Positions 1-64,000 of a DNA stretch of 64,000 nt are shown in pieces (position 1 is the stretch's first letter; each line of letters starts with the position of its first letter). Below the pieces are notes generated by a model, which made no database searches, was not told where the DNA came from, and saw only the letters and a program-made list of their open reading frames with translations. Where the stretch lies: positions 992,001 to 1,056,000 of the forward strand of contig NZ_CP086120.1 in NCBI RefSeq assembly GCF_021216675.1. The letters run 5' to 3'. The DNA comes from Streptomyces gobiensis (lineage in GTDB: Bacteria > Actinomycetota > Actinomycetes > Streptomycetales > Streptomycetaceae). Made by a program: the position numbers and the translations under genes.

Positions 1-866
1 CGGATCTCGGCCAGCTCCTCCTCGCGGCCGACAAAGGACGTCAGCCGCGCCCGGAGGTTCCCGGCCGCCCGTGCGGGTGCCGCTGCGGGCGCTGGTGCGG
101 GTGCCGGTGCGGGCGCCTGCTGTGGCGGTGGCTCCGGCGGGAGCAGCAACTCCGCGTGCAGGGCGCGTAGTTCGACCCCGGGGTCGGCGCCGAGCAGCTC
201 AACGATTTCGGCCCGTACGGTCTCGTACGCGGCCAGCGCCTCGGCGGTCCGTCCGGCGTCACGCAGCGCCCGCATCCGCAGCGCCTGCAGCGGCTCGTCC
301 AGTGGATGCTCAGCGCACAGCTCCGCCAGTTCGGCCAGCACCGACTCGGGCCGCCCCAGCGCCAGTTGGGCCTCGGCGCGCCCCCGCCGTACCTCCAGTT
401 GCCGTGCCTCGGCCCGTACGGCCGCCGGTCCGCCACCGTCCGGCAGATCGGCGAAGGCGGGCCCGCGCCACAGCGCCAGCGCCCCCTCCAGCAGTCGCGC
501 GGCCTGCCCGGCGTCCCCGTCCGCCAGGGCGCGTGCGCCGTCGTCCGCCAGCCGTGCGAAGCGGGCGGCGTCCACCTCGTCCGGCCCGGCGCACAGCCGG
601 TAGCCGTCGTGCTCGGAGGCGATGGCTTCCCGGCCCAGCAACCGGCGCAGCCGCCCGATCAGCGCCTGCAGGGCGCCCGTGGCATCGGCGGGCGGGTCGC
701 CCTGCGCCCACACCTCACCGACCAGCGTGTCCGCCCGGACCGTACGCCCCTGGGCCATCGCGAGCGCGGTCAGCAGGGCACGCAGCCGCGCCCCGCCGAG
801 CGGCACGGTGGTGCCGTCGTCGCGGAGCACCTGCGTCGTTCCGAGGATCCGATAGCGGTAGCCCAC
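1..866 (-). CDS. AfsR/SARP-family transcriptional regulator, 3' end outside window
   Basis: Reads as a Streptomyces antibiotic regulatory protein: an N-terminal winged-helix DNA-binding part (about residues 1-90, starting VGYRYRILGTTQVLRDD) followed by a bacterial transcriptional activation domain of TPR-like helices. An Ala/Pro-rich linker then leads to RLTSFVGREEELAEI, the usual entry into the NB-ARC/ATPase half of AfsR-type proteins. The GTG start follows GAGGAGA at about 11 bases. Only about 288 residues are visible because the gene runs off the left edge. Family members activate secondary-metabolite genes; no target can be named from this window. Confidence 0.85.
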   Translation of the reverse strand, partial: MGYRYRILGTTQVLRDDGTTVPLGGARLRALLTALAMAQGRTVRADTLVGEVWAQGDPPADATGALQALIGRLRRLLGREAIASEHDGYRLCAGPDEVDAARFARLADDGARALADGDAGQAARLLEGALALWRGPAFADLPDGGGPAAVRAEARQLEVRRGRAEAQLALGRPESVLAELAELCAEHPLDEPLQALRMRALRDAGRTAEALAAYETVRAEIVELLGADPGVELRALHAELLLPPEPPPQQAPAPAPAPAPAAAPARAAGNLRARLTSFVGREEELAEI

Positions 867-922
867 CCGCCCATTGTCTCCTCGGGACACCCGGCTCACC
901 TGGCCAGGTACGGTCAGGGCCC

Positions 923-1708
923 ATGACCACCGCTTTGGCGCAGCACCGGATAAGTCCCGTCTTCCTCGGACTGGTGGCGATCATGGGGGCATCGGGCTGG
1001 GCGGTCTGGCGGGACGCCCCGCCACTGGCCGGCCTGTGGGTGTTCTTGTTCATCGTCTCGGCCTGGATCGTCTCGCTCTGTCTGCATGAGTACGCACACG
1101 CCCGTGCCGCGCTGCACAGCGGGGATCTCTCCGTGGGCGCGAAGGGCTACCTGACGTTCAACCCGCTGAAGTACACCCATGCTCTGCTGAGCATCGTGCT
1201 GCCCGTCCTCTTTGTCATCATGGGCGGGATCGGGCTGCCGGGCGGCGCGGTGTTCATCGAGCGTCACCGGATCCAGGGCCGGGTGAAGCACAGCCTGATC
1301 TCGGCCGCCGGGCCGCTGACAAACGCGGCGCTGGCGGTGGCGCTGACCGCGCCCTTCTGGCTGGACGCGCTGGACGGCGTACCGACGGCTTTCCGCTTCT
1401 CCCTGGCCTTCCTGGCGATGCTGCAGGTGACGGCGGCGATCCTGAACTTTCTGCCGGTGCCGGGGCTGGATGGCTACGGGGTGCTGGAACCGTGGCTTTC
1501 CCAGGGTGCGCGACGGCAGCTGGAGCCCTTCGCGCCGTTCGGTCTGATCGCGGTCTTCGGCTGTCTGTGGATCCCGGAGATCAGCCAGTTCTTCTGGAAC
1601 GGCATCCACACGCTGATGGCGTCGCTGGGCGTCCCGCAGTGGGATGTCTCCTACGGGCTGGAGTTCTTCCGCTTCTGGGAGGGCGAGCCGGTCGTCACTT
1701 CTCAGTGA
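923..1708 (+). CDS. Site-2 protease family (M50) membrane protein
   Basis: A polytopic membrane protein of 261 residues. It carries HEYAH (HExxH zinc motif, about residue 57) in an early membrane segment, and NFLPVPGLDGYGVLEPW late in the chain, which fits the family's second metal ligand (N-x-x-P-x-P-x-x-D-G). These are the hallmarks of M50 site-2 proteases of the short Rv-type subgroup. The ATG follows a GGTCAGGGCCC leader. An in-frame open stretch upstream to base 71 is antisense to the SARP gene and is not used. Substrate unknown. The stop overlaps the end of the convergent small membrane gene. Confidence 0.85.
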   Translation: MTTALAQHRISPVFLGLVAIMGASGWAVWRDAPPLAGLWVFLFIVSAWIVSLCLHEYAHARAALHSGDLSVGAKGYLTFNPLKYTHALLSIVLPVLFVIMGGIGLPGGAVFIERHRIQGRVKHSLISAAGPLTNAALAVALTAPFWLDALDGVPTAFRFSLAFLAMLQVTAAILNFLPVPGLDGYGVLEPWLSQGARRQLEPFAPFGLIAVFGCLWIPEISQFFWNGIHTLMASLGVPQWDVSYGLEFFRFWEGEPVVTSQ

Positions 1709-1892
1709 CGCACTGGGACGCGGCGGCCTTGTCCGCCTTCGCCTTGCTCCAGTAGAACCAGGCCATATTCGAGGCGACGCCCAGCATCAGGATCCAGACG
1801 ATCCCCAGCCAGCTCCCCTTGGAGAAGGAGACCACGGCGGCGGCGAGAGAGAGCGCACAGACGAGCAGGGCGTAGAGGGCGATACGGGGCAT
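1695..1892 (-). CDS. Small hypothetical membrane protein
   Basis: A 65-residue protein with two hydrophobic segments (ALYALLVCALSLAAAVVSF and WLGIVWILMLGVASNMAWFYW) and a short charged tail KAKADKAAASQ. The ATG at 1892 was chosen because membrane sequence begins directly after it. An upstream in-frame ATG at 1943 would add 17 residues with no membrane or signal character. It converges with the M50 protease gene and overlaps it by 14 bases. No family was recognised. Confidence 0.6.
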   Translation of the reverse strand: MPRIALYALLVCALSLAAAVVSFSKGSWLGIVWILMLGVASNMAWFYWSKAKADKAAASQCVTEK

Positions 1893-1954
1893 GAGGGCGG
1901 GCTCCAGATCGGGGCTTGCGGATACGGGGCCATTGTCCCCCATGCCCCTGGCGG

Positions 1955-2692
1955 TCAGATGTCGGTGAGGCGGACTCCGGCGTGTGCCCGGTAGCGGCGG
2001 TTGACCGAGATCAGATTGGCCACCAGCGACTCGACCTGGTGGGCATTGCGCAGCCGTCCGGAGAACACCCCGCGCATCCCCGGGATACGGCCCGCGAGCG
2101 CCTGGACGATCTCACAGTCGGCCCGCGCCTCACCGAGCACCATGACATCGGTGTCGATCTTCTCAATCGCCGGGTCCTGCAGCAGCACGGCCGACAGATG
2201 GTGGAAGGCGGCCGTCACCCGGGACTCCGGCAGCAGCGCGGCTGCCTGCTCGGCGGCGCTGCCCTCCGCGGGCTTCAGCGCGTAGGCGCCCTTCTTGTCG
2301 AAGCCCAGCGGGTTGACGCAGTCGACCACCAGCTTCCCGGCGAGCTCCGCCCGCAGCCCCTCCAGGGTCTTGGCGTGCCCGTCCCACGGCACCGCCACGA
2401 TCACCACATCGCTGCGCCGGGCACACTCACTGTTGCCGGCGCCCTCGACACCGTGGCCCAGCTCGTCAGCGGCGGTCTGTGCCCGCTCAGCGGCCCGCGA
2501 TCCGATGATCACCTTCTGCCCCGCCTTGGCGAGCCGGTAGGCGAGACCGCGCCCCTGATCACCGGTGCCACCGAGCACACCGACAACGAGCTCGGAGACA
2601 TCCGGAAGGTCCCAGGGATCCTTCCTGGGTGCGGGCTGTGCGGGCTGTGCGGGGTGTCCGGGCTGTGCGGGCTTGGGTGCAGGAGAAGTCAT
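1955..2692 (-). CDS. npdG: NADPH-dependent F420 reductase
   Basis: A 245-residue protein with a low-complexity Pro/Ala/Gln N-terminus, then a Rossmann nucleotide-binding start VVGVLGGTGDQGRGLAYRLAKAG and the segment KVIIGSRAAERA. This matches F420H2:NADP oxidoreductases (NpdG/Fno), which pass hydride between NADPH and coenzyme F420. The central NPLGFDKKGAY and AFHHLSAVLL segments are family-typical. Its product F420H2 would serve enzymes such as the LLM oxidoreductase at 58.4-59.4 kb. The repeated Pro-Gly-His-Pro-Ala-Gln N-terminal segment is encoded by a short tandem repeat (about 2626-2680). Confidence 0.88.
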   Translation of the reverse strand: MTSPAPKPAQPGHPAQPAQPAPRKDPWDLPDVSELVVGVLGGTGDQGRGLAYRLAKAGQKVIIGSRAAERAQTAADELGHGVEGAGNSECARRSDVVIVAVPWDGHAKTLEGLRAELAGKLVVDCVNPLGFDKKGAYALKPAEGSAAEQAAALLPESRVTAAFHHLSAVLLQDPAIEKIDTDVMVLGEARADCEIVQALAGRIPGMRGVFSGRLRNAHQVESLVANLISVNRRYRAHAGVRLTDI

Positions 2693-2874
2693 ACGGCAGA
2701 TCCTGCCAGTACCTGGGAGCAGCCGCGTTACTGGGGAGTAGTGTCACGCCTCACGCCGCGCCGCACGGCTGGTATGAGCTGATGAACCGCAAGCCCGCCC
2801 GACCTGCGCACCGGCGCAAGCTACCCGCAGGTTTACGCCACCCGCACCACCCCGGTGCGGCAGGATGGTGGGGC

Positions 2875-3489
2875 ATGGATGCTGTACGGGTGGCACTGTT
2901 GCGAGAAGTGCTCGCCGGGACCGAGTGGTTGCAGGCCACTCGGCGGTTTGCTGGGGCTTTGCGGGCCTCCCTGACGCCGCATGGTGGCGGGCTGCTGCTG
3001 GTGGGCAGCGAGAGCTATGAGCCGTGGCATCTGGCGGCGCACCTGGATGACGAGGCCGCCTGGTCCGGGCTGCCGGAGCTGTCGCCGACGCTGGTACGGC
3101 ACCATGTCCCGGCCGCCGCACCGGCGCAGCTCTCCGTCGGGCTCGGGCGGATCGAGGCGGCCCGGCGTGGTGAGACGCTGCTCGTCGTCGCCCCGGACCG
3201 GCCGGGCGCGGCGCTGCTGGAACGGGTGCACGGTGCCCGTCGGGTGGGGGCCACCGTCTTCGCCATGGACGGCGGGCAGCCGGACGCCGGCGAGCTGCAT
3301 GACATCGCGCACGACGCGCTCACCGCGGACAGCACCGGGCTGGATCTCGATATGGTCCAGCATCTCGTCAGCGCCGCCGCCGGAGAGAACAGCTCCCCTG
3401 TCCCACGCCCGCGATCCCGGCGCCGCTTCCGGGACCGGCTCTCCCGGCTCGCCGATCAGCTCACCGCGCCACCGCCGACTCGCTGGTAG
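2875..3489 (+). CDS. Hypothetical protein
   Basis: A 204-residue soluble protein beginning MDAVRVALLREVLAGTEWLQATRRFAGALR, with an Arg-rich C-terminus (RPRSRRRFRDRLSRL). The first half reads like a small alpha/beta fold, with GGGLLLVGSESYEPWHLAAHLDDEAAW. The second half has LLVVAPDRPGAALLERVHGARRVGATVFAMD. The ATG at 2875 follows AGGATGGTGGGGC. An open frame extends upstream to 2629, but that part is antisense to the F420 reductase. No named family was recognised. It is co-oriented with the downstream MFS gene, 58 bases away. Confidence 0.65.
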   Translation: MDAVRVALLREVLAGTEWLQATRRFAGALRASLTPHGGGLLLVGSESYEPWHLAAHLDDEAAWSGLPELSPTLVRHHVPAAAPAQLSVGLGRIEAARRGETLLVVAPDRPGAALLERVHGARRVGATVFAMDGGQPDAGELHDIAHDALTADSTGLDLDMVQHLVSAAAGENSSPVPRPRSRRRFRDRLSRLADQLTAPPPTRW

Positions 3490-3547
3490 GCCAGTCGCTC
3501 TTAATCCAGTTGCCCGGGCACGGTGTGGCGACTGATCATGGTTTTTC

Positions 3548-4822
3548 GTGTCCTCTCCGCTGCGCAACGTGCTGCCCGATCTGTCCCCATGGCGCTCCTC
3601 GCGCGACTTCCGGCTGATGTGGTGGGCCGGGGCAATCACCGTCTTCGGCAGCTTCCTCACCTTTGTGGCGCTGCCGCTCCAGCTCAAGGAGCTGACCGGC
3701 TCACCGTTAGCGGTCGGGGTGATCGGCGCGGTGGAGCTGGTCCCGCTGATCGTCTTCGGGCTGTACGGCGGTGCGCTCGCGGACGCCGTCGACCGGCGGA
3801 AGCTGATCATCTGGACCGAGGTGGCGCTGGGCGGCACGGCTCTGCTCCTGTTGACCAACACCCTCCTGGCCAGCCCGCTGATCTGGCCGCTGTACGCGGC
3901 TGCCGCGCTGACCAGCGCGCTCACCGGGCTGCAGCGTCCGGCGCTGACCGCGATCGTGCCGCGGATTGTCCCGCACGAGCAGCTGGCGGCGGCAGCCGCG
4001 CTGAACTCGGCGCGCTGGCAGATCGGCGCCATCGCGGGTCCCTCGGCCGCCGGGCTGGTGATCGTCTACGCCGGGCTGGAGGTGGCGTACGCGCTCGATG
4101 TCCTGACCTTCGCCGTCTCCGTGCTGCTGGCCTGGCAGCTGCGCCCCTGCCCCGCCGCCCATGACGCCGGGAAGCCCTCGCTGCGCGGTATCGCGGAGGG
4201 CGCCGTCTACGCCTGGCGGCGCAAAGAGCTGCTGGGCACCTATGTCGTCGATGTGGCGGCGATGTTCTTCGCCCTGCCCATCGCCGTCTTCCCGTTCCTC
4301 GCCGATCAGCTGGACGCTCCCTGGGCGCTGGGCCTGATGTACGCCGCCCTCCCGCTCGGCAGCGCCCTCGTCAGCGTGACCAGTGGCTGGACCAGCCGGG
4401 TCCAGCGGCACGGCCGGGCGGTCGTCGTCGGTGCGGCCGGTACGGGTGTGGCCATCGCCGCCGCGGGGCTGGCCGGCAATATCTGGCTGGTGCTGCTCTC
4501 GCTGACCGTCGCAGGCGGCTTCGACATGGTCAGCGGCATCTTCCGGTCCGCCATGTGGAATCAGACCATCCCCGATGAGCTACGGGGACGGCTGGCCGGG
4601 ATCGAGCTGCTTTCGTACACCGGCGGCCCCCAGCTCGGCCATGTCCGGGCGGGCGGTATGGCGGCGCTCACCTCCGTCCGTACCTCGATGTGGATCGGAG
4701 GCCTGACATGTGTGGCGGCGGTCGGCCTGCTGGCCGTATGCCTGCCGAGGCTGATGGCTTATGACGCCCGCACCAATGAGCACGCCCGGCGGATGCGGGA
4801 GCAGAAGGCCGCTCAGTCGTGA
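3548..4822 (+). CDS. MFS transporter (EntS-like, MFS_3 type)
   Basis: A 424-residue major facilitator with about twelve membrane segments. The motif GGALADAVDRRKLI between helices 2 and 3 is the MFS signature loop, and LQRPALTAIVPRIVPHEQLAAAAALNS is typical of the enterobactin-exporter-like MFS_3 group. The start is GTG (MSSPLRNVLPDLSPWRSSRDFRLMW). A different-frame ATG at 3523 leads to a short shadow product. Substrate cannot be inferred. The last ten bases overlap the end of the convergent small gene. Confidence 0.85.
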   Translation: MSSPLRNVLPDLSPWRSSRDFRLMWWAGAITVFGSFLTFVALPLQLKELTGSPLAVGVIGAVELVPLIVFGLYGGALADAVDRRKLIIWTEVALGGTALLLLTNTLLASPLIWPLYAAAALTSALTGLQRPALTAIVPRIVPHEQLAAAAALNSARWQIGAIAGPSAAGLVIVYAGLEVAYALDVLTFAVSVLLAWQLRPCPAAHDAGKPSLRGIAEGAVYAWRRKELLGTYVVDVAAMFFALPIAVFPFLADQLDAPWALGLMYAALPLGSALVSVTSGWTSRVQRHGRAVVVGAAGTGVAIAAAGLAGNIWLVLLSLTVAGGFDMVSGIFRSAMWNQTIPDELRGRLAGIELLSYTGGPQLGHVRAGGMAALTSVRTSMWIGGLTCVAAVGLLAVCLPRLMAYDARTNEHARRMREQKAAQS

Positions 4823-5067
4823 CGGGTGTCCCCCTCCCCGCCCCCGTTCCCCTCCGCCTGTTCCTGATCACGCCAGCGTGGATCGTTCTGCCACTCCCGG
4901 TTGCGCTCCCGCGCGATCTCCATCGCGTGCGCGGCCTCCTCCCGGCTGGCATACGGTCCGAAACGGTCCAGCGCCCGGCACTCAGGCCCTTCCTCGACGG
5001 TCTTGTGCTTGAGGCAGTAGTACCACTCGCCCGGCTTACCGACGGTCTTGCGCTTGAAGAGACCCAT
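4813..5067 (-). CDS. Hypothetical protein, conserved-looking small basic/acidic protein
   Basis: An 84-residue protein beginning [30 protein letters not shown], then [24 protein letters not shown] and an acidic Gly-rich tail. The GPYASREEA helix resembles SPOR-like repeats. The two Cys residues in [16 protein letters not shown] could form a metal or disulfide site, which is inference only. The start at 5067 was preferred over the longer frame from 5208 because the upstream residues look non-coding. It is divergent from map. Confidence 0.6.
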
Positions 5068-5119
5068 GCCGTCATGCTGCCCCAGTGGCCGGTTCCCTAC
5101 CACGGTTAGACTCGCGCAC

Positions 5120-5977
5120 ATGTCTGGCCAGTCTCTTCTCGTCCCCGGCACGCTGTCCCCGATGCGTACCGTGCCCGCCTCGATCCCGCGTCCCGAGTAT
5201 GTCGGCAAAGAGTCCCCGACCCCCTACACCGGGCCGGAGGTGCAGGACGCCGAGACCATCGAGAAGATGCGGATCGCGGGCCGTATCGCCGCCCGGGCGC
5301 TGGCGGAAGCCGCCAAGCACATCGCGCCGGGCATCACCACCGACAAGCTGGATGAGGTCGCGCACGCGTATATGTGTGACCACGGCGCCTACCCGTCGAC
5401 GCTCGGCTACCGGAAGTACCCCAAGTCACTGTGCAGCTCGGTCAACGAGGTCATCTGCCACGGCATCCCCGACTCCACGGTGCTGCGCGACGGCGACATC
5501 GTGAACCTGGATGTCACCGCGTATATCCACGGGGTGCACGGCGACAACAACGCCACGTATCTGTGCGGCGAGGTGAAGGAGGAGTCCCAGCTGCTGGTCG
5601 AGCGGACCCGGGAGGCGTTGAACCGTGCCATCAAGGCGGTACGGCCAGGGCGCCAGATCAACATCATCGGCCGGGTCATCGAGTCCTACGCCAGGCGCTT
5701 CGGCTACGGCGTCGTCCGTGACTTCACCGGGCACGGCATCAATACGTCCTTCCACTCCGGTCTGATCGTCCCGCACTACGACGATGAGCGGGCCACCACC
5801 GTGATGCAGCCGGGGATGACCTTCACGATCGAGCCCATGCTGACCCTGGGCACCTATGAGTGGGACATGTGGGAGGACGGCTGGACGGTCGTGACGAGGG
5901 ACCGCAAGCGCACCGCGCAGTTTGAGCACACGCTCGTGGTGACGGAGTCAGGAGCGGAAATTCTCACGCTGCCCTGA
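5120..5977 (+). CDS. map: Methionine aminopeptidase, type I
   Basis: Removes the initiator Met from nascent proteins. At 285 residues it is a type Ib enzyme with an N-terminal extension ([17 protein letters not shown], the SH3-ligand-like linker seen in actinobacterial forms). Metal ligands are visible in order: D in VNLDVTAY, D in HGDNNATY, H in [10 protein letters not shown] in TIEPMLTLG and E in QFEHTLVVT. The ATG at 5120 is preceded by weak Shine-Dalgarno sequence, and the open frame before it is antisense to the neighbouring gene. Streptomyces usually has more than one map; this one is not next to secY or adk. Confidence 0.93.
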
Positions 5978-6038
5978 CACCTCTGTGATTGCTTTCGCGT
6001 TTTTACGGCTTCACGACGGGCGTCGGGATAGGCTGATT

Positions 6039-6059
6039 TTGCCGACAGGGTGTCGGCAA
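6039..6059. terminator. Perfect inverted repeat downstream of map
   Basis: TTGCCGACA and TGTCGGCAA are perfect inverted repeats separated by GGG. They lie 62 bases after the map stop and just before the heme oxygenase promoter. The structure could end map transcription. It has no U-tract, so it could also be a second regulator site for the heme oxygenase gene. Confidence 0.45.
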
Positions 6060-6063
6060 GGGA

Positions 6064-6090
6064 TTGACTTAGGTAAGCCTAAGTAGGAAG
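6064..6090 (+). promoter_or_regulatory. Promoter with overlapping iron box (DmdR1/IdeR type)
   Basis: A -35-like TTGACT (6064-6069) runs straight into ACTTAGGTAAGCCTAAGT (6067-6084), an interrupted palindrome matching the TTAGGTWAGSCTAA core of the iron boxes bound by Streptomyces DmdR1 and mycobacterial IdeR. A GAAGAT sequence stands 17 bases from the -35. A repressor bound here would cover the -35, so heme oxygenase should be expressed when iron is low. The TTG start is about 70 bases downstream. Confidence 0.8.
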
Positions 6091-6152
6091 ATCGGTGGTA
6101 CGCAAGCACCTCGCTGCTGCCCTCCCTTCACACTGGTCTCCGGAGGCCCGCC

Positions 6153-6818
6153 TTGGCCGCGTCCGACACAACCCCGTTCTCCACGCTGATCCGCACCGCC
6201 TCACATGAGCAGCACACGGAGGCGGAGAACTCGTCGTTCATGGGCGATCTGCTCGGCGGCAAGCTGGGCGTGGCGGCGTACAAGCGCTATACCGAGCAAC
6301 TGTGGTTCATCTACCGCGCATTGGAGGAGTCAGCAGGCCGCCTCGTGGACGACCCGGTCGCCGGACCCTTCATCCGCTCCGACCTGTTCCGTGTCGCCTC
6401 CCTGGAGCGTGATCTGACCCACCTGCACGGCGGCACGGACTGGGCCGTAGGCCTCAAGCCCCTAGCGGCCACAGCCGACTACGCCACCCGGATCACCGAG
6501 GTCGCCCTCGACTGGCCGGGCGGCTATGTGGCCCACCACTACACCCGCTATCTCGGTGACCTCTCCGGCGGCCAGATCATCCGCGGTACGGCGGAGAAGA
6601 CCTGGGGTTTCGAGCGCAAGGGCGACGGCGTCCGGTTCTATGTCTTCGAGGACATCGCCAACCCGGCCGCCTTCAAGCGCGAATACCGTGCGCTGCTGGA
6701 CGCCATCCCGGCCGACGACCTGGAGAAGCAGCGCATCGTCGATGAGTGCAAGCGCGCTTTCGCGCTGAACACCGCGGTCTTCGAGGACTTGGGCGGGCAG
6801 TTCTCCATCAGCGCCTGA
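6153..6818 (+). CDS. Biliverdin-producing heme oxygenase
   Basis: A 221-residue HmuO/HO-1 family protein that opens heme to biliverdin, CO and iron. The proximal histidine lies in LIRTASHEQHTEAENSSFM near the N-terminus. The distal helix YLGDLSGGQIIRG contains the family GDxSGG motif. The start is TTG, with GGAGG six bases upstream. Together with the iron box in front of it, the gene reads as an iron-recovery function under DmdR control. It stands alone, without adjacent heme-uptake genes. Confidence 0.93.
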   Translation: MAASDTTPFSTLIRTASHEQHTEAENSSFMGDLLGGKLGVAAYKRYTEQLWFIYRALEESAGRLVDDPVAGPFIRSDLFRVASLERDLTHLHGGTDWAVGLKPLAATADYATRITEVALDWPGGYVAHHYTRYLGDLSGGQIIRGTAEKTWGFERKGDGVRFYVFEDIANPAAFKREYRALLDAIPADDLEKQRIVDECKRAFALNTAVFEDLGGQFSISA

Positions 6819-6841
6819 CCCGGGCCACCCGACCGCCGATC

Positions 6842-7240
6842 TCGAGCGGGGGCTTACGCCCCCAGACCCCCGAGGTGTTGTGGGCACTCTCCCCCAGCTA
6901 ACTCCCCCAGCTAACGCTGGGGGTGCCCCCAGGAGGTGTCCCCAGCCCCGCGAGGGGCGTGGGCCCGCCCTGCTACGCACCCACCCACCCACACCAGCCA
7001 CGACGCTCCGGCCAACCCCAAGGCGGAGCTCGCGACGCTTGGTGGGCACAACACCCGGCCACCGGCCCGCACCAGGCCACCCCGGGGCCCGGGGCAAAGC
7101 CCCGATTGCCGGGAAGGGGAGGGCATAGGGGAAACCCGCCCCCGACACCCCCGCGGCCGGGGGCGGAGCCCCGCCACGCGGCGGAGCCGCATATGGGTAC
7201 GGCCGGGAGGGGAGGGACCGGCAAACCCCGGGGTTTGGGG
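6842..7240. repeat. Dispersed GC-rich intergenic repeat, copy A
   Basis: About 400 non-coding bases between the heme oxygenase and lipoprotein genes. They consist of shared modules: CCCCCAG-rich hairpins, CCCCGCGAGGGGC, a block reading CCACCCACCCACACCAGCC, a TGGTGGGCACAACACC block and a CCGGGGCAAAGCCCCG hairpin. The same modules recur near 8.5, 12.4, 40.5 and 46.5 kb in either orientation. Frames through it encode only Pro/Arg/Gly-rich shadow peptides. Confidence 0.75.
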
Positions 7241-7354
7241 AGCGATCCTCCCCGTAACGGTGGTCGGCTGGTGCTCCCCGTTCGTCAGTCACCCGGGCCC
7301 GGTAAGGTGCGGACCTGCGAATGTGGATTCGGGGGCCTCGGGGAGGGCACGGGC

Positions 7355-8326
7355 ATGAAAGCGCGAGTGCTGGCAGCGGCGGGAGTCGCCATGGCGCTGG
7401 CCGCGACGCTGTCGGGCTGTATGACGGTGCACGGCGAGACGGCGATCGTGCCGGCGACAAGCAAGGCCGAGGCCAAGAAGGTCCTCAAGGACTTCGTCAC
7501 GGTCACCAACAAGGCCAACCAGGCCTACGACGCCAAACTCAACGCCACCATCGAACGGGACGCCCTGGGCGATATCGACCAGGCCGGGCTGAAGGCACGG
7601 CATGCGATCACCCCTGAGGGTGACGAGGAATACCAGCCGCTGAAGCTGACCAGCACTCAGTTCCATATCCCCCAGCAGGCGGGCTGGCCGAAGTTCTTCG
7701 TGGTCGACGCGGCCAGCAACAAGGCGAGCGAGAAACGCTGGATGCTGGTCTTCGCCCGGGACAGCATCGACGACAAGTGGAAAGCGGCCTATCTGGGGCT
7801 GCTGAACCCGGACGATGTACCGGACCTGGCCAAGGACGAGGACGGCTACGCCAAGGCCGTACCGAACGGCGGCGGGGCTGACCTGCTCATCGCGCCGGAC
7901 AAGCTGAGCAAGGCGTACACCACCTACCTCCAGGACGGCAAGGGCAGCACCTTCGCCGATGGCCCGCAGACCACGGAGTGGCGCGAGAGGCGGGAGAAGT
8001 GGGCCAACCGGCCCGCGGCTCGTAATGAGTGGGCGGACCTGCCAGCCGACTCCGAGCAGTACCCGCCGATGGGGCTGTACACCGAGGACGGCGACGCGCT
8101 GGTCTTCTTCGCCTCGCACCACCACACCAAGCAGACCGTGGCCGAGGGGTATACACCGAAGGTCGACCCGCTGGTCGAGCCGCTGATGAAGGGCGAGGCG
8201 AAGCGGTCGCTGACCCAGATGCTCATGGGTCAGCAGGTGGTCAGTGTTCCGGCTGCGGACGCCGACGAGGATCAGGTCGGCTTTCTGGACCGGCAGAGTG
8301 GGGTCGTCTCCGCGGAGGGTGAGTAG
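7355..8326 (+). CDS. Secreted lipoprotein of unknown function
   Basis: A 323-residue protein with a signal peptide and lipobox: MKARVLAAAGVAMALAATLSGC, where Cys22 would be lipidated. After a short linker the chain is hydrophilic, with a KAEAKKVLKDFVTVTNKANQAY start, WMLVFARDS and KWKAAYLGLLNPDDVP. This resembles NTF2/SnoaL-like accessory lipoproteins but is not clearly assigned. GGGGAGGG precedes the ATG. It is flanked on both sides by dispersed repeats and has no obvious operon partner. Confidence 0.8.
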   Translation: MKARVLAAAGVAMALAATLSGCMTVHGETAIVPATSKAEAKKVLKDFVTVTNKANQAYDAKLNATIERDALGDIDQAGLKARHAITPEGDEEYQPLKLTSTQFHIPQQAGWPKFFVVDAASNKASEKRWMLVFARDSIDDKWKAAYLGLLNPDDVPDLAKDEDGYAKAVPNGGGADLLIAPDKLSKAYTTYLQDGKGSTFADGPQTTEWRERREKWANRPAARNEWADLPADSEQYPPMGLYTEDGDALVFFASHHHTKQTVAEGYTPKVDPLVEPLMKGEAKRSLTQMLMGQQVVSVPAADADEDQVGFLDRQSGVVSAEGE

Positions 8327-8334
8327 GGCCCGGC

Positions 8335-8690
8335 GGTGGGTTGCCCCGCGCGGCTGCGGGGGCGCCGGGGGTGGGTGTCCCCGTATCCCTCCCCCAGCTA
8401 CCTCCCCCAGACTCCGTCTGGGGGAGGTGCCCCCAGGAGGTGCCCCCACCCTCCCGGAAACCGGGGCTTCGCCCCGCGGCCCCAGGGGTGGCCGGGTGCG
8501 GGCCGGTGGCCCCGGTGTTGTGCCCACCAAGCGTCGCGAGCTCTGTTGCGGGGTGGGCCGGAGCGTCGTGGCTGGTGTGGGTGGGTGGTTGCGTAGCAGG
8601 GTGGGCCCACGCCCCTCGCGGGGCTGGGGGCACCTCCCAGCGGTAGCTGGGGGAGAGTGCCCACAACACTCGGCGGGGCGGTGCCCACAA
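8335..8690. repeat. Dispersed GC-rich intergenic repeat, copy B (inverted relative to copy A)
   Basis: Contains the same modules as copy A in reverse order and complement: an AACCGGGGCTTCGCCCCG hairpin, a GGTGTTGTGCCCACCAAGCG block, GGGTGGGTGGTTGCGTAGCAGG and GCCCCTCGCGGGGC, with CCCCCAG tracts. It fills the gap between the lipoprotein and the primase-like gene. Confidence 0.75.
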
Positions 8691-8695
8691 CGTTT

Positions 8696-9418
8696 CTAGC
8701 GGGCTGGCCAGGGGGCTGGGTCGTGGTCTGGTTTCTCGTCGGCGTAGGCGGCGCACGCGTCGGTCAGCGCCTCCAGCAGGGTCAGTGGGTCGGGCAGTGG
8801 CCGTTCCGGGGCCCGCACCCAGCTGACGTCAAGGGGCACCTCGCCCAGCAGCTGGGCCGGGGGCACCAGGACATAGCTGCCCCGGCAGTGCCAGCGCAGG
8901 CCAGGGTGCTCGTCCATGGTCTCCGGATGGCAGTCCAGTTCACAGGGCCACCACTCGTCCTCGTCCGCCGGGGTGCCGCGGGTGGCGGTGAAGAAGAGCA
9001 TCCGGTCATGACCGGAGAGGGCGACCGGGCCCACCTCGATGGCTGCGGTCTCCAGCCGTTCCAGTGCGGCACGCCCCGCTTCGGCGGGGACGTCCAGCAC
9101 ATCGTGGGCGAGACCGGTGGCGGTGATGAAGTTCGCCTGCGGGCGGTTACGGGCCCAGCGCTCGATCTGCTCGGGGTCGGTGCTGGCCTGGGTCTGCCAG
9201 GCGAAGGAGAGGGGATGGCGCCCGGGAGTGGGACAGCCGATCCGCTCACAGGAGCAGCCGTACCCCTCCGGATGGGCCGCCGGGGCCAGCGGGAAGCCCG
9301 CGGCGGCCGAGGCCAGCAGCAGATTCTCGCGCACGCGGGCGGCATCCTCCGCCGCACCGCCGCCGGCGCTCCTGGAGCGTCGGCGCAACCACTGGGAGAA
9401 CCTGCTTTCGCGTTCCAT
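8696..9418 (-). CDS. Bifunctional primase/polymerase N-terminal domain protein (stand-alone)
   Basis: A 240-residue protein with the layout of a primase-polymerase N-terminal domain: ENLLLASAAAGFPLAPAAHPEG, then GCSCERIGCPTPGRHPL (paired Cys), then WARNRPQANFITATGLAHDVLDVPAEAG, where an Asp-containing strand sits at the catalytic position. No helicase domain or plasmid replication context is present. Such stand-alone copies are common in Streptomyces chromosomes and may not act in replication. The ATG at 9418 follows GTGAGG by six bases; a GTG twelve bases earlier is the alternative. Confidence 0.75.
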   Translation of the reverse strand: MERESRFSQWLRRRSRSAGGGAAEDAARVRENLLLASAAAGFPLAPAAHPEGYGCSCERIGCPTPGRHPLSFAWQTQASTDPEQIERWARNRPQANFITATGLAHDVLDVPAEAGRAALERLETAAIEVGPVALSGHDRMLFFTATRGTPADEDEWWPCELDCHPETMDEHPGLRWHCRGSYVLVPPAQLLGEVPLDVSWVRAPERPLPDPLTLLEALTDACAAYADEKPDHDPAPWPAR

Positions 9419-9648
9419 CAATCGCCTCACTCCAGACCGGGACCATGGACTGACTCGAGGGTACGAAACCCCGGGGCCGTACCCGGCCGGAATCCACGGA
9501 TCACGGATGACTGTCCCCTATCCTGCTCCTCCTCCGACCGGAATGGGTAAGCGGGGGGTGGTTCGGGAGCCAACTGCCAATCCGGCGAAGGTAACCCGGA
9601 CGGCGGTATCAACGCGTATATCGGATAAGTCCCGCCTAGCGTGTACCC

Positions 9649-10470
9649 ATGCTCCCCCAGGCCGTATCGGTCCCCCTGATCGCCCTGTCACTGACGACCT
9701 CGGTGCTGACGGCGCCCACCACCATGACTCCGGTGACGGTGGACACACTGCCCGGGCTTGTCTACACCGCACACCGCGGCGGCGCGCTGGAGGTCCCCGA
9801 GAACAGCATGGCCGGGCTGACCGAAGCTCATAACCGTGGCTCGGTCTCAGTGATCGACTTCGACACCCGGATGCTGAGCGACGGCACGGTGGTCGTGATG
9901 CACGACGCCACCCTGGAACGTACGACCGATGCCACCGGTGCGGTCCGGGAGCTGAACCGGGCGGACTGGGAGAACGTCCGGCTGATCCCGCCCCCCGAGC
10001 TGGGCGGCGGCTGGGAGCCGGAGCGCCCGCCGACAGCCGCTGAGGTACTGGACCGTCTGGGCGGCAAGACGGTGCTGATGCTGGAGGTCAAGGACCCGGA
10101 CAGCCTGCCCCAGGTGGCGGAGCTCATCCGCGAGCGGGATCTGACGAGCTCCGTCTACGTCCAGACGAAGGATCCGGAGGTCGCCGCGCGGGCCCACCGG
10201 ATGGGGCTGTTGACGGGGCTGTGGCGGTCCGCGCGCCAGCTTCGCGGGGACCGCCCGGCGCGCTGGGCGAAGACCGTGGACATGCTGCATGTCCAGCACA
10301 CCGCCCGGGCCAAGGACATCCGGCGTGCGGTGCGCTCCGGTATCCCCCAGGTGTGGGGCTTCACCGTGGACACCGCACAGGACCGGGACCGGCTGCTGGC
10401 ACTCGGCTGCAACGGCATCATCACGGACGCACCGGGGCTACTGGTCAGCTCCTTGGGCGCAGTCCGTTGA
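9649..10470 (+). CDS. Glycerophosphodiester phosphodiesterase, secreted
   Basis: A 273-residue GDPD/PLC-like TIM barrel that hydrolyses deacylated phospholipids to glycerol-3-phosphate and an alcohol. Motifs: AHRGGALEVPENSM (HRG...PENT type), DFDTRMLSDGTVVVMHDATLERTTD (metal and catalytic His region) and LEVKDPDS. The N-terminus MLPQAVSVPLIALSLTTSVLTA is a plausible signal peptide. The 3' end overlaps the convergent tetR gene by 26 bases, so the two transcripts interfere at their ends. Confidence 0.88.
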   Translation: MLPQAVSVPLIALSLTTSVLTAPTTMTPVTVDTLPGLVYTAHRGGALEVPENSMAGLTEAHNRGSVSVIDFDTRMLSDGTVVVMHDATLERTTDATGAVRELNRADWENVRLIPPPELGGGWEPERPPTAAEVLDRLGGKTVLMLEVKDPDSLPQVAELIRERDLTSSVYVQTKDPEVAARAHRMGLLTGLWRSARQLRGDRPARWAKTVDMLHVQHTARAKDIRRAVRSGIPQVWGFTVDTAQDRDRLLALGCNGIITDAPGLLVSSLGAVR

Positions 10471-11086
10471 GCACCAGGTCGACCAGGGTGTCGGTGAACT
10501 CATAGCTGAGCTCTCCCGAACGCATCAGCCAGCGCTGGGCGAACGGGCTGAGGATCATGTCGACAGCGACCCGCAGATCGATGTCCGGGGAGATCTCCCC
10601 GGCCTTCTGCGCGGCCTGGAGCCGCTTCTTGTACAGCGCGATCCCGGGCTCCGTCAGCCGTTCGACAAACTGCCGGGAGAGCTCGGCATCGGCCGCACCG
10701 GCCACGGCCAGCGCCCGGTAAGGCGCCTCGAAGGCGGCATCGTTGAACTCGTCGACGGTGGCCCGCAGCACGTTCTTGAGGTCGGTCGCCACATCCCCGG
10801 TGTCCGGGATGCCGTCCTGGTACTCGGGATCCTCGACCACCGAGGTGAAGGCGTCCAGCAGTACGGCGGCCTTCGAGGGCCACCAGCGGTAGATCGTCTG
10901 CTTGCCCACGCCCGCACGGGCGGCGATCGCTTCAATGGTCAGCTTGTTGTAGCCGACCTCACCGACCAGCTCCATGCTGGCGTCGAGGATCGCACGGCGG
11001 GAGCGCTCGCTGCGGCGGGAGGCGTCGGGGGCCTGTGTCCGTGTCTGTGTCCGTGTCTGTGTCCGGGGTGTCCGTGTCGTGGCCAT
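10445..11086 (-). CDS. TetR/AcrR-family transcriptional regulator
   Basis: A 213-residue regulator. Its N-terminal tail is a Thr-Arg-Thr-Gln repeat (from a 12-base tandem repeat at about 11035-11064). A classic TetR helix-turn-helix follows: RRAILDASMELVGEVGYNKL, then IAARAGVGKQTIYRWWPSKAA. The C-terminal ligand domain (residues about 85-213) does not identify an inducer. It is divergent from a small conserved gene, with a doubled palindromic operator between them that it probably binds. Confidence 0.88.
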   Translation of the reverse strand: MATTRTPRTQTRTQTRTQAPDASRRSERSRRAILDASMELVGEVGYNKLTIEAIAARAGVGKQTIYRWWPSKAAVLLDAFTSVVEDPEYQDGIPDTGDVATDLKNVLRATVDEFNDAAFEAPYRALAVAGAADAELSRQFVERLTEPGIALYKKRLQAAQKAGEISPDIDLRVAVDMILSPFAQRWLMRSGELSYEFTDTLVDLVLNGLRPRS

Positions 11087-11113
11087 GGTCTGAATCTAGC
11101 AAGCTTTGAGACG

Positions 11114-11144
11114 AGACGAACCGTCTTGACAAGACGAACCGTCT
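11114..11144. promoter_or_regulatory. Doubled TetR operator over divergent promoters
   Basis: Two identical copies of AGACGAACCGTCT (11114-11126 and 11132-11144), each a palindrome AGACG-n3-CGTCT, have centres 18 bases apart. A TTGACA (11126-11131) lies between them on the plus strand and a TTGTCA (11132-11127) on the minus strand, so bound repressor would cover the -35 of both directions. The site sits 28-58 bases upstream of tetR and about 60 upstream of the small gene. Confidence 0.82.
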
Positions 11145-11202
11145 CGCCTCATGCTGGGTGCCGTCAGCGAACGAGACGGAACTCTTCGAGGAGGCGGACC
11201 AC

Positions 11203-11400
11203 ATGAGCAAGGGACGTGCCGGAAACATGCTGGGCGTCGGGGGAACGCGGTCCCATCTCTCCCGCAAGGCGATACACGGCGGGAGCAGCGGGAGCGGTGG
11301 GCGCGGCGGCGGTCGCGGTGGCCGCGGGCCCGGGGGCGGCACCGACCCGATGGCCCAGAAACGGGAACTCCTGCGGAAGCTCCAGGAGTCACGGGAGTGA
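11203..11400 (+). CDS. Small Gly/Arg-rich conserved protein (DUF6243-like)
   Basis: A 65-residue protein beginning MSKGRAGNMLGVGGTRSHLSRKAIHGG, then a Gly/Arg/Ser-rich stretch (SGGRGGGRGGRGPGGG) and a basic C-terminal helix (MAQKRELLRKLQESRE). It resembles the small Streptomyces family I recall as DUF6243; that label is from memory. The ATG follows GAGGAGG. A longer frame from 11158 runs into the operator region and is not preferred. It is likely repressed by the divergent TetR protein. Confidence 0.7.
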   Translation: MSKGRAGNMLGVGGTRSHLSRKAIHGGSSGSGGRGGGRGGRGPGGGTDPMAQKRELLRKLQESRE

Positions 11401-11497
11401 TGCGCACGGCGCATCACCCGTACGGACCACTGCGATTTGGCTCCTCGCGGAGGACTATGTGCACACCAGTGCACGGCGACCCCGTGAGGAGCTTTCG

Positions 11498-12310
11498 TTG
11501 TACGCAGCCCGTCGCTATCTGATGTGCCCCCCGGAGCACTTCCGCGTCACGTACTCCATCAACCCCTGGATGGACCCCGACAAGCCGGTGGATCTCCCGC
11601 TCGCCATCGCGCAGTGGGAGGATCTGCGCGACCGCTACCGCTCGCTCGGCCATACGGTCGAGGAGCTGGAGCCGCGGCCGGAGCTGCCCGACATGGTCTA
11701 TGCCGCCAATGGCGCCACCGTCGTCGACGGCCGGGTCCTGGGCGCGCGTTTCGCGCACGCAGAGCGGGCGAGCGAGGCGGCGGCGCATCGCGACTGGTAC
11801 CGCGCACACGGCTATACGGAGATCCGCAAGCCGGATCACATCAACGAAGGAGAGGGTGACTTCGCCGCCACCGCGTCCTGGCTGCTGGCCGGACGCGGGT
11901 TCCGCAGCAGCCCGCTGTCGCACCCGGAAGCGCAGGAGTTCTTCGGCCGTCCGGTGATCGGTCTCGATCTGGTCGATCCGCGCTATTACCACCTGGACAC
12001 GGCGCTGTGTGTGCTCGACGGGGACGACATCATGTACTACCCGCCCGCGTTCTCGGCGGGCAGCCGGGCTGTCCTTGCCCGGCTCTTCCCGGACGCGCTG
12101 ATCGCTGAGGAGGCGGATGCGCTGGCGCTGGGCCTCAACTCGGTGAGCGACGGCCACCATGTGCTGTTGCCGCAGGCTGCGGCGGGGTTGTTCGGGCCGT
12201 TGCGGGGGCGGGGGTATGAGCCGGTTCCGGTTGATCTGACGGAGCTGTTGAAGGGGGGCGGCAGTGTGAAGTGCTGCACCGCCGAGCTACGGCCCTCGCC
12301 CCAGCCCTGA
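11498..12310 (+). CDS. Dimethylargininase / arginine deiminase-superfamily hydrolase
   Basis: A 270-residue member of the pentein fold. The chain starts LYAARRYLMCPPEHFRVTYSINPWM, the family opening that presents the substrate-binding region. DMVYAANGATVVDGRV, EGEGDFAATA and the catalytic His in YYHLDTALCVLDGD follow. The nucleophile Cys lies in the C-terminal GGGSVKCCTAEL. Family members hydrolyse methylarginine to citrulline or act on related amidines. The TTG start has GAGGAG six bases upstream; the longer open frame from 11216 is rejected because it overlaps the small upstream gene. Confidence 0.85.
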   Translation: MYAARRYLMCPPEHFRVTYSINPWMDPDKPVDLPLAIAQWEDLRDRYRSLGHTVEELEPRPELPDMVYAANGATVVDGRVLGARFAHAERASEAAAHRDWYRAHGYTEIRKPDHINEGEGDFAATASWLLAGRGFRSSPLSHPEAQEFFGRPVIGLDLVDPRYYHLDTALCVLDGDDIMYYPPAFSAGSRAVLARLFPDALIAEEADALALGLNSVSDGHHVLLPQAAAGLFGPLRGRGYEPVPVDLTELLKGGGSVKCCTAELRPSPQP

Positions 12311-12319
12311 CGGGCTGGG
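12300..12319 (+). terminator. Hairpin overlapping the DDAH stop codon
   Basis: CCCAGCCC and GGGCTGGG form an 8-bp stem with a 4-base loop that contains the end of the TGA stop. It has no U-tract, as is usual for Streptomyces terminators. Confidence 0.55.
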
Positions 12320-12575
12320 TACCCCTTCCGGCTGTACCGGGGTTTGCGCCTGTGCTGTGGGTGGGTTTCCCCAATTCCCGCCCCTTCCCGGAAACCGGGG
12401 CTTCGCCCCGGGCCCCGGGGGTGGCCGGGTGCGGGCCGGTGGCCCCGGTGTTGTGCCCACCAAGCGTCGCGAGCTCCGCCCCGGGGTGGGCCGGAGCGTC
12501 GTGGCTGGGGTGGGTGGGTGGTTGCGTAGCAGGGCGGGCCTACGCCCCTCGCGGGGCTGCGAGTGCCCACAACAC
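12320..12575. repeat. Dispersed GC-rich intergenic repeat, copy C
   Basis: Has the same module order as copy B: an AACCGGGGCTTCGCCCCG hairpin, GGCCGGGTGCGGGCCGGTGG, a GTTGTGCCCACCAAGCG block, GTGGGTGGTTGCGTAGCAGG and CCCCTCGCGGGGCTGCGAG. It lies between the ends of the convergent DDAH and rsm22 genes. Confidence 0.75.
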
Positions 12576-12580
12576 TCGGG

Positions 12581-13558
12581 TTAGGGCCAGGGGGCGCCCC
12601 AGGGGGTGGTTCGGGCGGGGCGGTACTGGGGGCGGTTTCGCTTGGTGATGGTGGAGCGCCGCAGGCCGTCGTCGGCCGTGCAGAGGTCAAGGAGCACCTG
12701 GCCCTTGCGGATCTGGGGTTTGCGGACGACGCGTGACTCGGCGGGGGTGGCAGCCGTACGCACATCACCGCGGACGGCCGCCACGTAGCTGAACTTCTCG
12801 TCCTCGTAGGCCAGCGAGCCCCCCTTCACCTGCCGGTGAAGGGAGGAGCGGCTGACCCGGGCCGCGAAGTGGCACCAGTCCTCGCCGGGGACGATCGGGC
12901 ACGCCCCGCTGTGCGGGCACGGCGCCAGCACCCGGAAACCGGCGTCCATGAGCTGATCGCGTGCCGCGCGGATCCGCAGGTAGCCGTCCGGGGTGCCCGG
13001 CTCGATCAGCGTCACCGCCTGTCCGGCACGGGCGGCGGCGGTCACGGCGGCGCGGCGGTCGGCCTCGGTGAGCTCGCCGAGGACGTAGGAGACGGTGATC
13101 AGCTCCGTGGCTGGCAGATCCAGGGCTGAGCTGATCCGCTCGCGCCGCCACTCCGTATCCGGCAGCACCCCGCGGGCCAGCTCACGGCCGAGCGACAGCG
13201 CGGGCTCGGCCCAGTCCAGTACGGTGCTCCGCCGCCCGCCCGGCGCCTGCCCCCAGGTCGCCGCCACCGCCCAGGCCGCCGCGCCGGTGCCGCCGCCGAC
13301 ATCCAGGTGGCTGGCCGGGGTCCAGCCCGGCATACGGTCCGCGAGGGCACCCAGCGCGGCGGTGACCGCCTCGAAGGTGGCGGGCATCCGATAGGCCGCG
13401 TACGCCACCACATCCGCACGGTCCCGCAGCACGGGAGCATCGGTCGGGGTTGTGCCCCGGTAGCTGGCGATCAGCCGGTCCACCGCGGCGGTGGCCTGCC
13501 GGGGCGGCAATCCGTCGAGGAGGGCGGCGAGGGCCCTGCGGAGTTCTTCGTCCATCAC
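12581..13558 (-). CDS. Rsm22-like small ribosomal subunit methyltransferase-family protein
   Basis: A 325-residue protein with SAM-binding motif HLDVGGGTGAAAWAVAATW (about residue 83), LITVSYVLGELTE and the late four-Cys/His cluster CPHSGACPIV...WCHFAARV. That combination is typical of Rsm22/mitochondrial METTL17-type proteins, where the cysteines bind an Fe-S cluster. A role in small-subunit assembly is inferred from the family. GTG and ATG are adjacent at the start (13558 and 13555), so the first residue is ambiguous by one codon. Confidence 0.85.
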   Translation of the reverse strand: MMDEELRRALAALLDGLPPRQATAAVDRLIASYRGTTPTDAPVLRDRADVVAYAAYRMPATFEAVTAALGALADRMPGWTPASHLDVGGGTGAAAWAVAATWGQAPGGRRSTVLDWAEPALSLGRELARGVLPDTEWRRERISSALDLPATELITVSYVLGELTEADRRAAVTAAARAGQAVTLIEPGTPDGYLRIRAARDQLMDAGFRVLAPCPHSGACPIVPGEDWCHFAARVSRSSLHRQVKGGSLAYEDEKFSYVAAVRGDVRTAATPAESRVVRKPQIRKGQVLLDLCTADDGLRRSTITKRNRPQYRPARTTPWGAPWP

Positions 13559-13589
13559 CCGGACAGTTTAGTTTCGGATTAGTTTCGGA

Positions 13590-14672
13590 TCAGTTTCGGA
13601 TTGCCCGGGCCAGACGCGTCGCCGCCGCCGCACGCGGACCGTTGTCCGGGTACAGCGGGCGGACCGGGTGGACCATGTTGGCCAGCAGGATCAGGAACGT
13701 ATCCGTGGCGCGGTCAAGGACCAGGCTGGTGCCGGTGAAGCCGGTGTGGCCCGCGGCGCCGCGCCCGGCCAGTTCGCCCATGAACCAGGGCTGGTCGACG
13801 CCGAATCCGAGCCCCGGTGGATCCAGCAGCAGGGCGACGGACTCCGGGGTGAGGACGCGGGCGTCGCCATAGGCGCCGCCGCTGAGCAGGGTGCTGCACA
13901 GGATGGCGAGGTCCTGGGCGGTGGAGAACAGCCCGGCGTGACCCGCGACACCGCCCAGGGCGTGGGCGTTCTCGTCGTGTACGACGCCGCGCAGTCTGCC
14001 CCGGTTGGCCTTGGCCCACGGCCGCCGCTGGTCCTCGGTCGCGGCGGCGTCGGGGACCGGTCCATAGCGGGTGGCCGTCATGCCGAGCGGCCCGGTGACA
14101 CCGTCCGCCACCAGTGCGTCCAGGCCGTCTCCGGTGATCCGCTCCAGCACCTGCTGAAGGGCGAGGAGGTTGAGGTCGGAGTAGCGGTAGGTGGTGTCCG
14201 TGAGCGGCGGCTCCGCCCACAGCAGCTCAAGGCCATGGCCCTCGTAGAAGGGCAGGCCCGGGCGCAGCCCGGAGGTGTGGGTGAGCAGCTGCCGTACGGT
14301 GATGGCGTCCTTCCCCGCGGCGCCGAACTCCGGTACGTACGCGGCGGCTTCCCGGTCCAGCTCCAGCGTTCCGCGCTCAAGGTGCTGGACGGCCACGATC
14401 GCCGTGAAGAGTTTCGTCAGCGAGGCCAGGTCGAAGGGGGTGTCCACCCGCATCGGCACCGGGTCGGCCGACTCCCACCGCACCGCCCATCCAGTGGCGT
14501 GCTCGACGACGATGTACGGGCCGCGTCCGGCCAGCACGACCGCGCCGCCGCACCAGCCGCGCTCGGGCAGTGCGTCGATGTCCCGGACGAGCGCGGCCAG
14601 CTCCTCCGGGTCCAGGCCCGCCTGCCCCGGCGTGCCCCTGCTCAGCCGCCGTCTCAGCCGCGCGGGCGCCAT
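13590..14672 (-). CDS. Serine hydrolase, class C beta-lactamase-like family
   Basis: A 360-residue penicillin-binding-type hydrolase. The active-site SLTK lies in TPFDLASLTKLFTAIVAVQHL (about residue 85). The YSD motif is in TTYRYSDLNLLALQQVLERI and the late HTG in AAGHTGFTGTSLVLD. Such proteins act as esterases, D-peptidases or beta-lactamases, and which of these cannot be told here. The ATG at 14672 lies inside the end of the upstream MFS gene (19-base overlap), which suggests translational coupling. A much longer open frame to 15932 is the antisense-frame shadow of that MFS gene. Confidence 0.82.
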   Translation of the reverse strand: MAPARLRRRLSRGTPGQAGLDPEELAALVRDIDALPERGWCGGAVVLAGRGPYIVVEHATGWAVRWESADPVPMRVDTPFDLASLTKLFTAIVAVQHLERGTLELDREAAAYVPEFGAAGKDAITVRQLLTHTSGLRPGLPFYEGHGLELLWAEPPLTDTTYRYSDLNLLALQQVLERITGDGLDALVADGVTGPLGMTATRYGPVPDAAATEDQRRPWAKANRGRLRGVVHDENAHALGGVAGHAGLFSTAQDLAILCSTLLSGGAYGDARVLTPESVALLLDPPGLGFGVDQPWFMGELAGRGAAGHTGFTGTSLVLDRATDTFLILLANMVHPVRPLYPDNGPRAAAATRLARAIRN

Positions 14673-15928
14673 GGCCGGCACATCCCCGTAAAGCAGACGG
14701 CGGCGAGCAGCACCGTAGTGAGCTGGACGACCGCCATCGGCACGGCCGTCCGCTCGCCCGCGATACCGACCAGCGGTGAGGCCAGCGCGCCGACGAGGAA
14801 CTGTGCGGTGCCCAGCAGCGCGGAGGCCGAACCCGCCGCGTGCGGGGCACGCATCAGCCCGAGCGAGTTGGCGTTGGGCATCACCAGCGCCATCCCGGAC
14901 ATCAGCACAAAGAGCCCGGTGGCGACCGGGAGGAGACCGACCGGGCCGAAAACGCCCGAGGTCATCAGCAGCAGGGCGAGGGCCGCCGCCCCGATGACGC
15001 ACAGCCCAAGGCCCAGCACCCGGTCGAGCTTCACCCGGCCGACGAGCACCTTGCCGTTGAGCTGACCGACGGCCACCAGGCCCATGGAGTTGGCCATGAA
15101 GACCAGGCTGAAGGTCTGCGGGGAGGCTCCGTAGATCTCCTGTACGACAAAGGGCGAGGCGGCGACGTAGGCGAAGAGCGCGGCGAAGGTCAGGGCGCCC
15201 GTGAGGAGATAGCCGGTGAAGATCCGGTCGGCGAAGAGGCCGCGCATGGTGCGCAGTGCCTCCGGGATGCCGCCGCTGTGCCGGTCGGCGGGGGCCAGGG
15301 TCTCGGGGAGCCAGCGGAAAGTGATCAGCGTCAGCAGCAGGCCGGTCCCGGCGAGGACGAGGAAGATGCCGCGCCAGTCGGTGAAGCGCAGCACCTGGCC
15401 CCCCAGTACGGGCGCGAGGACCGGGGCGGCGCCGGAGATCAGCATCAGGGTGGAGAAGAAGCGGGCCATCGCGAGACCGTCGAACAGATCGCGGACCACG
15501 GCGCGGGCGATCACTATCCCGGCGGCTCCGGCGAGTCCCTGGAGCAGCCGGAAGGCGGTAAGCGTCTCGATGGTGGGTGCGAACGCGCAGGCGGTACTGG
15601 CCGCCACATACCCGGTCATGCCGATGAGCAGCGGTCGGCGGCGGCCGAACTGGTCGCTCATCGGGCCGACGATGAGCTGCCCGATGGCCAGTCCGAGCAG
15701 GCATGTGGTGAGGGTGAGCTGGACCTGGGCGGCGGGGCTGCTCAGCGCGCCGCTGACCTCCGGGAGCGAGGGGAGGTACATGTCCATGGACAGCGGGGGA
15801 AGTGCGGTGAGGCTGCCAAGGATGAGGGTGAGCAGCAGACCGGCCTGCTGCCGGCGGGTCAGCAGCGGCGTCGGCGCGGGCGCGGGAACGGGCGGAGCGG
15901 CCGGGGATGGCGGGCCGGGTTCGGTCAT
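14654..15928 (-). CDS. Bcr/CflA-family multidrug efflux MFS transporter
   Basis: A 424-residue drug:H+ antiporter with twelve membrane segments. The start TALPPLSMDMYLPSLPEV is the Bcr/CflA family opening, and GPMSDQFGRRRPLLIGM is the MFS loop motif. DWRGIFLVLAGTGLLL and SGMALVMPNANSLGLMRAPHAAGSASALLGTAQFL are also family-typical. It is the first gene of a two-gene unit with the serine hydrolase that overlaps its 3' end. The ATG follows a CTCCTGGAGAGGTGC-like ribosome site. Confidence 0.86.
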   Translation of the reverse strand: MTEPGPPSPAAPPVPAPAPTPLLTRRQQAGLLLTLILGSLTALPPLSMDMYLPSLPEVSGALSSPAAQVQLTLTTCLLGLAIGQLIVGPMSDQFGRRRPLLIGMTGYVAASTACAFAPTIETLTAFRLLQGLAGAAGIVIARAVVRDLFDGLAMARFFSTLMLISGAAPVLAPVLGGQVLRFTDWRGIFLVLAGTGLLLTLITFRWLPETLAPADRHSGGIPEALRTMRGLFADRIFTGYLLTGALTFAALFAYVAASPFVVQEIYGASPQTFSLVFMANSMGLVAVGQLNGKVLVGRVKLDRVLGLGLCVIGAAALALLLMTSGVFGPVGLLPVATGLFVLMSGMALVMPNANSLGLMRAPHAAGSASALLGTAQFLVGALASPLVGIAGERTAVPMAVVQLTTVLLAAVCFTGMCRPWRPRG

Positions 15929-16032
15929 GCACCTCTCCAGGAGATTGTTGACGGCTGACGCATTCTCCCAGGGACCGCGGTCCCGGCCCAGTACTTATCC
16001 GACGACCCCGTCGTACCTCGTCACACTCCTCG

Positions 16033-17664
16033 TCACGCTGGTTTCAGTCCTGGATCACCCGCCTCTGAGACAAAAGAGGCGGCGGTGGTGAGGGGGGCAC
16101 CGGGAGTGGTCACTTGGCGGACGGTGCGGTAGTCGGCGCGCAGCCGCTCCTCGTTGAGGGTGAGCAGAACGTAGCCGCGCTGGCCGTTGTAGAACTTCAG
16201 ATGCGGGTTGGCCTTCATCAGGGTGTCCCAGTTGGCGGGCCGTTCGGCCCCGTCTCCACCGCTGGAGACCGAGGTGGTGACCAGTTCCACGCCGAGGGTG
16301 CGGGAGTCGGTGTCGTCGAAGTCCGCCTTGATGTCCAGCCCGTAATGGACATGGACATCGCCGCTCAGCACGACGAGGTTGGCGATGCGCGCCGTTTCGG
16401 CGGCCGCCAGAAGCCGTCCGCGGGCGGCCGGGTAGCCGTCCCAGGCATCCATGGAGACCGGGAATGGCCCTTCGAGCCGGCTGTGCCGCCGGGAGAGGAC
16501 GGTCTGCTGCGGCACGATGTTCCATACGGCTCGTGACCGTAGCCAGCCGGTGGCCAGCCAGCGCTCCTGGGTGGCGCCGAGCATCGTACGGGAGGGGTCC
16601 TGGGACTCCTCACCGGGCACCTTCCAGCCATCGCCGTTCGCCTGGTCGTCGCGGTACTGGCGGCCGTCGAGGATGTCGAGCTGGGCGAGGCGTCCGTAGT
16701 GCAGCCGCCGGTAGAGCTGGAGGTCGGGGCCGTCGGGCCGCTGGGGCCGGCGCAGCGGCATGTTCTCGTAGTACGCGCGGTAGGCGGCGGCCCGCCGGAT
16801 CAGGAACTCCTCCGGCGGGTCGGCGTCCTGGGAGGTGTCCGTCGCGTAGTTGTTGTCCACCTCGTGGTCGTCCCAGGTGGTGATCCATGGGTGGGCGGCG
16901 TGTGCGGCCTGGAGGTCAGGGTCGCTGCGGTAGAGCGAGTAGCGCAGCCGGTAGTCGTCGAGGGTGACCGTCTCCCGGTTGAAGTGGCCGGGCAGGACAC
17001 GGTCGGTGTACTGACGGGCGCCACCGGCCGAGTCGATGGGGGACTCGTAGATGTAATCGCCCAGATGGATGACGAGGTCGATGTCCGGTTCCGCGGCGAG
17101 GTGCCGGTAGGCGGTGAAGTAGCCGTGGTCATAGCGCTGGCAGGACGCGAAGGCCAGCCGCATCGACTCGGGGACGGCGTCCTGGGCGGGCGCGGTACGG
17201 GTGCGTCCGGTGGGGCTGGTCCAGCCACCGGCCCGGAAGCGGTACCAGTAGCTGGTGGCCGCCTCAAGCCCCTCGGCCTCGATATGCACGGCATGGTGGA
17301 ACTCGGGGTGGGCGATGGCCTCACCGCTGGCGGCTGTCCTTGTGAATCCCCTGTCGTGGGCGAGCTCCCATGTGACGGTGATGGGCCGGCCCGGCAGTCC
17401 GCTGTCGGCCCGGTACGGCTTGGGGGCCAGCCGGGTCCACAGGACAACCGAGTCGGGCAGCGGGTCGCCGGACGCGACGCCCAGGGTGAACGGATCCTCA
17501 TCGAGGCGCGGGGGCTTGTGGGTTGGTCCAGCGTGGGCGGTGTCGGGCAGGTTCGTGCCGAAGGCCAGCGCGGCCGCGGCACCGGTGACGGTCAGAAATC
17601 TGCGTCGGACCACATGACGGGCGGCGGCGCGGTGTTCGATGTCTGCGCTCCTGGTGTACGTCAT
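16033..17664 (-). CDS. phoD: Alkaline phosphatase D / phosphodiesterase, Tat-exported
   Basis: A 543-residue PhoD-type metallophosphoesterase. A Tat signal is visible (RRRFLTVTGAAAALAFG, residues about 20-36). The PhoD N-terminal domain begins DPFTLGVASGDPLPDSVVLWTRLAP. Catalytic-domain metal ligands follow in LAFASCQRYDHGYF, LVIHLGDYIYES, WDDHEVDNNYATD and LSGDVHVHYGLDI. It releases phosphate from phosphodiesters outside the cell. No clear PHO box (GTTCACC direct repeats) was seen in the 110 bases upstream, so PhoP control is not supported here. Confidence 0.92.
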   Translation of the reverse strand: MTYTRSADIEHRAAARHVVRRRFLTVTGAAAALAFGTNLPDTAHAGPTHKPPRLDEDPFTLGVASGDPLPDSVVLWTRLAPKPYRADSGLPGRPITVTWELAHDRGFTRTAASGEAIAHPEFHHAVHIEAEGLEAATSYWYRFRAGGWTSPTGRTRTAPAQDAVPESMRLAFASCQRYDHGYFTAYRHLAAEPDIDLVIHLGDYIYESPIDSAGGARQYTDRVLPGHFNRETVTLDDYRLRYSLYRSDPDLQAAHAAHPWITTWDDHEVDNNYATDTSQDADPPEEFLIRRAAAYRAYYENMPLRRPQRPDGPDLQLYRRLHYGRLAQLDILDGRQYRDDQANGDGWKVPGEESQDPSRTMLGATQERWLATGWLRSRAVWNIVPQQTVLSRRHSRLEGPFPVSMDAWDGYPAARGRLLAAAETARIANLVVLSGDVHVHYGLDIKADFDDTDSRTLGVELVTTSVSSGGDGAERPANWDTLMKANPHLKFYNGQRGYVLLTLNEERLRADYRTVRQVTTPGAPLTTAASFVSEAGDPGLKPA

Positions 17665-17773
17665 GCGTCTGAGTGCAGTGGGCCGGAGCGGCGGAGAGTT
17701 GGCACGTCCGCGTCACCCGAGTGGCGGTCTGATGGCGGTCCGTCGCCGTACAGGCGTCGCGTAGCCTTCGCCC

Positions 17774-18553
17774 ATGACGCCAGAAATCAACAAACCATTG
17801 AACGGCACGCCGAAGACCGCCGTCGTGACCGGTGCGGGCTCGGGCATCGGCCGCTCCGTGGCACTGGCGCTGGCCGAGGCGGGCTGGGCGGTGGCGCTGG
17901 CGGGGCGGCGTGAGTCAGCGCTGGCGGAGACGGCCGGTCTGGCGGCGCCCGAAGGACCGGTCGCGGTCATCCCCACCGATGTCACCGACCCCACCTCCGT
18001 CACCACGCTCTTCAACACGACACAAGAACACTTCGGCCGGATCGACCTGCTCTTTAACAACGCGGGCGTATTCGGGCCAGCCGTACCACTGGAAGAGCTG
18101 GCCTATGACGACTGGCGCTCCGTCGTCGACACCAATCTGACCGGGGCCTTTCTCTGTGCTCAGGCCGCCTTCCAGGCCATGAAGACACAGTCCCCGCAGG
18201 GTGGCCGGATCATCAACAATGGCTCGATCTCCGCTCACACCCCACGCCCGCATTCCATCGCCTACACCGCCACCAAGCACGCCGTGACCGGTCTGACCAA
18301 ATCGCTCTCCCTGGACGGCCGCGCCTACGGCATCGCCTGCGGACAGATCGACATCGGCAACGCGGCGACCGAGCTCACCGCCCGTATGCAGGCGGGAATT
18401 CTTCAGGCGAACGGCACCACGGCGGTCGAGCCGGTGATGGACGCGATGGATGTCGCGCGGACAGTGGTGCATATGGCTTCGCTGCCGCTGGAAGCGAACA
18501 TCCAGTTCGCCACGGTAATGGCAACCGCGATGCCGTATATCGGACGCGGCTGA
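17774..18553 (+). CDS. SDR-family oxidoreductase
   Basis: A 259-residue classical short-chain dehydrogenase. The cofactor motif is [22 protein letters not shown] and NNAG is in LFNNAGVFG. The catalytic Ser lies in [14 protein letters not shown], and Tyr and Lys in [17 protein letters not shown]. Substrate unknown. The gene lies 336 bases upstream of the cyclodipeptide synthase in the same orientation. That gap is too long for a confident operon, so a role in the cyclodipeptide pathway is only a possibility. Confidence 0.85.
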
Positions 18554-18889
18554 CAATTTAGCTGCGCACCGCCCGTAACTGTCGACTACTCCAGCGTAAC
18601 GAGATAGCTTGCTGTAGTCGCCGCCACACCAAGAGCACACGGCTCTTACGGGACTAGCGGCGCCAGGGGGTTTTACCGTGCGTACATGTCGTTAGCCGAC
18701 ATTCCACTGCTCTGGGAAGGGCAGTAGGCACTACGCGCCGCTCTCCGCTCCTCCGTCCGAGCGGACCCACACAGCATCGACCCTGCTGTATCGACCCTGC
18801 TGTGGTTCCGGCGCGCCCGCACACACCACGACCACCGGGCATTCGTATGCCGCATGCCCGGAATCAGGACCGTACAGGGAGGCCACCGT
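18554..18889 (+). promoter_or_regulatory. Upstream region of the cyclodipeptide cluster, with tandem 14-bp repeat
   Basis: A 336-base gap. It holds CGACTAC (18583-18589) and its inverted partner GTAGTCG (18614-18620). It also holds two abutting copies of ATCGACCCTGCTGT (18776-18789 and 18790-18803), about 87 bases before the ATG. The repeats could bind a regulator. No clear -10/-35 pair was identified. Confidence 0.4.
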
Positions 18890-19609
18890 ATGTCTGAGTG
18901 TCCGACGTTTGACGTCCTGCCACTCACGGACAGGTGCCGGCTTATCTGCAAGCAAGGCGACCACGCCCTGATCGGCGTGAGCCCAGGCAACAGTTACTTC
19001 ACGCCGCAGCGCATCGCGGAGCTGGTCAGCTGGGCTGACCGCACCTTCGAGGCCGTCGACATCGTCTACGCCGATCTCTATGTGGACGCGATGTTCGAAG
19101 CTCTTGGCTACTCGCCCGAACACGCCAGGAAGCGCTCCACCAAGGATCTCAAGGCCGTACGGCGACGGATTCAGCGCGGGGTGGAGAGCGCGGGACCGCT
19201 CACCGGATTCGTCCGGGTGCACGCGCTCTCCGAGTTCGCTGACAACGGCGTCTACCGCGAACTGCAGCACAGCGTCGGCCGCGCCATGGAATCCGACACC
19301 GAGTTCCTCGCCGCCTGCACCGCGATGGTGCGGCAGTTCGTCGGCTACCGGCTGGCCGAGGACGAGGAGCCCACACCGGCCCAGCTGCACGCAGGAATGA
19401 GCTATATAGCCGCCGAGCTGCCGTTCTTCGTCGACACCCCGGGCATTCTCGGCATGCCGTCCTCGGTGTCCTGCTACCACGCCCGGGTGCCGCTCACCGG
19501 GCCGCTCTTTGAACGCGAGACCGGGCTGCGCGCCGTGGACAACCAGGCGTACGCCGTCGTCACCCCGAAAGCCCGGCCGCAGCACCTCCGAGAGGACATC
19601 GCCGCATGA
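18890..19609 (+). CDS. tRNA-dependent cyclodipeptide synthase (NYH subfamily)
   Basis: A 239-residue enzyme that joins two aminoacyl groups taken from aminoacyl-tRNAs into a diketopiperazine. The opening CRLICKQGDHALIGVSPGNSYF carries nucleophile Ser31 and Asn34 (AlbC S37 and N40). Y172IAAE176 matches the AlbC Y178/E182 pair. SSVSCYH gives Tyr196-His197. N, Y and H together place it in the NYH subfamily, which includes AlbC and Rv2275. The ATG at 18890 follows AGGGAGG. The stop overlaps the P450 start (ATGA). The P450 partner suggests cyclo(Tyr-Tyr) as product, but this is inference. Confidence 0.93.
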   Translation: MSECPTFDVLPLTDRCRLICKQGDHALIGVSPGNSYFTPQRIAELVSWADRTFEAVDIVYADLYVDAMFEALGYSPEHARKRSTKDLKAVRRRIQRGVESAGPLTGFVRVHALSEFADNGVYRELQHSVGRAMESDTEFLAACTAMVRQFVGYRLAEDEEPTPAQLHAGMSYIAAELPFFVDTPGILGMPSSVSCYHARVPLTGPLFERETGLRAVDNQAYAVVTPKARPQHLREDIAA

Positions 19610-20835
19610 CCGTCACCCCGCAGAACCCGCAGCACAGCCCGCAGGGCAGCCCGCGCGTTGAGCTGGACTTCCCCCTCTCCCGGCGCGGCGATGAACTCCC
19701 CGCCGAGTGCGGACCGCTGCGCGCAGAACGCCCGGTGGCCAGGGTTCGTACGATCACCGGCGATGAGGCCTGGCTGGTGAGCAACTACGCACTGGCCAAA
19801 CAGGTCCTGGAAGACGAGCGGTTCAGCCTTCCGGAGACCGCCCGGGAAGGCGCGCCCCGCCAGTACGCGCTGACGATCCCGCCCGAGGTCGTCAACAACA
19901 TGGGCAATATCAACAGCGCCGGACTGCGCACCGCCGTCATGAAGTCGCTCTCCCCCAAGGCCGGGGACGGCGAACTGCCCGACTGGCTGCGCAAGGAGGC
20001 ACACCGGCTGCTCGACACGGTCATGGCCGAGGGCGCCCCGGCGGATCTGCGGGCGGGCTTCACCGAGCCGTATTCCGCCGCGCTGCACTGCAAGGTCATC
20101 GGGGTGCCCTTCGGCGACTGGCGGCGGCTGATGTCCGGCATCGATGTGGCCTTTATGACGGCCGCCAAACCCTTCGAGGGCGCCGCGCGGAACTGGTGGA
20201 AGGACCACGGCTACATGGTCGAGCACATACGCTCGGCCGTCCCGGGAGAGGCGGACCTGCTGTCCCGGTTCGCCGCGCTCAGGGCCGAGGGCGGTGACGT
20301 ATCGGACGATGACCTCGCCACCGTCGCGGTCTCCCTGTTCGGTGCGGGCGCGGTGAGCACGGCGGCCTTCCTCCAGCACGCCATCCTGGCGCTGGTACGG
20401 CAGCCGGAGCTGATGCGGCGGCTGCGCGAAGAGCCGCAGATCATCAGCCGCGCGGTCGATGAACTCCTCCGCTACAACCTCTCCATCGGAGATGGCCTGC
20501 CCCGCCTCGCCACCGAGGACGTAAGCCTGGGCGAGGTGGGGGTGAAGGCCGGTGAGCTGGTGCTCGTCCTCGTCGAGGGCGCCAACTACGACCCGGAGGT
20601 CTTCACCGATCCCGAACGGATCGACTTCGACCGGGACCCCAACCCGCATCTGTCCTTCGGCGCGGGCCGCCACTTCTGTCCGGCGTCCGCACTGGGCCGC
20701 GTCCACGCCGAAGCAGCGCTGGAGGTCCTGCTGGAGCGGCTGCCGGCCCTGCGCCTCGCGGTGCCGCTGGAACAGCTGGTATGGCGCACCGGCTTCATCA
20801 AGCGGCTGCCGGAACGGCTGCCGGTGACCTGGTAA
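19606..20835 (+). CDS. CYP121-like cytochrome P450, cyclodipeptide-modifying
   Basis: A 409-residue P450. From VVNNMGNINSAGLRTAVMK to LVWRTGFIKRLPERLPVTW it follows, from memory, Mycobacterium tuberculosis CYP121A1 (mycocyclosin synthase) closely. The I-helix reads FGAGAVSTAAF (residues 246-255), with Ser251 at the CYP121 Ser237 position and no acid-alcohol pair. Arg394 matches CYP121 Arg386. EELLR and HFCPASALG (Cys358) are the EXXR and haem-ligand motifs. CYP121 couples the two tyrosines of cyclo(Tyr-Tyr), and I recall Streptomyces relatives that also attach nucleobases. No redox partner is adjacent. Confidence 0.93.
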   Translation: MTVTPQNPQHSPQGSPRVELDFPLSRRGDELPAECGPLRAERPVARVRTITGDEAWLVSNYALAKQVLEDERFSLPETAREGAPRQYALTIPPEVVNNMGNINSAGLRTAVMKSLSPKAGDGELPDWLRKEAHRLLDTVMAEGAPADLRAGFTEPYSAALHCKVIGVPFGDWRRLMSGIDVAFMTAAKPFEGAARNWWKDHGYMVEHIRSAVPGEADLLSRFAALRAEGGDVSDDDLATVAVSLFGAGAVSTAAFLQHAILALVRQPELMRRLREEPQIISRAVDELLRYNLSIGDGLPRLATEDVSLGEVGVKAGELVLVLVEGANYDPEVFTDPERIDFDRDPNPHLSFGAGRHFCPASALGRVHAEAALEVLLERLPALRLAVPLEQLVWRTGFIKRLPERLPVTW

Positions 20836-20842
20836 AGCCCGT

Positions 20843-20878
20843 ACGACCCCGGCCGGGGGCTGCCCCGGCCGGGGTCGT
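20843..20878. terminator. Strong terminator after the cyclodipeptide cluster
   Basis: A 16-bp perfect stem (ACGACCCCGGCCGGGG and its complement) with a 4-base loop GCTG starts eight bases after the P450 stop. It lies between two convergent genes and can serve both. Confidence 0.85.
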
Positions 20879-20896
20879 GCTGGCCGGACTTGGACC

Positions 20897-21805
20897 TCAC
20901 ACCGGGTCCTTCCGGCCATCGGTCCCCGCCGGAGCTGGCCAGGGAGGTCCTGCGGCGCGGGTGAGCAGGAAGCCCGCCGCCGCCGCGGTGAAGTACACCA
21001 GCACGCCGTAGAGGGCGGCGGGCACGGCCATCTCCGAGCTGTTCAGCAGTGCGGGGCTGAGCGCGATGGTGATGGACAGGCTGGAGTTATGCATGCCGAT
21101 CTCCATACAGGCCGCGACCGCCTGGCGATGCCCGGCCCTCGCCAGGCGGACGGCGCTGTAGCCAGTGGCCATGGATATCGCGCTGAACACCACAAGGATC
21201 AGCCCGAGTTCCGCGAGATAACCGCCGATCTGCTCCCGTTCGGCGGTGATCGCCACGCTGACGATCCCGATCAGCATCAGCACGGAAAGCACCCTCACCG
21301 GGCGGTGCGCCCGCAGGGCGAAGGCGGGCCTGCGGGCCCGTATCAGCATCCCCACCGCGACGGGTACCAGGACGACGGCGAAGACCTGCAGCGTCTTGCC
21401 GAAGCGCAGCCCGATCGCCCCGGCGTCCTCGGTGAAGTACGCCAGCGAGAGATTGACGATCACCGGCAGGGTGAAGACGGCGAGCACCGAGTTCACCGCG
21501 GTGAGCGTGATGTTGAGGGCCACATCGCCACCGAAGAGATGGCTGTAGAGGTTGGCCGTGGTACCGCCGGGCGAGGCGGCGAGCAGCATCATCCCCACCG
21601 CGAGCCCGGGTGTGAGACCGAAGGCGAGCACCAGCCCGAAACAGACGGCGGGCAGCAGCAGGAGCTGGCAGCCCAGCGCCACGGCGACGGCGCGTGGATA
21701 CTCGGCGACTCGGCGGAAGTCGGTGACGGAGAGCGAGAGTCCGAGGCCGAGCATGATGACGCCCAGCACCATGGGCAGGAGAACGGTGACGAGGGGTGAG
21801 TCCAC
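20897..21805 (-). CDS. Bile acid:sodium symporter (BASS) family transporter
   Basis: A 302-residue membrane protein with about nine or ten hydrophobic segments. Family signatures are GLSLSVTDFRRVAEYPRAV near the start, LLAASPGGTTANLYSHLFGGDVALNITLTAVNS (sodium-site region) and MEIGMHNSSLSITIAL. BASS carriers move organic anions with sodium, and the substrate here is unknown. The start is GTG. It converges on the cyclodipeptide cluster; a role in moving its product is conceivable but unsupported. Confidence 0.82.
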   Translation of the reverse strand: MDSPLVTVLLPMVLGVIMLGLGLSLSVTDFRRVAEYPRAVAVALGCQLLLLPAVCFGLVLAFGLTPGLAVGMMLLAASPGGTTANLYSHLFGGDVALNITLTAVNSVLAVFTLPVIVNLSLAYFTEDAGAIGLRFGKTLQVFAVVLVPVAVGMLIRARRPAFALRAHRPVRVLSVLMLIGIVSVAITAEREQIGGYLAELGLILVVFSAISMATGYSAVRLARAGHRQAVAACMEIGMHNSSLSITIALSPALLNSSEMAVPAALYGVLVYFTAAAAGFLLTRAAGPPWPAPAGTDGRKDPV

Positions 21806-21859
21806 CCGGCACAGGGTGGTGCGTGGCGCCCCAAGAGACCACAGCGGCGTCGGTAAAGT

Positions 21860-22096
21860 TCACGCCTCACCGGGGTGCCAGGCGGGCCACTCCTCCGGCT
21901 TGTCGACCCAGTGGACCTGCTCCGGGTCGTCGAAGTCGATGTCCGGGAAGACCTCTCGCACCCGCAGCTCGAACTCTTCCTTCTCCAGCGGTTCCCAGCC
22001 ATGCCCGCGCAGCCACACCAGGCGGTACCGGTGGTTCTCGCCAAATGACCCCACCACGACCGGATACTCCGGTTCGGGGGGCCGCTTCTTCTCCAT
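21860..22096 (-). CDS. Hypothetical acidic protein
   Basis: A 78-residue protein, MEKKRPPEPEYPVVVGSF through HRYRLVWLRGHGWEPLEKEEFELRVREVFPDIDFDDP to an acidic Trp-rich end. It is soluble, with no recognised family. The ATG at 22096 was chosen because residues before it in the longer frame (from 22225) look non-coding. It lies 54 bases from the BASS transporter start, in the same orientation, and may be the first gene of that unit. Confidence 0.6.
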   Translation of the reverse strand: MEKKRPPEPEYPVVVGSFGENHRYRLVWLRGHGWEPLEKEEFELRVREVFPDIDFDDPEQVHWVDKPEEWPAWHPGEA

Positions 22097-22278
22097 GCCC
22101 CCAGGGTGCGCCCAGAAGGGCCGCGTCCGCACCCCAGCCGCCGCCAACCGTGGCACCAGCATGCGGCGGTCAGGCACCCGGCGTTCGACACCCAGTCGAA
22201 CACGAGAAGTGCGGACCGCAGCCACCTGTAGCAGCCTGTGAACGACACCACGACACCGAATACCGACAGGGAGACACC

Positions 22279-22521
22279 GTGGTCATCAAGAAGCTGCACG
22301 ACGCCGGGCTGCGCAGCGAACACGCCTACATGGCAGCCATCGGATCCATCGGCCTCACCGTCCTGTGCTGGGCGACTTCCCGCAAAGCGGAGTCCAACGC
22401 GGACCTCGCCCGGGCGGACCGGTGGGGCATCTTCGTCGGCGAATGGGCGCCGACCTTCTTCGGCCTGGGGCTCGCGCTGGCCCACTACGAGCAGCGCGGC
22501 ATCACCGTCGGCAAGTCCTGA
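22279..22521 (+). CDS. Small membrane protein of unknown function
   Basis: An 80-residue protein, VVIKKLHDAGLRSEHAYMAAIGSIGLTVLCW with a hydrophobic segment at residues about 17-33, then SRKAESNADLARADRWGIFVGEWAPTFFGLGLALAHYE with a second. The GTG start has AGGGAG about eight bases upstream. No named family was recognised. It is the last chromosomal gene before the left att-like repeat of the island, 28 bases away. Confidence 0.65.
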   Translation: MVIKKLHDAGLRSEHAYMAAIGSIGLTVLCWATSRKAESNADLARADRWGIFVGEWAPTFFGLGLALAHYEQRGITVGKS

Positions 22522-22548
22522 CGCGGCGCGCCCAAGCCCGAAGCAGCG

Positions 22549-22580
22549 GCGGCAGACGAGCCGTGCTGTACGCCGGGTTC
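22549..22580. repeat. Left attachment-site-like copy of the rnpB 3' end
   Basis: 32 bases identical to 35231-35262, the 3' end of the RNase P RNA gene. The sequence starts GCGGCAGACGAGCCGTGC and ends GCCGGGTTC; identity stops at both edges. The rest of rnpB is absent here. A perfect short copy of the 3' end of an RNA gene at the far side of an accessory region is the pattern left by site-specific integration. Confidence 0.85.
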
Positions 22581-23102
22581 ATCCGACGCACCCTTCTGAC
22601 CTGCGCTTATGTGAGTCGAAGCGGCTGTGACCTGCAAGGACGGGTTGCAGAGGCGATCGGAGGCAGTCAGAGGTAATCACTCTGATTCGACCCCGATTCG
22701 ACCCTGAGCCGCTCGGAGGCAGTCAGAGGCCGTCCCTCTGATATGGCTCCGAGTCGGTCGGTGCCGGTCAGGGGGTGGCCCCTCTGCTGGCGCTCCGATT
22801 GGACCCCGGTCGAGCCGCGATGGGGACGTCTGCCTCCACTTGGAGCCAGGCATACGAAAGCCTCCAGGATTGCCGTCCTGGAGGCTTCGCTAGCACCGAT
22901 TGGAGGTCGGTTCCGCACCACCGCTGGTTTTAGCGGGCCGAGGTGATGTCCACGTCCTTGCGAGACACCATCAGAATGCCATACGGCGACCCTTCTCCGC
23001 ACTCCTGCGCCAAGGCTTCATCCTCCAGCAAAAACCCAACCAGAGGCAATCACAGGCGCTCGCTTCGCACTCCTGGGACTTCATCAGCTCCCTCGGGCTG
23101 CG
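22581..23102. other. Non-coding left end of the island with short repeats and a hairpin
   Basis: No convincing gene. It contains repeated GGAGGCAGTCAGAGG boxes (about 22660-22675 and 22714-22730), related CCAGAGGCAATCACAGG at about 23040, and a strong hairpin at 22858-22887. The boxes could be recombinase arm sites or remnants of a lost integrase end; this is inference. Confidence 0.45.
22858..22887. terminator. Hairpin in the left end of the island
   Basis: AAGCCTCCAGGA and TCCTGGAGGCTT form a 12-bp stem around a 6-base loop. There is a short A-run before it and TTCG after it. No intact gene remains upstream, so it probably ended a gene lost from the element. Confidence 0.65.
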
Positions 23103-24179
23103 GCCGACCTCATCCTGCTCGGGGACCTCATCGGCCGCTACGCGACGGGCAGCTACAGCAAGCTCGACGCCGACGGCCGAGCCCTCATCCTGCGTGAGGA
23201 TCGCCAGGGCGCGGCTGACCACGGCCACCGCATCACCGCGGCCATCGCCTGCCACATCGCCCGTGTCGGCGGCAACGTCGACCAGCTGACACATTTGCTC
23301 ATGCACCCCGACCACGAGGGCGGTCGGCACGCTCAGAACACGCTGCGCTCCGGACAGGCACGTGCCCTCGACTACGTCCACCGGGTGTGGGCGAGCGCCA
23401 CGGGGAACAAGACCGACCTGCCGATCACCGAGCACGCCACCGACACGCACGGGGTGACGCTGGTCAACTTCGCGCTGTTCGATCTGGTGGGAATGCAGCT
23501 CTCGCCGCGGATCAGGGATCTGGGGAAGATCACCCTCTATCGGATGGACCCGCAGCGCGACGTCAGCAGGCTCTGGCCGGTCGCCGGTCCGCTGCTGACC
23601 CAGAAGATCAACATGGGGTTGATCGAAGAGAACTGGGACGACTTGCTACGGCTGGCGGCCTCGATCAAGTTCGGGCACGCCACCGCCTCCCTGATCGTCG
23701 GCAAGCTCTCCGCCTCCTCCCGGCAGAACACCCTGGCCGCCGCCCTCAAGGAGTACGGGGCCCTTCGGCGCACGATCTACGCTGCCCGCTACCTGGCGGA
23801 CGAGACCTACCGCCGCAAGATCGCCCGGCAGCTCAACAAGGGCGAGTCGCTGCACTCCCTGCGCCGCGACCTGCACTACGCCCACCAGGGCAAGATCCGC
23901 GAGCGGTTCCTGGCCGGGCAGACCGAGCAGGCGTGGTGCCTGACGGTGCTGACCAACTCCGTGGTGACCTGGACAAGCGAGTATTACGGCCTGGCCATCG
24001 CCCAGATGCGCGCCGAGGGCCGGGCGGTGGACGACGAACTGCTCGCGCACATTTCCCCGGCGCACAGTGAGAACGTCAACTACCACGGCACCATCAACGT
24101 GGAGGTCGACACCGAGCTCGCCAAGCTCGACCCGGCCGGGTACCGGCCGCTGCGGGCCCGGCGCCCGGATCGGGTGTGA
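23103..24179 (+). pseudogene. Chimeric remnant: unknown replication-like segment joined to Tn3-family transposase C-terminus
   Basis: One open frame joins two unrelated parts. About 100 residues (ADLILLGDLIGRYATGSYS through LLMHPDHEGGRHAQNT to HRVWASA) resemble plasmid or ICE replication/primase tails but are not assigned. From about 23410 on, TEHATDTHGVTLVNFALFDLVG through DLHYAHQGKIRERFLAGQTEQ to DPAGYRPLR is the C-terminal quarter of a Tn3-family DDE transposase. The transposase lacks its N-terminal two thirds and its first catalytic region, so it cannot work. No start with a ribosome site was found. Confidence 0.75.
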
Positions 24180-24210
24180 GACGCCAGAAGCATCTTCGCG
24201 GCGCGGGCCC

Positions 24211-24339
24211 CGAGAAGAACAGCTCGACCTGGTTGACCCAGGATGCGTGCGGCGGTGTCCAGTGCACGTGCCAGCGCGGATGAGCGGCGAGCCATGTCTT
24301 GGTGTGCTTGGCCGTGTGCGAGGAGCCGTTGTCAAGCAC
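24211..24339 (-). pseudogene. IS630-family transposase fragment
   Basis: MLDNGSSHTAKHTKTWLA, then PRWHVHWTPPHASWVNQVELFFS: 43 residues from the DDE end of an IS630 transposase (the second Asp in LDNGSSH and the Glu in NQVELFF). The rest is missing and the frame runs into the Tn3 remnant antisense. It stands three bases from the stop of the second PatA/PatG-like protease. Confidence 0.8.
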
Positions 24340-24342
24340 GCC

Positions 24343-26205
24343 CTATCGTTCGGACCAGGTGCGTACGGTGCCAAGGGTGACCGGGATGAGGTCGCTGACG
24401 TCGATGGTGAAGCGGTGAACCTTGCGGGCGCGGCGGTTGTTCTCCGGGTCGAAGAAGCGGAGTTTGACGTCCCAGCAGTCGCTGTGGAGGCGGCAGAAGG
24501 GGCTCTTTTCGACGTCGATGGTGTCCAGGGTCATGCCGTCGGCGACGGCGGAGGCGAAGGTGTCGGCGGCCTGGAAGGCGTTGGTGGCGGCGAAGTTCAG
24601 GGCCCGGTCGGCGGAGGTGGTTCCCAGGTTGCGCAGGTCGTAGTAGATACGGGCCAGGAACTCCCGGAACCGGCCGGTGAGGGCCTCATTCTCACCGGTG
24701 GGGTGACGGCGGGCGGCTTGAAGGGCTGCAGCCGCGAGTGTGTTGGTGTTCCAGCCGTACATGCCTCGGCGGGCGGCGACTTCGATGACGGGGACGACCT
24801 GGCCGGAGAAGAGCTTGACGGTGCGGCCGGTCAGCCGCCCGGGGATGCTGACCCGCTCGATGTATTCCTCGTCGTCCTCAGCAGCAACCTGTCCGGCCAG
24901 GAGACGGGTGAGCAACTCGTAGACGCCGGCCGCGTACGGGCTGGTGCTTTCGATGGCGTAGACCGGGGTGAGTTCCAGGTTCAGTGTCCAGATCAGCGAG
25001 GTGGCCTCGGAGGGATGCAGCCTGAGATGGTCCACCATCTGCCGGGAGTCATACGGATTGGCCGGCACCGCCGTGCCCTCGGCGGACACGGCGGCCATCA
25101 GCTGTTTGAAGCTGTCCCGCCGGGCCTCGGTGCCGAAGTCGTAGCCCAAGGTGCCCAGCACGTACGCCAGCGGACTCCACGCTGGGCCGCCGACACCTGA
25201 GGTCACCACGCCCGCGGCATGAGCCGCCGCCCTGGCGGGGGCCGCTACCTCCGTGGGGGCCGCTGCCTCGGAGACGGATGCGGGTGCACGGCTTGCCGGA
25301 ACCGCAGGTGGGGGCTGGGGGAACAGGATTGCGGCCGTGCCGCCGATGTCCAGCTTGCCGGCCATGCAGCGGGCCGGTTCGCCGTGGGCATCTTCGGGAC
25401 GACAGGGCCAGGCGCTTTCCAGCAGCGCGGCGCGCACTGCTGCCGGGTCGGGTGGCATGCCGTGTTGGCGTCGCAAACTGAGCAGCAGCGCGGCGACGCC
25501 GGTGACGATGGGTGCGGCGCAGCTGGTGCCTTTGTGGATCGCGGTTTTGCCGCCGGGGGCCGCGCCGTGGATGTTGCCGCCGGGGGCGACAATGCCGTGG
25601 TCGCGGTACTGCGGGCCGAAGTTGCTGAACTTGAACATCGTGCCGTCGTCGTCGCAGGCGCCGACGGCCAGGACCTGCGGCAGCGCGGCGGGGATGCACC
25701 GGCACTCTCCACAGTCGTTTCCCGAGGGCGCCACGATCAGTACCCCGGCATCGGTGGCGCGGGCGATCGCCCGCTTCAGCATGCCGTCGGCGTCGTCGGA
25801 GGAGGTCGGCATGCAGACCGCGATGTGAATGATGTCGACGGCGGCGTCCACTGCCGCCTCAATGCCCCGGGTCAGACTGACCGGATCCAACACACTGGCC
25901 TTGTCCCGCAGACACGGCACGATCACCCCGGAACACCGGGGCGCGATCCCGGTCACCGGGCTGCCGTGCTGGCCGAAGAGCACACTGGCGATGTGCGTCC
26001 CATGCTCAGCAAATCCGTCCTCGCCCTCGCCCTTGTCTTCTTCGCCGGGTAGCCAGCCCGGTTCGAGCACGGTGAGGTCTGCCCCGTCAAAACACGGATG
26101 GGTGACTTCGACGGGGCCGTCGAGCACGGCGATGCGGACTCCGGGATCACCCAAGGTCCGCTCCCACAGCGGGGCAAGGCCGGGGATGGACGCAAGGTCA
26201 GGCAC
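24343..26205 (-). CDS. PatA/PatG-type cyanobactin maturation protease, second copy
   Basis: A 620-residue subtilisin-like (S8) peptidase with a PatG-type C-terminal domain. Catalytic Asp29 (VLDGPVEVTHP), His68 (EHGTHIASV), oxyanion Asn163 (SGNDCGEC) and Ser228 (GTSCAAPIV) are all present. An Ala-rich linker (about 330-380) leads to the C-terminal domain, SPLAYVLGTLGYDFGTEARR through NFAATNAFQAADTFA to VTLGTVRTWSER. In cyanobactin pathways such enzymes cut off the leader (PatA) or cut the follower and close the ring (PatG); which job this copy does is not clear. It lacks the GGQL motif of its sister. The GTG start follows AAGGA. Confidence 0.88.
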   Translation of the reverse strand: MPDLASIPGLAPLWERTLGDPGVRIAVLDGPVEVTHPCFDGADLTVLEPGWLPGEEDKGEGEDGFAEHGTHIASVLFGQHGSPVTGIAPRCSGVIVPCLRDKASVLDPVSLTRGIEAAVDAAVDIIHIAVCMPTSSDDADGMLKRAIARATDAGVLIVAPSGNDCGECRCIPAALPQVLAVGACDDDGTMFKFSNFGPQYRDHGIVAPGGNIHGAAPGGKTAIHKGTSCAAPIVTGVAALLLSLRRQHGMPPDPAAVRAALLESAWPCRPEDAHGEPARCMAGKLDIGGTAAILFPQPPPAVPASRAPASVSEAAAPTEVAAPARAAAHAAGVVTSGVGGPAWSPLAYVLGTLGYDFGTEARRDSFKQLMAAVSAEGTAVPANPYDSRQMVDHLRLHPSEATSLIWTLNLELTPVYAIESTSPYAAGVYELLTRLLAGQVAAEDDEEYIERVSIPGRLTGRTVKLFSGQVVPVIEVAARRGMYGWNTNTLAAAALQAARRHPTGENEALTGRFREFLARIYYDLRNLGTTSADRALNFAATNAFQAADTFASAVADGMTLDTIDVEKSPFCRLHSDCWDVKLRFFDPENNRRARKVHRFTIDVSDLIPVTLGTVRTWSER

Positions 26206-26282
26206 AGCGATATTCCTTCGCGTCGGTCTCGAACGTGATCGGTGAGGGCTGCGGGGGCAGCCCTCACCGTGGAAAGGGGATG

Positions 26283-26507
26283 TCAGGCCCAGATGCGGCC
26301 TCGCCGAAATCCGGTCGACGGCTCTTCGCGCCGGTCCTGGAACATCTGCACCCACATGCCGTAGTCGACCAACCCGGTGAACAGACCACACTCCGGGATG
26401 ACCGGATGCTCTTCGGGAGCAGGCTTCTTTCTCGCTTTTTTCGCTGTGCTCGTCTTCACAGCAGTCTTCTTCGCCGCGGTCTTCGCCGTCGCGGGTTTCT
26501 CAGCCAT
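26283..26507 (-). CDS. PatC-like small cyanobactin-cluster protein
   Basis: A 74-residue protein with a Lys/Ala/Thr-rich first half (MAEKPATAKTAAKKTAVKTS) and a conserved-looking second half, HPVIPECGLFTGLVDYGMWVQMFQDRR, ending FRRGRIWA. The second half resembles the PatC/TenC/TruC family of cyanobactin clusters as I remember it; function there is unknown. The ATG overlaps the stop of the PatB-like gene by eight bases, so the two are co-translated. The Lys-rich tail could bind nucleic acid, which is inference. Confidence 0.72.
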   Translation of the reverse strand: MAEKPATAKTAAKKTAVKTSTAKKARKKPAPEEHPVIPECGLFTGLVDYGMWVQMFQDRREEPSTGFRRGRIWA

Positions 26508-26703
26508 GGCTGGACACCTGCATCCGGTCATATCCAGGCCACGCGAAATGCTGCGGATCGTTGACATTCGCGCCGTGCATCAAATCCATGCGGATCTTGA
26601 CGAGATGCGCGGGTGACCCGTGCACGACGTCGACCAGCTCGTGCGGGCGGACCAGTTCAGGCCGGCGCACCGGCGGAGCCTGCCTGGGCTGATGACCTGC
26701 CAT
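26500..26703 (-). CDS. PatB-like small cyanobactin-cluster protein
   Basis: A 67-residue protein: MAGHQPRQAPPVRRPELVRP, then HELVDVVHGSPAHLVKIRMDLMHGANVNDPQHFAWPGYDRM. The PVxRPxLVxPH...VDVVHG...MHGANxNDPxxFA pattern agrees with the PatB/AcyB/McaB family of cyanobactin clusters, recalled from memory. That family has no known catalytic role. The ATG at 26703 follows GGAAGGTGAGGGC, 14 bases after the stop of the first PatA/PatG-like gene, so all are probably one transcript. Confidence 0.82.
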   Translation of the reverse strand: MAGHQPRQAPPVRRPELVRPHELVDVVHGSPAHLVKIRMDLMHGANVNDPQHFAWPGYDRMQVSSHG

Positions 26704-26717
26704 GGCCCTCACCTTCC

Positions 26718-28637
26718 TTATCGTTCGGACCAGGTGCGTACGGTGCCAAGGGTGACCGGGATGAGGTCGCTGACGTCGATGGTGAAGCGGTAGACCTTGC
26801 GGGCGCGGCGGCTGTTCTCCGGGTCGAAGAAACGGAGTTTGACGTCCCAGCAGTCGCTGTCGATCCGGCAGAAGGGGCTCTTTTCGACCTCGATGGTGTC
26901 CAGGGTCATGCCGTCGGCGACGGCGGAGGCGAAGGTGTCGGCGGCCTGGAAGGCGTTGGTGGCGGCGAAGTTCAGGGCCCGGTCGGCGGAGGTGGTTCCC
27001 AGGTTGCGCAGGTCGTAGTAGACCCGGGCCAGGAATTCCCGGAACCGGCCGGTGAGGGCCTCATCAGTCTCACCGGTGGGGTGACTTCGGCGGGCGGCGG
27101 CGAGTGCCGCGGTCATCAAGGCGTTGATGTTCCAGCCGTACAGGCCTCGGGGGGCGGCGACTTCGATGACCGGGACGACCTGGCCGGAGAAGAGCTTGAC
27201 GGTGCGACCGGTCAGACGTCCCGGGACGCTGACCCGTTCGATGTAATCCTCGTCGTCCTCGGCAGCACACTCACCCGACAGCAGATCGGTAAGCAACTCG
27301 TAGACGCCTGCCGCGTACGGGCTGGTGCTTTCGATGGCGTAGACCGGGGTGAGTTCCAGGTTCAGTGTCCAGATCAGCGAGGTGGCCTCGGAGGGATGCA
27401 GCCTGAGATGGTCCACCATCTGCCGGGAGTCATACGGATTGGCCGGCACCGCCGTGCCCTCGGCGGACACCGCGGTCATCAGCTGCTTGAAACTGTCCCG
27501 CCGCGCCTCGGTGCCGAAGTCATAGCCCAAGGTACCCAGCGTGTACGCCAGCGGACTCCACACCGGGCCGTCGGCCCCCGAGGCCACCACCCCGGCAGCA
27601 CCCATCATCCCGGCGGCTGACACCACCTCGGCAGCAGCTGCTACCTCGGACACGGATACCGGTGCACGGCTTACCGGAACCTCAGGTGGGGCGTCGCTGA
27701 CCTCACCTCCACAACTGCACCCGCCGGCAGAAAGCTCGACCGGCTCGCTCGTGGTCACGTCGCCCGCTTCGGGCATGGCATACACCGCTTTCTTGATGTT
27801 GAGTTTTCCCGCCAAAAAACGCATACATGCACTGGGATCGGCCCACTGGCAGGCATCCGCGCTGTCCAGCAGCACCTGCCGCACCCGCCGCGGGTCCGGT
27901 TCCTGTCCCGCGCCCACCTGCAGGCTCAGCAACAGTGCGGCCACTCCCGAGACGATGGGTGCCGCGAAGCTGCTTCCGCTGGCCTTGGCCGTGCCCGAAC
28001 CCGGCACCGCGCCAAGGACGTTCGCCCCCGGGGCCAGAATTGCCTGCTGCTGATACGCCTGGCCCCAGTTGTTGGACTCCAGCGGGTCGCCCACATCATC
28101 AAGAGCTCCGGCCGCCAGCACGGAGGGCAGACAGGCCGGAACGTGATGGCAGAAACACCCGTCATTGCCCACCGCCGCCACCAGCAGCACGTTGCGCTCC
28201 TCACACAACCGCGCCGCCCTGTCCAGCAGGTCATCGGCCTCACCCGACGGGCTCAGCTGCCCACCGCTCAGATTGATCACATGGACGCCGGCCTCCACCG
28301 CCGCCTCGATCCCCCGGGCCAAATCCAGCTGCGAGGTCCGCCCTCGGCTATCGGAAAACGCCGGAATACTGACACCCCAGCATTTCGGGGCCACCCCGGG
28401 CGCCGGGCCCTCATGCTGCCCAAACAACACACTGGCCACCTGCGTCCCATGAGACGCCTTTGGCCCGTCGAACTCTTCCTCCGGCCAGATCCCGTCCAGA
28501 CGAGAGAGTTGCGCGCCATCAAACACCGGATGCGACAGATCGACCGGACCATCGATGACAGCCACGCCGATCCGCTCATCACCCAACGTCTGGCCCCACA
28601 ACTCAGCCAGACCCGCAATCGCGGGCACCTCACACAC
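26718..28637 (-). CDS. PatA/PatG-type cyanobactin maturation protease, first copy
   Basis: A 639-residue S8 peptidase plus PatG-type C-terminal domain. Catalytic Asp29 (VIDGPVDLSHP), His63 (ASHGTQVASV), Asn158 (VGNDGCFC) and Ser223 (GSSFAAPIVSG) are intact. LDLARGIEAAVEAGVHVINLSGGQLSPSGEAD closely follows cyanobacterial PatA as I remember it. A linker with GGCSCGG follows. The last about 285 residues are nearly identical to the other copy. It is the enzyme gene closest to the precursors, with its GTG start about 95 bases after the first precursor stop. A leader-cleaving (PatA) role is the better guess, unproven. Confidence 0.9.
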   Translation of the reverse strand: MCEVPAIAGLAELWGQTLGDERIGVAVIDGPVDLSHPVFDGAQLSRLDGIWPEEEFDGPKASHGTQVASVLFGQHEGPAPGVAPKCWGVSIPAFSDSRGRTSQLDLARGIEAAVEAGVHVINLSGGQLSPSGEADDLLDRAARLCEERNVLLVAAVGNDGCFCHHVPACLPSVLAAGALDDVGDPLESNNWGQAYQQQAILAPGANVLGAVPGSGTAKASGSSFAAPIVSGVAALLLSLQVGAGQEPDPRRVRQVLLDSADACQWADPSACMRFLAGKLNIKKAVYAMPEAGDVTTSEPVELSAGGCSCGGEVSDAPPEVPVSRAPVSVSEVAAAAEVVSAAGMMGAAGVVASGADGPVWSPLAYTLGTLGYDFGTEARRDSFKQLMTAVSAEGTAVPANPYDSRQMVDHLRLHPSEATSLIWTLNLELTPVYAIESTSPYAAGVYELLTDLLSGECAAEDDEDYIERVSVPGRLTGRTVKLFSGQVVPVIEVAAPRGLYGWNINALMTAALAAARRSHPTGETDEALTGRFREFLARVYYDLRNLGTTSADRALNFAATNAFQAADTFASAVADGMTLDTIEVEKSPFCRIDSDCWDVKLRFFDPENSRRARKVYRFTIDVSDLIPVTLGTVRTWSER

Positions 28638-28663
28638 CCGTCAACTCATCCCCTCAACAGCAT

Positions 28664-29515
28664 CCGCCCACCGACGCGGCATGCCGGACCGGCATATGAA
28701 CGCACCGGCCCGGCACTCCTGCCAAACAGTCCGCTACTCGGCGTCATCCCCAGCAAACGGAATGAATTTACCGACCTGTTCGACGTACCCAATCCCCGAG
28801 AGTTCGGCTCCGTCGTTGTTCTCGTTGGTTGCACCGACCGTTGTCCTGGTCACGGGCGGCGCCAGGTTCGGAATCATCTGCTCCTGCTCAGGCATGATAA
28901 AACCCTTCTTCGTTGATTTCCCTGCCAGAACTCCGGTGAGCTCAACCATTCGGCTCGTTCCCTGCAAACGGATGGGGCCGATAACGGCAACGGAGAACTC
29001 GACTCCCGCGCCGCACCCGCGTCTTCCGTCACACCGATGAGATGAGTGGTCAGCCGTCCCGTGCCGAATCGAGGGAATCCGTATCGTCAGCGTTGCATAC
29101 CTCCCTCGCCCCCGCACACCGGCCACTGGCGCCGGGCTCAAGACAACCCGAATGGAGCAGACAATCATCCCGTCCGCAAACCCGAGGCCGACGGCAACCA
29201 CCACACCCCCACAGACACGGAGGGTGACATGTAGACGAGTTATCCACTGCGTTGGGGCGTGCTCAGCCCCGTGCTGCTGAACGTGGCCCTGCACGGAATG
29301 GAGAAGGCGGCAGGGGTCCGCCAACAAATCAACCGCCTTGCCGAACCGGGAGAAGTGTCCTATAGCTGGATATAGGGAGTCAGTTAGCCACTCCCTCGTC
29401 TCAGGGATGCTCACCCACCGCAAGGGGCCCCACGCAGCGGACCGGAAACACACAACGTCTGGCTCTGCTCCGCTGTCTGGAGCGCCGGGACGGCCAGTAA
29501 ACGGAATGCAGTCTC
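28664..29515. repeat. Tandem precursor unit, copy 1
   Basis: An 852-base unit carrying the first precursor gene and its about 620-base upstream region. It abuts copy 2 exactly. The two differ by 15 bases in length, all within the core-peptide codons, plus scattered changes near the 3' end of the precursor. The upstream part is almost invariant. Confidence 0.9.
28734..28895 (-). CDS. Cyanobactin-type RiPP precursor peptide 1, core GIGYVEQVGKFIP
   Basis: A 53-residue peptide. The leader MPEQEQMIPNLAPPVTRTTV...ENNDGAELS shares the layout of PatE-like leaders. GAELS resembles the G-x-E-x-S site cut by PatA. The core GIGYVEQVGKFIP ends in Pro, the residue PatG-type macrocyclases accept, and is followed directly by FAGDDAE, a follower known from cyanobactin precursors (from memory). 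Predicted product: a 13-residue head-to-tail ring, or 14 if Ser is kept. The ATG follows GAAGAAGGG. An upstream in-frame ATG would add 18 residues and is less likely. Confidence 0.88.
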   Translation of the reverse strand: MPEQEQMIPNLAPPVTRTTVGATNENNDGAELSGIGYVEQVGKFIPFAGDDAE

Positions 29516-29585
29516 CCGCCCACCGACACAGCATGCCGGACCGGCACATAAACGCACCGGCCCAGCACTCCTGCCGACCAACCTG
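28896..29585. other. Upstream region of precursor 1, and junction to copy 2
   Basis: About 690 bases without a convincing gene. The first 620 are repeated almost exactly at 29733-30352. They should hold the minus-strand promoter of precursor 1. Small frames on both strands look random. It contains GAATGGAGCAGACAATCATCC and a GGATATAGGGAG motif, but no assignable promoter. Confidence 0.5.
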
Positions 29586-30352
29586 CTACTCGGCGTCATC
29601 TCCAGCAAACGGGGCCCACGCAAAGCCTTGCCATGAGAGTTCGGCTCCGTCGTTGTTTTCGTTGGTTGCGCCGACCGTTGTCCTGGTCACGGGCGGCGCC
29701 AGGTTCGGAATCATCTGCTCCTGCTCAGGCATGATAAAACCCTTCTTCGTTGATTTCCCTGCCAGAACTCCGGTGAGCTCAACCATTCGGCTCGTTCCCT
29801 GCAAACGGATGGGGCCGATAACGGCAACGGAGAACTCGACTCCCGCGCCGCACCCGCGTCTTCCGTCACACCGATGAGATGAGTGGTCAGCCGTCCCGTG
29901 CCGAATCGAGGGAATCCGTATCGTCAGCGTTGCATACCTCCCTCGCCCCCGCACACCGGCCACTGGCGCCGGGCTCAAGACAACCCGAATGGAGCAGACA
30001 ATCATCCCGTCCGCAAACCCGAGGCCGACGGCAACCACCACACCCCCACAGACACGGAGGGTGACATGTAGACGAGTTATCCACTGCGTTGGGGCGTGCT
30101 CAGCCCCGTGCTGCTGAACGTGGCCCTGCACGGAATGGAGAAGGCGGCAGGGGTCCGCCAACAAATCAACCGCCTTGCCGAACCGGGAGAAGTGTCCTAT
30201 AGCTGGATATAGGGAGTCAGTTAGCCACTCCCTCGTCTCAGGGATGCTCACCCACCGCAAGGGGCCCCACGCAGCGGACCGGAAACACACAACGTCTGGC
30301 TCTGCTCCGCTGTCTGGAGCGCCGGGACGGCCAGTAAACGGAATGCAGTCTC
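29516..30352. repeat. Tandem precursor unit, copy 2
   Basis: An 837-base unit directly following copy 1 with no spacer. It carries precursor 2. Both units end in the same GGAATGCAGTCTC, after which copy 2 meets the truncated metalloprotease sequence. Confidence 0.9.
29586..29732 (-). CDS. Cyanobactin-type RiPP precursor peptide 2, core WQGFAWAP
   Basis: A 48-residue peptide with the same leader as precursor 1 at the amino-acid level, the same GAELS site and the same FAGDDAE follower. The core is WQGFAWAP, eight residues (nine with Ser), again ending in Pro. The predicted product is an aromatic cyclic octapeptide with two Trp and one Phe. The ribosome site and start are identical to precursor 1. 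No Cys, Thr or Ser lies within the core for azoline formation, in keeping with the absence of a YcaO enzyme. Confidence 0.88.
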   Translation of the reverse strand: MPEQEQMIPNLAPPVTRTTVGATNENNDGAELSWQGFAWAPFAGDDAE

Positions 30353-30484
30353 GGCACCCTGGTGCACGAGTTCAGCCACGCCGTTCCAGCACGACCTCGT
30401 CCATGGCCAGGCGGGGCGGGCAACCTGGCAAAGAACCGGCCAGCGGACGCGATCCGCAACGCAGACAACCACGAGTGCATTCAC
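30353..30484 (+). pseudogene. M35-like metalloprotease remnant (HEFSH...NADNHE)
   Basis: In one frame [10 protein letters not shown] is followed by about 20 residues and then [11 protein letters not shown]. HExxH plus NADxxE is the aspzincin/M35 (deuterolysin and peptidyl-Lys endopeptidase) arrangement. The 5' part is missing: homology starts exactly where precursor unit copy 2 ends. A one-base shift then separates it from the in-frame FTEEVSEQM that opens the hemopexin protein. The original gene was probably a protease fused to hemopexin repeats. Confidence 0.6.
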
Positions 30485-30503
30485 CGAGGAGGTGTCCGAG
30501 CAG

Positions 30504-31088
30504 ATGGTTACAGCACCAGTACTCTGGAACAACGGCAAGGCGTACCTGTTCGACGGCAGTACGTACTACCGCTACGACATCGCCACCGACAAGGTCGACC
30601 CGGGCTACCCGAAGCCGATCGCCGGCAACTGGACCGGGCTGTTCACCTCCCGGGTCGACGCCGGCGTGGTGTGGAACAACGGCAAGGCGTACTTCTTCCG
30701 CGGCTCCGAGTACGTGCGCTACGACATCGCCACCTCCAAGGTCGACGACGGCTACCCGAAGCCGATCGCCGGCAACTGGCCGGAGCTGTTCACCTCCCAC
30801 ATCGACGCCTCCGTCGTGTGGAACAACGGCAAGGCGTACTTCTTCCGCGGCTCCGAGTACATCCGCTACGACATCGCCACCGGCAAGGCCGACGACGGCT
30901 ACCCGAAGCCGATCGCCGGCAACTGGCCGGGACTGTGGGCGACGGACCTCGACGGCGGCGTGGTGTGGAACAACGGCAAGGCGTACTTCTTCCGCGGCTC
31001 CGAGTACATCCGCTACGACATCGCCACCGGCAAGGCCGACGACGGCTACCCGAAGCCGATCGCCGGCAACTGGCCGGGACTCCCGTAG
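30504..31088 (+). CDS. Hemopexin-repeat protein
   Basis: 194 residues made of four near-identical 48-residue hemopexin-like repeats, each with [20 protein letters not shown]...[13 protein letters not shown]. This should fold as a small four-bladed propeller. There is no signal peptide. The ATG at 30504 follows GAGGAGG by 11 bases; an earlier in-frame GTG (30492) sits too close to that site. In-frame sequence upstream (FTEEV) suggests it was once the C-terminal part of the truncated metalloprotease just before it. A strong terminator follows. Ligand unknown. Confidence 0.82.
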
Positions 31089-31117
31089 ACCCCCGGCCCC
31101 TGACTACCGCCCCACAC

Positions 31118-31145
31118 GAGGGGAGCCTCCACCGAGGCTCCCCTC
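31118..31145 (+). terminator. Terminator of the hemopexin-repeat gene
   Basis: GAGGGGAGCCTC and GAGGCTCCCCTC form a perfect 12-bp stem with loop CACC, 30 bases after the stop. Confidence 0.85.
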
Positions 31146-31311
31146 CCCGGGGTGTCAAAGCATCAAAGCACGGAGCGTCAAAGCGCGCGGCCCCGGAGAA
31201 CCAGCTCTGCGGCGGCGGTACGGCGCCGACCCCAGCGGCGACCCAGCCATTCCGCCGCGTGTCGTCGCCCATCCGGCGAGAGAAGCCGCCGGTCCATTTG
31301 CGCTTAGAACT

Positions 31312-31410
31312 CGCCCGGATGTGGGAGCCGTCGACCGCCGCCCGGGAGAAGTCCAGGGCGTTCGCGCCGCGGAGCTTGGCGAGGAGGACCGCGTGCAGCC
31401 GGGGCCACAC
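31312..31410 (-). pseudogene. IS5-family transposase fragment
   Basis: VWPRLHAVLLAKLRGANALDF followed by SRAAVDGSHIRA: about 33 residues around the first catalytic Asp (VDGSHIRA) of an IS5-type transposase. Both ends are lost. It directly abuts the partial third precursor unit and may mark the recombination event that placed it there. Confidence 0.75.
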
Positions 31411-31417
31411 TCCGGCC

Positions 31418-31645
31418 CAACAGCATCCGCCCACCGACACAGCATGCCGGACCGGCACATAAACGCACCGGCCCAGCACTCCTGCCGACCAACCTGCTAC
31501 TCGGCGTCATCTCCAGCAAACGGGGCCCACGCAAAGCCTTGCCATGAGAGTTCGGCTCCGTCGTTGTTCTCGTTGGTTGCACCGACCGTTGTCCTGGTCA
31601 CCGGCGGCGCCAGGTTCGGAATCATCTGCTCCTGCTCAGGCATGA
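31418..31645. repeat. Partial third precursor unit
   Basis: Matches copies 1 and 2 from the 3' flank of the precursor gene through its ATG, then diverges at the third base upstream of the start. It therefore has the coding part but not the conserved upstream region. It begins CAACAGCATCCGCCCACC like the sequence before copy 1. Confidence 0.85.
31497..31643 (-). CDS. Cyanobactin-type RiPP precursor peptide 3, core WQGFAWAP, promoter lost
   Basis: 48 residues, identical in protein sequence to precursor 2. At three silent sites in the leader it differs from copy 2 and at two of them matches copy 1, so it is a mosaic. The conserved upstream region and the GAAGAAGGG ribosome site are replaced by unrelated sequence (CAGACGCCGTTTC before the ATG), so expression is doubtful. 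It may serve as a silent donor copy. Confidence 0.75.
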   Translation of the reverse strand: MPEQEQMIPNLAPPVTRTTVGATNENNDGAELSWQGFAWAPFAGDDAE

Positions 31646-31863
31646 AACGGCGTCTGACCTGCGACCCAGCCAGGCGGCACTACGGTGACGGTCATGGCGA
31701 CGAACGACCGGTTGCGCGCCGAGGTAGCTGCGATCGAGCGGTCCCTGGTCACCGAAGAGTAGATCCCCGGGCGGTACGAGCTGAAGCTGGGCAGTGCGTT
31801 CCTCTCCTGCTCCAAGCAGCTCGATGAGGACTGCCTGCCCGCCCAGCTCCCGCCCCCCGGCAC
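31646..31863. other. Region with a decayed reading frame
   Basis: A plus-strand ATG at 31694 opens MATNDRLRAEVAAIERSLVTEE, stops at TAG (31760-31762), and continues in frame as IPGRYELKLGSAFLSCSKQLDEDCLP. This looks like the start of a gene broken by one nonsense codon. No family was recognised. Confidence 0.4.
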
Positions 31864-32643
31864 ATGTTCGAGCGTTGGCGGACGCACTACCTCTCGTATC
31901 ACGCCCTGCTGACGGTGAATCGTGCGTGGCTGGGGCTGATTCGACGAAGCGCAGACTGCAGCGTGGTTTTAGCGAAGGTGACGTCGATGAGCTGCACGCT
32001 GATGTCTGGTCGCCCGGCCCTGGCGAGCCACAGTCTGATTGCTGTCCTCTTGGCCGCCTTGCAGGACGCAGGGCGCCTTGATGACATCCCCGAGCGGCTG
32101 CTGCGTCGCAGGCTTGAGAGTGCGCTCACTGTTGGCAATCCGGACGGCAGTTATGTGCTTCCCATACTGGAGAGGGCGGACGCCTTTTTGCGACACGTTC
32201 AGGATCGAACGCACAAGGCATACGTGGGTGCGGGTGCCGAGCCCATTCGCATTGACTATCCTTCGTTGCGCGATGCGGTGGCGACGCCACCCGCCTATCT
32301 CAACGACTATCTCGACCTAGTGGAGAGACTGCGAGCGAATCCGCAAGTCGCCCGAGAACTTCTGCAAGTGGCGGAATTGACATGCTTTGATGCCCTTCTG
32401 GGTGATTCGGCTTGGAAAGCGAAGTCGTTCGCGCATCTCTTCACGATGGAGCACAAGGGCCTATTGCTGGTAGGCTTGAGGTGTTTGTCGCGTATTGCTG
32501 GCGCCCAGGTGGCCTCGGCTTTGAGAGGACTGCACGACCTACCATTTGAAGCATCTTCTGGATTGGTCCCCGATCGCGGCGAGCCAGCTGGGCAAGACAC
32601 ACTTTTCGATCCCGACGGATCCTCTGGCAGGGCAGAGGTGTGA
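31864..32643 (+). CDS. Hypothetical accessory protein, low GC
   Basis: A 259-residue frame. The middle and end look protein-like and helical (LDDIPERLLRRRLESAL, YLNDYLDLVERLRANPQVARELLQVAELTCFDALLGD, FAHLFTMEHKGLLLVGLRCLSRIAGAQVASAL). The first about 40 residues are less convincing, and the true start may be further in (for example ATG 31987). Base composition is visibly lower in GC than the surrounding genes, and codon choice is less biased, which points to foreign origin. No family was recognised. Confidence 0.45.
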   Translation: MFERWRTHYLSYHALLTVNRAWLGLIRRSADCSVVLAKVTSMSCTLMSGRPALASHSLIAVLLAALQDAGRLDDIPERLLRRRLESALTVGNPDGSYVLPILERADAFLRHVQDRTHKAYVGAGAEPIRIDYPSLRDAVATPPAYLNDYLDLVERLRANPQVARELLQVAELTCFDALLGDSAWKAKSFAHLFTMEHKGLLLVGLRCLSRIAGAQVASALRGLHDLPFEASSGLVPDRGEPAGQDTLFDPDGSSGRAEV

Positions 32644-32680
32644 AGGGTCGGCTTATTCGCGGAAAGCTCGCAGCGGCGGG

Positions 32681-32863
32681 ACCACCCCGACCGAATTCCA
32701 CCTCGCCTTCGGGGACGTCCTGATCCTCCACGACGCCCACGTGGCCGACCCGCAGTACATGACGGAACTCATCGACGGCGCCGAAACCAGCGGTGCCCTC
32801 GTACGGCTAACAGGCGACCCAGCGCAACTCGTCAGCTCCGACAACCAAGGAGGAAGGGCGTGA
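32681..32863 (+). pseudogene. Conjugative relaxase/helicase fragment
   Basis: TPTEFHLAFGDVLILHDAHVADP, then ELIDGAETSGALVRLTGDPAQLVS. The GDVLxxxDA...LTGDPAQL pattern is the Walker B/RecD-like helicase segment of TraA/MobF relaxases of actinobacterial conjugative elements. Only about 50 residues survive. It supports an integrative conjugative origin for this part of the island. Confidence 0.55.
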
Positions 32864-33014
32864 TCGCGAACCCCCTACCCGCCTCATGGACCAAGTCACC
32901 GGACTGCTGGAGCGGCTCGACGACGCCATCGAGCTCAGGAGTCCGTCCGTGAAGACGCTGCGTACTCAGGGAAGGCGTCGCCTCTTTCGGGGGGACGATC
33001 CGCAGAAACGTAGC

Positions 33015-33046
33015 GCGGCAGACGAGTCGAGCTGTATGCCGGATTT
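33015..33046. repeat. Degenerate third copy of the rnpB 3' end
   Basis: Matches the 32-base att-like repeat at 27 of 32 positions, in the same orientation as the copies at 22549 and 35231. It splits the island into 10.5-kb and 2.2-kb segments, as expected when two elements insert in turn at one site. Confidence 0.7.
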
Positions 33047-33129
33047 ATCCACCTGCACCATGGTGACCGGGCAGACAGCGTCCACGAACGTCTGGTTCCC
33101 GGTGCCGTTCCACAGCGCCGCGTCACCTG

Positions 33130-33161
33130 GGCCCGGCAGCACTCTGGGGTGCTGCCGGGCC
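33130..33161. terminator. Strong GC hairpin
   Basis: GGCCCGGCAGCAC and GTGCTGCCGGGCC form a 13-bp perfect stem with a 6-base loop. It lies in a gene-poor stretch, so the gene it served is unclear. Confidence 0.65.
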
Positions 33162-33245
33162 TCAGCGCGCGTCACCCGTGGGCGCGGGCGGGTGAAATCA
33201 CGCAATACACAGGTCAAAATTTCGATTATCTTAGGCGGCTCCGGT

Positions 33246-33282
33246 GAAAGCCCAGGTCAGATAGGTTCCGGCCTGGGCTTTC
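33246..33282 (-). terminator. Terminator of the chitinase gene
   Basis: GAAAGCCCAGG and CCTGGGCTTTC form an 11-bp stem around a 15-base loop, 50 bases past the chitinase stop. Confidence 0.75.
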
Positions 33283-33331
33283 TGGTGGCATCGGACGGAT
33301 CTGCTGGTCTGTCGGGATGCGCTTGGCCTCG

Positions 33332-35104
33332 TCAGATGCCTGCCTTTTCGTAGCGGCCGTGGGGCTGCCAGGTGTTGGGGTCTGTGCCGGGTGCGATGTT
33401 CTGGGTGGCCTTGACATCGTAGGCCGCGGTGAACAGCTCTCCGTTGTGGGTCACCATGGTGCCGCACGCGTATGCGACACCCGATTTCCAGGGCTGCGCC
33501 CCGTTGGCCTCAAGATGGATCGGCAGCTGGCAGGTTCGCAGTTCCCGCCACGGCGTGCCGCCGCCACTGTCCTTGCTGCCTGGTGGGGTTTTCTGGGTCC
33601 AGTACTGGCCCTGCCACATCTTGCCGGCGTAGGTGACGATGCTGGGCTTGCTGTAGATGTACTCGGCCTTCCACTCAGGAGCGGTGCAGGCGTTCTTGGC
33701 GGGAGGCTGTTTGGTCGGGGGCTTCTCGCCGTTGAGGGCGGCGCGGATGTGCTGGGAGAGGATGCCGGTGCTCTTGTCGTCTCCGTCGAGCGAGTAGGCC
33801 ATCGCGCCGGCGAGGCCGAGTTCCTTGGCGTATTTCGCCTTCTGGTAGGCGGCCATGGGGTCGTCGAAGGTCCAAAAGATCTTCTTCTCCGGGTTGAACA
33901 GCCAGGCGACGCCGTTCGCGTCGTCCCGGTGGACCGTGTAGCCCTGCTGCGCCAACGGGGCGAGGGAGCGGTAGTCGTTAACGCCTGCCTCATACTTGGC
34001 ACCGTTCGCCTTGGAGACCGGGCCGGTGGCCTTCTGGAAGAGGCCGTTCTTGGCGCTGCTCTGCACACCCTCCCAGCCACGACTGTAGAAGGGCACGCCG
34101 AGGACGATTTTCTGCCTGGGGGCCCTGGCGTCGAGCCATGCCTTGACGGCCGTTTCCACGGAGAGCTTTTTAGTGCTCGGGTCGTCGGCGATGAGGTGCA
34201 GGGCCGACTGGTGGTTGGTGACGCAGTTGCTGGGGCAGTCGAAGGGGCCGTGCAGGTCGTAACCCTGGAGGTTGCCGTGGTCGAGGAACTTCATGATCTC
34301 GGGCACGTCCCAGCCGACCTTGAGGACCTCTGGATCGGCCGGGAGGAATGCGGTCAACAGGTACTTGCCGCCGCGCGGCTTCTGCGGGAGGTCCAGGACG
34401 TCCAGTTGCTTGCGGAACTCCTTGAGGAGGAGCGGCAGGTTCTTCCGGTCCTCCGGGCTGAAACCATTACCTGGCAGACCCGCGTTGCTGGCGGGCCATT
34501 CCCAGTCGATGTCGAAGCCGTCGAAGATGCCCGCAGCCAGTCCGGCGCCACCGTACACCTTGCGGAATTGAGCCGGGTAGTTCTTCGTGTCGGTCCAGAT
34601 CTCCGTCGGCAGATTGCCTCTGATGTAGAAGTCGATGAAGGACTTGACGAACTCCTCGCGCCGTTTCTGTGTCTTGGCAGCCTCGGAGAAGTTCCTGGAG
34701 TACGTCCAGCCGCCGATCGACACCAGCACCTTCAGGTGCGGGTGTTTGGCTCTGAGCTTCTTCAGCTGGTTGAAGTTGCCCTTGAGGTGCTTATCGTCAC
34801 CCCACCCGGGGTCGGCCACGCCGTCCACGGAATCCTCGGCCTTGAACGGCCAGAGCCAGTCGGCGTCGGCGTCCCCGACGTCGATGGAGCCGTCGGCCTC
34901 GGGGTCCCTTTTTGCGTACGGCGCTGTCGCCGCGAAGCATTTGTATCCGGGATGTCTTTTGTTGTTCGACGAGATATTCGCGAACGCGTAGTTGAGGATT
35001 GTCAGCTTCTTCGCGGTGCCGTTGGTATCGAGATCTTTGAGGAAGAACTTCCGGTCGTACATCGACCACTGCGGGAAGTAACCGACGTATTCGAGTCCGG
35101 CCAC
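33332..35104 (-). CDS. GH18 chitinase with C-terminal chitin-binding modules, no signal peptide
   Basis: 590 residues. The GH18 barrel starts at once (MAGLEYVGYFPQWSMYDRKFF). SIGGWTYSRNF is the SxGG motif, and DGFDIDWEWP (residues 195-204) holds the catalytic Glu202. The barrel continues to about 465. After a Pro/Lys linker come two short Trp/Tyr-rich modules (IVTYAGKMWQGQYWTQ and WKSGVAYACGTMVTHNGELFTAAYDV), like CBM5/12 chitin-binding domains. The protein lacks any signal peptide, unusual for a Streptomyces chitinase. It is the last island gene before the right att-like repeat. A DGYG-type longer start was not found upstream. Confidence 0.9.
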   Translation of the reverse strand: MAGLEYVGYFPQWSMYDRKFFLKDLDTNGTAKKLTILNYAFANISSNNKRHPGYKCFAATAPYAKRDPEADGSIDVGDADADWLWPFKAEDSVDGVADPGWGDDKHLKGNFNQLKKLRAKHPHLKVLVSIGGWTYSRNFSEAAKTQKRREEFVKSFIDFYIRGNLPTEIWTDTKNYPAQFRKVYGGAGLAAGIFDGFDIDWEWPASNAGLPGNGFSPEDRKNLPLLLKEFRKQLDVLDLPQKPRGGKYLLTAFLPADPEVLKVGWDVPEIMKFLDHGNLQGYDLHGPFDCPSNCVTNHQSALHLIADDPSTKKLSVETAVKAWLDARAPRQKIVLGVPFYSRGWEGVQSSAKNGLFQKATGPVSKANGAKYEAGVNDYRSLAPLAQQGYTVHRDDANGVAWLFNPEKKIFWTFDDPMAAYQKAKYAKELGLAGAMAYSLDGDDKSTGILSQHIRAALNGEKPPTKQPPAKNACTAPEWKAEYIYSKPSIVTYAGKMWQGQYWTQKTPPGSKDSGGGTPWRELRTCQLPIHLEANGAQPWKSGVAYACGTMVTHNGELFTAAYDVKATQNIAPGTDPNTWQPHGRYEKAGI

Positions 35105-35230
35105 TGAGGACCTCCAGCTCCTGGGCTACAGATTACGTAGTCACTCGATCACAGAGCGTACATGTCAGCAACTTGGGGCGGCGGCAACCAGAATCGGCAC
35201 GCTGCGTCGGGAACGACTCTCAGCGCAGAG

Positions 35231-35262
35231 GCGGCAGACGAGCCGTGCTGTACGCCGGGTTC
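35231..35262. repeat. Right attachment-site-like repeat, within the 3' end of rnpB
   Basis: The intact counterpart of the 32-base repeat at 22549-22580. It covers the 3' strand of the terminal P1 helix and the adjoining bases of RNase P RNA, so insertion here would rebuild the 3' end of the gene. Confidence 0.85.
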
Positions 35263-35652
35263 TGTCTCCGGTGGACCTCGCGGTCCGCCGGGAGGCGGTC
35301 ATCCATCTGGGACCGGTGTCACCACCGGCCTCATGCGGTCTACCCGCGGACTCGGGCGAGCAGCCCTCAGCGTCCGCGCAGGGCTGTCGTCCCGGCCGGG
35401 ATGACAGCCCCTCTTGACCTTGCTCCGGGTGGGGTTTACCGAGCCGCCCAAGTCACCCTGGGCGCTGGTGGTCTCTTACACCACCGTTTCACCCTTACCG
35501 GGTGCCTTGCGGCCCCGGCGGTTTGCTTTCTGTGGCACTGTCCCGTGGGTCACCCCAGGTAGGCGTTACCTACCACCCTGCTCTGTGGAGCCCGGACGTT
35601 CCTCAGCGAGATCCTGGGATCCCGCCGCGACCGCCCGCACGACTCGTCTGCC
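35233..35652 (-). ncRNA. rnpB: RNase P RNA, bacterial class A
   Basis: Catalytic RNA that trims 5' leaders from tRNA precursors. On the minus strand it opens GGCAGACGAGTCGTGCGGGCG and ends GCACGGCTCGTCTGCC, which pair as a 16-bp P1 helix. The conserved core elements GAGGAACGTCCGGGCTCC, AGGGTGAAACGGTGG, GAGAGCAAGGTC-like CCGGAGCAAGGTCAAGAGG, GTAGACCGCATGAGG and ACAGAACCCGGCGTAC are all present. Length about 420 bases is normal. The ends are inferred from P1 pairing. It is downstream of the RNB gene in the same orientation. Confidence 0.95.
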
Positions 35653-35664
35653 GTCTACGTCATA

Positions 35665-37086
35665 TTACGCCTGTACGAAGCGCACTGATTCCCGCCCCGG
35701 GGCGGCCCCGGTGAGCCGGGCCCGTACCCATTCACCCAGCGGAACAGCCGACCCGGTCATACGGCCGAGGACCGCCGGCTCATGGACCTGAACGGTGCCC
35801 TCCTCGACCACATACGCGTCGAAGACCTCCCCCACCCGGCCCGACATCACCGCCGCCGCGACCAGTTCGACACACTCCCCTTCCACCTCGTCGGCCCTCC
35901 GGGTGCCCTCCGCCATCTCCTCGGGAAGGTCAGCCAGGACGGCCAGCACCCACTCCGGCGGTTCCGCGCCCGCGACGGCGGCCAGGCAGAGCTCGCCCGT
36001 ATAGCGGTCGATGAGGCGCCGCAGCGGGGCCATGCAGTGCGTGTACTCGGCGGCGACGGCCGCGTGCACGGTGTGGTCGGGAAGCGGTCGCTGTCCGGTG
36101 AAAACGGTGTAGCCGCCGCCACGCAGCAGGGTGCCGCACTCCTGCAGAAAAGCGGCGTGGTTGGTGCGCCGGGGGTCCAGGGAGCGGATGACATCGGCGT
36201 ACGAGGTGTGCTTCTTCGGCCAGTCGATCGCCAGGGCCCGGGCGACCCGGTGCAGCCGGGTGACGGCGCCGCCGGTGGCGGTGGGGAGGGTACGCAGAAC
36301 GCCGGTGTGGGACCGCAGCAGCAGCCGGGCGGCGGCCATCCCGGCCAGCAGGGAGATCTGTGCGGTCCAGCCGTCGGCAGGCAGGACCGCACGGTAGTCC
36401 AGGGCGTAGCTCTCGCCGTCCGGGATGATCTGCTGCTCCGGGACGACGAGGGAGATGCCGCCACGGGCGCGCTCCCGCTCCTCACGGAACCGGCCGATGT
36501 CCCGTAGCAGGGCGACCGGCTCCTCGGCGGTGGCGCCGTCGATGCTCCGCTGGACGGTCTCGTGGTCGAGCGTGGCCCGGGAGCGGACCAGCGCCCGCCG
36601 TACGTGCGTATCGATGACACCGCCGCTTGAGTCAAGCTCGAACCGCCACAGCAGGGCGGGCTGGTCCTGCCCCGGCGACAAGCTGGCAGCCCCCTCGCTG
36701 AGCACGGCGGGGTAGAGCGGGACGCGGCCGTCGGGGAAATCCAGGGTGGTCACCCGGCGGTGCGCTTCGGCGTCCAGGGCACCGCCGGGGGTGATGTAGG
36801 CGGTGATGTCGGGGACCGCATAGTGAACCCGGTAACCGCCACCCGGGCGACGGGCGAGGTGCATCGCCCGGCCCGGGTTGCGGGAGGCGGGCGGATCGAC
36901 GCTGTACAGCGGGATGTCGGTGGCGTCCTGCGCCGGCAGCCGGGGCGCGCGGGCCGCCTGCTCCGCCTCGGCCAGTACCCCGGCCGGGAAGCCGGGCGGG
37001 ATCCCGAGCCGTCTTCGCAGCTCACGCAGGGCGGTACGCAGCGCGGCGCCGTCGGTGCCGGTCATACGCAGATGGCGGCTGGGCAT
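35665..37086 (-). CDS. RNB-domain (RNase II/R-type) protein with degenerate metal site
   Basis: 473 residues with the RNB domain through most of the chain: YRVHYAVPDITAYITPGGALDAEAHRR, FPDGRVPLYPAVLSEGAASLSPGQDQPALLWRFEL, and EYTHCMAPLRRLIDRYTGELCL (the usual Y-x-H-x-T-x-P-x-R-R-x-x-D segment). The metal-binding loop, normally D-x5-D-x-D-D, reads VDPPASRNPGRAMHL here, keeping only the first Asp. Exonuclease activity is therefore doubtful. Similar proteins neighbour rnpB in other Streptomyces, as far as I recall. MTGTDG at 37065 is an alternative start. Confidence 0.85.
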   Translation of the reverse strand: MPSRHLRMTGTDGAALRTALRELRRRLGIPPGFPAGVLAEAEQAARAPRLPAQDATDIPLYSVDPPASRNPGRAMHLARRPGGGYRVHYAVPDITAYITPGGALDAEAHRRVTTLDFPDGRVPLYPAVLSEGAASLSPGQDQPALLWRFELDSSGGVIDTHVRRALVRSRATLDHETVQRSIDGATAEEPVALLRDIGRFREERERARGGISLVVPEQQIIPDGESYALDYRAVLPADGWTAQISLLAGMAAARLLLRSHTGVLRTLPTATGGAVTRLHRVARALAIDWPKKHTSYADVIRSLDPRRTNHAAFLQECGTLLRGGGYTVFTGQRPLPDHTVHAAVAAEYTHCMAPLRRLIDRYTGELCLAAVAGAEPPEWVLAVLADLPEEMAEGTRRADEVEGECVELVAAAVMSGRVGEVFDAYVVEEGTVQVHEPAVLGRMTGSAVPLGEWVRARLTGAAPGRESVRFVQA

Positions 37087-37161
37087 ACGGCGAGCGTATG
37101 GCCGTACCCTTCAGATCGCCGCTTTTACGCGGCGTAGGACGTCATACGAAGGAGAAACACC

Positions 37162-37962
37162 GTGCTCGTGCTGCTGCCGCCGTCCGAAGGAAAGGCCGCC
37201 GGTGACTCAGGGCCCACGCTGTCGCTGGACGCGCTGTCGCTGCCGGGGCTGACGGACGCCCGGGCGACGGTGCTGGCGGAGCTGGTGGAGCTCTGCTCGG
37301 GGGACGAGGAGAAGGCACGTGAGGTGCTGGGCCTGAGCGAGGGGCTGCGCGGCGAGGTCGCGAAGAACGCGGGCCTGCGAACGGCCCCGACCCGCCCCGC
37401 GGGGGAGATCTACACCGGGGTGCTCTACGACGCGCTGGACCTGGCGACCCTGAGTACGGCGGCACACAAGCGCGCGGAACAGGCGCTGCTGGTCTTCTCC
37501 GGCCTGTGGGGAGCGGTGGGGATCACTGACCCGATCCCCGCCTACCGCTGCTCGGGCGGGGTGAAGCTGCCCGGTCTCGGTGGGCTCGGTGCGTACTGGC
37601 GGGGGCCCATGGACACGGTCTTGCCGAACGCGGCGGGCGACGGGCTCGTACTGGATCTGCGGTCGTCGGCGTACGCGGCCATGTGGAAGCCGAAGGGCGA
37701 GCTGGCCGAGCGTACGGCGACCGTCCGGGTGCTCCAGTCGAAAATCGTCAACGGCGTCGAGAAGCGGTCGGTGGTCAGCCACTTCAACAAGGCGACGAAG
37801 GGACGGATCGTCCGCTCGCTGCTGGCGGAGGGGACCCAGCCCCGCACCCCCGCCCAGCTGGCCCAGACGCTGGACGGGCTGGGCCACCGGGTGGAGTACA
37901 AGACCCCCGCGAAGGCGGGGAAGCCGTGGCAGCTCGACGTGATCGTCACTGAGCTGCACTGA
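37162..37962 (+). CDS. yaaA: Peroxide stress protein YaaA
   Basis: A 266-residue UPF0246/YaaA-family protein. The N-terminus VLLPPSEGKAAG is the family start. ARPAGEIYTGVLYDALDL, LVFSGLWGAVGITDPIPAYRCSGG and FNKATKGRIVRSLL follow the usual order. E. coli YaaA lowers free iron and oxidative DNA damage during peroxide stress. GAAGGAGA precedes the ATG. It is divergent from the RNB gene and followed 78 bases later by the aldolase gene. Confidence 0.9.
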   Translation: MLVLLPPSEGKAAGDSGPTLSLDALSLPGLTDARATVLAELVELCSGDEEKAREVLGLSEGLRGEVAKNAGLRTAPTRPAGEIYTGVLYDALDLATLSTAAHKRAEQALLVFSGLWGAVGITDPIPAYRCSGGVKLPGLGGLGAYWRGPMDTVLPNAAGDGLVLDLRSSAYAAMWKPKGELAERTATVRVLQSKIVNGVEKRSVVSHFNKATKGRIVRSLLAEGTQPRTPAQLAQTLDGLGHRVEYKTPAKAGKPWQLDVIVTELH

Positions 37963-38040
37963 ATTGCACTGAGCTGTACCGAGTTGCAATGGGCGCAACG
38001 GCCGTTTCACCCATCGCTCTCCGCCGGGCAGGATGCCGCC

Positions 38041-38697
38041 ATGGCTTCCCTGCTCGACCTCGCCCCCGTCATTCCGGTGGCCGTCCTCGATGACGTCTCC
38101 GCCGCCGTACCGCTCGCCCGCGCCCTGGTCGCGGGCGGGCTGCCCGCGATCGAGGTCACCCTGCGGACGGATACGGCGCTGGACGCGATACGCGCTATCG
38201 CGGACGGGGTACCGGAAGCCGTGGTCGGCGCGGGCACGGTGCTCACCCCGGCGCAGGTCTCCGCCGCCGTCGCCGCCGGCGCGGGCTTCCTGGTCAGCCC
38301 CGGGTGGACGGCCCGCCTCCTGGACGCCATGCGGGGCTCCGGCCTGCGGTTCCTGCCGGGGGTCTCGACGGCTTCGGAGGTCGTCGCGCTGCTGGAGCAC
38401 GGCGTAACGGAGATGAAGTTCTTCCCCGCGGAAGCAGCAGGCGGGCGGGAATACCTCAACTCACTGTCCTCGCCCCTCCCCCGGGCCCGATTCTGCCCGA
38501 CAGGTGGTATCAGGGCGGAGACGGCGCCCGGGTATCTGGCCCTGCCCAACGTCCGGTGCGTCGGCGGGACATGGATGCTTCCCGCCGAGGCCCTCGCCGC
38601 CCGGGACTGGGACCGCATCGAGCGCCTCGCCGGTGAGGCAGCGAGGCTGCCGCGCGCCCCGGCGCTTCGGCACGGCGGCTGCGCAGCTCAGCGGTGA
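38041..38697 (+). CDS. eda: KDPG/KHG aldolase
   Basis: A 218-residue class I aldolase of the Entner-Doudoroff pathway, splitting 2-keto-3-deoxy-6-phosphogluconate to pyruvate and glyceraldehyde-3-phosphate. The catalytic Glu lies in GLPAIEVTLRT. VGAGTVLTPAQV and SPGWTARLLDA are typical. The Schiff-base Lys is in VTEMKFFPAEAAGG, and the phosphate-binding CPTGGI follows. The ATG at 38041 follows GGCAGGATGCCGCC; the longer frame from 37984 overlaps the yaaA trailer. Confidence 0.9.
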   Translation: MASLLDLAPVIPVAVLDDVSAAVPLARALVAGGLPAIEVTLRTDTALDAIRAIADGVPEAVVGAGTVLTPAQVSAAVAAGAGFLVSPGWTARLLDAMRGSGLRFLPGVSTASEVVALLEHGVTEMKFFPAEAAGGREYLNSLSSPLPRARFCPTGGIRAETAPGYLALPNVRCVGGTWMLPAEALAARDWDRIERLAGEAARLPRAPALRHGGCAAQR

Positions 38698-38712
38698 CCC
38701 TTGATCGCCCCG

Positions 38713-40032
38713 TCACCGCGTAGCGGACGGGTCCAGCAGGGACACCAGTCTGCGGGCTCCCTCCGCCACCTGATCTGGCGTGAGACAGCTGAGGGACAGC
38801 CGCATTTGATACCGGCCGCCACCGTCCGGATAGAAGTAGCTCATGGGTGTCCAGATCACCCCGTAATCGCGAGCGGACTCCTCCAGCAGTGCGTTGTCCG
38901 CCGGGAAGGGGACACTCAGGGTGAGGAAGAACCCGCCCTCGGGCGAGTTCCATTGGACTCCGGCCGCTTCCCGCCGACTCGGCGGCAGCAGGCGTTCCAG
39001 ACAGTCCAGCAGGACCGTCAGGTTCTCCCGGTAGAAGTCCGTGGCCGCCTTGCTGGCCTCCCGCAAGCGGTAGCCGTGCGTCATGAGCATCCCGCCGATG
39101 ACCGCCTGGCTGAGCGCGGGAGTGTTCACCGTGACCATGCTCTTGACCTTGGACAGCTCCTCAGCCAGGAGCGTGCAGCGGCCATCCCGCGTCTGGACCT
39201 GCTGGTCGGCGACCACATAACCCACCCGGGCGCCGGGAAAGCAGGTCTTGGCGAAGGAGCCGAGGTAGATCACGCGGCGCTGGCTGTCGAGCGCCTTCAG
39301 CGTGGGCCGACAAGTGCCGGTGCGCGTGAAGAAACCGTACGGGTTGTCCTCCAGGAGCAGCAGATCCTCGTCCTCGGCCAGTTCCAGGAGACGACGGCGT
39401 GCGGCAAGCGTCAGGCATGTGCCGGTGGGGTTGGAGAAGTCGGGCACCACATACAGCGCGCGGGGCCGCTTCCCGACCGCCCGCAGCGTGGTGACGGTGC
39501 GCCTCAGCGCCCCGGGGTCGATCCCGTCCTCGCCTTCGGGCACCGGCACTGTCTCAATGTCCAGCAGACGGGCCGCCCCTGTGATGCCGACGTAGCACGG
39601 CGAGGAGACCAGCAGGACATCCGAGGGACCGGCGAACAGCGCACGGAGTGCGATGAACATCCCCTCCTGGCAGCCCACGGTCACCACGATGGACTCGGGA
39701 CCGGCCTGGATCCCCTCGTCGTTGCGCAGCGTGCGGGCCACCAGTTCCTGGAGGTGGCCGCTGGTGCGCCCGTACTGGAAGAGCAGGGTGCGGACCTCCT
39801 CGCGGGTGCGGCCCAGGTTGTCGCAGAGATGGCGTATGTACGCGTCGAGGTACTCGCCGATCCGCTCGACCTCGAAGAGGCCCTCGTACGGCCGACCGGG
39901 GCCGAAGGAGATCGCCTCCGGGTGGCGGGAGGTGATCTCGTTGAGGAAGTTCATCACCTCCATGAGGGGGTCGGAAAGGGAGTCGTGCAGCTCGTCGGCG
40001 GCCAGGACGGTGTCGGGGAAACCGATGTTCAC
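38713..40032 (-). CDS. PLP-dependent aminotransferase, fold type I (HpgT/VioD-like subgroup)
   Basis: 439 residues. MNFLNEITSRHPEAISFGPGRPYEGLF opens the domain. SIVVTVGCQEGMFIALRALF, PDFSNPTGTCLTLAARRRLLELA, EDNPYGFF and the PLP Lys in YLGSFAKTCFPGARVGYV follow. The opening is most like aminotransferases of amino-acid-derived antibiotic pathways (HpgT for dihydroxyphenylglycine, VioD), from memory. No related biosynthetic genes lie nearby, so the substrate is open. The GTG at 40032 has GGAGGA seven bases upstream; the frame extends to 40047. Confidence 0.8.
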   Translation of the reverse strand: MNIGFPDTVLAADELHDSLSDPLMEVMNFLNEITSRHPEAISFGPGRPYEGLFEVERIGEYLDAYIRHLCDNLGRTREEVRTLLFQYGRTSGHLQELVARTLRNDEGIQAGPESIVVTVGCQEGMFIALRALFAGPSDVLLVSSPCYVGITGAARLLDIETVPVPEGEDGIDPGALRRTVTTLRAVGKRPRALYVVPDFSNPTGTCLTLAARRRLLELAEDEDLLLLEDNPYGFFTRTGTCRPTLKALDSQRRVIYLGSFAKTCFPGARVGYVVADQQVQTRDGRCTLLAEELSKVKSMVTVNTPALSQAVIGGMLMTHGYRLREASKAATDFYRENLTVLLDCLERLLPPSRREAAGVQWNSPEGGFFLTLSVPFPADNALLEESARDYGVIWTPMSYFYPDGGGRYQMRLSLSCLTPDQVAEGARRLVSLLDPSATR

Positions 40033-40890
40033 CGGCGGTCCTCCCACAGGACCGGGCGACTTCGTGGCCGCTGTGGAGTCCGGACGGTGGTGCGGTGGTA
40101 GTGGGCGGCCTGGACGACAGCTTGCACGGTCACGTTGATCCCATCTGTCGTTCTGTCATTGGGGAGACTGAAGGACGCACGCTTACCCAACCGGGGGACG
40201 GCCATATAGATCGATGTTCGTCATTGCCGAACGATGTCATCACACTCGACCATGGCTTTGTTCGTCAACCCCCTTGCGCGCAGGGGGATTTCACCCTGCC
40301 CCGTGGCGGGGCTCCGCCCCGTTGCGGGGGCGCCGGGGGGTTCCCTGTACCCGCCGCCCCTTCCCGGCTGTGCCGACATGCGGCTCCACCGCGCGGCGGG
40401 ACTTCGCCCGGTTGCGGGGGTGCCGTGGGTGGGTGTCCCCGTATCCCGCCCCTTCCCGGAAACCGGGGCTTCGCCCCGGGCCCCGGGGTTGGCCGGGTGC
40501 GGGCCGGTGGCCGGGTGTTGTGCCCACCCACAGCCCCTCGCGGGGCTGCGAGTGCCCACAACACATGGGCGGCCCGAGTGCCCACAACACTGGTGTGGGT
40601 CGAGTGCCCACACCACACGGCGGCGCGAGTGCCCACAACGCGTGAGGGGGTGGGGAGGGGTGGGTTGTTCCGGACGCTTGCCCGTGATTTGTGGGCCGAC
40701 ACAGGCCTCACCGGCCAACTCAACGCTGCCGCGCGTCGGCCCGTAAATCATGGGTCCGGAACGGCCCACCCCGGACCACCCCCGACCCACAACGGACCAG
40801 AACCCGGGTGAGGCAACGTCACGCCTCAACGGGTGGGCGGGCGGGCAAAAAACCACCCACGGCGGGAAAGCCAGCAACGTAAGGCTCAGC
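40033..40890. repeat. Long intergenic region with dispersed repeat copy D
   Basis: About 860 bases between the aminotransferase and the RNase H gene. From about 40300 to 40640 it has the repeat modules of copies A-C (a GAAACCGGGGCTTCGCCCCG hairpin, GGCCGGTGGCCGGGTGTTGTG). It also has a local series of GAGTGCCCACAAC boxes at about 40550, 40580, 40603 and 40629. The first 250 bases, next to the aminotransferase start, should hold its promoter. No gene is seen. Confidence 0.65.
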
Positions 40891-42078
40891 TCACCGCAGG
40901 TGCCCCGTGTCGTTCAGCAGCCGCACAGACGCGTTGCCGTCCGCGTAGTACGCCACCGCCGAAAGCGACGCGGCGGCCAGTTCCATCCGGAACAGGGACT
41001 CCGGCGGGGCCCCCAGGGCCAGCCGGACCAGGGTCTTGACCGGCGTCACATGGGTCACCAGCAGCACCGTCTTGCCCGCATAGCGGGCGAGGGCCTTGTC
41101 GCGGGCCAGCGCGACCCGCCGCGCCACCGTGGCGAAGGACTCACCGCCACCCGTAGGGGCCGCCTTCGCGGAGGCGAGCCACGCGTCCAGGTCATCCGGG
41201 TAGCGCTCCTTGACCTCCGCGAAGGTCAGCCCCTCCCAGGCGCCGAAGTCGGTCTCCCGCAGCCCCTCATCCGTGCGGACCTCCAGACCAAGTCGCGCGG
41301 CAACGACCGACGCCGTCTCCTGACACCGCCGCAGCGGCGAGCTGAGCACAACCTGAACGGTGCCCCGCGCCGCCAGCGCCGCCGCGACGGCCTCCGCCTG
41401 GCGGCGGCCGACCGCCGACAGCTCGGGGTCGCTGCCGCCACTGCCCGAGAAGCGTTTCTCCGGCGTCAGCACCGTCTCCCCGTGCCGCAGCAGCACCAGC
41501 GTGGTGGGCGCGCCCAGATCAGCCGCCCAACCCACCGGCGGAGCCGTGGGCGTACGTTCCACGGGCGCGGCCGCCCGAAGCGCGTCAGCCGCGCCGACCG
41601 CGCCGACCGCCGCGTCAGCCGCCGCGTCAAGCTCCGCCGTCGAACGGCTCGCCTCCCACGTCTCGCCGCGCTTGCCCGCGTCCATCGCCTCATTCGCGAG
41701 CCGGTCCGCGTGCTTGTTCCGCTCCCGGGGGATCCACTCATACGCGACCGCGTCCACCGGGAAGATACCCTTCGCCTCCATGGCGAGGGGCCGCATATCG
41801 GGGTGCTTGATCTTCCAGCGCCCGGACATCTGCTCGACGACAAGCTTGGAGTCCATCCGGACCCGCACCGTCGCCTCAGGGTCCAGCTCCCGCGCCGCGC
41901 GCAGCCCGGCGATCAGCCCCTTGTACTCCGCGACGTTGTTCGTCGCGTACCCCACATACTCCGCGGCCTCCACCAGGGTCTCCCCCGTCGCCGCGTCCTT
42001 CACCACCGCTCCGTAGCCGGCCGGGCCCGGGTTGCCCCGGGAACCACCGTCCGCCTCGACCAGGAAGCGACGCCCCAT
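40891..42078 (-). CDS. Bifunctional RNase H / acid phosphatase
   Basis: 395 residues. The N-terminal RNase HI-like domain is RFLVEADGGSRGNPGPAGYGAVV, with catalytic Asp, Glu in NVAEYKGLIAGL and Asp in VRMDSKLVVEQM. An Ala-rich linker follows (about 140-195). The C-terminal histidine phosphatase domain has TLVLLRHGETVLTPEKRFSG (RHG motif) and VTHVTPVKTLVRLAL. It removes RNA from RNA-DNA hybrids; actinobacterial fusions with a CobC-like phosphatase (Rv2228c type) are known. The ATG overlaps the stop of the zinc-ribbon gene by one base. Confidence 0.92.
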   Translation of the reverse strand: MGRRFLVEADGGSRGNPGPAGYGAVVKDAATGETLVEAAEYVGYATNNVAEYKGLIAGLRAARELDPEATVRVRMDSKLVVEQMSGRWKIKHPDMRPLAMEAKGIFPVDAVAYEWIPRERNKHADRLANEAMDAGKRGETWEASRSTAELDAAADAAVGAVGAADALRAAAPVERTPTAPPVGWAADLGAPTTLVLLRHGETVLTPEKRFSGSGGSDPELSAVGRRQAEAVAAALAARGTVQVVLSSPLRRCQETASVVAARLGLEVRTDEGLRETDFGAWEGLTFAEVKERYPDDLDAWLASAKAAPTGGGESFATVARRVALARDKALARYAGKTVLLVTHVTPVKTLVRLALGAPPESLFRMELAAASLSAVAYYADGNASVRLLNDTGHLR

Positions 42079-42821
42079 CACAGACCTGACTCGGGCGTAC
42101 GGACCAGGATCCGGCGGCAGTTCTCGCACCGCAGCACCGTGTCGGGCGCGGCCTCGCGGACCTCGTTCAGCTCGGTGATGTTGAGCTCAAGACGGCAGCC
42201 CTCACAGCGCCGCTGGTACAGCCGCGCCGCGCCCACACCGCCCTGCTGCTGGCGCAGCTTCTCGTACAGCTTCAGCAGATCAGCGGGCACCGACCCGGCC
42301 ACGACCTCGCGCTCCTTGCGCACCGTCGCTTCCTCGGCGTCGATCTCCTCGGTGGCCCGCGCCCGCCGAGCCGCCGCGTCATCGACCTTGGCCTGCACCG
42401 ACGATACTCGCTCGGTCAGCTCCGCCACCCGTGCCTGCGCGGCCTCGTTGCGCTCCATCACCTCCAGGACGATGTCCTCCAGATCGCCCTGCCGCTTGGC
42501 CAGCGAGGCGATTTCGCTCTGCAGGCTCTCCAGGTCCTTGGGGCTGGTGACCGCGCCGGAGTCGAGCCGCTGCTGGTCGCGGGCGGCGCGCTGCCGGACC
42601 TGGTCGACGTCCTGCTCGGCCTTGGTCTGCTCACGGGCGGTGTCGCTCTCCTCCGTCTGCGCGGCGATCAGCAAGTCACGCATCTGGGTGAGGTCACCCT
42701 CCAGCGCCTGGATCTCGGCGTGCTCAGGGAGGTTCCTGCGCTTGTGCGCGAGCTGGGTGAGCCGGACATCCAGTGCCTGGACATCGAGGAGACGGATCTG
42801 GTCGGCGGGCTCGGCGTTCAG
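42078..42821 (-). CDS. C4-type zinc-ribbon, coiled-coil protein
   Basis: 247 residues. A long heptad-rich coiled coil (residues about 20-180, many E/R/Q/A) is followed by a zinc ribbon with two CxxC pairs: YQRRCEGCRLELN and VLRCENCRRILVR. It resembles FlgN/CT398-like zinc-ribbon proteins that sit between nif3 and rnhA in actinobacteria. The only start consistent with the reading frame and the upstream CAGGAG site is CTG at 42821, where it overlaps the Nif3 stop as CTGA. Function unknown, perhaps nucleic-acid or protein scaffolding. Confidence 0.82.
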   Translation of the reverse strand: MNAEPADQIRLLDVQALDVRLTQLAHKRRNLPEHAEIQALEGDLTQMRDLLIAAQTEESDTAREQTKAEQDVDQVRQRAARDQQRLDSGAVTSPKDLESLQSEIASLAKRQGDLEDIVLEVMERNEAAQARVAELTERVSSVQAKVDDAAARRARATEEIDAEEATVRKEREVVAGSVPADLLKLYEKLRQQQGGVGAARLYQRRCEGCRLELNITELNEVREAAPDTVLRCENCRRILVRTPESGL

Positions 42822-43675
42822 TTGGGGGCTCCTGAGTAATCGTGGTGTGGCCCGGAGGCCGCGTGGGCGGTCCAGGGGTCGGTGACGGCGCGGGAGACAT
42901 GCGTACGCAGGCCCCAGCCGTGCCGTTCGGAGATCGCGTCGAGCTGGGCGGCGGCCTGCTCGCACCAGGGCCACTCGGTGGCCCAGTGCGCGGCGTCGAC
43001 CAGCCCCAGCGGTGAGTGTTCGAGGGCCTCGGAGGCCGGGTGGTGACGCAGATCGGCGGTCACATACGCGTCGACGCCCGCGGCCCGCACCTCGTCGAAC
43101 AGGCTGTCGCCGGAGCCGCCGCACACCGCGACGGTACGGACCATCTGGTCCGGGTCCCCGGCGGCGCGTACGCCCTGTGCGGTGGCGGGCAGCCGGGCGG
43201 CGGCGTACTGCGCGAAGGCCGCCAGCGACAGCGGCTCGGCCAGCTCGCAGATACGGCCGAGCCCGCGCCGCCCCTCCGGGTCCTCCCGATCGGGTACCAA
43301 GGGGCCGAGGACCCGCAAATCGAGCGCACCGGCGAGGGCGTCGGAGACCCCGGGGTCGGCCCGGTCGGCGTTCGTATGTGCGACATACAGAGCGATGTCG
43401 TTCTTGATCAGCTCGTGCACGACCCGGCCCTTGAAGGTGCTGGCCGCGACCGTCGTCGTGCCGCGCAGATAGAGCGGGTGGTGGGTCAGCAGCAGATCGG
43501 CGCCGAGGGCGATCGCCTCATCGGCGACCTCCCGTACCGGGTCAACAGCCAGCAGGACCCGGGTCACCTTGGTGTCGGGGTCGCCGCAGACCGTTCCGAC
43601 CGCGTCCCACTGCTCGGCCCGCTCAGGGGGCCAGAGGGCGTCGAGCGCGGCGATGACATCGGAGAGTGCGGGCAC
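42818..43675 (-). CDS. Nif3-like dinuclear metal centre protein
   Basis: 285 residues. Metal ligands in LLLTHHPLYLRG and VAHTNADRADPGVSDALA near the N-terminal half, and YVTADLRHHPASEAL with DAAHWATEW near the end, match the NIF3/GTP cyclohydrolase I type 2 family. Members form hexamers with a dinuclear site; the reaction is not established. It is the first gene of a tightly overlapped trio with the zinc-ribbon and RNase H genes. Confidence 0.9.
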   Translation of the reverse strand: MPALSDVIAALDALWPPERAEQWDAVGTVCGDPDTKVTRVLLAVDPVREVADEAIALGADLLLTHHPLYLRGTTTVAASTFKGRVVHELIKNDIALYVAHTNADRADPGVSDALAGALDLRVLGPLVPDREDPEGRRGLGRICELAEPLSLAAFAQYAAARLPATAQGVRAAGDPDQMVRTVAVCGGSGDSLFDEVRAAGVDAYVTADLRHHPASEALEHSPLGLVDAAHWATEWPWCEQAAAQLDAISERHGWGLRTHVSRAVTDPWTAHAASGPHHDYSGAPN

Positions 43676-43950
43676 GTGGAAAGGCTACCTTTCCCACCCG
43701 CCCGCCTGACCAGCCACCGCCCAGCCACGCCCCAGCCACCGCTCAGCCATCGCCCGGACACCGCGGCAGCCACCGCGCCAGCCACCACCCGGACAGCACC
43801 GGACACCACAAAGCCCAGTCCCCCATGCACACTCGCTCCCACCCGCACAGGAAAATCGGAACAGCAACACCCTTACGGGTGAAGCGACCCAACTCGCATG
43901 GTTCGGCAGCAAGTGCGAAAACTAGCGTCGTTGCTGGAGGTGATCTTTCG
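43676..43950. other. Intergenic region with degenerate CAGCCACCGC repeats
   Basis: 275 bases between divergent genes. 43708-43800 is built of imperfect tandem CAGCCACCGC-like units. No gene is seen; promoters for both neighbours must lie here but are not recognisable. Confidence 0.4.
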
Positions 43951-45087
43951 ATGACAGCCTGTGCCATCGAGGGCGCCACGGGAGACGGAGGGACAGCCGA
44001 GCACGCCGGTTGCGTGATCGCGGCGGATGGTTCGTACGCGGCCCGGCTTGTCGCGCCCGACGGTGGTGACGCCTGGTATCCGGAGCGCTGGACGCTGGAC
44101 GGTCCGGAGCCGTATGCCGTACCGCTCCCCGGAAATCAGCCGGAGGAGCCGGACAGCCAGCTCTTGCCGCTGACCGATGGGCGAGTGCTCATCGTCCGCC
44201 GGGTCGACGGACGGCATCGGCTCGTGCTGCTCTACCCGACCGGGCCGGCCACCGGAGAACTCTCGCTGGGCGCTCTGGAGTGTGATCGGCTCACCCTGCT
44301 ACCGCCCGCACCGGACGGGCGGTCCGCCTATGCCCTCGCCCCGGGCGCTCAGTCCACGACCGTATGGCAGGTGGCAGGCGGCAGCTCGGGGCCGGAACGG
44401 GTCGCCGAGGTGCCGGGCCACTGCTGGGACGGCGGCTGGCTGGACCGCGACGGGCGGCTGCTGGCGCTCAACCGTAAGGGCCCGGCGGCGGGCGCCGCCG
44501 GGCGCACCAAGGCGGTGGCGGTGGATCTGGGGCGGGGCGGGGAGACCAGCCCGCTGTTGCAGATCGCCGAGGACAGCGACGACCTGCTGCTGCTCGCCGA
44601 TCCGGACAGCGGACTGCTCCTCGTACGCTCCAACGCCCCCGGTGATGACCGGATCGGCTGGGGTGTGCTGGGCAGCCACCGCCCGGTCCGTTTCCCTGAG
44701 GCGCTGCATCCCCATGGGGTCTCGGTACTGCCCTTCGCCATACAGCCCGGGCAGATGCTGATGCCGGAAAGCTGCGCGGTGGCCCTGCGGGTTGATGGGC
44801 CGAACGGCACCGGGGTGGCCGTATGGCGCCCTGCGGAACGGGAGTTGCGGCAGCTGACCGCCCCGGAGGGCTGGTTGCGCGGCACGGGTCTGTTCACCCG
44901 GAACGGTGAACTGCGGCTGCCGTACGCGCCCTGCGGGCTGGCCCGGATCCAGCCGCCCACCGAGCCGGTGACCCCGCAGCCGGACCCCATGACGCCCGCC
45001 TCCGAACCGCTCACCGAACCACGGGCCGAACCACCGGCCGACACCACGCACAAGCCGGTGCCCTTGCAGGAGGCCCCGCTGCCATAG
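43951..45087 (+). CDS. Hypothetical protein, probable beta-propeller
   Basis: 378 residues beginning MTACAIEGATGDGGTAEHAGC. Repeated short strands of the form DGRVLIVRRVDGRHRLVLL, DGRSAYALAPGAQSTTVWQV, DRDGRLLALNRKG and DSGLLLVRSNAPGDDRIGWG suggest a beta-propeller of five to seven blades. The last about 50 residues are Pro/Glu/Thr-rich. No signal peptide. The ATG at 43951 follows GGAGG. No named family was recognised; a structural prediction would decide the fold. Confidence 0.65.
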   Translation: MTACAIEGATGDGGTAEHAGCVIAADGSYAARLVAPDGGDAWYPERWTLDGPEPYAVPLPGNQPEEPDSQLLPLTDGRVLIVRRVDGRHRLVLLYPTGPATGELSLGALECDRLTLLPPAPDGRSAYALAPGAQSTTVWQVAGGSSGPERVAEVPGHCWDGGWLDRDGRLLALNRKGPAAGAAGRTKAVAVDLGRGGETSPLLQIAEDSDDLLLLADPDSGLLLVRSNAPGDDRIGWGVLGSHRPVRFPEALHPHGVSVLPFAIQPGQMLMPESCAVALRVDGPNGTGVAVWRPAERELRQLTAPEGWLRGTGLFTRNGELRLPYAPCGLARIQPPTEPVTPQPDPMTPASEPLTEPRAEPPADTTHKPVPLQEAPLP

Positions 45088-45146
45088 GCATGCCAACGGT
45101 TAGGATTGGGTCGGGTAGCGCAAGCAATCCACGGAGTTACTTCACG

Positions 45147-45305
45147 ATGTCCCAGTCCCAGACCGAGACCACGAGCGAGCACACCAGCGGCGGGGGTAAG
45201 CACCGCGGCCCGGCCGCCGTCGCCGAGGAGAACAGGATTCCCGCGCAGGGCCGCCACCGCCGCCCGGCGCAGGAATCCAACCAGGAAGAGATCAACCCTT
45301 CTTGA
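45147..45305 (+). CDS. Small hydrophilic protein
   Basis: 52 residues, MSQSQTETTSEHTSGGGKHRGPAAVAEENRIPAQGRHRRPAQESNQEE and a short end; strongly hydrophilic and probably disordered. ACGGAGTT precedes the ATG by about 10 bases. The last 14 bases overlap the end of the convergent hsd4A-like gene. No family was recognised. Codon third positions fit the local GC-rich pattern, which supports coding. Confidence 0.5.
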   Translation: MSQSQTETTSEHTSGGGKHRGPAAVAEENRIPAQGRHRRPAQESNQEEINPS

Positions 45306-46200
45306 GCCCCAGCACCTCGACCGCCGCGAAGGTCTCATTCGCGGGGCGCTCCGCGAAGTACGGGGAAAGCTGCTCGTCCAGCTCTTCATGGCTGAAGACA
45401 TCCTTGGCCGTGTCGAACTTCACGGCCACCTTCGGGCGGTCGAGCACGGCGACCATTCCGCCGTGCACCACCAGGAGTTGACCGTTGACCTTCGCCGCGG
45501 CCGGTGAGGCGAGATAGCCGACCAGTGGCGAGACATGTTCGGGTGCCAGCGGGTCGAGGCCCTCCCCTTCGGGGACCTCAACCCCGGCGAACACATCCTC
45601 GGTCATCCCAGTACGGGCCCGCGGGCAGATGGCGTTGGCCGTTACGCCGTATTTGGCCAGCGCCATCGCCGTCGAGGTGGTCAGCCCGACGATGCCGCCC
45701 TTCGCGGCGGCGTAGTTGGGCTGTCCGGGGGAGCCCGCGACAAAGGCCTCGGACGACGTGTTGATAACCCGGCCGTAGACCGCGCCACCCGCCGCCTTGG
45801 ACCGTTCGCGCCAGTGTGCGGCGGCGAAGTGGGTCGTATTGAAGTGCCCCTTGAGGTGGACGCGGATCACGGAGTCCCACTCGTCCTCGCTCATGGAGAA
45901 GACCATCCGGTCGCGCAGAATGCCCGCGTTATTGACCAGGATGTCGAGCTGCCCATAGGTATCGACCGCCAGCTGGACCAGCTCGCGGGCCTGCTCGAAG
46001 TCCGCGACATCGCCCAGGTGCGCGATGGCCTGGCCACCGGCCGCCCGGATCTGCGCGGCGACGTCCTCGGCCGGTTCGGGCTGACCGTAGTCGTTGACCA
46101 CGACGCTGGCCCCGAGCCTGGCCAGCTCCACCGCCTCGGCCCGCCCGATCCCCCGGCCCGCCCCCGTAACGACAGCGGTCTTCCCCTGCAGCGCCAACAT
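45292..46200 (-). CDS. Hsd4A-like short-chain dehydrogenase, steroid side-chain beta-oxidation
   Basis: 302 residues. [34 protein letters not shown] is the cofactor motif with the Asp-Tyr typical of multifunctional-enzyme-2 dehydrogenases. NNAGILRDRMVFSMSEDEWD, INTSSEAFVAGSPGQPNYAAAKGG (Ser, Tyr, Lys) and ICPRARTGMTEDVF agree, from memory, with mycobacterial Hsd4A (Rv3502c), which oxidises 3-hydroxyacyl-CoA steroid intermediates. It is downstream of an Hsd4B-like hydratase and behind a KstR-like box, which supports this. ATG 46206 is an equal alternative start; AAGGGG precedes both. Confidence 0.83.
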   Translation of the reverse strand: MLALQGKTAVVTGAGRGIGRAEAVELARLGASVVVNDYGQPEPAEDVAAQIRAAGGQAIAHLGDVADFEQARELVQLAVDTYGQLDILVNNAGILRDRMVFSMSEDEWDSVIRVHLKGHFNTTHFAAAHWRERSKAAGGAVYGRVINTSSEAFVAGSPGQPNYAAAKGGIVGLTTSTAMALAKYGVTANAICPRARTGMTEDVFAGVEVPEGEGLDPLAPEHVSPLVGYLASPAAAKVNGQLLVVHGGMVAVLDRPKVAVKFDTAKDVFSHEELDEQLSPYFAERPANETFAAVEVLGLKKG

Positions 46201-46229
46201 CCACATCCCCTTCCATCTCAGCGTTCCCC

Positions 46230-46700
46230 AACCCACCCCTGTTGTGGGCAATCTCCCCCAGACTTCTCCCCCAGCTACCTCCCCCAGCTACCGCTGGGAG
46301 GTGCCCCCAGGGAGGTGCCCCCAGGAGGTGCCCCCAGCCCCGCGAGGGGTTGGGCCCGCCCTGCTACGCAACCACCCACCCACACCTGCCACGACGCTCC
46401 GGCCCGCCCCGGGGCGGAGCTCGCCACGCCTGGTGGGCACAACACCACCCACCGTCCCGCACCTGAAGAACCGGGCCCGGGGCGCGAGCCCGGGGCGCGA
46501 GCCCCGGTTACGGGAAGGGGCGGGAATAGGGGAACCCCACCCCACAGCACCCCCGCAGCCGCGGGCCAAAGCCCCGGCTCCCGGGAACCCGCCCCACAGC
46601 CCCCCGCGGGGGGAAGCCCCGCCGCGCGGCGAAACCGCACCGGCGAACCCGGGCCCCGGGGGGGGCGAAGCCCGCCATGCGCCGGGGGCGCACACCACCC
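46230..46700. repeat. Dispersed GC-rich intergenic repeat, copy E
   Basis: Same orientation as copy A. GTTGTGGGCAATCTCCCCCAG, CCCCGCGAGGGG, a CAACCACCCACCCACACCTGCC block, TGGTGGGCACAACACC and several GCGGGGC/GCCCCGC hairpins occur in order. It separates the hsd4A-like gene from the alcohol dehydrogenase in an otherwise co-oriented set. Confidence 0.75.
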
Positions 46701-46709
46701 CGGCGCCCC

Positions 46710-47786
46710 CTAAACCGTGATGCACGTCCGCAGCGCCTCCCCGCTCCGCATCTGATCCAGCGCCTCATTGATCTCCCCCAGCCGCACCCGGTGCGTAATC
46801 AGCCCCTCCAGGTCGATACGGCCCGCCCGCCACAGCGCGATGGCGCGGTCGTAGCTGCGGTGCACATCCCCGCCCCCGTACATGGACGGCAGAATCCGCT
46901 TCTCGTCGAAGAACAGCTCGAACATATTGAGCTGGAGGAAGTCATCCATCGCCCCAGCACCGACAATGATCAGCGTCCCGCCCCGCCGCGTCGCCTCGTA
47001 CGCCGTCCGGGCGGTGGCCGACTTGCCGACGACCTCAAAGACGTAGTCGAAGCCCTCACCCGCCGTGAGCTGCTGCTTGGCGTCCGCCAGCCCATCGGGG
47101 GCCACCGCCTCGGTGGCCCCGAAGCGCAGCGCCGCCGCGCGGCGGGACTCGACCGGGTCGACGGCGACGATCCGCGCGGCGCCAGCGACCCGCGCGCCCT
47201 GGATGGCGCTGATACCGACCCCGCCGCAGCCGATGACGGCGACCGAGGAACCGGCCGCGACCTGCGCGGTGTTGAGCGCCGAGCCCAGCCCCGTGGTGAC
47301 CCCGCAGCCGATCAGCGCGGCGATCTCATAAGGGACATCATCCGGGATCCGCACCGCGCTGCCCGCGTCCACGACGGCTTCCTCGGTGAAGGTGCCGGTC
47401 CCGGCGAACCCGAAGACATCCCCGCCTGGGCGCTTGAAGTTCGGCGTGCCCGCGTTCATAAAGCCGGTCAGACACAGATGCCCCTGACCGCGCTTGCAGG
47501 CCGCACAGGCGTCGCAGGCGGGCAGCCAGCTCACCAGCACCCGGTCGCCGGGCTGGACGCTGGTGACGCCGTCACCGACGTCCAGCACCTCGCCCGCGCC
47601 CTCATGCCCGGGGATGAACGGCGCGGGCTGCGGCAGCACACCGCTCATCGCCGAGAGATCCGAGTGGCACAGCCCGGTCGCCTTGATACGGATCCGGACC
47701 TTCCCAGGTCCGAACCCCACCGCCTCGACATCATCGAGGACTTCGAGTTTGTCCTGGCCGATCTCCTGCAGTACGGCTGCGCGCAC
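46710..47786 (-). CDS. Zinc-dependent alcohol dehydrogenase
   Basis: 358 residues of the class III-like medium-chain dehydrogenase family. The catalytic zinc ligands are Cys in IKATGLCHSDL, His-Glu in IPGHEGAGEV and Cys in LIGCGVTTGLGSAL. The structural zinc Cys cluster is CDACAACKRGQGHLC. The NAD fold is VAVIGCGGVGISAIQGARVAGAARIVAVD. In KstR regulons AdhD-type enzymes occur with hsd4A and hsd4B; a role on a steroid or long-chain alcohol is inferred from context. It begins 54 bases after the Hsd4B stop. Confidence 0.88.
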   Translation of the reverse strand: MRAAVLQEIGQDKLEVLDDVEAVGFGPGKVRIRIKATGLCHSDLSAMSGVLPQPAPFIPGHEGAGEVLDVGDGVTSVQPGDRVLVSWLPACDACAACKRGQGHLCLTGFMNAGTPNFKRPGGDVFGFAGTGTFTEEAVVDAGSAVRIPDDVPYEIAALIGCGVTTGLGSALNTAQVAAGSSVAVIGCGGVGISAIQGARVAGAARIVAVDPVESRRAAALRFGATEAVAPDGLADAKQQLTAGEGFDYVFEVVGKSATARTAYEATRRGGTLIIVGAGAMDDFLQLNMFELFFDEKRILPSMYGGGDVHRSYDRAIALWRAGRIDLEGLITHRVRLGEINEALDQMRSGEALRTCITV

Positions 47787-47840
47787 GGTACGGCTCTCCT
47801 CACTGCGCCTGAACCGGCGCCTCCCGTGATGGTTGCGGTG

Positions 47841-48698
47841 CTACGTGTGCTCGATGAGGGTGTCGGCCAGCACTGGCGCGTCGTCCCGCTCGACGGCGGT
47901 GACCGACACCTGGATACGCCCGGGGTCCAGCTGCCAGGCGCGGATACGGAGGGTTTCGCCCGGGAAGACGATTCCCGCGAAGCGGGTGCGGTAGCCCCTG
48001 ACCCGGGTGACATCCCCGTCCAGCGCCGTGTCGACGACGGCCTTGAGGGTCATGCCGTAGGAGCACAGCCCGTGCAGGATCGGCTTGTCAAAGCCCGCGA
48101 GCTTGGCGAACTCGGGGTCCGCGTGCAGCGGGTTCCAGTCCCCGGAGAGCCGGTAGAGGAGGGCCTGATCCTCCCGGATGGGCCGCTCAAGGACGCGGTC
48201 CGGCTCCCGCTCGGGGAGGTCGAGGCGGCTGGCGGGGCCACGCTCGCCGCCGAAGCCGCCCTCGCCGCGGACGAAGATCTGGGTGTCGCAGGTCCACAGC
48301 GGCCCGTCGGCGTCGGCGGCCGCGGAGCGCAGCACGATGACCGCGGCCTTGCCCTTGTCGTAGACAGCGGCGATCTTGGACGTCTGAGTGGCGGCGCCGC
48401 TCACCGGGATGGGCCGGTGCAGCTCGATGGCCTGCGCGCCATGCAGCACGGCGGCGAGATCGACGTCGATGCCGGATGTCGAGATCCCGCCCGCGATGGC
48501 CATGCCACCGCCCGCGACGGTGGCGAAGCTGGGCAGCACCTGGAGCTTGCTCTCCAGCGTGTAGCGCAGCTCGCCGGGGTCGGTGGCGGGCGCACCCGCC
48601 CCCAGACCCAGGTGGTACAGCTGAACGTCCTTGTGGCCCCAGCAGAGTTCCACGGTAGCGGGCTCGGCGGCGAGGGCTTTGGCGACATCGATGGGCAT
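47841..48698 (-). CDS. Hsd4B-like MaoC-family enoyl-CoA hydratase
   Basis: 285 residues. The start MPIDVAKALAAEPATVELCWGHKDVQLYHLGLGAG follows mycobacterial Hsd4B (Rv3538) as I remember it. The C-terminal hot-dog domain has YRLSGDWNPLHADPEFAKLAGFDKPILHGLCSYG, the hydratase-2 motif with catalytic Asp and His. It hydrates 2-enoyl-CoA esters to 3R-hydroxyacyl-CoA, which an Hsd4A-type dehydrogenase would then oxidise. It is first in the operon, 113 bases from a KstR-like box. Residues upstream of this ATG in the open frame look non-coding. Confidence 0.88.
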   Translation of the reverse strand: MPIDVAKALAAEPATVELCWGHKDVQLYHLGLGAGAPATDPGELRYTLESKLQVLPSFATVAGGGMAIAGGISTSGIDVDLAAVLHGAQAIELHRPIPVSGAATQTSKIAAVYDKGKAAVIVLRSAAADADGPLWTCDTQIFVRGEGGFGGERGPASRLDLPEREPDRVLERPIREDQALLYRLSGDWNPLHADPEFAKLAGFDKPILHGLCSYGMTLKAVVDTALDGDVTRVRGYRTRFAGIVFPGETLRIRAWQLDPGRIQVSVTAVERDDAPVLADTLIEHT

Positions 48699-48810
48699 GG
48701 GGCAGGTGCTCCTTGGCCACGGTGGGGTGCGGTGGAAGACCCCGGCCCAGCCGTCCGCACCGTCAGCCGCGCCGGGGTCGTACGGGACCGGCCGGAACGC
48801 ATCCCCGAAC

Positions 48811-48824
48811 AAGAACACGTTCTA
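48811..48824 (-). promoter_or_regulatory. KstR-like operator upstream of the hsd4B-like operon
   Basis: AAGAACACGTTCTA (complement TAGAACGTGTTCTT) matches the KstR consensus TnnAACnnGTTnnA at every fixed position except one outer base. It lies 113 bases before the hydratase ATG. KstR is a TetR-type repressor released by steroid CoA esters in mycobacteria and rhodococci. Confidence 0.75.
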
Positions 48825-48923
48825 GCCAGTGGCCCCATATATAACGCACCCCGGCAGACTTGGGAATACCCCTGGCTGACGTCCCGTCAGCTAGCGCCGC
48901 TCCTTACCTCCGCTTACATCTGC

Positions 48924-49694
48924 TTACGTCCGCAGATACGAAGCACCGTTGAGATCAAGAACGGTGCCCGAGGCCCACTGGGCCTGCGGCGAGGCGAGCC
49001 AGAGCACCGCCGCCGCGATCTCCTCCGGCTCCGCCACCCGTCCGAACGGGCTCTGTGTACGGATCGCCGAACCCTCCGCACCGCCGAGCCGGTGGGCGAC
49101 CCGCTCGGTCTCGATGAAGCCGGGAGCGACGGACGCCACCGCGATCCCATGCGGGGCCAGCGCCACCGCGAGGGACTGGCCCAGCGCGTGCACGGCGGCC
49201 TTGGTAGCGCCGTACGCGGGATGGTCGGGCTCGCCCCGGAACGCGCCGCGGGAGCCGATGTTGACAATACGGCCGCCGGCGCCCTGCTCGATCATGTGCT
49301 GGGCGGCCTGATGGCTGAGGTGAGCCGTACCCAGGAGGTTGACCCCGGTGTGCCGTCGCCAGGCGGCCGTCCACTCCTCGTACGGCGTGGTGGCGGGCGG
49401 GTGCGGGGAACTGACGGCGGCGTTGTTCACCAGCACATCGATGCCGCCCAGCTCCCAGGCCGCCTCCGCCACCAGTCCGGCCGCCTGGCCGGGGTCGGAG
49501 ATATCCGCGCTGAGCAGCGTATGCCCCTCGCCCGCCAGACTTTTGAAGGTCTCCTCCGCCTCCGCGCGCCGTGCGGCGTAGTGCACCGCCACCTGGTCGC
49601 CGTTGGCGGCGAACTCCTGGGCCAGCGCGCGGCCGAGTCCTCGGGAGGCTCCGCTGACGAGTACACGGCGGCCCGTACTGGGAAGGTCATGCAT
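48924..49694 (-). CDS. SDR-family oxidoreductase
   Basis: 256 residues. The cofactor motif is VLVSGASRGLGRALAQEFAANGDQVAVHYAARRAEAEE (the Ala-Arg-Arg turn suggests NADPH). NNAAVSSPHPP, INIGSRGAFRGEPDHPAYGATKAAVHALGQSLAV (Ser, Tyr, Lys) and a C-terminal WASGTVLDLNGASYLRT follow. It is 3-oxoacyl-ACP-reductase-like; substrate unknown. The ATG overlaps the MFS stop by eight bases, so the two are co-translated. Confidence 0.85.
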   Translation of the reverse strand: MHDLPSTGRRVLVSGASRGLGRALAQEFAANGDQVAVHYAARRAEAEETFKSLAGEGHTLLSADISDPGQAAGLVAEAAWELGGIDVLVNNAAVSSPHPPATTPYEEWTAAWRRHTGVNLLGTAHLSHQAAQHMIEQGAGGRIVNIGSRGAFRGEPDHPAYGATKAAVHALGQSLAVALAPHGIAVASVAPGFIETERVAHRLGGAEGSAIRTQSPFGRVAEPEEIAAAVLWLASPQAQWASGTVLDLNGASYLRT

Positions 49695-51123
49695 GTGAGG
49701 CTTCCTCCTCGCTGCCCGGCAGTGCCAAGATCATCAGTACCACAGCGGTCAGCAGAATCCCGGCCCCGGCCTGGAAGGCCAGCGAGTATCCCGCGGCCTG
49801 GCCGGCCGGTTCCGTGCCCCCGTCGATACGGGACGCGGCCAGGGTCGACAGCGCCGCGAGACCCAGCGCACCGCCCATGAACCGTGAGGTGTTGACCAGC
49901 CCCGAGACCAGCCCGGCGTCGCCGGGCGCGGCGCCCGCCGTGGCCACCGTGGCGAGCGGGGTCGCGGCGAGCCCAGCGCCCAGCGCCATCAGCAGACCGG
50001 GGCCCAGGACCGTATCGAAGTAGCCGCCGTTCACCTGCAGACCGCTCTGCCAGACATAGCCGGTGGCGGCGATGAGGGAGCCGAGGACGGCCAGCCGCTT
50101 GGCGCCGGTCCAGAGCATCAGCCGGGGCGCCAGCTTGGAGCCGAGAACAATGGTCAGGGACTGCGGGACAAAGCCGAGGCCGGTCTGAATGGGGGTGTAG
50201 TCGAGCACGTTCTGCATATAGAGCGACATGAAGTACCACATGCAGAACATCGCCATGCCGTTGACGAACATGGCGATGTTCGCCGCTGACACCGACCGCC
50301 TACGGAAGAGCCCCAGCGGCACCAGGGGCACGCTCGTCCGGGCCTCCACGGCCACAAACGCCCCGAGCAGCGCGAGCCCGCCGACCAGCGGCCCCAGCGC
50401 ACCGATCGCCGTCCATCCCACGGACTCGGTCCGCACGATCCCGTAGGCCAGCGCCCCCAGTCCCCCGGTCACCAGCAGCGCCCCCGGCATATCGAGCCGC
50501 CGCCCACTCCCGTTCCGGCTCTCGGCCAGCCACAGCACCGCCGCGATGAGCACCAGCGCACCGATCGGCACATTGATCAGCAGTACCCAGCGCCAGGACA
50601 GCGTGTCCGTGAGGACCCCGCCGACAAGCGCGCCCGCCGCGCCGCCCCCGGCGCCCACGGCCGTCCAGGTCCCTATCGCCCTGCTCCGGGCCGGTCCTTC
50701 CGGAAACGAGGAGGTGAGGATCGTCAGGGTCGACGGCGACAGCACCGCCGCCCCCATCCCCTGCACAGCCCGTGCCGCGACCAGCTGCCACGGCTCCTGC
50801 GCGAGGCCGCCCGCCAGGCTGGCCCCGGTGAACATCCCGAGCCCGACCAGGAACATCCGCCTACGCCCGAAGATGTCCCCCGCACGCCCGCCGAGCAGCA
50901 TAAATCCCGCGAACGTGAGCGTGTAGCCGTTCAGCACCCACTGCAGGCCGAGTTCGCTCAGCCCCAGATCAGCCCGCATGGACGGCAGTGCCACATTGAC
51001 GACGGAGACATCGAGTACGACGAGGAACTGCCCGGCGCACGCGACGAGCACCACCACCCACAGCCGAGGGGTGGTGGTGCGCTTACCGCTGACTGTTCCG
51101 GGTTCAGGAGTGCACTGGGCCAT
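49687..51123 (-). CDS. DHA2-family (EmrB/QacA-like) MFS drug transporter
   Basis: 478 residues with fourteen membrane segments. LDVSVVNVALPSMRADLGLSELGLQWVLNGYTLTFA is the family opening, LLGGRAGDIFGRRRMFLVG the helix 2-3 loop, and LSWRWVLLINVPIGALVLI the motif C/loop region. Exports lipophilic drugs or metabolites with protons. The start ATG is at 51123 (MAQCTPEPG); the frame extends to 51159. It is the first gene of a pair with an SDR, an arrangement often seen for self-resistance or detoxification, though nothing here shows the substrate. Confidence 0.86.
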   Translation of the reverse strand: MAQCTPEPGTVSGKRTTTPRLWVVVLVACAGQFLVVLDVSVVNVALPSMRADLGLSELGLQWVLNGYTLTFAGFMLLGGRAGDIFGRRRMFLVGLGMFTGASLAGGLAQEPWQLVAARAVQGMGAAVLSPSTLTILTSSFPEGPARSRAIGTWTAVGAGGGAAGALVGGVLTDTLSWRWVLLINVPIGALVLIAAVLWLAESRNGSGRRLDMPGALLVTGGLGALAYGIVRTESVGWTAIGALGPLVGGLALLGAFVAVEARTSVPLVPLGLFRRRSVSAANIAMFVNGMAMFCMWYFMSLYMQNVLDYTPIQTGLGFVPQSLTIVLGSKLAPRLMLWTGAKRLAVLGSLIAATGYVWQSGLQVNGGYFDTVLGPGLLMALGAGLAATPLATVATAGAAPGDAGLVSGLVNTSRFMGGALGLAALSTLAASRIDGGTEPAGQAAGYSLAFQAGAGILLTAVVLMILALPGSEEEASHA

Positions 51124-51246
51124 CCGGTCATGGTCGCAGCCACACCGCGCCCCGTACATGCGGATATAGGTCTAGGACCGGGGGCTGACCTGCCATCAGT
51201 CACGAGTCACATACGCCTCAGACGCGACGCCTCAGACGCCGACGCC

Positions 51247-52269
51247 TCACACGCTGACGCCCCGCGCGCGGAGATAGGCCAGTGGATTGACGTCCGAGCC
51301 GAAGTGGGGCGTGGTGCGGGCTTCGAAGTGCAGGTGCGGGCCGGTGACATTACCCGTGGCGCCGGACCTCGCGATCGGCTGGCCCCCGGACACGCTCTGT
51401 CCGACGGCCACCTGGATACGGGCGAGATGTGCGTACTGGGTGTAGCTGCCATCGGCATGCCGGACGACGATCTCGTACCCGTAATAGCTGTTGTAGCCCG
51501 CCGCGACCACTCGGCCGGGACCGACCGCGGATACGGCGGTGCCGGTGGGGACCGCGAAGTCCTGACCGGTGTGGTAGCCCCTCGACCAACCGCCGCGCTG
51601 GCCGTAGGAGCCGGTGAAGACGTAGCTGGAGACCGGGGCGGTCCAGCGGCCGGAACGGGCCGGGGACCGACCGCGCGAGGTGGTGGAGCGGGTGGAGCGC
51701 TTCTTGACGGCGGCCTTGGAAGCGGCCTTGGAAGCGGCCTTGGAAGCGGCCTTGGGAGCGGCCTTGGCAGAGCTGCCGGACCCTGCTGCCCGCGTACGGG
51801 CCTTGTACTTGCTCTTGTGGCTGGTCCAGTACCAGTGGCCACCGGACTTGAACCAGTACACCCGGTCCACCGGGTCCCAGCCCTGCTTGCCGCGGAAGAC
51901 GGGCTCGCGCCGCCGTACGGCGGTCTGCCGGTAGGAACGGGAGGAAACAGCCTTGGCCGGGCGGGCCGTTCCGCCCATGTGGCGCCGGTACTTGTCATAG
52001 TGCGCGGTCCAGCGCCACCAGCCGGTGGAGTCCTTGTACCAGTACACGCTCCCGTCCCAGCCGGGGCGCGCGGGGGCGGGCTCCGCCGCCGCGGTGCCGG
52101 CGCCCGCCCCCAGCAGCGCGGCCGCGCCCACGGCGGCCGCGATCGCCTGGCGTGCGGTGCAGCGCCGCGGTACGCCGCCGTGCCGCTGGGCCGTCTCCAC
52201 GGCGGCCCCCGTACAGAAGACACAGCGGCAGTCGGCGGGGATCTCTTCGGTGAATTCCGGTGCGGGCAT
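51247..52269 (-). CDS. M23 (LytM) family metallopeptidase, secreted
   Basis: 340 residues. An N-terminal segment with CRCVFCTG is followed by a hydrophobic Ala-rich stretch (QAIAAAVGAAALLGAGAGTAAAEPAPA) that looks like a signal or anchor. Two WDxxxxVYWxK...W-W-T-x-H-x-x-KY units (about 70-150) may bind the wall. A Lys/Ala repeat linker (KAASKAASKAAS) is followed by the M23 domain, with GYHTGQDFAVPTGT (His, Asp) and GPHLHFEART (HxH). It cuts peptidoglycan cross-links. The ATG is six bases after the SPFH gene stop. Confidence 0.88.
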   Translation of the reverse strand: MPAPEFTEEIPADCRCVFCTGAAVETAQRHGGVPRRCTARQAIAAAVGAAALLGAGAGTAAAEPAPARPGWDGSVYWYKDSTGWWRWTAHYDKYRRHMGGTARPAKAVSSRSYRQTAVRRREPVFRGKQGWDPVDRVYWFKSGGHWYWTSHKSKYKARTRAAGSGSSAKAAPKAASKAASKAASKAAVKKRSTRSTTSRGRSPARSGRWTAPVSSYVFTGSYGQRGGWSRGYHTGQDFAVPTGTAVSAVGPGRVVAAGYNSYYGYEIVVRHADGSYTQYAHLARIQVAVGQSVSGGQPIARSGATGNVTGPHLHFEARTTPHFGSDVNPLAYLRARGVSV

Positions 52270-52274
52270 GGTTC

Positions 52275-53459
52275 TCACTGCTCCCAACTCTGTTCCCCGG
52301 CGCTGCTCCGCGCCGTGTAGAAGGCGACGGTCAGGTCCTTGACCAGGACCTTGCGCTCGTAGTCGTCGAGCTCCAGGAGCCCGCTGGCGGTGAGACGGCG
52401 CACGGTGTCGCCCACGGCGTCGACAACATCGGTCAGCACACTGTCGCGGTGCTGGGCGTCGATGGCGGCTACCCGGCGGCGCCGCATGGCGGCGGCCACC
52501 TCGGGCGCGTACTCGATACGGGTGGGCTGCACGGAGAAGACGTCGATCCCCACGGACCCGCACTCGGCAGACAGCTCACTCGTCAGAGCCTCGCCCACCG
52601 CCTCCACATCGCGCAGCGTGGGCATGTCACCCTGGAAGGCGTCGGCCGGCAGCCGCGAGAGCACCCGGACCAACGCCGCTTCCACCCGTTCGCGCAGATA
52701 CGCGGTGTGGTCCTCGACGGTCAGCAGGGCACGGGCGGTGTCCCGGACCCGCCACACCACCAGGACCACGACACGCAGCGCCACCCCCTGGGCGTCCACC
52801 GCGGGCATTGGCTCACTACGCCAGTGCCGCAGCCGTACATCGACCCGCCGACGCCGCATCACCGGGTTGATCCACACCAGCCCGGTGCGCCGTACGCTTC
52901 CCCGATAGCGGCCGAACAGGGTCAGCGTCCAGACGCTGCCGACCCGGCCCCGCTTCAGACCCCCGAAGGCGATCGCGGCGAGAACTCCCCACCCGCCGAC
53001 CACCGCCCACTGCCACGGCGGCGTCGCGTGCTGCCGCGTGCCGCCGCCGAGCCACAACTGCCAGCCCGCACCCGCGAGCGCCATCAGCCCCACCAGAGCC
53101 GCGACCCAGCCCGGCCGGGTCGGACCAGGGTGTTCCACCAGCTCAGGATCACCCGCCTCGGACAGCCGCCGCGACGCCTCCGAGGGCCGCGTATCGGCCC
53201 CGGCCTCGTCAGCCGCCGCCCCGCAATCGACCGGAGAGGCGCTGGCCACCGGCAGAACGGCAGCCTCCCGAGCCTCCATCCGGTCATCCACCCGGTCATC
53301 GAAGAGCGCCCCCATGGGGATGCCCTCGTCCTGCCAGACGACCCGGACCGGCGTGGCCGCCCGACTGCCACCGGCCCTTAGCTCGCCATGGCCCTCCCCC
53401 GCCTGATGCCCCCTCATATCCGACCCCGCCAACGGACGCGAGGACCTTCGCCCCGCCAC
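52275..53459 (-). CDS. SPFH/Band 7 domain membrane protein
   Basis: 394 residues at most. The first about 110 are low-complexity and acidic, and the true start may be internal (for example 53417 or 53315). Two hydrophobic segments follow (WVAALVGLMALAGAGWQLWL, WAVVGGWGVLAAIAFGGL). The SPFH domain then has GLVWINPVMRRRRVDVRLRHW, VDAQGVALRVVVLVVWRVRD and AALVRVLSRLPADAFQGD. SPFH proteins organise membrane microdomains. It is directly upstream of the LytM peptidase, so a cell-wall-related role is plausible but inferred. Confidence 0.78.
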   Translation of the reverse strand: MAGRRSSRPLAGSDMRGHQAGEGHGELRAGGSRAATPVRVVWQDEGIPMGALFDDRVDDRMEAREAAVLPVASASPVDCGAAADEAGADTRPSEASRRLSEAGDPELVEHPGPTRPGWVAALVGLMALAGAGWQLWLGGGTRQHATPPWQWAVVGGWGVLAAIAFGGLKRGRVGSVWTLTLFGRYRGSVRRTGLVWINPVMRRRRVDVRLRHWRSEPMPAVDAQGVALRVVVLVVWRVRDTARALLTVEDHTAYLRERVEAALVRVLSRLPADAFQGDMPTLRDVEAVGEALTSELSAECGSVGIDVFSVQPTRIEYAPEVAAAMRRRRVAAIDAQHRDSVLTDVVDAVGDTVRRLTASGLLELDDYERKVLVKDLTVAFYTARSSAGEQSWEQ

Positions 53460-53580
53460 TGTCTGAAGCCACGGCGGCAGCCCGCCAAGGCAGTAGTTAC
53501 GCCATAGTCCGTACGACGCATGAGGCCCCCTTCAAAGACCAGCTCTGCGGCCGACCCGATGGCTGCCCAGCGTCACACCC

Positions 53581-53605
53581 CGCGCCCCCTCGGTGAAGGG
53601 GCGCG
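53581..53605. terminator. Short GC hairpin in the gap before the toxin-antitoxin pair
   Basis: CGCGCCCC and GGGGCGCG form an 8-bp stem around a 9-base loop. The surrounding 265-base gap holds no gene. Confidence 0.5.
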
Positions 53606-53687
53606 CTGAGGTAGCAGGGCGTGTACGGGGGGCGACCGCGATGGTTCCGGGCGTGGCCGCCGCACTATCGCTCCCGGCGACTCAGTC

Positions 53688-53708
53688 TGGTACCGTTACC
53701 TGGTACCA
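53688..53708. promoter_or_regulatory. Probable YefM operator
   Basis: Two TGGTACC boxes (53688-53694 and 53701-53707), each with the palindrome GGTACC, are spaced 13 bases apart and lie immediately before the antitoxin ribosome site AAAAGGAG. Antitoxins of this type repress their own operon by binding such paired palindromes. Confidence 0.65.
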
Positions 53709-53724
53709 CTCAAAAGGAGTGCAC

Positions 53725-53994
53725 ATGTCCATAACCGCCAGCGAGGCCCGCAAGCGTCTTTTCCCCCTGATCGAGGAAGTGAACGACGACGCCACCGCCG
53801 TGGAGATCGTCTCCCGCGCCGGAACTGCCTACCTCGTCCCCGCCGAGGAGTACGAGTCCCTGAAGGAGACGGCGTATCTGCTCCGCTCCCCCGCCAACGC
53901 GGAGCGCCTGCTGCGCGCCGTGCGGGACGTTGCCACCGGCAACTACGAGTACCGCGACCTCATCCCGGTCGAGGGCGAAGAGAGCGGCGAGTGA
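53725..53994 (+). CDS. Phd/YefM-family antitoxin
   Basis: 89 residues. MSITASEARKRLFPLIEEVNDDATAVEIVSRAGTAYLVPAEEYESLKETAYLLRSPANAERLL is the complete Phd/YefM fold, an N-terminal DNA-binding dimer and C-terminal toxin-binding helix with GNYEYRDLIP. AAAAGGAG lies seven bases before the ATG. Its last four bases overlap the toxin GTG start. It neutralises YoeB and represses the operon together with it. Confidence 0.93.
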   Translation: MSITASEARKRLFPLIEEVNDDATAVEIVSRAGTAYLVPAEEYESLKETAYLLRSPANAERLLRAVRDVATGNYEYRDLIPVEGEESGE

Positions 53995-54245
53995 AGCTCG
54001 CGTTCCACCCCGCCGGCTGGGCCGATTACCTGTACTGGCAGAACACCGACCGGCAGGTGGCCAAGCGCATCAACCGGCTGATCAATGACGTACTGCGCGA
54101 CCCCTTCACCGGGATCGGCAAGCCGGAGCACCTCAAACACATGGCACCCGGAGCCTGGTCCCGCCGTATCACCGACGAGCACCGCCTTGTCTACCAGGTG
54201 AAGGACAGCGAGGTCATCATCCTCCAGGCCCGCTACCACTACTGA
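53991..54245 (+). CDS. yoeB: Txe/YoeB-family toxin
   Basis: 84 residues, KLAFHPAGWADYLYWQNTDRQVAKRINRLINDVLRDPFTGIGKPEHLKHM, ending LQARYHY. Residues expected for the mRNA interferase site are present: Glu in KPEHLK, Arg in WSRRITDEHRLVY, and the terminal His-Tyr. It cuts mRNA at the ribosome when freed from the antitoxin. The GTG start overlaps the yefM-like stop. Confidence 0.93.
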   Translation: MKLAFHPAGWADYLYWQNTDRQVAKRINRLINDVLRDPFTGIGKPEHLKHMAPGAWSRRITDEHRLVYQVKDSEVIILQARYHY

Positions 54246-54372
54246 TCCATACCTCCGTACGAGCCCACAGGCGGAGCCCACGGGCGGGTCGTCGGACTCC
54301 CCAGTCCTGCCCGCCTACAGTGTCCGGTTGTGACCTCAGATCCGGTTGAAGCACTGGCGAGGAGTCTCACGC

Positions 54373-55836
54373 GTGGCGGAGCGGACGACAGCTGACGTGG
54401 TGATCGTTGGGAACGGCGTTCTGGGACTGTCGATCGCCTTCGAAACCGCGGTTCGCTCGCCGGGCCTGCGTATCGCGGTCATCGGCCCCACGGCACGCCC
54501 AGGTTCGGCCACGGTGGCGGCCGGAGCCATGCTGAACTGTTTCGCGGAAGTCACCCGGTTCACCGGCGCGCATCCCGCGTCCCGCGCCAAGTTCGAACTC
54601 GCCCGCGATGCTCTGGACGCCTGGCCGCAATGGCTCGACCGGCTGGTGGAAAGCACCGGATCTCCAGCGCCGCTCGACGCCTGGACGCCGGGCACTCTCC
54701 TGCTGCTCGGAGCTCAGGCCACACCTGGGACCGTCCAGAACTTCGAGGCCGTCCGCGCCGCCACGGAAGCACACGGCGAACCGCACGAGGAGGTGGACAT
54801 CCAGGACATCGAGGGCCTGGACGCGCTCCCTCCGGAGCACCCGGTGCGCGCCCTCTGTCTCGAACGTGAAGGCGCGGTCGACGCCCGCGCGGTGCTCGCG
54901 GCACTGGAGGCAGCGGCAGGCCGACAGGGGGTCGTGGAGATTCCCGGCGAGGTGACGGGACTGGTGACCGTGGGCGAGCGCGCCACCGGAGTGCGGCTGT
55001 CCACGGGGGAAACGGTCACGTCCGACACCGTCGTTCTCGCTGCGGGCTCCCCGACACAGCGTCTCATCGAGGAGCTGCCCGTCGGCATGGTCCAGCCCAT
55101 GCTGCATGGCACCGGGTTCGCGGTGGAAACCCGGCGTCACCGTGGCCCCGGATTCGGGCATGTCGTCCGCACCCCCACCCGGTCCGGAGGCTGCGGCCTC
55201 CACCTCGTTCCGCTGGGTGGGGGCACCGAGTACATCGGGGCGACCAATATCGCGCTGTTCGACCCGCCGGACGGCCCCCGCGTCGGCATCGCCCAATCCC
55301 TGCTGCGGTTCGCCATGGAGCAGTTCGACCGGCGGATCGGCTTCTCCTCGGTACGGCGCTGGCACTACGGCAACCGGCCCATCACCCTCGACACCTTTCC
55401 GCTCATCGGCCGCTCCCCCATGCCGGGTCTGCTGTTCGCCACCGGCACCTACCGGGACGGATTCCACAGCTCGCCGGTGATCGCCCGGTACCTGGCCGGC
55501 CTCATCGTGGAGTCCGCCGCCGAGCAAGGGCCCTGCGCGATGTTCACGCCCGGTCGTGCGCCGCTGGAGACGATGACCACGGAAACGGCGACAGAGCTGT
55601 ATGCGACCGAGACAGCCGATACGTCGATCGAGTTCGGGCTCCGGCTGCCCTACTTCCTGGGCACCGAAGCGCTCACCAGCATGCGCAGGCGGCAGGCCCA
55701 GGAATCCTTCGACCGGCTCGGCCGCTCCATCGCGCTGCGTCCGGAGATCCTCAGTGCCGTCTACGAAGCCGACGACAGCCGCGTAAAGCAGCTGGCCGCC
55801 TATCTGCATGCCGCTCCAACACCCTCACCGTCGTGA
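54373..55836 (+). CDS. FAD-dependent oxidoreductase (glycine/D-amino acid oxidase-like)
   Basis: 487 residues. The FAD Rossmann start is TADVVIVGNGVLGLSIAFETAV, followed by GSATVAAGAMLNCF and GTEYIGATNIALF. The C-terminal GLLFATGTYRDGFHSSPVIARYLAGLI is the second FAD-binding motif of DAO-type enzymes. An extra about 95 residues at the end (TPGRAPLETMTTETATELYATE onward) exceed the usual length. The GTG start at 54373 has GAGGAG eight bases upstream; a TTG at 54346 is the alternative. The 3' end overlaps the convergent P450 gene by 12 bases. Substrate unknown. Confidence 0.82.
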   Translation: MAERTTADVVIVGNGVLGLSIAFETAVRSPGLRIAVIGPTARPGSATVAAGAMLNCFAEVTRFTGAHPASRAKFELARDALDAWPQWLDRLVESTGSPAPLDAWTPGTLLLLGAQATPGTVQNFEAVRAATEAHGEPHEEVDIQDIEGLDALPPEHPVRALCLEREGAVDARAVLAALEAAAGRQGVVEIPGEVTGLVTVGERATGVRLSTGETVTSDTVVLAAGSPTQRLIEELPVGMVQPMLHGTGFAVETRRHRGPGFGHVVRTPTRSGGCGLHLVPLGGGTEYIGATNIALFDPPDGPRVGIAQSLLRFAMEQFDRRIGFSSVRRWHYGNRPITLDTFPLIGRSPMPGLLFATGTYRDGFHSSPVIARYLAGLIVESAAEQGPCAMFTPGRAPLETMTTETATELYATETADTSIEFGLRLPYFLGTEALTSMRRRQAQESFDRLGRSIALRPEILSAVYEADDSRVKQLAAYLHAAPTPSPS

Positions 55837-57165
55837 GAGCCGGACGGGGAGAGCCTGCGGAACCAGGACGGCTCTGGGCGCTGAGGGCACCGCCGCCCAG
55901 TCATGATGGGGCTGCCATCGCCAGCACGCAGCAATGGAAGCCAGCGCCAGTGTGCTCTCGGCAAGGGCGAATGACTCGCCGAGGCACCTGGTCGGTCCTG
56001 CCGAGAAGGAAAGGAAACGGCCGCTGGCCGCCGCCGTGCGGCCGACCGCCGGATCACGCCAGCGTTCGGGATCGAACCGGTACGGATCGGAGTACGCGTC
56101 GGGACGGCGGTGCAGGGCGTACGGACTGACCACCACCATGCTTCCGCTGGGTACCCGCACACCGGCCAGGCAGGTCTCATGTGAGGCGAACCGGGCCAGA
56201 AACCACGCCGGGGGATACAGGCGCAATGCCTCCTTGACGATCCGGCCGGTCAGCTCCAGCCTGGGCAGGTCGTTCCAGTCGGCGATACGACCACCCAGCA
56301 CATCGTCGACCTCGGCGTGCAGCTCCTCAAGAACCAGCGGGTGGCGGCCCAGCAGCTGAAGGGTCCATACCAGGGCGGCGGACGTGGTCTCCATTCCGGC
56401 CAGGAGCAGGACCGCGACCTGGTCGGACACCTCAGCGTCCGTCAGTCGCACGCCCTGGTCGTCCCGCGCGGCCAGCAGCCAGGCGAGCACATCCTGATGC
56501 TCATTCCCCGCACCCCTTGCGTCGCCGATGATCCCCCCGACCTGGGCCCGCCAGCGGTCCAATGCCTTGGTGTACCGACGGTTTCCCGGCGTGGGCACAT
56601 GCCGGATGCCGGGAAACCCGATCTGCGTGATGGTGCTCCGCAAGAAGACCCCGAAGCAGTCCCGCAGCTCGGCGGTGGCCTGGCGGCCGATCCGGGAGGA
56701 GAACAACGTACGCAACGCCACGCTGGCGGTGAGGGAGAACATTTCCTGCACCAGATCGACGACCTGGTGCTGTTGCCACCGCTCCACAGTCCCCTGAATC
56801 TCTCGGTGCATCACCGCCGCGTACTCAGGCATCCGTTGCGGTGTGAACGCCGGTCGCAAGAGCAGACGCTGACGGCGGTGGTCCGCGTGCGCCGCTGTGG
56901 CGAGACCGTCCCCTATAGCCTTCCGTACCCGCTCATACGCCGGGCCTGACCGGTCGAACGTACGGAGGTCCGCCAGCACCTGCCGTGCCACCCCGGACTG
57001 GCACGCGACAAAGCCAGGCTGCCGTCCGAGCCGGATCTGCACCAGATCACCGTGGGCGGACAACGATCCCAAGAAGTCCCACGGTCGCCTGCTGAACTGG
57101 GGCAGATGGCCAAGGAGCGGCCAGCACCAGGGTGCCTGCCCCCTCATATGCGCCTGCTCATCCAC
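55825..57165 (-). CDS. Cytochrome P450, eukaryote-like class (CYP102/CYP4-type motifs)
   Basis: 446 residues. Proline-rich start PWCWPLLGHLPQFSRRPW. The I-helix is LLLAGMETTSAALVW, with a canonical acid-alcohol pair. EALRLYPP is the EXXR region, PERW follows, and haem loop FSAGPTRCLGESFALAES contains the ligand Cys. This set of motifs is the CYP102/CYP4-like type that often hydroxylates fatty acids or terpenes, unlike the CYP121-like P450 at 19.6 kb. It follows the ferritin-like gene by 16 bases and is probably co-transcribed with it. ATG 57147 is an alternative start. Confidence 0.9.
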   Translation of the reverse strand: MDEQAHMRGQAPWCWPLLGHLPQFSRRPWDFLGSLSAHGDLVQIRLGRQPGFVACQSGVARQVLADLRTFDRSGPAYERVRKAIGDGLATAAHADHRRQRLLLRPAFTPQRMPEYAAVMHREIQGTVERWQQHQVVDLVQEMFSLTASVALRTLFSSRIGRQATAELRDCFGVFLRSTITQIGFPGIRHVPTPGNRRYTKALDRWRAQVGGIIGDARGAGNEHQDVLAWLLAARDDQGVRLTDAEVSDQVAVLLLAGMETTSAALVWTLQLLGRHPLVLEELHAEVDDVLGGRIADWNDLPRLELTGRIVKEALRLYPPAWFLARFASHETCLAGVRVPSGSMVVVSPYALHRRPDAYSDPYRFDPERWRDPAVGRTAAASGRFLSFSAGPTRCLGESFALAESTLALASIAACWRWQPHHDWAAVPSAPRAVLVPQALPVRLSRR

Positions 57166-57181
57166 GCACCCGCGAGCGCTG

Positions 57182-57970
57182 CTACGCGCGCTCGACGCGA
57201 GCCGGACGTCCGAGCGCGTTGCGCAGCTCAGGCGCGGGCATCTTCAACCTGGTCATGCGCCGCCACCCGCCCCAACGCTCGTACACATACGTCGCCCGGA
57301 TGGCCCACGACAGCAGTCGGCCCCTGACCTTCGACCACCCCAGGATGCCGCCCATGCGGCTCATCACGGCGAGGCTGACATCCCGGTGGACCCGGATCTC
57401 CACGAGCGCCGTCCGGCGCAACTGACGCCGGATCAACACAGCGCGCTCTCGGTCACCGCGCGCGAGACGCAACAGCTCCTCATGAGCGTAGGCGAGGTGC
57501 GTGTCCTCATCGCGGCCGATCACTGTCAGCACGCGGAGCATATCGGGACGCTCGGCAAGAGCCGTCCTCATCAACCGCAACTCATCGACGGCCCGCTGCT
57601 CGGTGACCCGGCTGTGCACCAGATAGTCGACGACATCGTCCGCACCCAGGGGTTCGCCGCGCCGCAAGGCACTGTGCGCGACGCCAATACCCTGGCGCTC
57701 AAGCTGCCTCATATAGTCGAGCTCTTCGGGGAATGACACTTCCTCAAGCCCGCGCTTATTCAAGAGGCCACGGAAGATACGGCCGTGCTTGTCCTCGTCA
57801 GCACCATGTCGACTGATCTTGTAGGCCAGCTCCGGGTCGTCGACAAGGGAGGCGATACGTTCGTTTTCCCAGCCGCCGTGTTCCTCACCAGCAGCCGAAA
57901 TGCTGCACAGCAGCCGGAACGCTTCATCATGATCATGAATCTGGAGGAACAGGCTCCGTGCGAACAGCAT
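57182..57970 (-). CDS. Ferritin-like diiron-type protein
   Basis: 262 residues, strongly helical. Candidate metal ligands occur as two sets: ISAAGEEHGGWENERIASL with HGADEDKHGRIF, and RVTEQRAVDELRLM with IGRDEDTHLAYAHEELLRL. These resemble the ExxH pairs of ferritin-like four-helix diiron proteins. The C-terminal 60 residues are basic and Trp-rich. Diiron oxidases of this kind act in metabolite pathways (oxidation, aldehyde chemistry); the tight pairing with a P450 suggests a shared pathway. No named family was recognised with certainty. Confidence 0.65.
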   Translation of the reverse strand: MLFARSLFLQIHDHDEAFRLLCSISAAGEEHGGWENERIASLVDDPELAYKISRHGADEDKHGRIFRGLLNKRGLEEVSFPEELDYMRQLERQGIGVAHSALRRGEPLGADDVVDYLVHSRVTEQRAVDELRLMRTALAERPDMLRVLTVIGRDEDTHLAYAHEELLRLARGDRERAVLIRRQLRRTALVEIRVHRDVSLAVMSRMGGILGWSKVRGRLLSWAIRATYVYERWGGWRRMTRLKMPAPELRNALGRPARVERA

Positions 57971-58172
57971 CGTGATACAGCCTCTCAAGTGCTCGGTCGG
58001 CTAAGCGACAGAGAAAGAAAAACAGGTCACGATCACTGAGAACGGACGCCATCCCGCGGTGTCCCCCGGTCGAGGGACAGCGGGTGCCAGCCCCTGTGCA
58101 GGTCAACTTTGAGACCGGTCGGGCCGGGGTACTCATCGTAGATACGGCATGGCACAGCACAGGGGGAACGCC

Positions 58173-58412
58173 ATGGGGGAATTCATTGCAGTCACTGTCA
58201 TCGCCACTGCCATCGCCCTCTTCGCGATAGCCCTTGTGGTGGCCCTGGTGAGGGGGTGCGCTCGCCCAGGGGCTTCGTACGGCAGCGGCTGCTGCGGTAT
58301 CTGCCACCGCCGCCCGCCTGGGCAAAGCCCAATCTACAGAAGCCGGAGAAGCCCACGCCCGTTCCCACCGCGCCGGATGTGCCGGTCACGAGCAGCTGTC
58401 AGGGAGATGTAG
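58173..58412 (+). CDS. Possible small membrane protein
   Basis: 79 residues, MGEFIAVTVIATAIALFAIALVVALVRGC, a single clear membrane helix, with AGGGGGA before the ATG. Beyond residue 35 the sequence is Pro/Arg-rich and unconvincing, while a different frame there reads RYLPPPPAWAKPNLQKPEKPTPVP, a normal-looking Pro-rich tail ending before 58410. A frameshift near 58265 is possible. Weakly supported. Confidence 0.35.
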   Translation: MGEFIAVTVIATAIALFAIALVVALVRGCARPGASYGSGCCGICHRRPPGQSPIYRSRRSPRPFPPRRMCRSRAAVREM

Positions 58413-59418
58413 GCACGAGCTCGGCCAGGGTGCGAAGGGTGTTCGGGTCGGGGGCGGTCACCAGTAGGTCCGTGACCGGGCCCGTGCGCCATAGGTCCAG
58501 CCGTTCGGCGATCCGCTCGCGGGGGCCGACCAGGGAGATCTCGTCGGCGAAGGCGTCCGGTACGGCTGCGATGGCCTCATCGCGGCGGCCCTGGAGGAAG
58601 AGTTCCTGGATGCGGCGTGCCTCGGCCTCGAAGCCCATACGGGCCATCAGGTCGGCGTGGAAGTTACGGGCGGCGTGCCCCATGCCGCCGATGTAGAAGC
58701 CGAGCATCGCCTTGACCGGCAGCAGCCCTTCGGCGATGTCGTCGCAGACGCGGGCCTGGGCCATGGGGGCGATCAGGAACGTATCCGGGACGGCGGCCAG
58801 TGACGCTTCGTAGACGTTCGTGCGCATCGGTGACCAGTACAGCGGCAGCCAGCCATCGGCGATACGGGTGGTCTGGGCGATGTTCTTCGGGCCCTCGGCA
58901 CCCAGCAGGATGGGGAGTTCGGCGCGGAGTGGGTGGGTGATGGGCTTGAGCGGCTTGCCCAGACCCGTGCCGTCCGGGCCCCGGTAGGGGTGGGGGTGGA
59001 AACGGCCGTCCAGCTCCACCGGGGCCTTTCGCCGCAGGACTTGGCGGACCACGTCGACGTATTCGCGGGTGGCGGTCAGGGGGGAGGCGGGGAAGGGGCG
59101 TCCGTACCAGCCCTCAACGACCTGTGGGCCGGAGAGCCCGAGGCCGAGCATCATCCGGCCGCCGGAGAGATGGTCGAGGGTGAGCGCGTGCATCGCGGTG
59201 GCGGTTGGGGTGCGGGCGGCCATCTGCGCTACGGCGGTGCCCAGCCTGATACGGGAGGTGTGGGCGGCGATCCAGGTCAGCGCGGTGAAGGCGTCCGAGC
59301 CCCAGGACTCCGCCGTCCATACCGAGTCATATCCCAACTTCTCTGCCAGCTGGGCGAGTTCGAGGTGGTGGGGGTTGGGACCACGCCCCCAGTAGCCGAG
59401 CGCCAGGCCGAGTCGCAT
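58399..59418 (-). CDS. LLM-class F420-dependent oxidoreductase
   Basis: 339 residues of the bacterial luciferase-like TIM barrel. MRLGLALGYWGRGPNPHHLELAQLAEKLGYDSVWTAESW opens it. RIRLGTAVAQMAARTPTATAMHALTLDHLSGGRMMLGLGLSGPQVVEGW is the F420-type cofactor region, and LPILLGAEGPKNIAQTTRIADGW follows. Enzymes of this group (Rv0044c-like) use F420H2 to reduce unsaturated substrates, or the reverse. The F420 reductase near 2 kb would supply the cofactor. The start at 59418 was chosen because the preceding 17 residues in frame lack family character. Confidence 0.88.
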   Translation of the reverse strand: MRLGLALGYWGRGPNPHHLELAQLAEKLGYDSVWTAESWGSDAFTALTWIAAHTSRIRLGTAVAQMAARTPTATAMHALTLDHLSGGRMMLGLGLSGPQVVEGWYGRPFPASPLTATREYVDVVRQVLRRKAPVELDGRFHPHPYRGPDGTGLGKPLKPITHPLRAELPILLGAEGPKNIAQTTRIADGWLPLYWSPMRTNVYEASLAAVPDTFLIAPMAQARVCDDIAEGLLPVKAMLGFYIGGMGHAARNFHADLMARMGFEAEARRIQELFLQGRRDEAIAAVPDAFADEISLVGPRERIAERLDLWRTGPVTDLLVTAPDPNTLRTLAELVPTSP

Positions 59419-59491
59419 GGCGCGGGAGTGTATGGCAATGGTCCCCCACCCGGAAGGGCGAGGGACCACGGCTTTGGGCGCGAAGGGCAGT

Positions 59492-60394
59492 TCAGCCGCG
59501 CTGGATGCCCGAGGTGTCCTGGAGGAGGCCGCGACGGCCGTCCTGCGTCTGGGCGATCAGCGCCTGGCCGCGCTGCTCAACCGCCAGGTACCAGGTGCCG
59601 GGCGCCAGCTCGGCGACCGGGGCCGGGGAGCCGTCCTCGCCGAAGAGCGGGCGTGGGACCGGAACGGCGAACCAGAACGGCTGGAAGTTCGGGTCCGGGG
59701 CTGCGGCTTGCTGGGGCTGGGGCTGGGGCTGGGGCTGGCCCTGCTGGGGCTGCTGCGGCTGGCCGCCGTAGGACTGCTGCGGGTCCTGCGGAGTGGGCTG
59801 CGGCTGGTGGGGCTGCGGCTGGCCGGGCTGCTGGGCGCCGCCCGGGTAGCCGTACCCATAGCCGGGCTGCGGCTGGCCCTGCTGCGGGGCGCCGGGGTAG
59901 CCGTACCCGGGCTGCTGGCCCGCACCGTACGGCTGGTAACCCATCTGCGGCGGGGCGCTCGCCGGGATCAGCGGGGCCTGGAGGGCCGGGACAAGGGTCG
60001 TGGCGATCGCGCCACCGGCCAGGATCAGCGTGCCGAGGAAGCCCAGGATCCCCCCGACGCCGGGGTTGACGCTCTCGCCGCCCCCGAAGAGGCCCCAGAA
60101 CGAGGACCATACGGCGAACACCGCGAGCGCCGTACCCCACTGGGGGAGGGTCAGGCCGACCAGCTTCCGTTCCGCGGGCAGAAAACGCCCGGCCACGATG
60201 AGCGCGGCGGCGATGACCCCGGCGAGGAACACCGACGGCAGCACTGGGAACAGGGCGGGCTCCCAGGCGTTCACGGAGCAGTCGTCTCCGTCGCAGCCTT
60301 TGGCTGAATAGAAGCCGAGGAAGGAGGCGATGAACAGCAGAACCGCTGCTCCGATCACCACTGCGTCGCCTCGAGTGAGCGAGCGGTTGTTCAC
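59492..60394 (-). CDS. Membrane protein with Pro/Gln/Gly/Tyr-rich tail
   Basis: 300 residues. Four membrane segments fill residues about 10-150 (AVVIGAAVLLFIASFLGFYS, FPVLPSVFLAGVIAAALIVAG, GTALAVFAVWSSFWGLFGG, GILGFLGTLILAGGAIATTLV). A low-complexity GYGYP/QPQ/PQQ region (about 165-240) follows, then a folded end, PGTWYLAVEQRGQALIAQTQDGRRG. It resembles the DUF5336-like membrane proteins of actinobacteria. The repeated Gln-Pro codons give the GGGGCTGGGG tract on the plus strand. Function unknown. Confidence 0.72.
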   Translation of the reverse strand: MNNRSLTRGDAVVIGAAVLLFIASFLGFYSAKGCDGDDCSVNAWEPALFPVLPSVFLAGVIAAALIVAGRFLPAERKLVGLTLPQWGTALAVFAVWSSFWGLFGGGESVNPGVGGILGFLGTLILAGGAIATTLVPALQAPLIPASAPPQMGYQPYGAGQQPGYGYPGAPQQGQPQPGYGYGYPGGAQQPGQPQPHQPQPTPQDPQQSYGGQPQQPQQGQPQPQPQPQQAAAPDPNFQPFWFAVPVPRPLFGEDGSPAPVAELAPGTWYLAVEQRGQALIAQTQDGRRGLLQDTSGIQRG

Positions 60395-60490
60395 GTCAGA
60401 TCCTTAGTCGATCTCGTCGTCGTGGTCTGGTCATCACGGGGGCGGCCCCCATCGTACGGATGAATCGGGTGCGAGAAGACACGGGTCCCG

Positions 60491-61372
60491 CTACTGCTTC
60501 CCTGTGAGATAGGCCGCGATGCCGTCCGTGATTCCTCGCGCCGCCTTACGCTGCCAGTCCGGGTCGGTGAGCAGGGCGGCATCCTGCGGATCGCGCATAT
60601 TGCCGCACTCGATGAAGACCTTCGGGACCCGGGAAAGGTTGAGTCCCCCGAGGTCGCCGCGGGTCACCAGGGCGGAGGAACGAGTGCTTTCCCCCAGGTA
60701 GTTCGCGGGTTCGGTGCCGGTCGCGGCCGCGAAGCGGTCCACCAGCCGTTCGCCGAGGCGGCGGGACGGGGCGGTGATCCCGGTGGTGTCGGCGGCGCCC
60801 CGCCGCACGGACGCGGGCACGATCACATGGAATCCGCGATTCCGCTGGGCGGATCCATCGGCGTGGATGGAGACCGCGGCGTCCGCCTCGGCCCGGTTGC
60901 CGATCTTCGCCCGCTCGTCGACGCACGGTCCATAGGGGCGATCGGCATCGTGGGTGAACCGTACGGTGGCGCCACGCTCCTGGAGCAGATCACGGGTTTT
61001 ACGGGCGACCTCCAGCGTGAATTCCGCCTCCGGATAGCCGGAATTGGTGGCGGCGCCGACGGCATCGCACGCCTTTCGCCCGGTTCCTATATCAACGGAA
61101 CGCGAGATTTTCCGGGCATGGTCGCGATTGCCGGGGTTATGGCCTGGGTCGAGCACAATCACCTTGCCGTGAAGCGGCTTGCCGGGATCGCCGACCGTAG
61201 GAGTGGCCGCGGAAGTGGCCGTGGGCTCCGGGCCTGGGGCCTTGGCCTCAGCCTCGGTACGGGCCTCGTCCCCGGCCCGCCGCGTGGATATGGACAGCCA
61301 CACCAGGCCGCCCGCCAGGGCGAGCGGCAGCAGGAGGGCCAGGGTGACAAAGAGCCGTCTGCCGAGCGACAT
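60491..61372 (-). CDS. N-acetylmuramoyl-L-alanine amidase (Amidase_3), membrane-anchored
   Basis: 293 residues. The N-terminal membrane helix is LFVTLALLLPLALAGGLVWL, with a Pro/Ala/Thr linker to residue 65, then the zinc amidase domain: VIVLDPGHNPGN (His), YPEAEFTLEVARKT (Glu), VSIHADGSAQRNRGFHVI (His) and VFIECGNMRDPQDAALL (catalytic Glu). Cuts the stem peptide from muramic acid in peptidoglycan. It starts two bases after the methyltransferase stop, so they form an operon. Confidence 0.9.
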   Translation of the reverse strand: MSLGRRLFVTLALLLPLALAGGLVWLSISTRRAGDEARTEAEAKAPGPEPTATSAATPTVGDPGKPLHGKVIVLDPGHNPGNRDHARKISRSVDIGTGRKACDAVGAATNSGYPEAEFTLEVARKTRDLLQERGATVRFTHDADRPYGPCVDERAKIGNRAEADAAVSIHADGSAQRNRGFHVIVPASVRRGAADTTGITAPSRRLGERLVDRFAAATGTEPANYLGESTRSSALVTRGDLGGLNLSRVPKVFIECGNMRDPQDAALLTDPDWQRKAARGITDGIAAYLTGKQ

Positions 61373-61374
61373 CG

Positions 61375-62016
61375 TCAGAGCCCGGCTCCCGTACGGCGCA
61401 GCACTCGCAGGGATCCGGTGGCCGACACCTCACTGAATCCCCCGGAGTCCAGCGCGCGGCGGTAGATCCGGTAGGGCGCCTGGCCGCCGTCGGCCGGGTC
61501 CGGGAACACATCGTGAATCACAAGCAGGCCGCCGTCGGCGAGATGCGGCACCCAGCCCTCGTAGTCGGCGGTGGCGTGCTCATCCGTATGCCCGCCGTCG
61601 ATGAAGACGAGGCCGAGCTCGCCGCCCCATACGGCCGCGACCTGCGGTGAGCGGCCGACGACGGCGATGACGTGCTCCTCAAGCCCGGCGGCGTGCAGGG
61701 TGCGGCGGAAGGTGGGGAGGGTGTCCATCCGGCCGACCGCCGGGTCGACCACGCTCGGGTCGTGGTACTCCCAGCCGGGCTGTTGCTCCTCGCTGCCCCG
61801 GTGGTGGTCGACGGTGATCGCCATCACCCCCGCCTGGCGGGCGGCGTCGGCGAGCAGGATGGTGGACCGGCCGCAGTAGGTGCCGACCTCCAGCAGCGGC
61901 AGGCCCAGCCGTGCGGAGTCGGCCGCCGCCGCGTAGAGGGCAAGGCCCTCATGGCGGGGCATAAAACCCTTCGCCTCCTCGAAGGCGGCGACGATATCGG
62001 GCTTGGGTGTCGTCAT
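61375..62016 (-). CDS. Class I SAM-dependent methyltransferase
   Basis: 213 residues. The SAM-binding motif is LPLLEVGTYCGRSTILLADAARQAG, the acidic residue after strand 2 lies in AITVDHHRGSEEQQPGWEYHDP, and LGLVFIDGGHTDEHATADYEGW resembles the metal/SAM loop of O-methyltransferase-like and cephalosporin-hydroxylase-like Methyltransf_24 proteins. Substrate unknown. It is the first gene of the pair with the amidase. Confidence 0.82.
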   Translation of the reverse strand: MTTPKPDIVAAFEEAKGFMPRHEGLALYAAAADSARLGLPLLEVGTYCGRSTILLADAARQAGVMAITVDHHRGSEEQQPGWEYHDPSVVDPAVGRMDTLPTFRRTLHAAGLEEHVIAVVGRSPQVAAVWGGELGLVFIDGGHTDEHATADYEGWVPHLADGGLLVIHDVFPDPADGGQAPYRIYRRALDSGGFSEVSATGSLRVLRRTGAGL

Positions 62017-62082
62017 GCCGCCCATGCTGCCCTACCGGCCCCGCAGGTGTACGGGGAGGCCCCTTCTCCCCTTCCACCGGAA

Positions 62083-62096
62083 TGAAACGTGTTCTA
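62083..62096 (+). promoter_or_regulatory. KstR-like operator upstream of the fused acyl-CoA dehydrogenase
   Basis: TGAAACGTGTTCTA matches TnnAACnnGTTnnA at all fixed positions and ends ten bases before the ATG, where a bound repressor would block transcription or translation. It shares AACGTGTTCT with the complement of the box at 48811. Confidence 0.8.
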
Positions 62097-62106
62097 CTGT
62101 GCCCGC

Positions 62107-64000
62107 ATGGGGATCGGGATCTCGCAGGAGCACCGAGAGTTGGCCGAGTCCGTACGCGGCTGGGCGGCGCGGGCCGTGCCGCCCGAGGAGACGCGCAAGC
62201 TCCTGGACTCGCCGGGCAGGGGCGGGCGGCCCGGATACTGGGACGGGCTCGCCGAGCAGGGGCTGCTGGGGCCGCAGCTGCCGGAGGCGTACGGCGGTGG
62301 CGGCGGCACGCTGCTCGATCTGGCGGTAGTGCTGGAGGAGACCGGCCGGGCCGCGCTGCCCGGCCCGTATCTGCCCAGCGCCCTCGCCGCCGAGCTGCTG
62401 CACCGGGCCGGCCAGGGGGAGCTCGTACGGGCCCTGGCCGAGGGCAGGCGGATCGGCGCCGTCGCACTGGGCGCCGGCTCGCTGACCGCGGCCGCCGTCG
62501 AGGGCGGCGGCTATGTGCTGGACGGCACCGCCCCGCCGGTGCTGGGGGCGGGGGACGCCGATCTGCTGCTGCTCTCGGCGGAGACGGCGGCGGCGGCAGG
62601 GTCGGCCGGGTCGGTGGGCGGGACCGTATGGCTGGCGGTGGACGCCGGGGCGCTACGGGTCCGTACGCAGGAGAGTGCCGACCCCACCCGGGCCACGGCG
62701 GAGGTGAGCGCCGAGAGCGTCACCGTGCCCGCCGGGCGGGAACTGCCGGTGGACGGGGATCTGGTACGGGACCTGGCGGCGGCCCTGTTCGCCGCCGAGG
62801 CCTGCGGCACCGCGGCCTGGGCGCTGGAAACAGCGGCCGAATACGCCAAGGTGCGCGAGCAGTTCGGGCGGCCCATCGGCCAGTTCCAGGCGATCAAGCA
62901 TCTCTGCGCCGATATGCTGGTCCGCGTCGAACAGGCCCGCGCCCTGGCCTGGGACGCGGCCCGGGCCGCCGATGACACCGCCCAATCCCGGGGGCTGGCC
63001 ACCACCCTGGCCGCCGCCACCGCCCTGGACGCCGCGTACAGCTGTACCAAGGACTGCGTCCAGATCCTGGGCGGCATCGGCTTCACCTGGGAACACGACG
63101 CACATCTGTACCTGCGCCGCGCGGTCGTGGCGCGCCAGCTGCTCGGCACCGGCGATACCCAGCGGCTGCGTGCCGCACGGCTGGCCGCACGGGGCGCCCG
63201 GCGGGAACTGCGCCTGGAGCTGCCGCCCGAGGCGGAGCCGTACCGGGAGCAGGCGCGTACGGCGATCGAGCCGGTCAAGGGCCTTGACCCGGCCGCCGCC
63301 CGCCGCGCCCTCGCGCCCACCGGCTACGCGGCACCCCATCTGCCGCAGCCCTACGGCCTTGGCGCCGGGCCAGTCCAACAGCTCGCCGTACAGCAGGAGC
63401 TGGCGGCGGCGGGCGTCAAAGTGAGCGACCTGGGAATCGCCACCTGGGTGGTGCCCTCGCTGATCAGCTACGGCACCCAGGCCCAGCGGGAACGCCATCT
63501 GGGCCCCGCCTTGCGCGGTGATGTCCTGTGGTGCCAGCTCTTCTCCGAGCCGGGCGCCGGGTCCGACCTCGCCTCGCTGCGTACGAAGGCCGAGCGCACC
63601 GCCCGGGGCGGTTGGCGGGTCAACGGCCAGAAGGTGTGGACGTCCGCCGCGCAGTGGGCGGACTGGGGCATCCTCCTGGCCCGTACGGACCCGGACGCCC
63701 CCAAGCACAAGGGGCTGACGTATTTCGTCGTCGATATGAAGAACACCCCCGGCATCGATATCCGCCCGCTCAAGGAGATCACCGGAGACTCTCTTTTCAA
63801 CGAGGTCTACTTCGACGACGCGCTGCTCCCCGCGGACGCGGTCATCGGCGAGGTGAACGACGGCTGGCGGGTCGCCCGCCACACCCTGGGCAACGAACGC
63901 GTCCACATGGCCGACCAGCTGACCTTCGACACCGGCCTGGAAACGCTCATCGAGCACTCGACGGCCGCCGACGACACCGTCCGGGAACGTGTCGGCGCGC
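62107..64000 (+). CDS. Fused two-domain acyl-CoA dehydrogenase, FadE34/ChsE3-like (3' end outside window)
   Basis: At least 631 residues. The first ACAD copy has LAEQGLLGPQLPEAYGGGGGTLLDLAVVLEETGRA and AKVREQFGRPIGQFQAIKHLCADMLVRVEQARALAWDAA. The second begins near 385, with LPQPYGLGAGPVQQLAVQQEL, LFSEPGAGSDLASLRTKAER, VNGQKVWTSAAQWADWGILLARTD and GWRVARHTLGNER. Tandem ACAD domains in one chain are the layout of mycobacterial FadE34, which dehydrogenates steroid side-chain CoA esters. The KstR-like box just upstream supports that role. The gene is cut by the window edge. Confidence 0.88.
   Translation, partial: MGIGISQEHRELAESVRGWAARAVPPEETRKLLDSPGRGGRPGYWDGLAEQGLLGPQLPEAYGGGGGTLLDLAVVLEETGRAALPGPYLPSALAAELLHRAGQGELVRALAEGRRIGAVALGAGSLTAAAVEGGGYVLDGTAPPVLGAGDADLLLLSAETAAAAGSAGSVGGTVWLAVDAGALRVRTQESADPTRATAEVSAESVTVPAGRELPVDGDLVRDLAAALFAAEACGTAAWALETAAEYAKVREQFGRPIGQFQAIKHLCADMLVRVEQARALAWDAARAADDTAQSRGLATTLAAATALDAAYSCTKDCVQILGGIGFTWEHDAHLYLRRAVVARQLLGTGDTQRLRAARLAARGARRELRLELPPEAEPYREQARTAIEPVKGLDPAAARRALAPTGYAAPHLPQPYGLGAGPVQQLAVQQELAAAGVKVSDLGIATWVVPSLISYGTQAQRERHLGPALRGDVLWCQLFSEPGAGSDLASLRTKAERTARGGWRVNGQKVWTSAAQWADWGILLARTDPDAPKHKGLTYFVVDMKNTPGIDIRPLKEITGDSLFNEVYFDDALLPADAVIGEVNDGWRVARHTLGNERVHMADQLTFDTGLETLIEHSTAADDTVRERVGA

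Follow-up and report, generated by a model that had tools for sequence, protein, structure and literature searches.

A minimal cyanobactin-type gene cassette in an actinomycete, with a G-type protease lacking the macrocyclization insert

The locus described here is confirmed as a minimal cyanobactin-type gene cassette, comprising on the minus strand of a Streptomyces gobiensis contig three PatE-like precursor genes, an A-type subtilase, PatB, PatC and a G-type subtilase, from which the helical insert between catalytic Asp and His, a feature of PatG-type macrocyclases, is absent. Our reading, to which we assign a probability of roughly 0.6, is that the A protease would cut the precursors after GAELS and that the lidless G protease would cleave the Pro-FAGDDAE junction, the new ends then probably being joined into rings of 8 and 13 residues. 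Features within the window, namely the whole 64,000-nucleotide stretch that was analysed, are the following:

24343..31643, minus strand: cassette, read in the order E1, E2, E3, A protease, PatB, PatC, G protease
31497..31643, minus strand: precursor E1, 48 aa, leader to GAELS, core WQGFAWAP, follower FAGDDAE (TIGR04446 20.3 bits, weak; cut-off 35)
29586..29732, minus strand: precursor E2, 48 aa, peptide identical to E1 (ORF and DNA reading, repeats)
28734..28895, minus strand: precursor E3, 53 aa, core GIGYVEQVGKFIP, follower FAGDDAE (TIGR04446 25.5 bits; cut-off 35)
26718..28637, minus strand: A-type (PatA-like) subtilase, 639 aa, with PatG_D/PatG_C domain (TIGR03895 780.1 bits)
26500..26703, minus strand: PatB-like protein (TIGR04220 84.6 bits; ORF 26500-26712, ATG at 26703 likely)
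26283..26507, minus strand: PatC-like protein (TIGR04447 41.7 bits; ORF 26283-26567, likely start ATG 26507)
24343..26205, minus strand: G-type (PatG-like) subtilase, 620 aa, with PatG_D/PatG_C domain (likely start GTG 26205)
28664..30352, no strand assigned: tandem duplication holding E3 and E2, about 28664-29515 and 29516-30352 (95.3% over 852 columns)
24212..29159, no strand assigned: unit common to the window and L106, another genome of the same genus (92% identical; flanks differ)

Profile searches placed both proteases, PatB and PatC above the NCBIfam cut-offs (421 for TIGR03895, 55 for TIGR04220, 30 for TIGR04447) and the precursors below theirs (TIGR04446, 20.3-25.5 against 35; DUF5840, 17.8-18.7 against 25). 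The A protease also matched PatG_C (137.2 bits) and PatG_D (41.8 bits), and the ORF of the G protease (24343-26391) scored 754.3 bits for TIGR03895, 129.1 for PatG_C and 46.3 for PatG_D. A preliminary description had read these genes on this strand as a minimal cyanobactin-type set, with both proteases keeping Asp/His/Asn/Ser and the PatG-type C-terminal domain; every part was found in its place, the catalytic residues are retained in both enzymes, and the protease, PatB and PatC matches bear the reading out. No frame of the cassette is interrupted, and the PatB stop overlaps the start of PatC.

The arrangement of leader, recognition site, core and follower, together with synteny, fits PatE-type precursors, but the profile scores lie under the curated cut-offs; position and variation between genomes support the predicted assignment. 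Precursor-like ORFs, picked by motif and by eye, lie directly upstream of the A protease in the window and in seven named actinobacterial loci, where precursor, A protease, PatB and G protease follow in the same order, the PatB counterparts having been read by eye and being shortened in L009; PatC is present also in L106 and L008. L106 carries two precursors with similar leaders, identical GAELS and FAGDDAE, and different cores. Both of these cores end in Pro-Pro; according to the available text of PMC10043927, PatGmac failed in vitro to cyclise a substrate with two prolines in a row.

The three precursor genes of the window encode two different cores, of 8 and 13 residues, E3 being the gene closest to the proteases. 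The duplication that holds E2 and E3 corresponds to repeat D2, with a spacing of 837 nt, and the match between E1 and the E2 copy (repeat D5; 219 nt, 99%) begins 2 nt before the ATG. E1 is a duplicate that lacks its upstream region, and it may be silent. A scan for sigma-70-type promoters found no promoter-like site. Calculated [M+H]+ values are 944.4413 (cyclic) and 962.4519 (linear) for WQGFAWAP, and 1388.7572 (cyclic) and 1406.7678 (linear) for GIGYVEQVGKFIP. The Ser before the core is most probably part of the recognition site and not of the core, because VEQS-core-FAG recurs in the three-cassette precursor from Nonomuraea pusilla and PatA-like enzymes cleave after G(L/V)E(A/P)S (available text of PMC10885120); recognition cassettes are repeated in locus L072. 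Pro is the last residue in 13 of 15 distinct predicted actinobacterial cores, the exceptions being L008 and L009. In the portions available of the respective papers, a terminal Pro is required or nearly so in PatGmac substrates (PMC10043927), and heterocycle-free cyanobactins have 7-20 residues and a conserved Pro (PMC4663559).

No YcaO was found in the genome, and neither was a cyanobactin prenyltransferase, for which the same search gave matches in 4/4 cyanobacterial genomes used as positive controls (3 over cut-off) and in none of the 9 actinobacterial genomes checked. Neither enzyme, already described as absent from the locus, was thus found genome-wide, and for this reason no ring modification is expected.

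The A protease served to fetch 78 loci, most of them cyanobacterial. The cassette with both A and G proteases was found in only 2 of 295 genomes of the genus, its own included, and a phylum sample gave 2 of 396 genomes, one being the window's own and the other L107, whose PatA-like protease has no G partner within the 4.9 kb read. An apparent frame of 1462 aa, taken as a fused A-G protein in G103, was discarded, DNA reading showing two separate frames. Among the matches listed, no extra conserved genes were seen in the cassette flanks. The cassette is flanked by a Tn3 transposase and by fragments resembling IS630- and IS5-type transposases, the latter by eye, and the GC content of 24343-28895 is 66.7%, that of the window being 69.1%.

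A cyanobactin-type cassette in an actinomycete has precedent. The set had been called unexpected in Streptomyces, a view overtaken by automated 'cyanobactin' calls already in print for S. lydicus A02 and S. venezuelae and, in a source available in part, for 7 of 1,110 Streptomyces genomes. That cyanobactins were described from cyanobacteria agrees with the accessible text of PMC4663559 (2015), which says 'only', and of PMC11002830 (2024), which names cyanobacterial taxa.

Asp-His spacing is 70-170 residues in 40/40 cyanobacterial and proteobacterial G proteases, owing to the PatG 'macrocyclization insert', and 35-42 residues in 8/8 actinobacterial ones, the window's included (39); the actinobacterial G proteases are devoid of this insert. 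The match of the window's G protease to 4AKS is broken into two stretches, and its model (24343-26202; mean pLDDT 84.1) displays no capping helices between Asp and His, a segment in which pLDDT is about 59. Upon comparison with Foldseek, its catalytic model gave TM values by target of 0.94-0.95 versus PagA and of 0.79-0.83 versus six PatGmac chains, and the model is 54% identical to PatG DUF 4UVQ across the C-terminal domain. Glu replaces the catalytic Asp in 2/8 actinobacterial and 2/37 cyanobacterial G enzymes, the window's having Asp. The helix-turn-helix insert of PatG is reported to shield the acyl-enzyme against water (PMC4663559 and PMC10043927, as far as their text is available); with this lid absent, the predicted peptides would therefore need a different mode of closure, or would undergo cleavage only, and hydrolysis to linear peptides becomes possible.

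Between the A and G proteases, DNA identity is 93% in the C-terminal domains, which look homogenised, and 57% in the catalytic domains. Phylogenetically, A and G proteases separate with full support. The window's A protease lies inside the A clade (100/100), with PagA and PatA as its best solved relatives, and the actinobacterial A proteases constitute a single clade (100/100). The actinobacterial G proteases likewise group in a single clade (98/94), which lies with PatG and not with PatA, and which excludes all 24 G enzymes in the tree that bear the insert. That the second protease is merely a duplicated PatA is ruled out by the catalytic-domain identity and by this PatG-side position. A recent duplication of the whole protease gene was also rejected, the 85% protein identity being restricted to the C-terminal part and apparently reflecting homogenisation. 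Relative to L106, the cassette proteases are under purifying selection (dN/dS of 0.08 for the A catalytic domain, 0.36 for the G one, and 0.13 and 0.17 for the C-terminal domains), the G catalytic domain being less constrained than that of A.

In 4/8 actinobacterial G proteases Cys takes the place of the catalytic Ser, and the Pro four residues on is Ala or Ser; across a wider set of 137 G-type proteins, 77 of them of the capless kind, 29/29 Cys enzymes are without that Pro (Ala, Ser or Thr instead). Subtiligase, or peptiligase, is the engineered S221C/P225A subtilisin. An 'A225N' change is listed among peptiligases. This ligase-like pattern of Cys and non-Pro suggests that joining is what selection favours in the daughter clade. 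The window's enzyme reads GTSCAAP, retaining both Ser and Pro, and the subtiligase-like change is absent from it. Tentatively, and with somewhat less than even confidence, the actinobacterial enzymes may be an old separate branch that never had the lid or lost it, and in which a natural Cys/Ala subtiligase evolved as another solution to joining.

In the proposed pathway, cleavage after GAELS by the A protease would free the N-terminus of the core, the G protease would form an acyl-enzyme at the terminal Pro on cutting between Pro and FAGDDAE, and the core N-terminus, not water, would resolve it. Lacking the PatG lid, the enzyme might owe its preference for the amine to its own active site, to the PatG_D/PatG_C domain or to a partner (PatB, PatC), which is a guess. 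Conservation of leader and follower beside cores that vary between the two genomes of the genus argues for such a pathway. As to its outcome, we favour cyclisation, the plain head-to-tail closure forecast in the preliminary description, over hydrolysis, considering the 13/15 Pro-ended cores, the PatG-side tree position and the putative ligase-like daughter clade. Against this reading stand the Pro-Pro cores of L106, the 2/15 cores not ended in Pro, the dN/dS of 0.36 in the G catalytic domain, the Glu in place of the catalytic Asp in 2/8 actinobacterial G enzymes, the precursor scores under cut-off, the promoter scan without a hit, and the window enzyme's want of both the PatG lid and the Cys/Ala change.

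The G protease could otherwise be a plain C-terminal protease, the cassette then yielding linear, leader-free peptides ending in Pro. Such an outcome, which we regard as rather unlikely, would suit an enzyme without the water-excluding insert, whose catalytic model is closer to PagA, a plain protease, than to PatGmac, as well as the L106 cores, whose context PatGmac does not cyclise. Linear cyanobactins are indeed known, but the reported ones carry prenyl and methyl groups on their termini (PMC4663559, available text), and no end-capping enzyme was recognised within this cassette; the place of G on the PatG side, the Pro kept last in most cores and the daughter clade's active site also speak against linear products. 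A cassette in decay, left behind by mobile DNA and without any product, would account for the transposase sequences at the flanks, for E1 without its upstream region and for the rarity of the cassette in the genus, but is improbable given that every frame is open, that dN/dS is 0.08-0.36 in the domains measured, and that variable cores sit beside conserved leader and follower. Recent transfer from a cyanobacterium is hardly credible: the predominance of cyanobacterial loci among the 78 would suit it, yet the actinobacterial A and G proteases each form a clade of their own, the latter outside the insert-bearing enzymes, and the GC content is near that of the window.

PatG is a model for the change from protease to macrocyclase, its lid being credited with water exclusion in the literature available to us in part. 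A lidless sister clade of PatG, with substrates mostly ended in Pro, makes this explanation testable with natural enzymes: if they cyclise, the lid is dispensable, and if they hydrolyse, a linear cyanobactin branch exists in actinobacteria. The Cys/Ala clade, if truly ligating, would parallel in nature a peptide ligase made by engineering, and small, compact cyclases might be drawn from it. The cassettes also give access, in hosts that are easy to grow, to short peptides that are encoded genetically and vary in their cores.

Among known systems, the cassette resembles anacyclamide/piricyclamide-type (heterocycle-free) pathways in the short leader, variable Pro-ended core and GDDAE follower of its candidate precursors, in its two proteases of A and G type, in PatB and PatC, and in having no YcaO, and differs from them in giving no prenyltransferase match and in the absence of the macrocyclization insert from its G protease. 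With subtiligase, the actinobacterial daughter clade shares a Cys nucleophile and a non-Pro position (29/29 Cys enzymes), a likeness that is a sequence pattern, whereas the window's enzyme has Ser and Pro. With PatGmac (PDB 4AKS/4AKT/4H6X) the window's G protease shares the subtilase triad, the PatG-type C-terminal domain and the side of the tree, but its spacing is 39 versus 70 in PatG (Asp548/His618, in the text available), and it has neither capping helices nor oxidase domain. The first protease is of the same type as PatA/PagA (PDB 4H6V, 4H6W, 3ZXX), and the second, although like them in having no insert, groups with PatG in the tree.

Within the single 5.69-Mb contig of this genome, the minus-strand set put forward in the preliminary description (precursors, two subtilases, PatB and PatC) is present, with PatA-like (A) and PatG-like (G) proteases arranged as follows in cassette order:

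31497-31643, minus strand, precursor E1 (first)
29586-29732, minus strand, precursor E2 (second)
28734-28895, minus strand, precursor E3 (third)
26718-28637, minus strand, A-type subtilase, over NCBIfam cut-off
26500-26703, minus strand, PatB, over NCBIfam cut-off
26283-26507, minus strand, PatC, over NCBIfam cut-off
24343-26205, minus strand, G-type subtilase, over NCBIfam cut-off

In the window sequence the stop of PatB is seen to overlap the start of PatC, and the order E-A-B-C-G is consistent with the A-B-C linkage of known clusters. HMM searches, proposed as a check, bore out the proteases, PatB and PatC; the precursors matched TIGR04446 and DUF5840 under cut-off only. The claimed absence of tailoring enzymes stood, with no YcaO match in the window's own genome (5/14 controls gave a match) and prenyltransferase TIGR04445 matches in 0/9 actinobacterial genomes versus 4/4 cyanobacterial controls (3 over cut-off). 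The surroundings are mobile-element debris: an IS630-like remnant (by eye) that immediately follows the G gene and has a matching stretch in L106 (another genome of the genus); a Tn3 DDE transposase in the flanks, the mobile-element regions being 23295-24340 and about 31300-31400; and an IS5-like fragment near E1, named by eye. A four-hemopexin-repeat protein (198 aa, 30492-31088, plus strand) lies between E1 and E2.

All three precursors read leader, GAELS, core, FAGDDAE and stop, E1 and E2 both giving the core WQGFAWAP and E3 a different one, GIGYVEQVGKFIP. E3 and E2 lie in a tandem duplication (28664-29515 / 29516-30352; 95.3% over 852 columns, spacing 837), and E1 is without its upstream region, since its match to E2 begins only 2 nt before the ATG. 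L106, 92% identical to window 24212-29159, encodes two precursors with similar leaders, the same follower and the cores VAVTGGPYPP and QFTYDAINFPP. A precursor-like ORF, chosen by motif and eye, is found just upstream of the A protease in all seven named actinobacterial loci (L008, L009, L022, L052, L054, L061, L072); that of Nonomuraea pusilla (L072) has three VEQS|core|FAG cassettes, whose repeats point to the core boundaries. Proline is the last residue in 13 of 15 distinct predicted cores from these loci, L106 and the window, the others being in L008 and L009, where core boundaries are least certain. Separately, around 3736-3900 of L107 (other family, same phylum), a short ORF downstream of a PatA-like protease has what by eye resembles a precursor leader, LPPQASPIDRTPAG; in two Bradyrhizobium loci (L067, L085) the PatE-like precursors have LAELSEE leaders and cores that contain Cys.

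PatB was read in 7/7 named loci, shortened in L009; of these loci, L008 alone was seen to have PatC between the two proteases, as the window and L106 do. The TIGR03895 cut-off was exceeded in 8/295 genomes of the genus sample, two of which (the window's own and G103) hold an A+G cassette, the other six having a longer protease of another type with no partner in the stretch read; in the phylum sample, 2/396 genomes match at E <= 1e-100. In L088-L093, all of the same genus, the PatA-like protease is longer (frames of 804-997 aa) and has the C-terminal domain, and the stretch read holds no G partner for it; some of these genes lie beside a frame resembling, by eye, a BTAD-type regulator.

The supposed unexpectedness in Streptomyces is not supported: there are published software calls of cyanobactin-type clusters in S. 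lydicus A02, in 7 of 1,110 Streptomyces genomes and, by BAGEL3 and via a citing paper, in S. venezuelae; public annotation already names such proteins. The authors of PMC8510958 are aware of no expression report. By title and abstract start, searches of open-licence papers for actinobacterial cyanobactins and for natural subtiligases yielded no treatment of lidless (insert-free) or Cys-type cyanobactin proteases. The cassette is cyanobactin-type; software has called clusters of its class before, but as far as these searches show the class is unstudied.

Asp-His spacing was compared over 121 aligned catalytic domains; another 10 hits, in which the domain was incomplete, were left out. It is 32-36 in 72/72 A enzymes, 70-170 in 37/37 cyanobacterial and 71 in 3/3 proteobacterial G enzymes, 35-42 in 8/8 actinobacterial G enzymes, the window's having 39, and 34 in a single enzyme from Eremiobacterota; in PatG these residues are Asp548 and His618 (PMC4979651). 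The window G enzyme matches the solved PatG macrocyclase 4AKS in two stretches, the best from residue 65, and the printed alignment of the Cys-type protein P0015 skips 36 chain residues in the insert region. In the AlphaFold2 model of the window enzyme (mean pLDDT 84.1), strand 42-45 and helix 62-76 are joined by a loop with one three-residue turn, at a low confidence of about 59. In Foldseek, the alignment of this model with PagA spans 289 columns, at a TM by target of 0.94-0.95; its alignments with six PatGmac chains span 328-331 columns, at 0.79-0.83. Cyanobactin-type A and G proteases, with the insert in the G enzymes, also occur in proteobacteria (L067, L085; L056, Sphingomonas), and more lidless G-like proteases lie apart from the actinobacterial clade on the tree (L082, Eremiobacterota; P0085, P0093, P0129, P0095).

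The suggested phylogeny against cyanobacterial enzymes (73 rows hand-picked from the 121 extracted, columns <60% filled removed) separates A from G enzymes, with 100/100 support for the A side; bootstrap is not fully settled and branching among A enzymes is not fixed. Within the A side, all eight actinobacterial A enzymes group as one clade (100/100). The eight actinobacterial G enzymes likewise group together (98/94) and fall outside a set of 24 G enzymes with the insert (100/99), of which 21 are cyanobacterial and 3 proteobacterial. Among the best 120 of 538 matches, the named G proteases nearest to the window's come from Streptomyces sp. T21Q-yed, at 89%, and Streptomyces sp. 1222.5, at 79%, which makes a Streptomyces source likely.

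Between the window and L106, dN/dS is 0.08 (A) and 0.36 (G) for catalytic domains, and 0.13 and 0.17 for C-terminal domains. Within the window, A and G share 57% DNA identity in catalytic domains (dS 1.40) and 93% in C-terminal domains (dS 0.16); the L106 values are 57% (1.44) and 92% (0.19). Since G C-terminal domains differ more between the two genomes measured (dS 0.25) than A from G within either, these domains are undergoing homogenisation, with gene conversion as the simplest mechanism. This homogenisation suggests that the two proteases need the same domain surface.

In L052, L054, L061 and L072 the G protease carries Cys in place of the catalytic Ser; four positions further along, Ala (3) or Ser (1) takes the place of Pro. 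A wider set of 170 proteins, 55 of them from one database search and 115 more among the best 120 of 538 matches of another, was sorted by BLAST into 137 nearest to G and 33 nearest to A references. Among the matches listed, 58/137 G-nearest proteins bear the insert, all Ser/Pro; 77 are without it, of which 48 are Ser/Pro, 27 are Cys/non-Pro and 2 are Ser/Ala; and two, both Cys, end before the Asp. Pro is absent from 29/29 Cys enzymes listed (22 Ala, 4 Ser, 3 Thr), which are related and therefore not 29 separate events:

Cys-type second proteases without Pro four residues on: L072, L054, L061, L052; proteins P0006-P0033, P0043

The Ser/Ala pair, seen among the matches listed in two Nonomuraea G-nearest enzymes and 2/33 A-nearest proteins, makes the Nonomuraea enzymes look like intermediates. 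On a quick tree (98 hand-picked rows, two trait columns masked), one change each suffices for the insert (clade support 98) and for Cys (92). This fits a single gain of the insert and does not prove it, given the uncertain root and the placement of further lidless proteins, among them one named Singulisphaera and one named Caulobacter, in other parts of the tree. None of the seven Cys-type proteins or frames that were scanned matched PatG_D/PatG_C, and three gave a GNAT match, one under cut-off; the Ser-type P0038 is likewise listed with GNAT.

Cys-type actinobacterial G enzymes share a Cys nucleophile and the loss of Pro with engineered subtiligase, S221C/P225A. Subtiligase donors are said in PMC8745061 to be esters or thioesters only, so the Cys-type enzymes may depend on an unusual substrate, or may be inactive. 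For PatG, published accounts name two helices as the macrocyclization insert (PMC4663559) and describe the helical motif as binding AYDG and keeping water from the acyl-enzyme (PMC10043927). We consider that the window G protease probably cyclises the core (probability about 0.6), and it differs from PatG in being without that defining insert.
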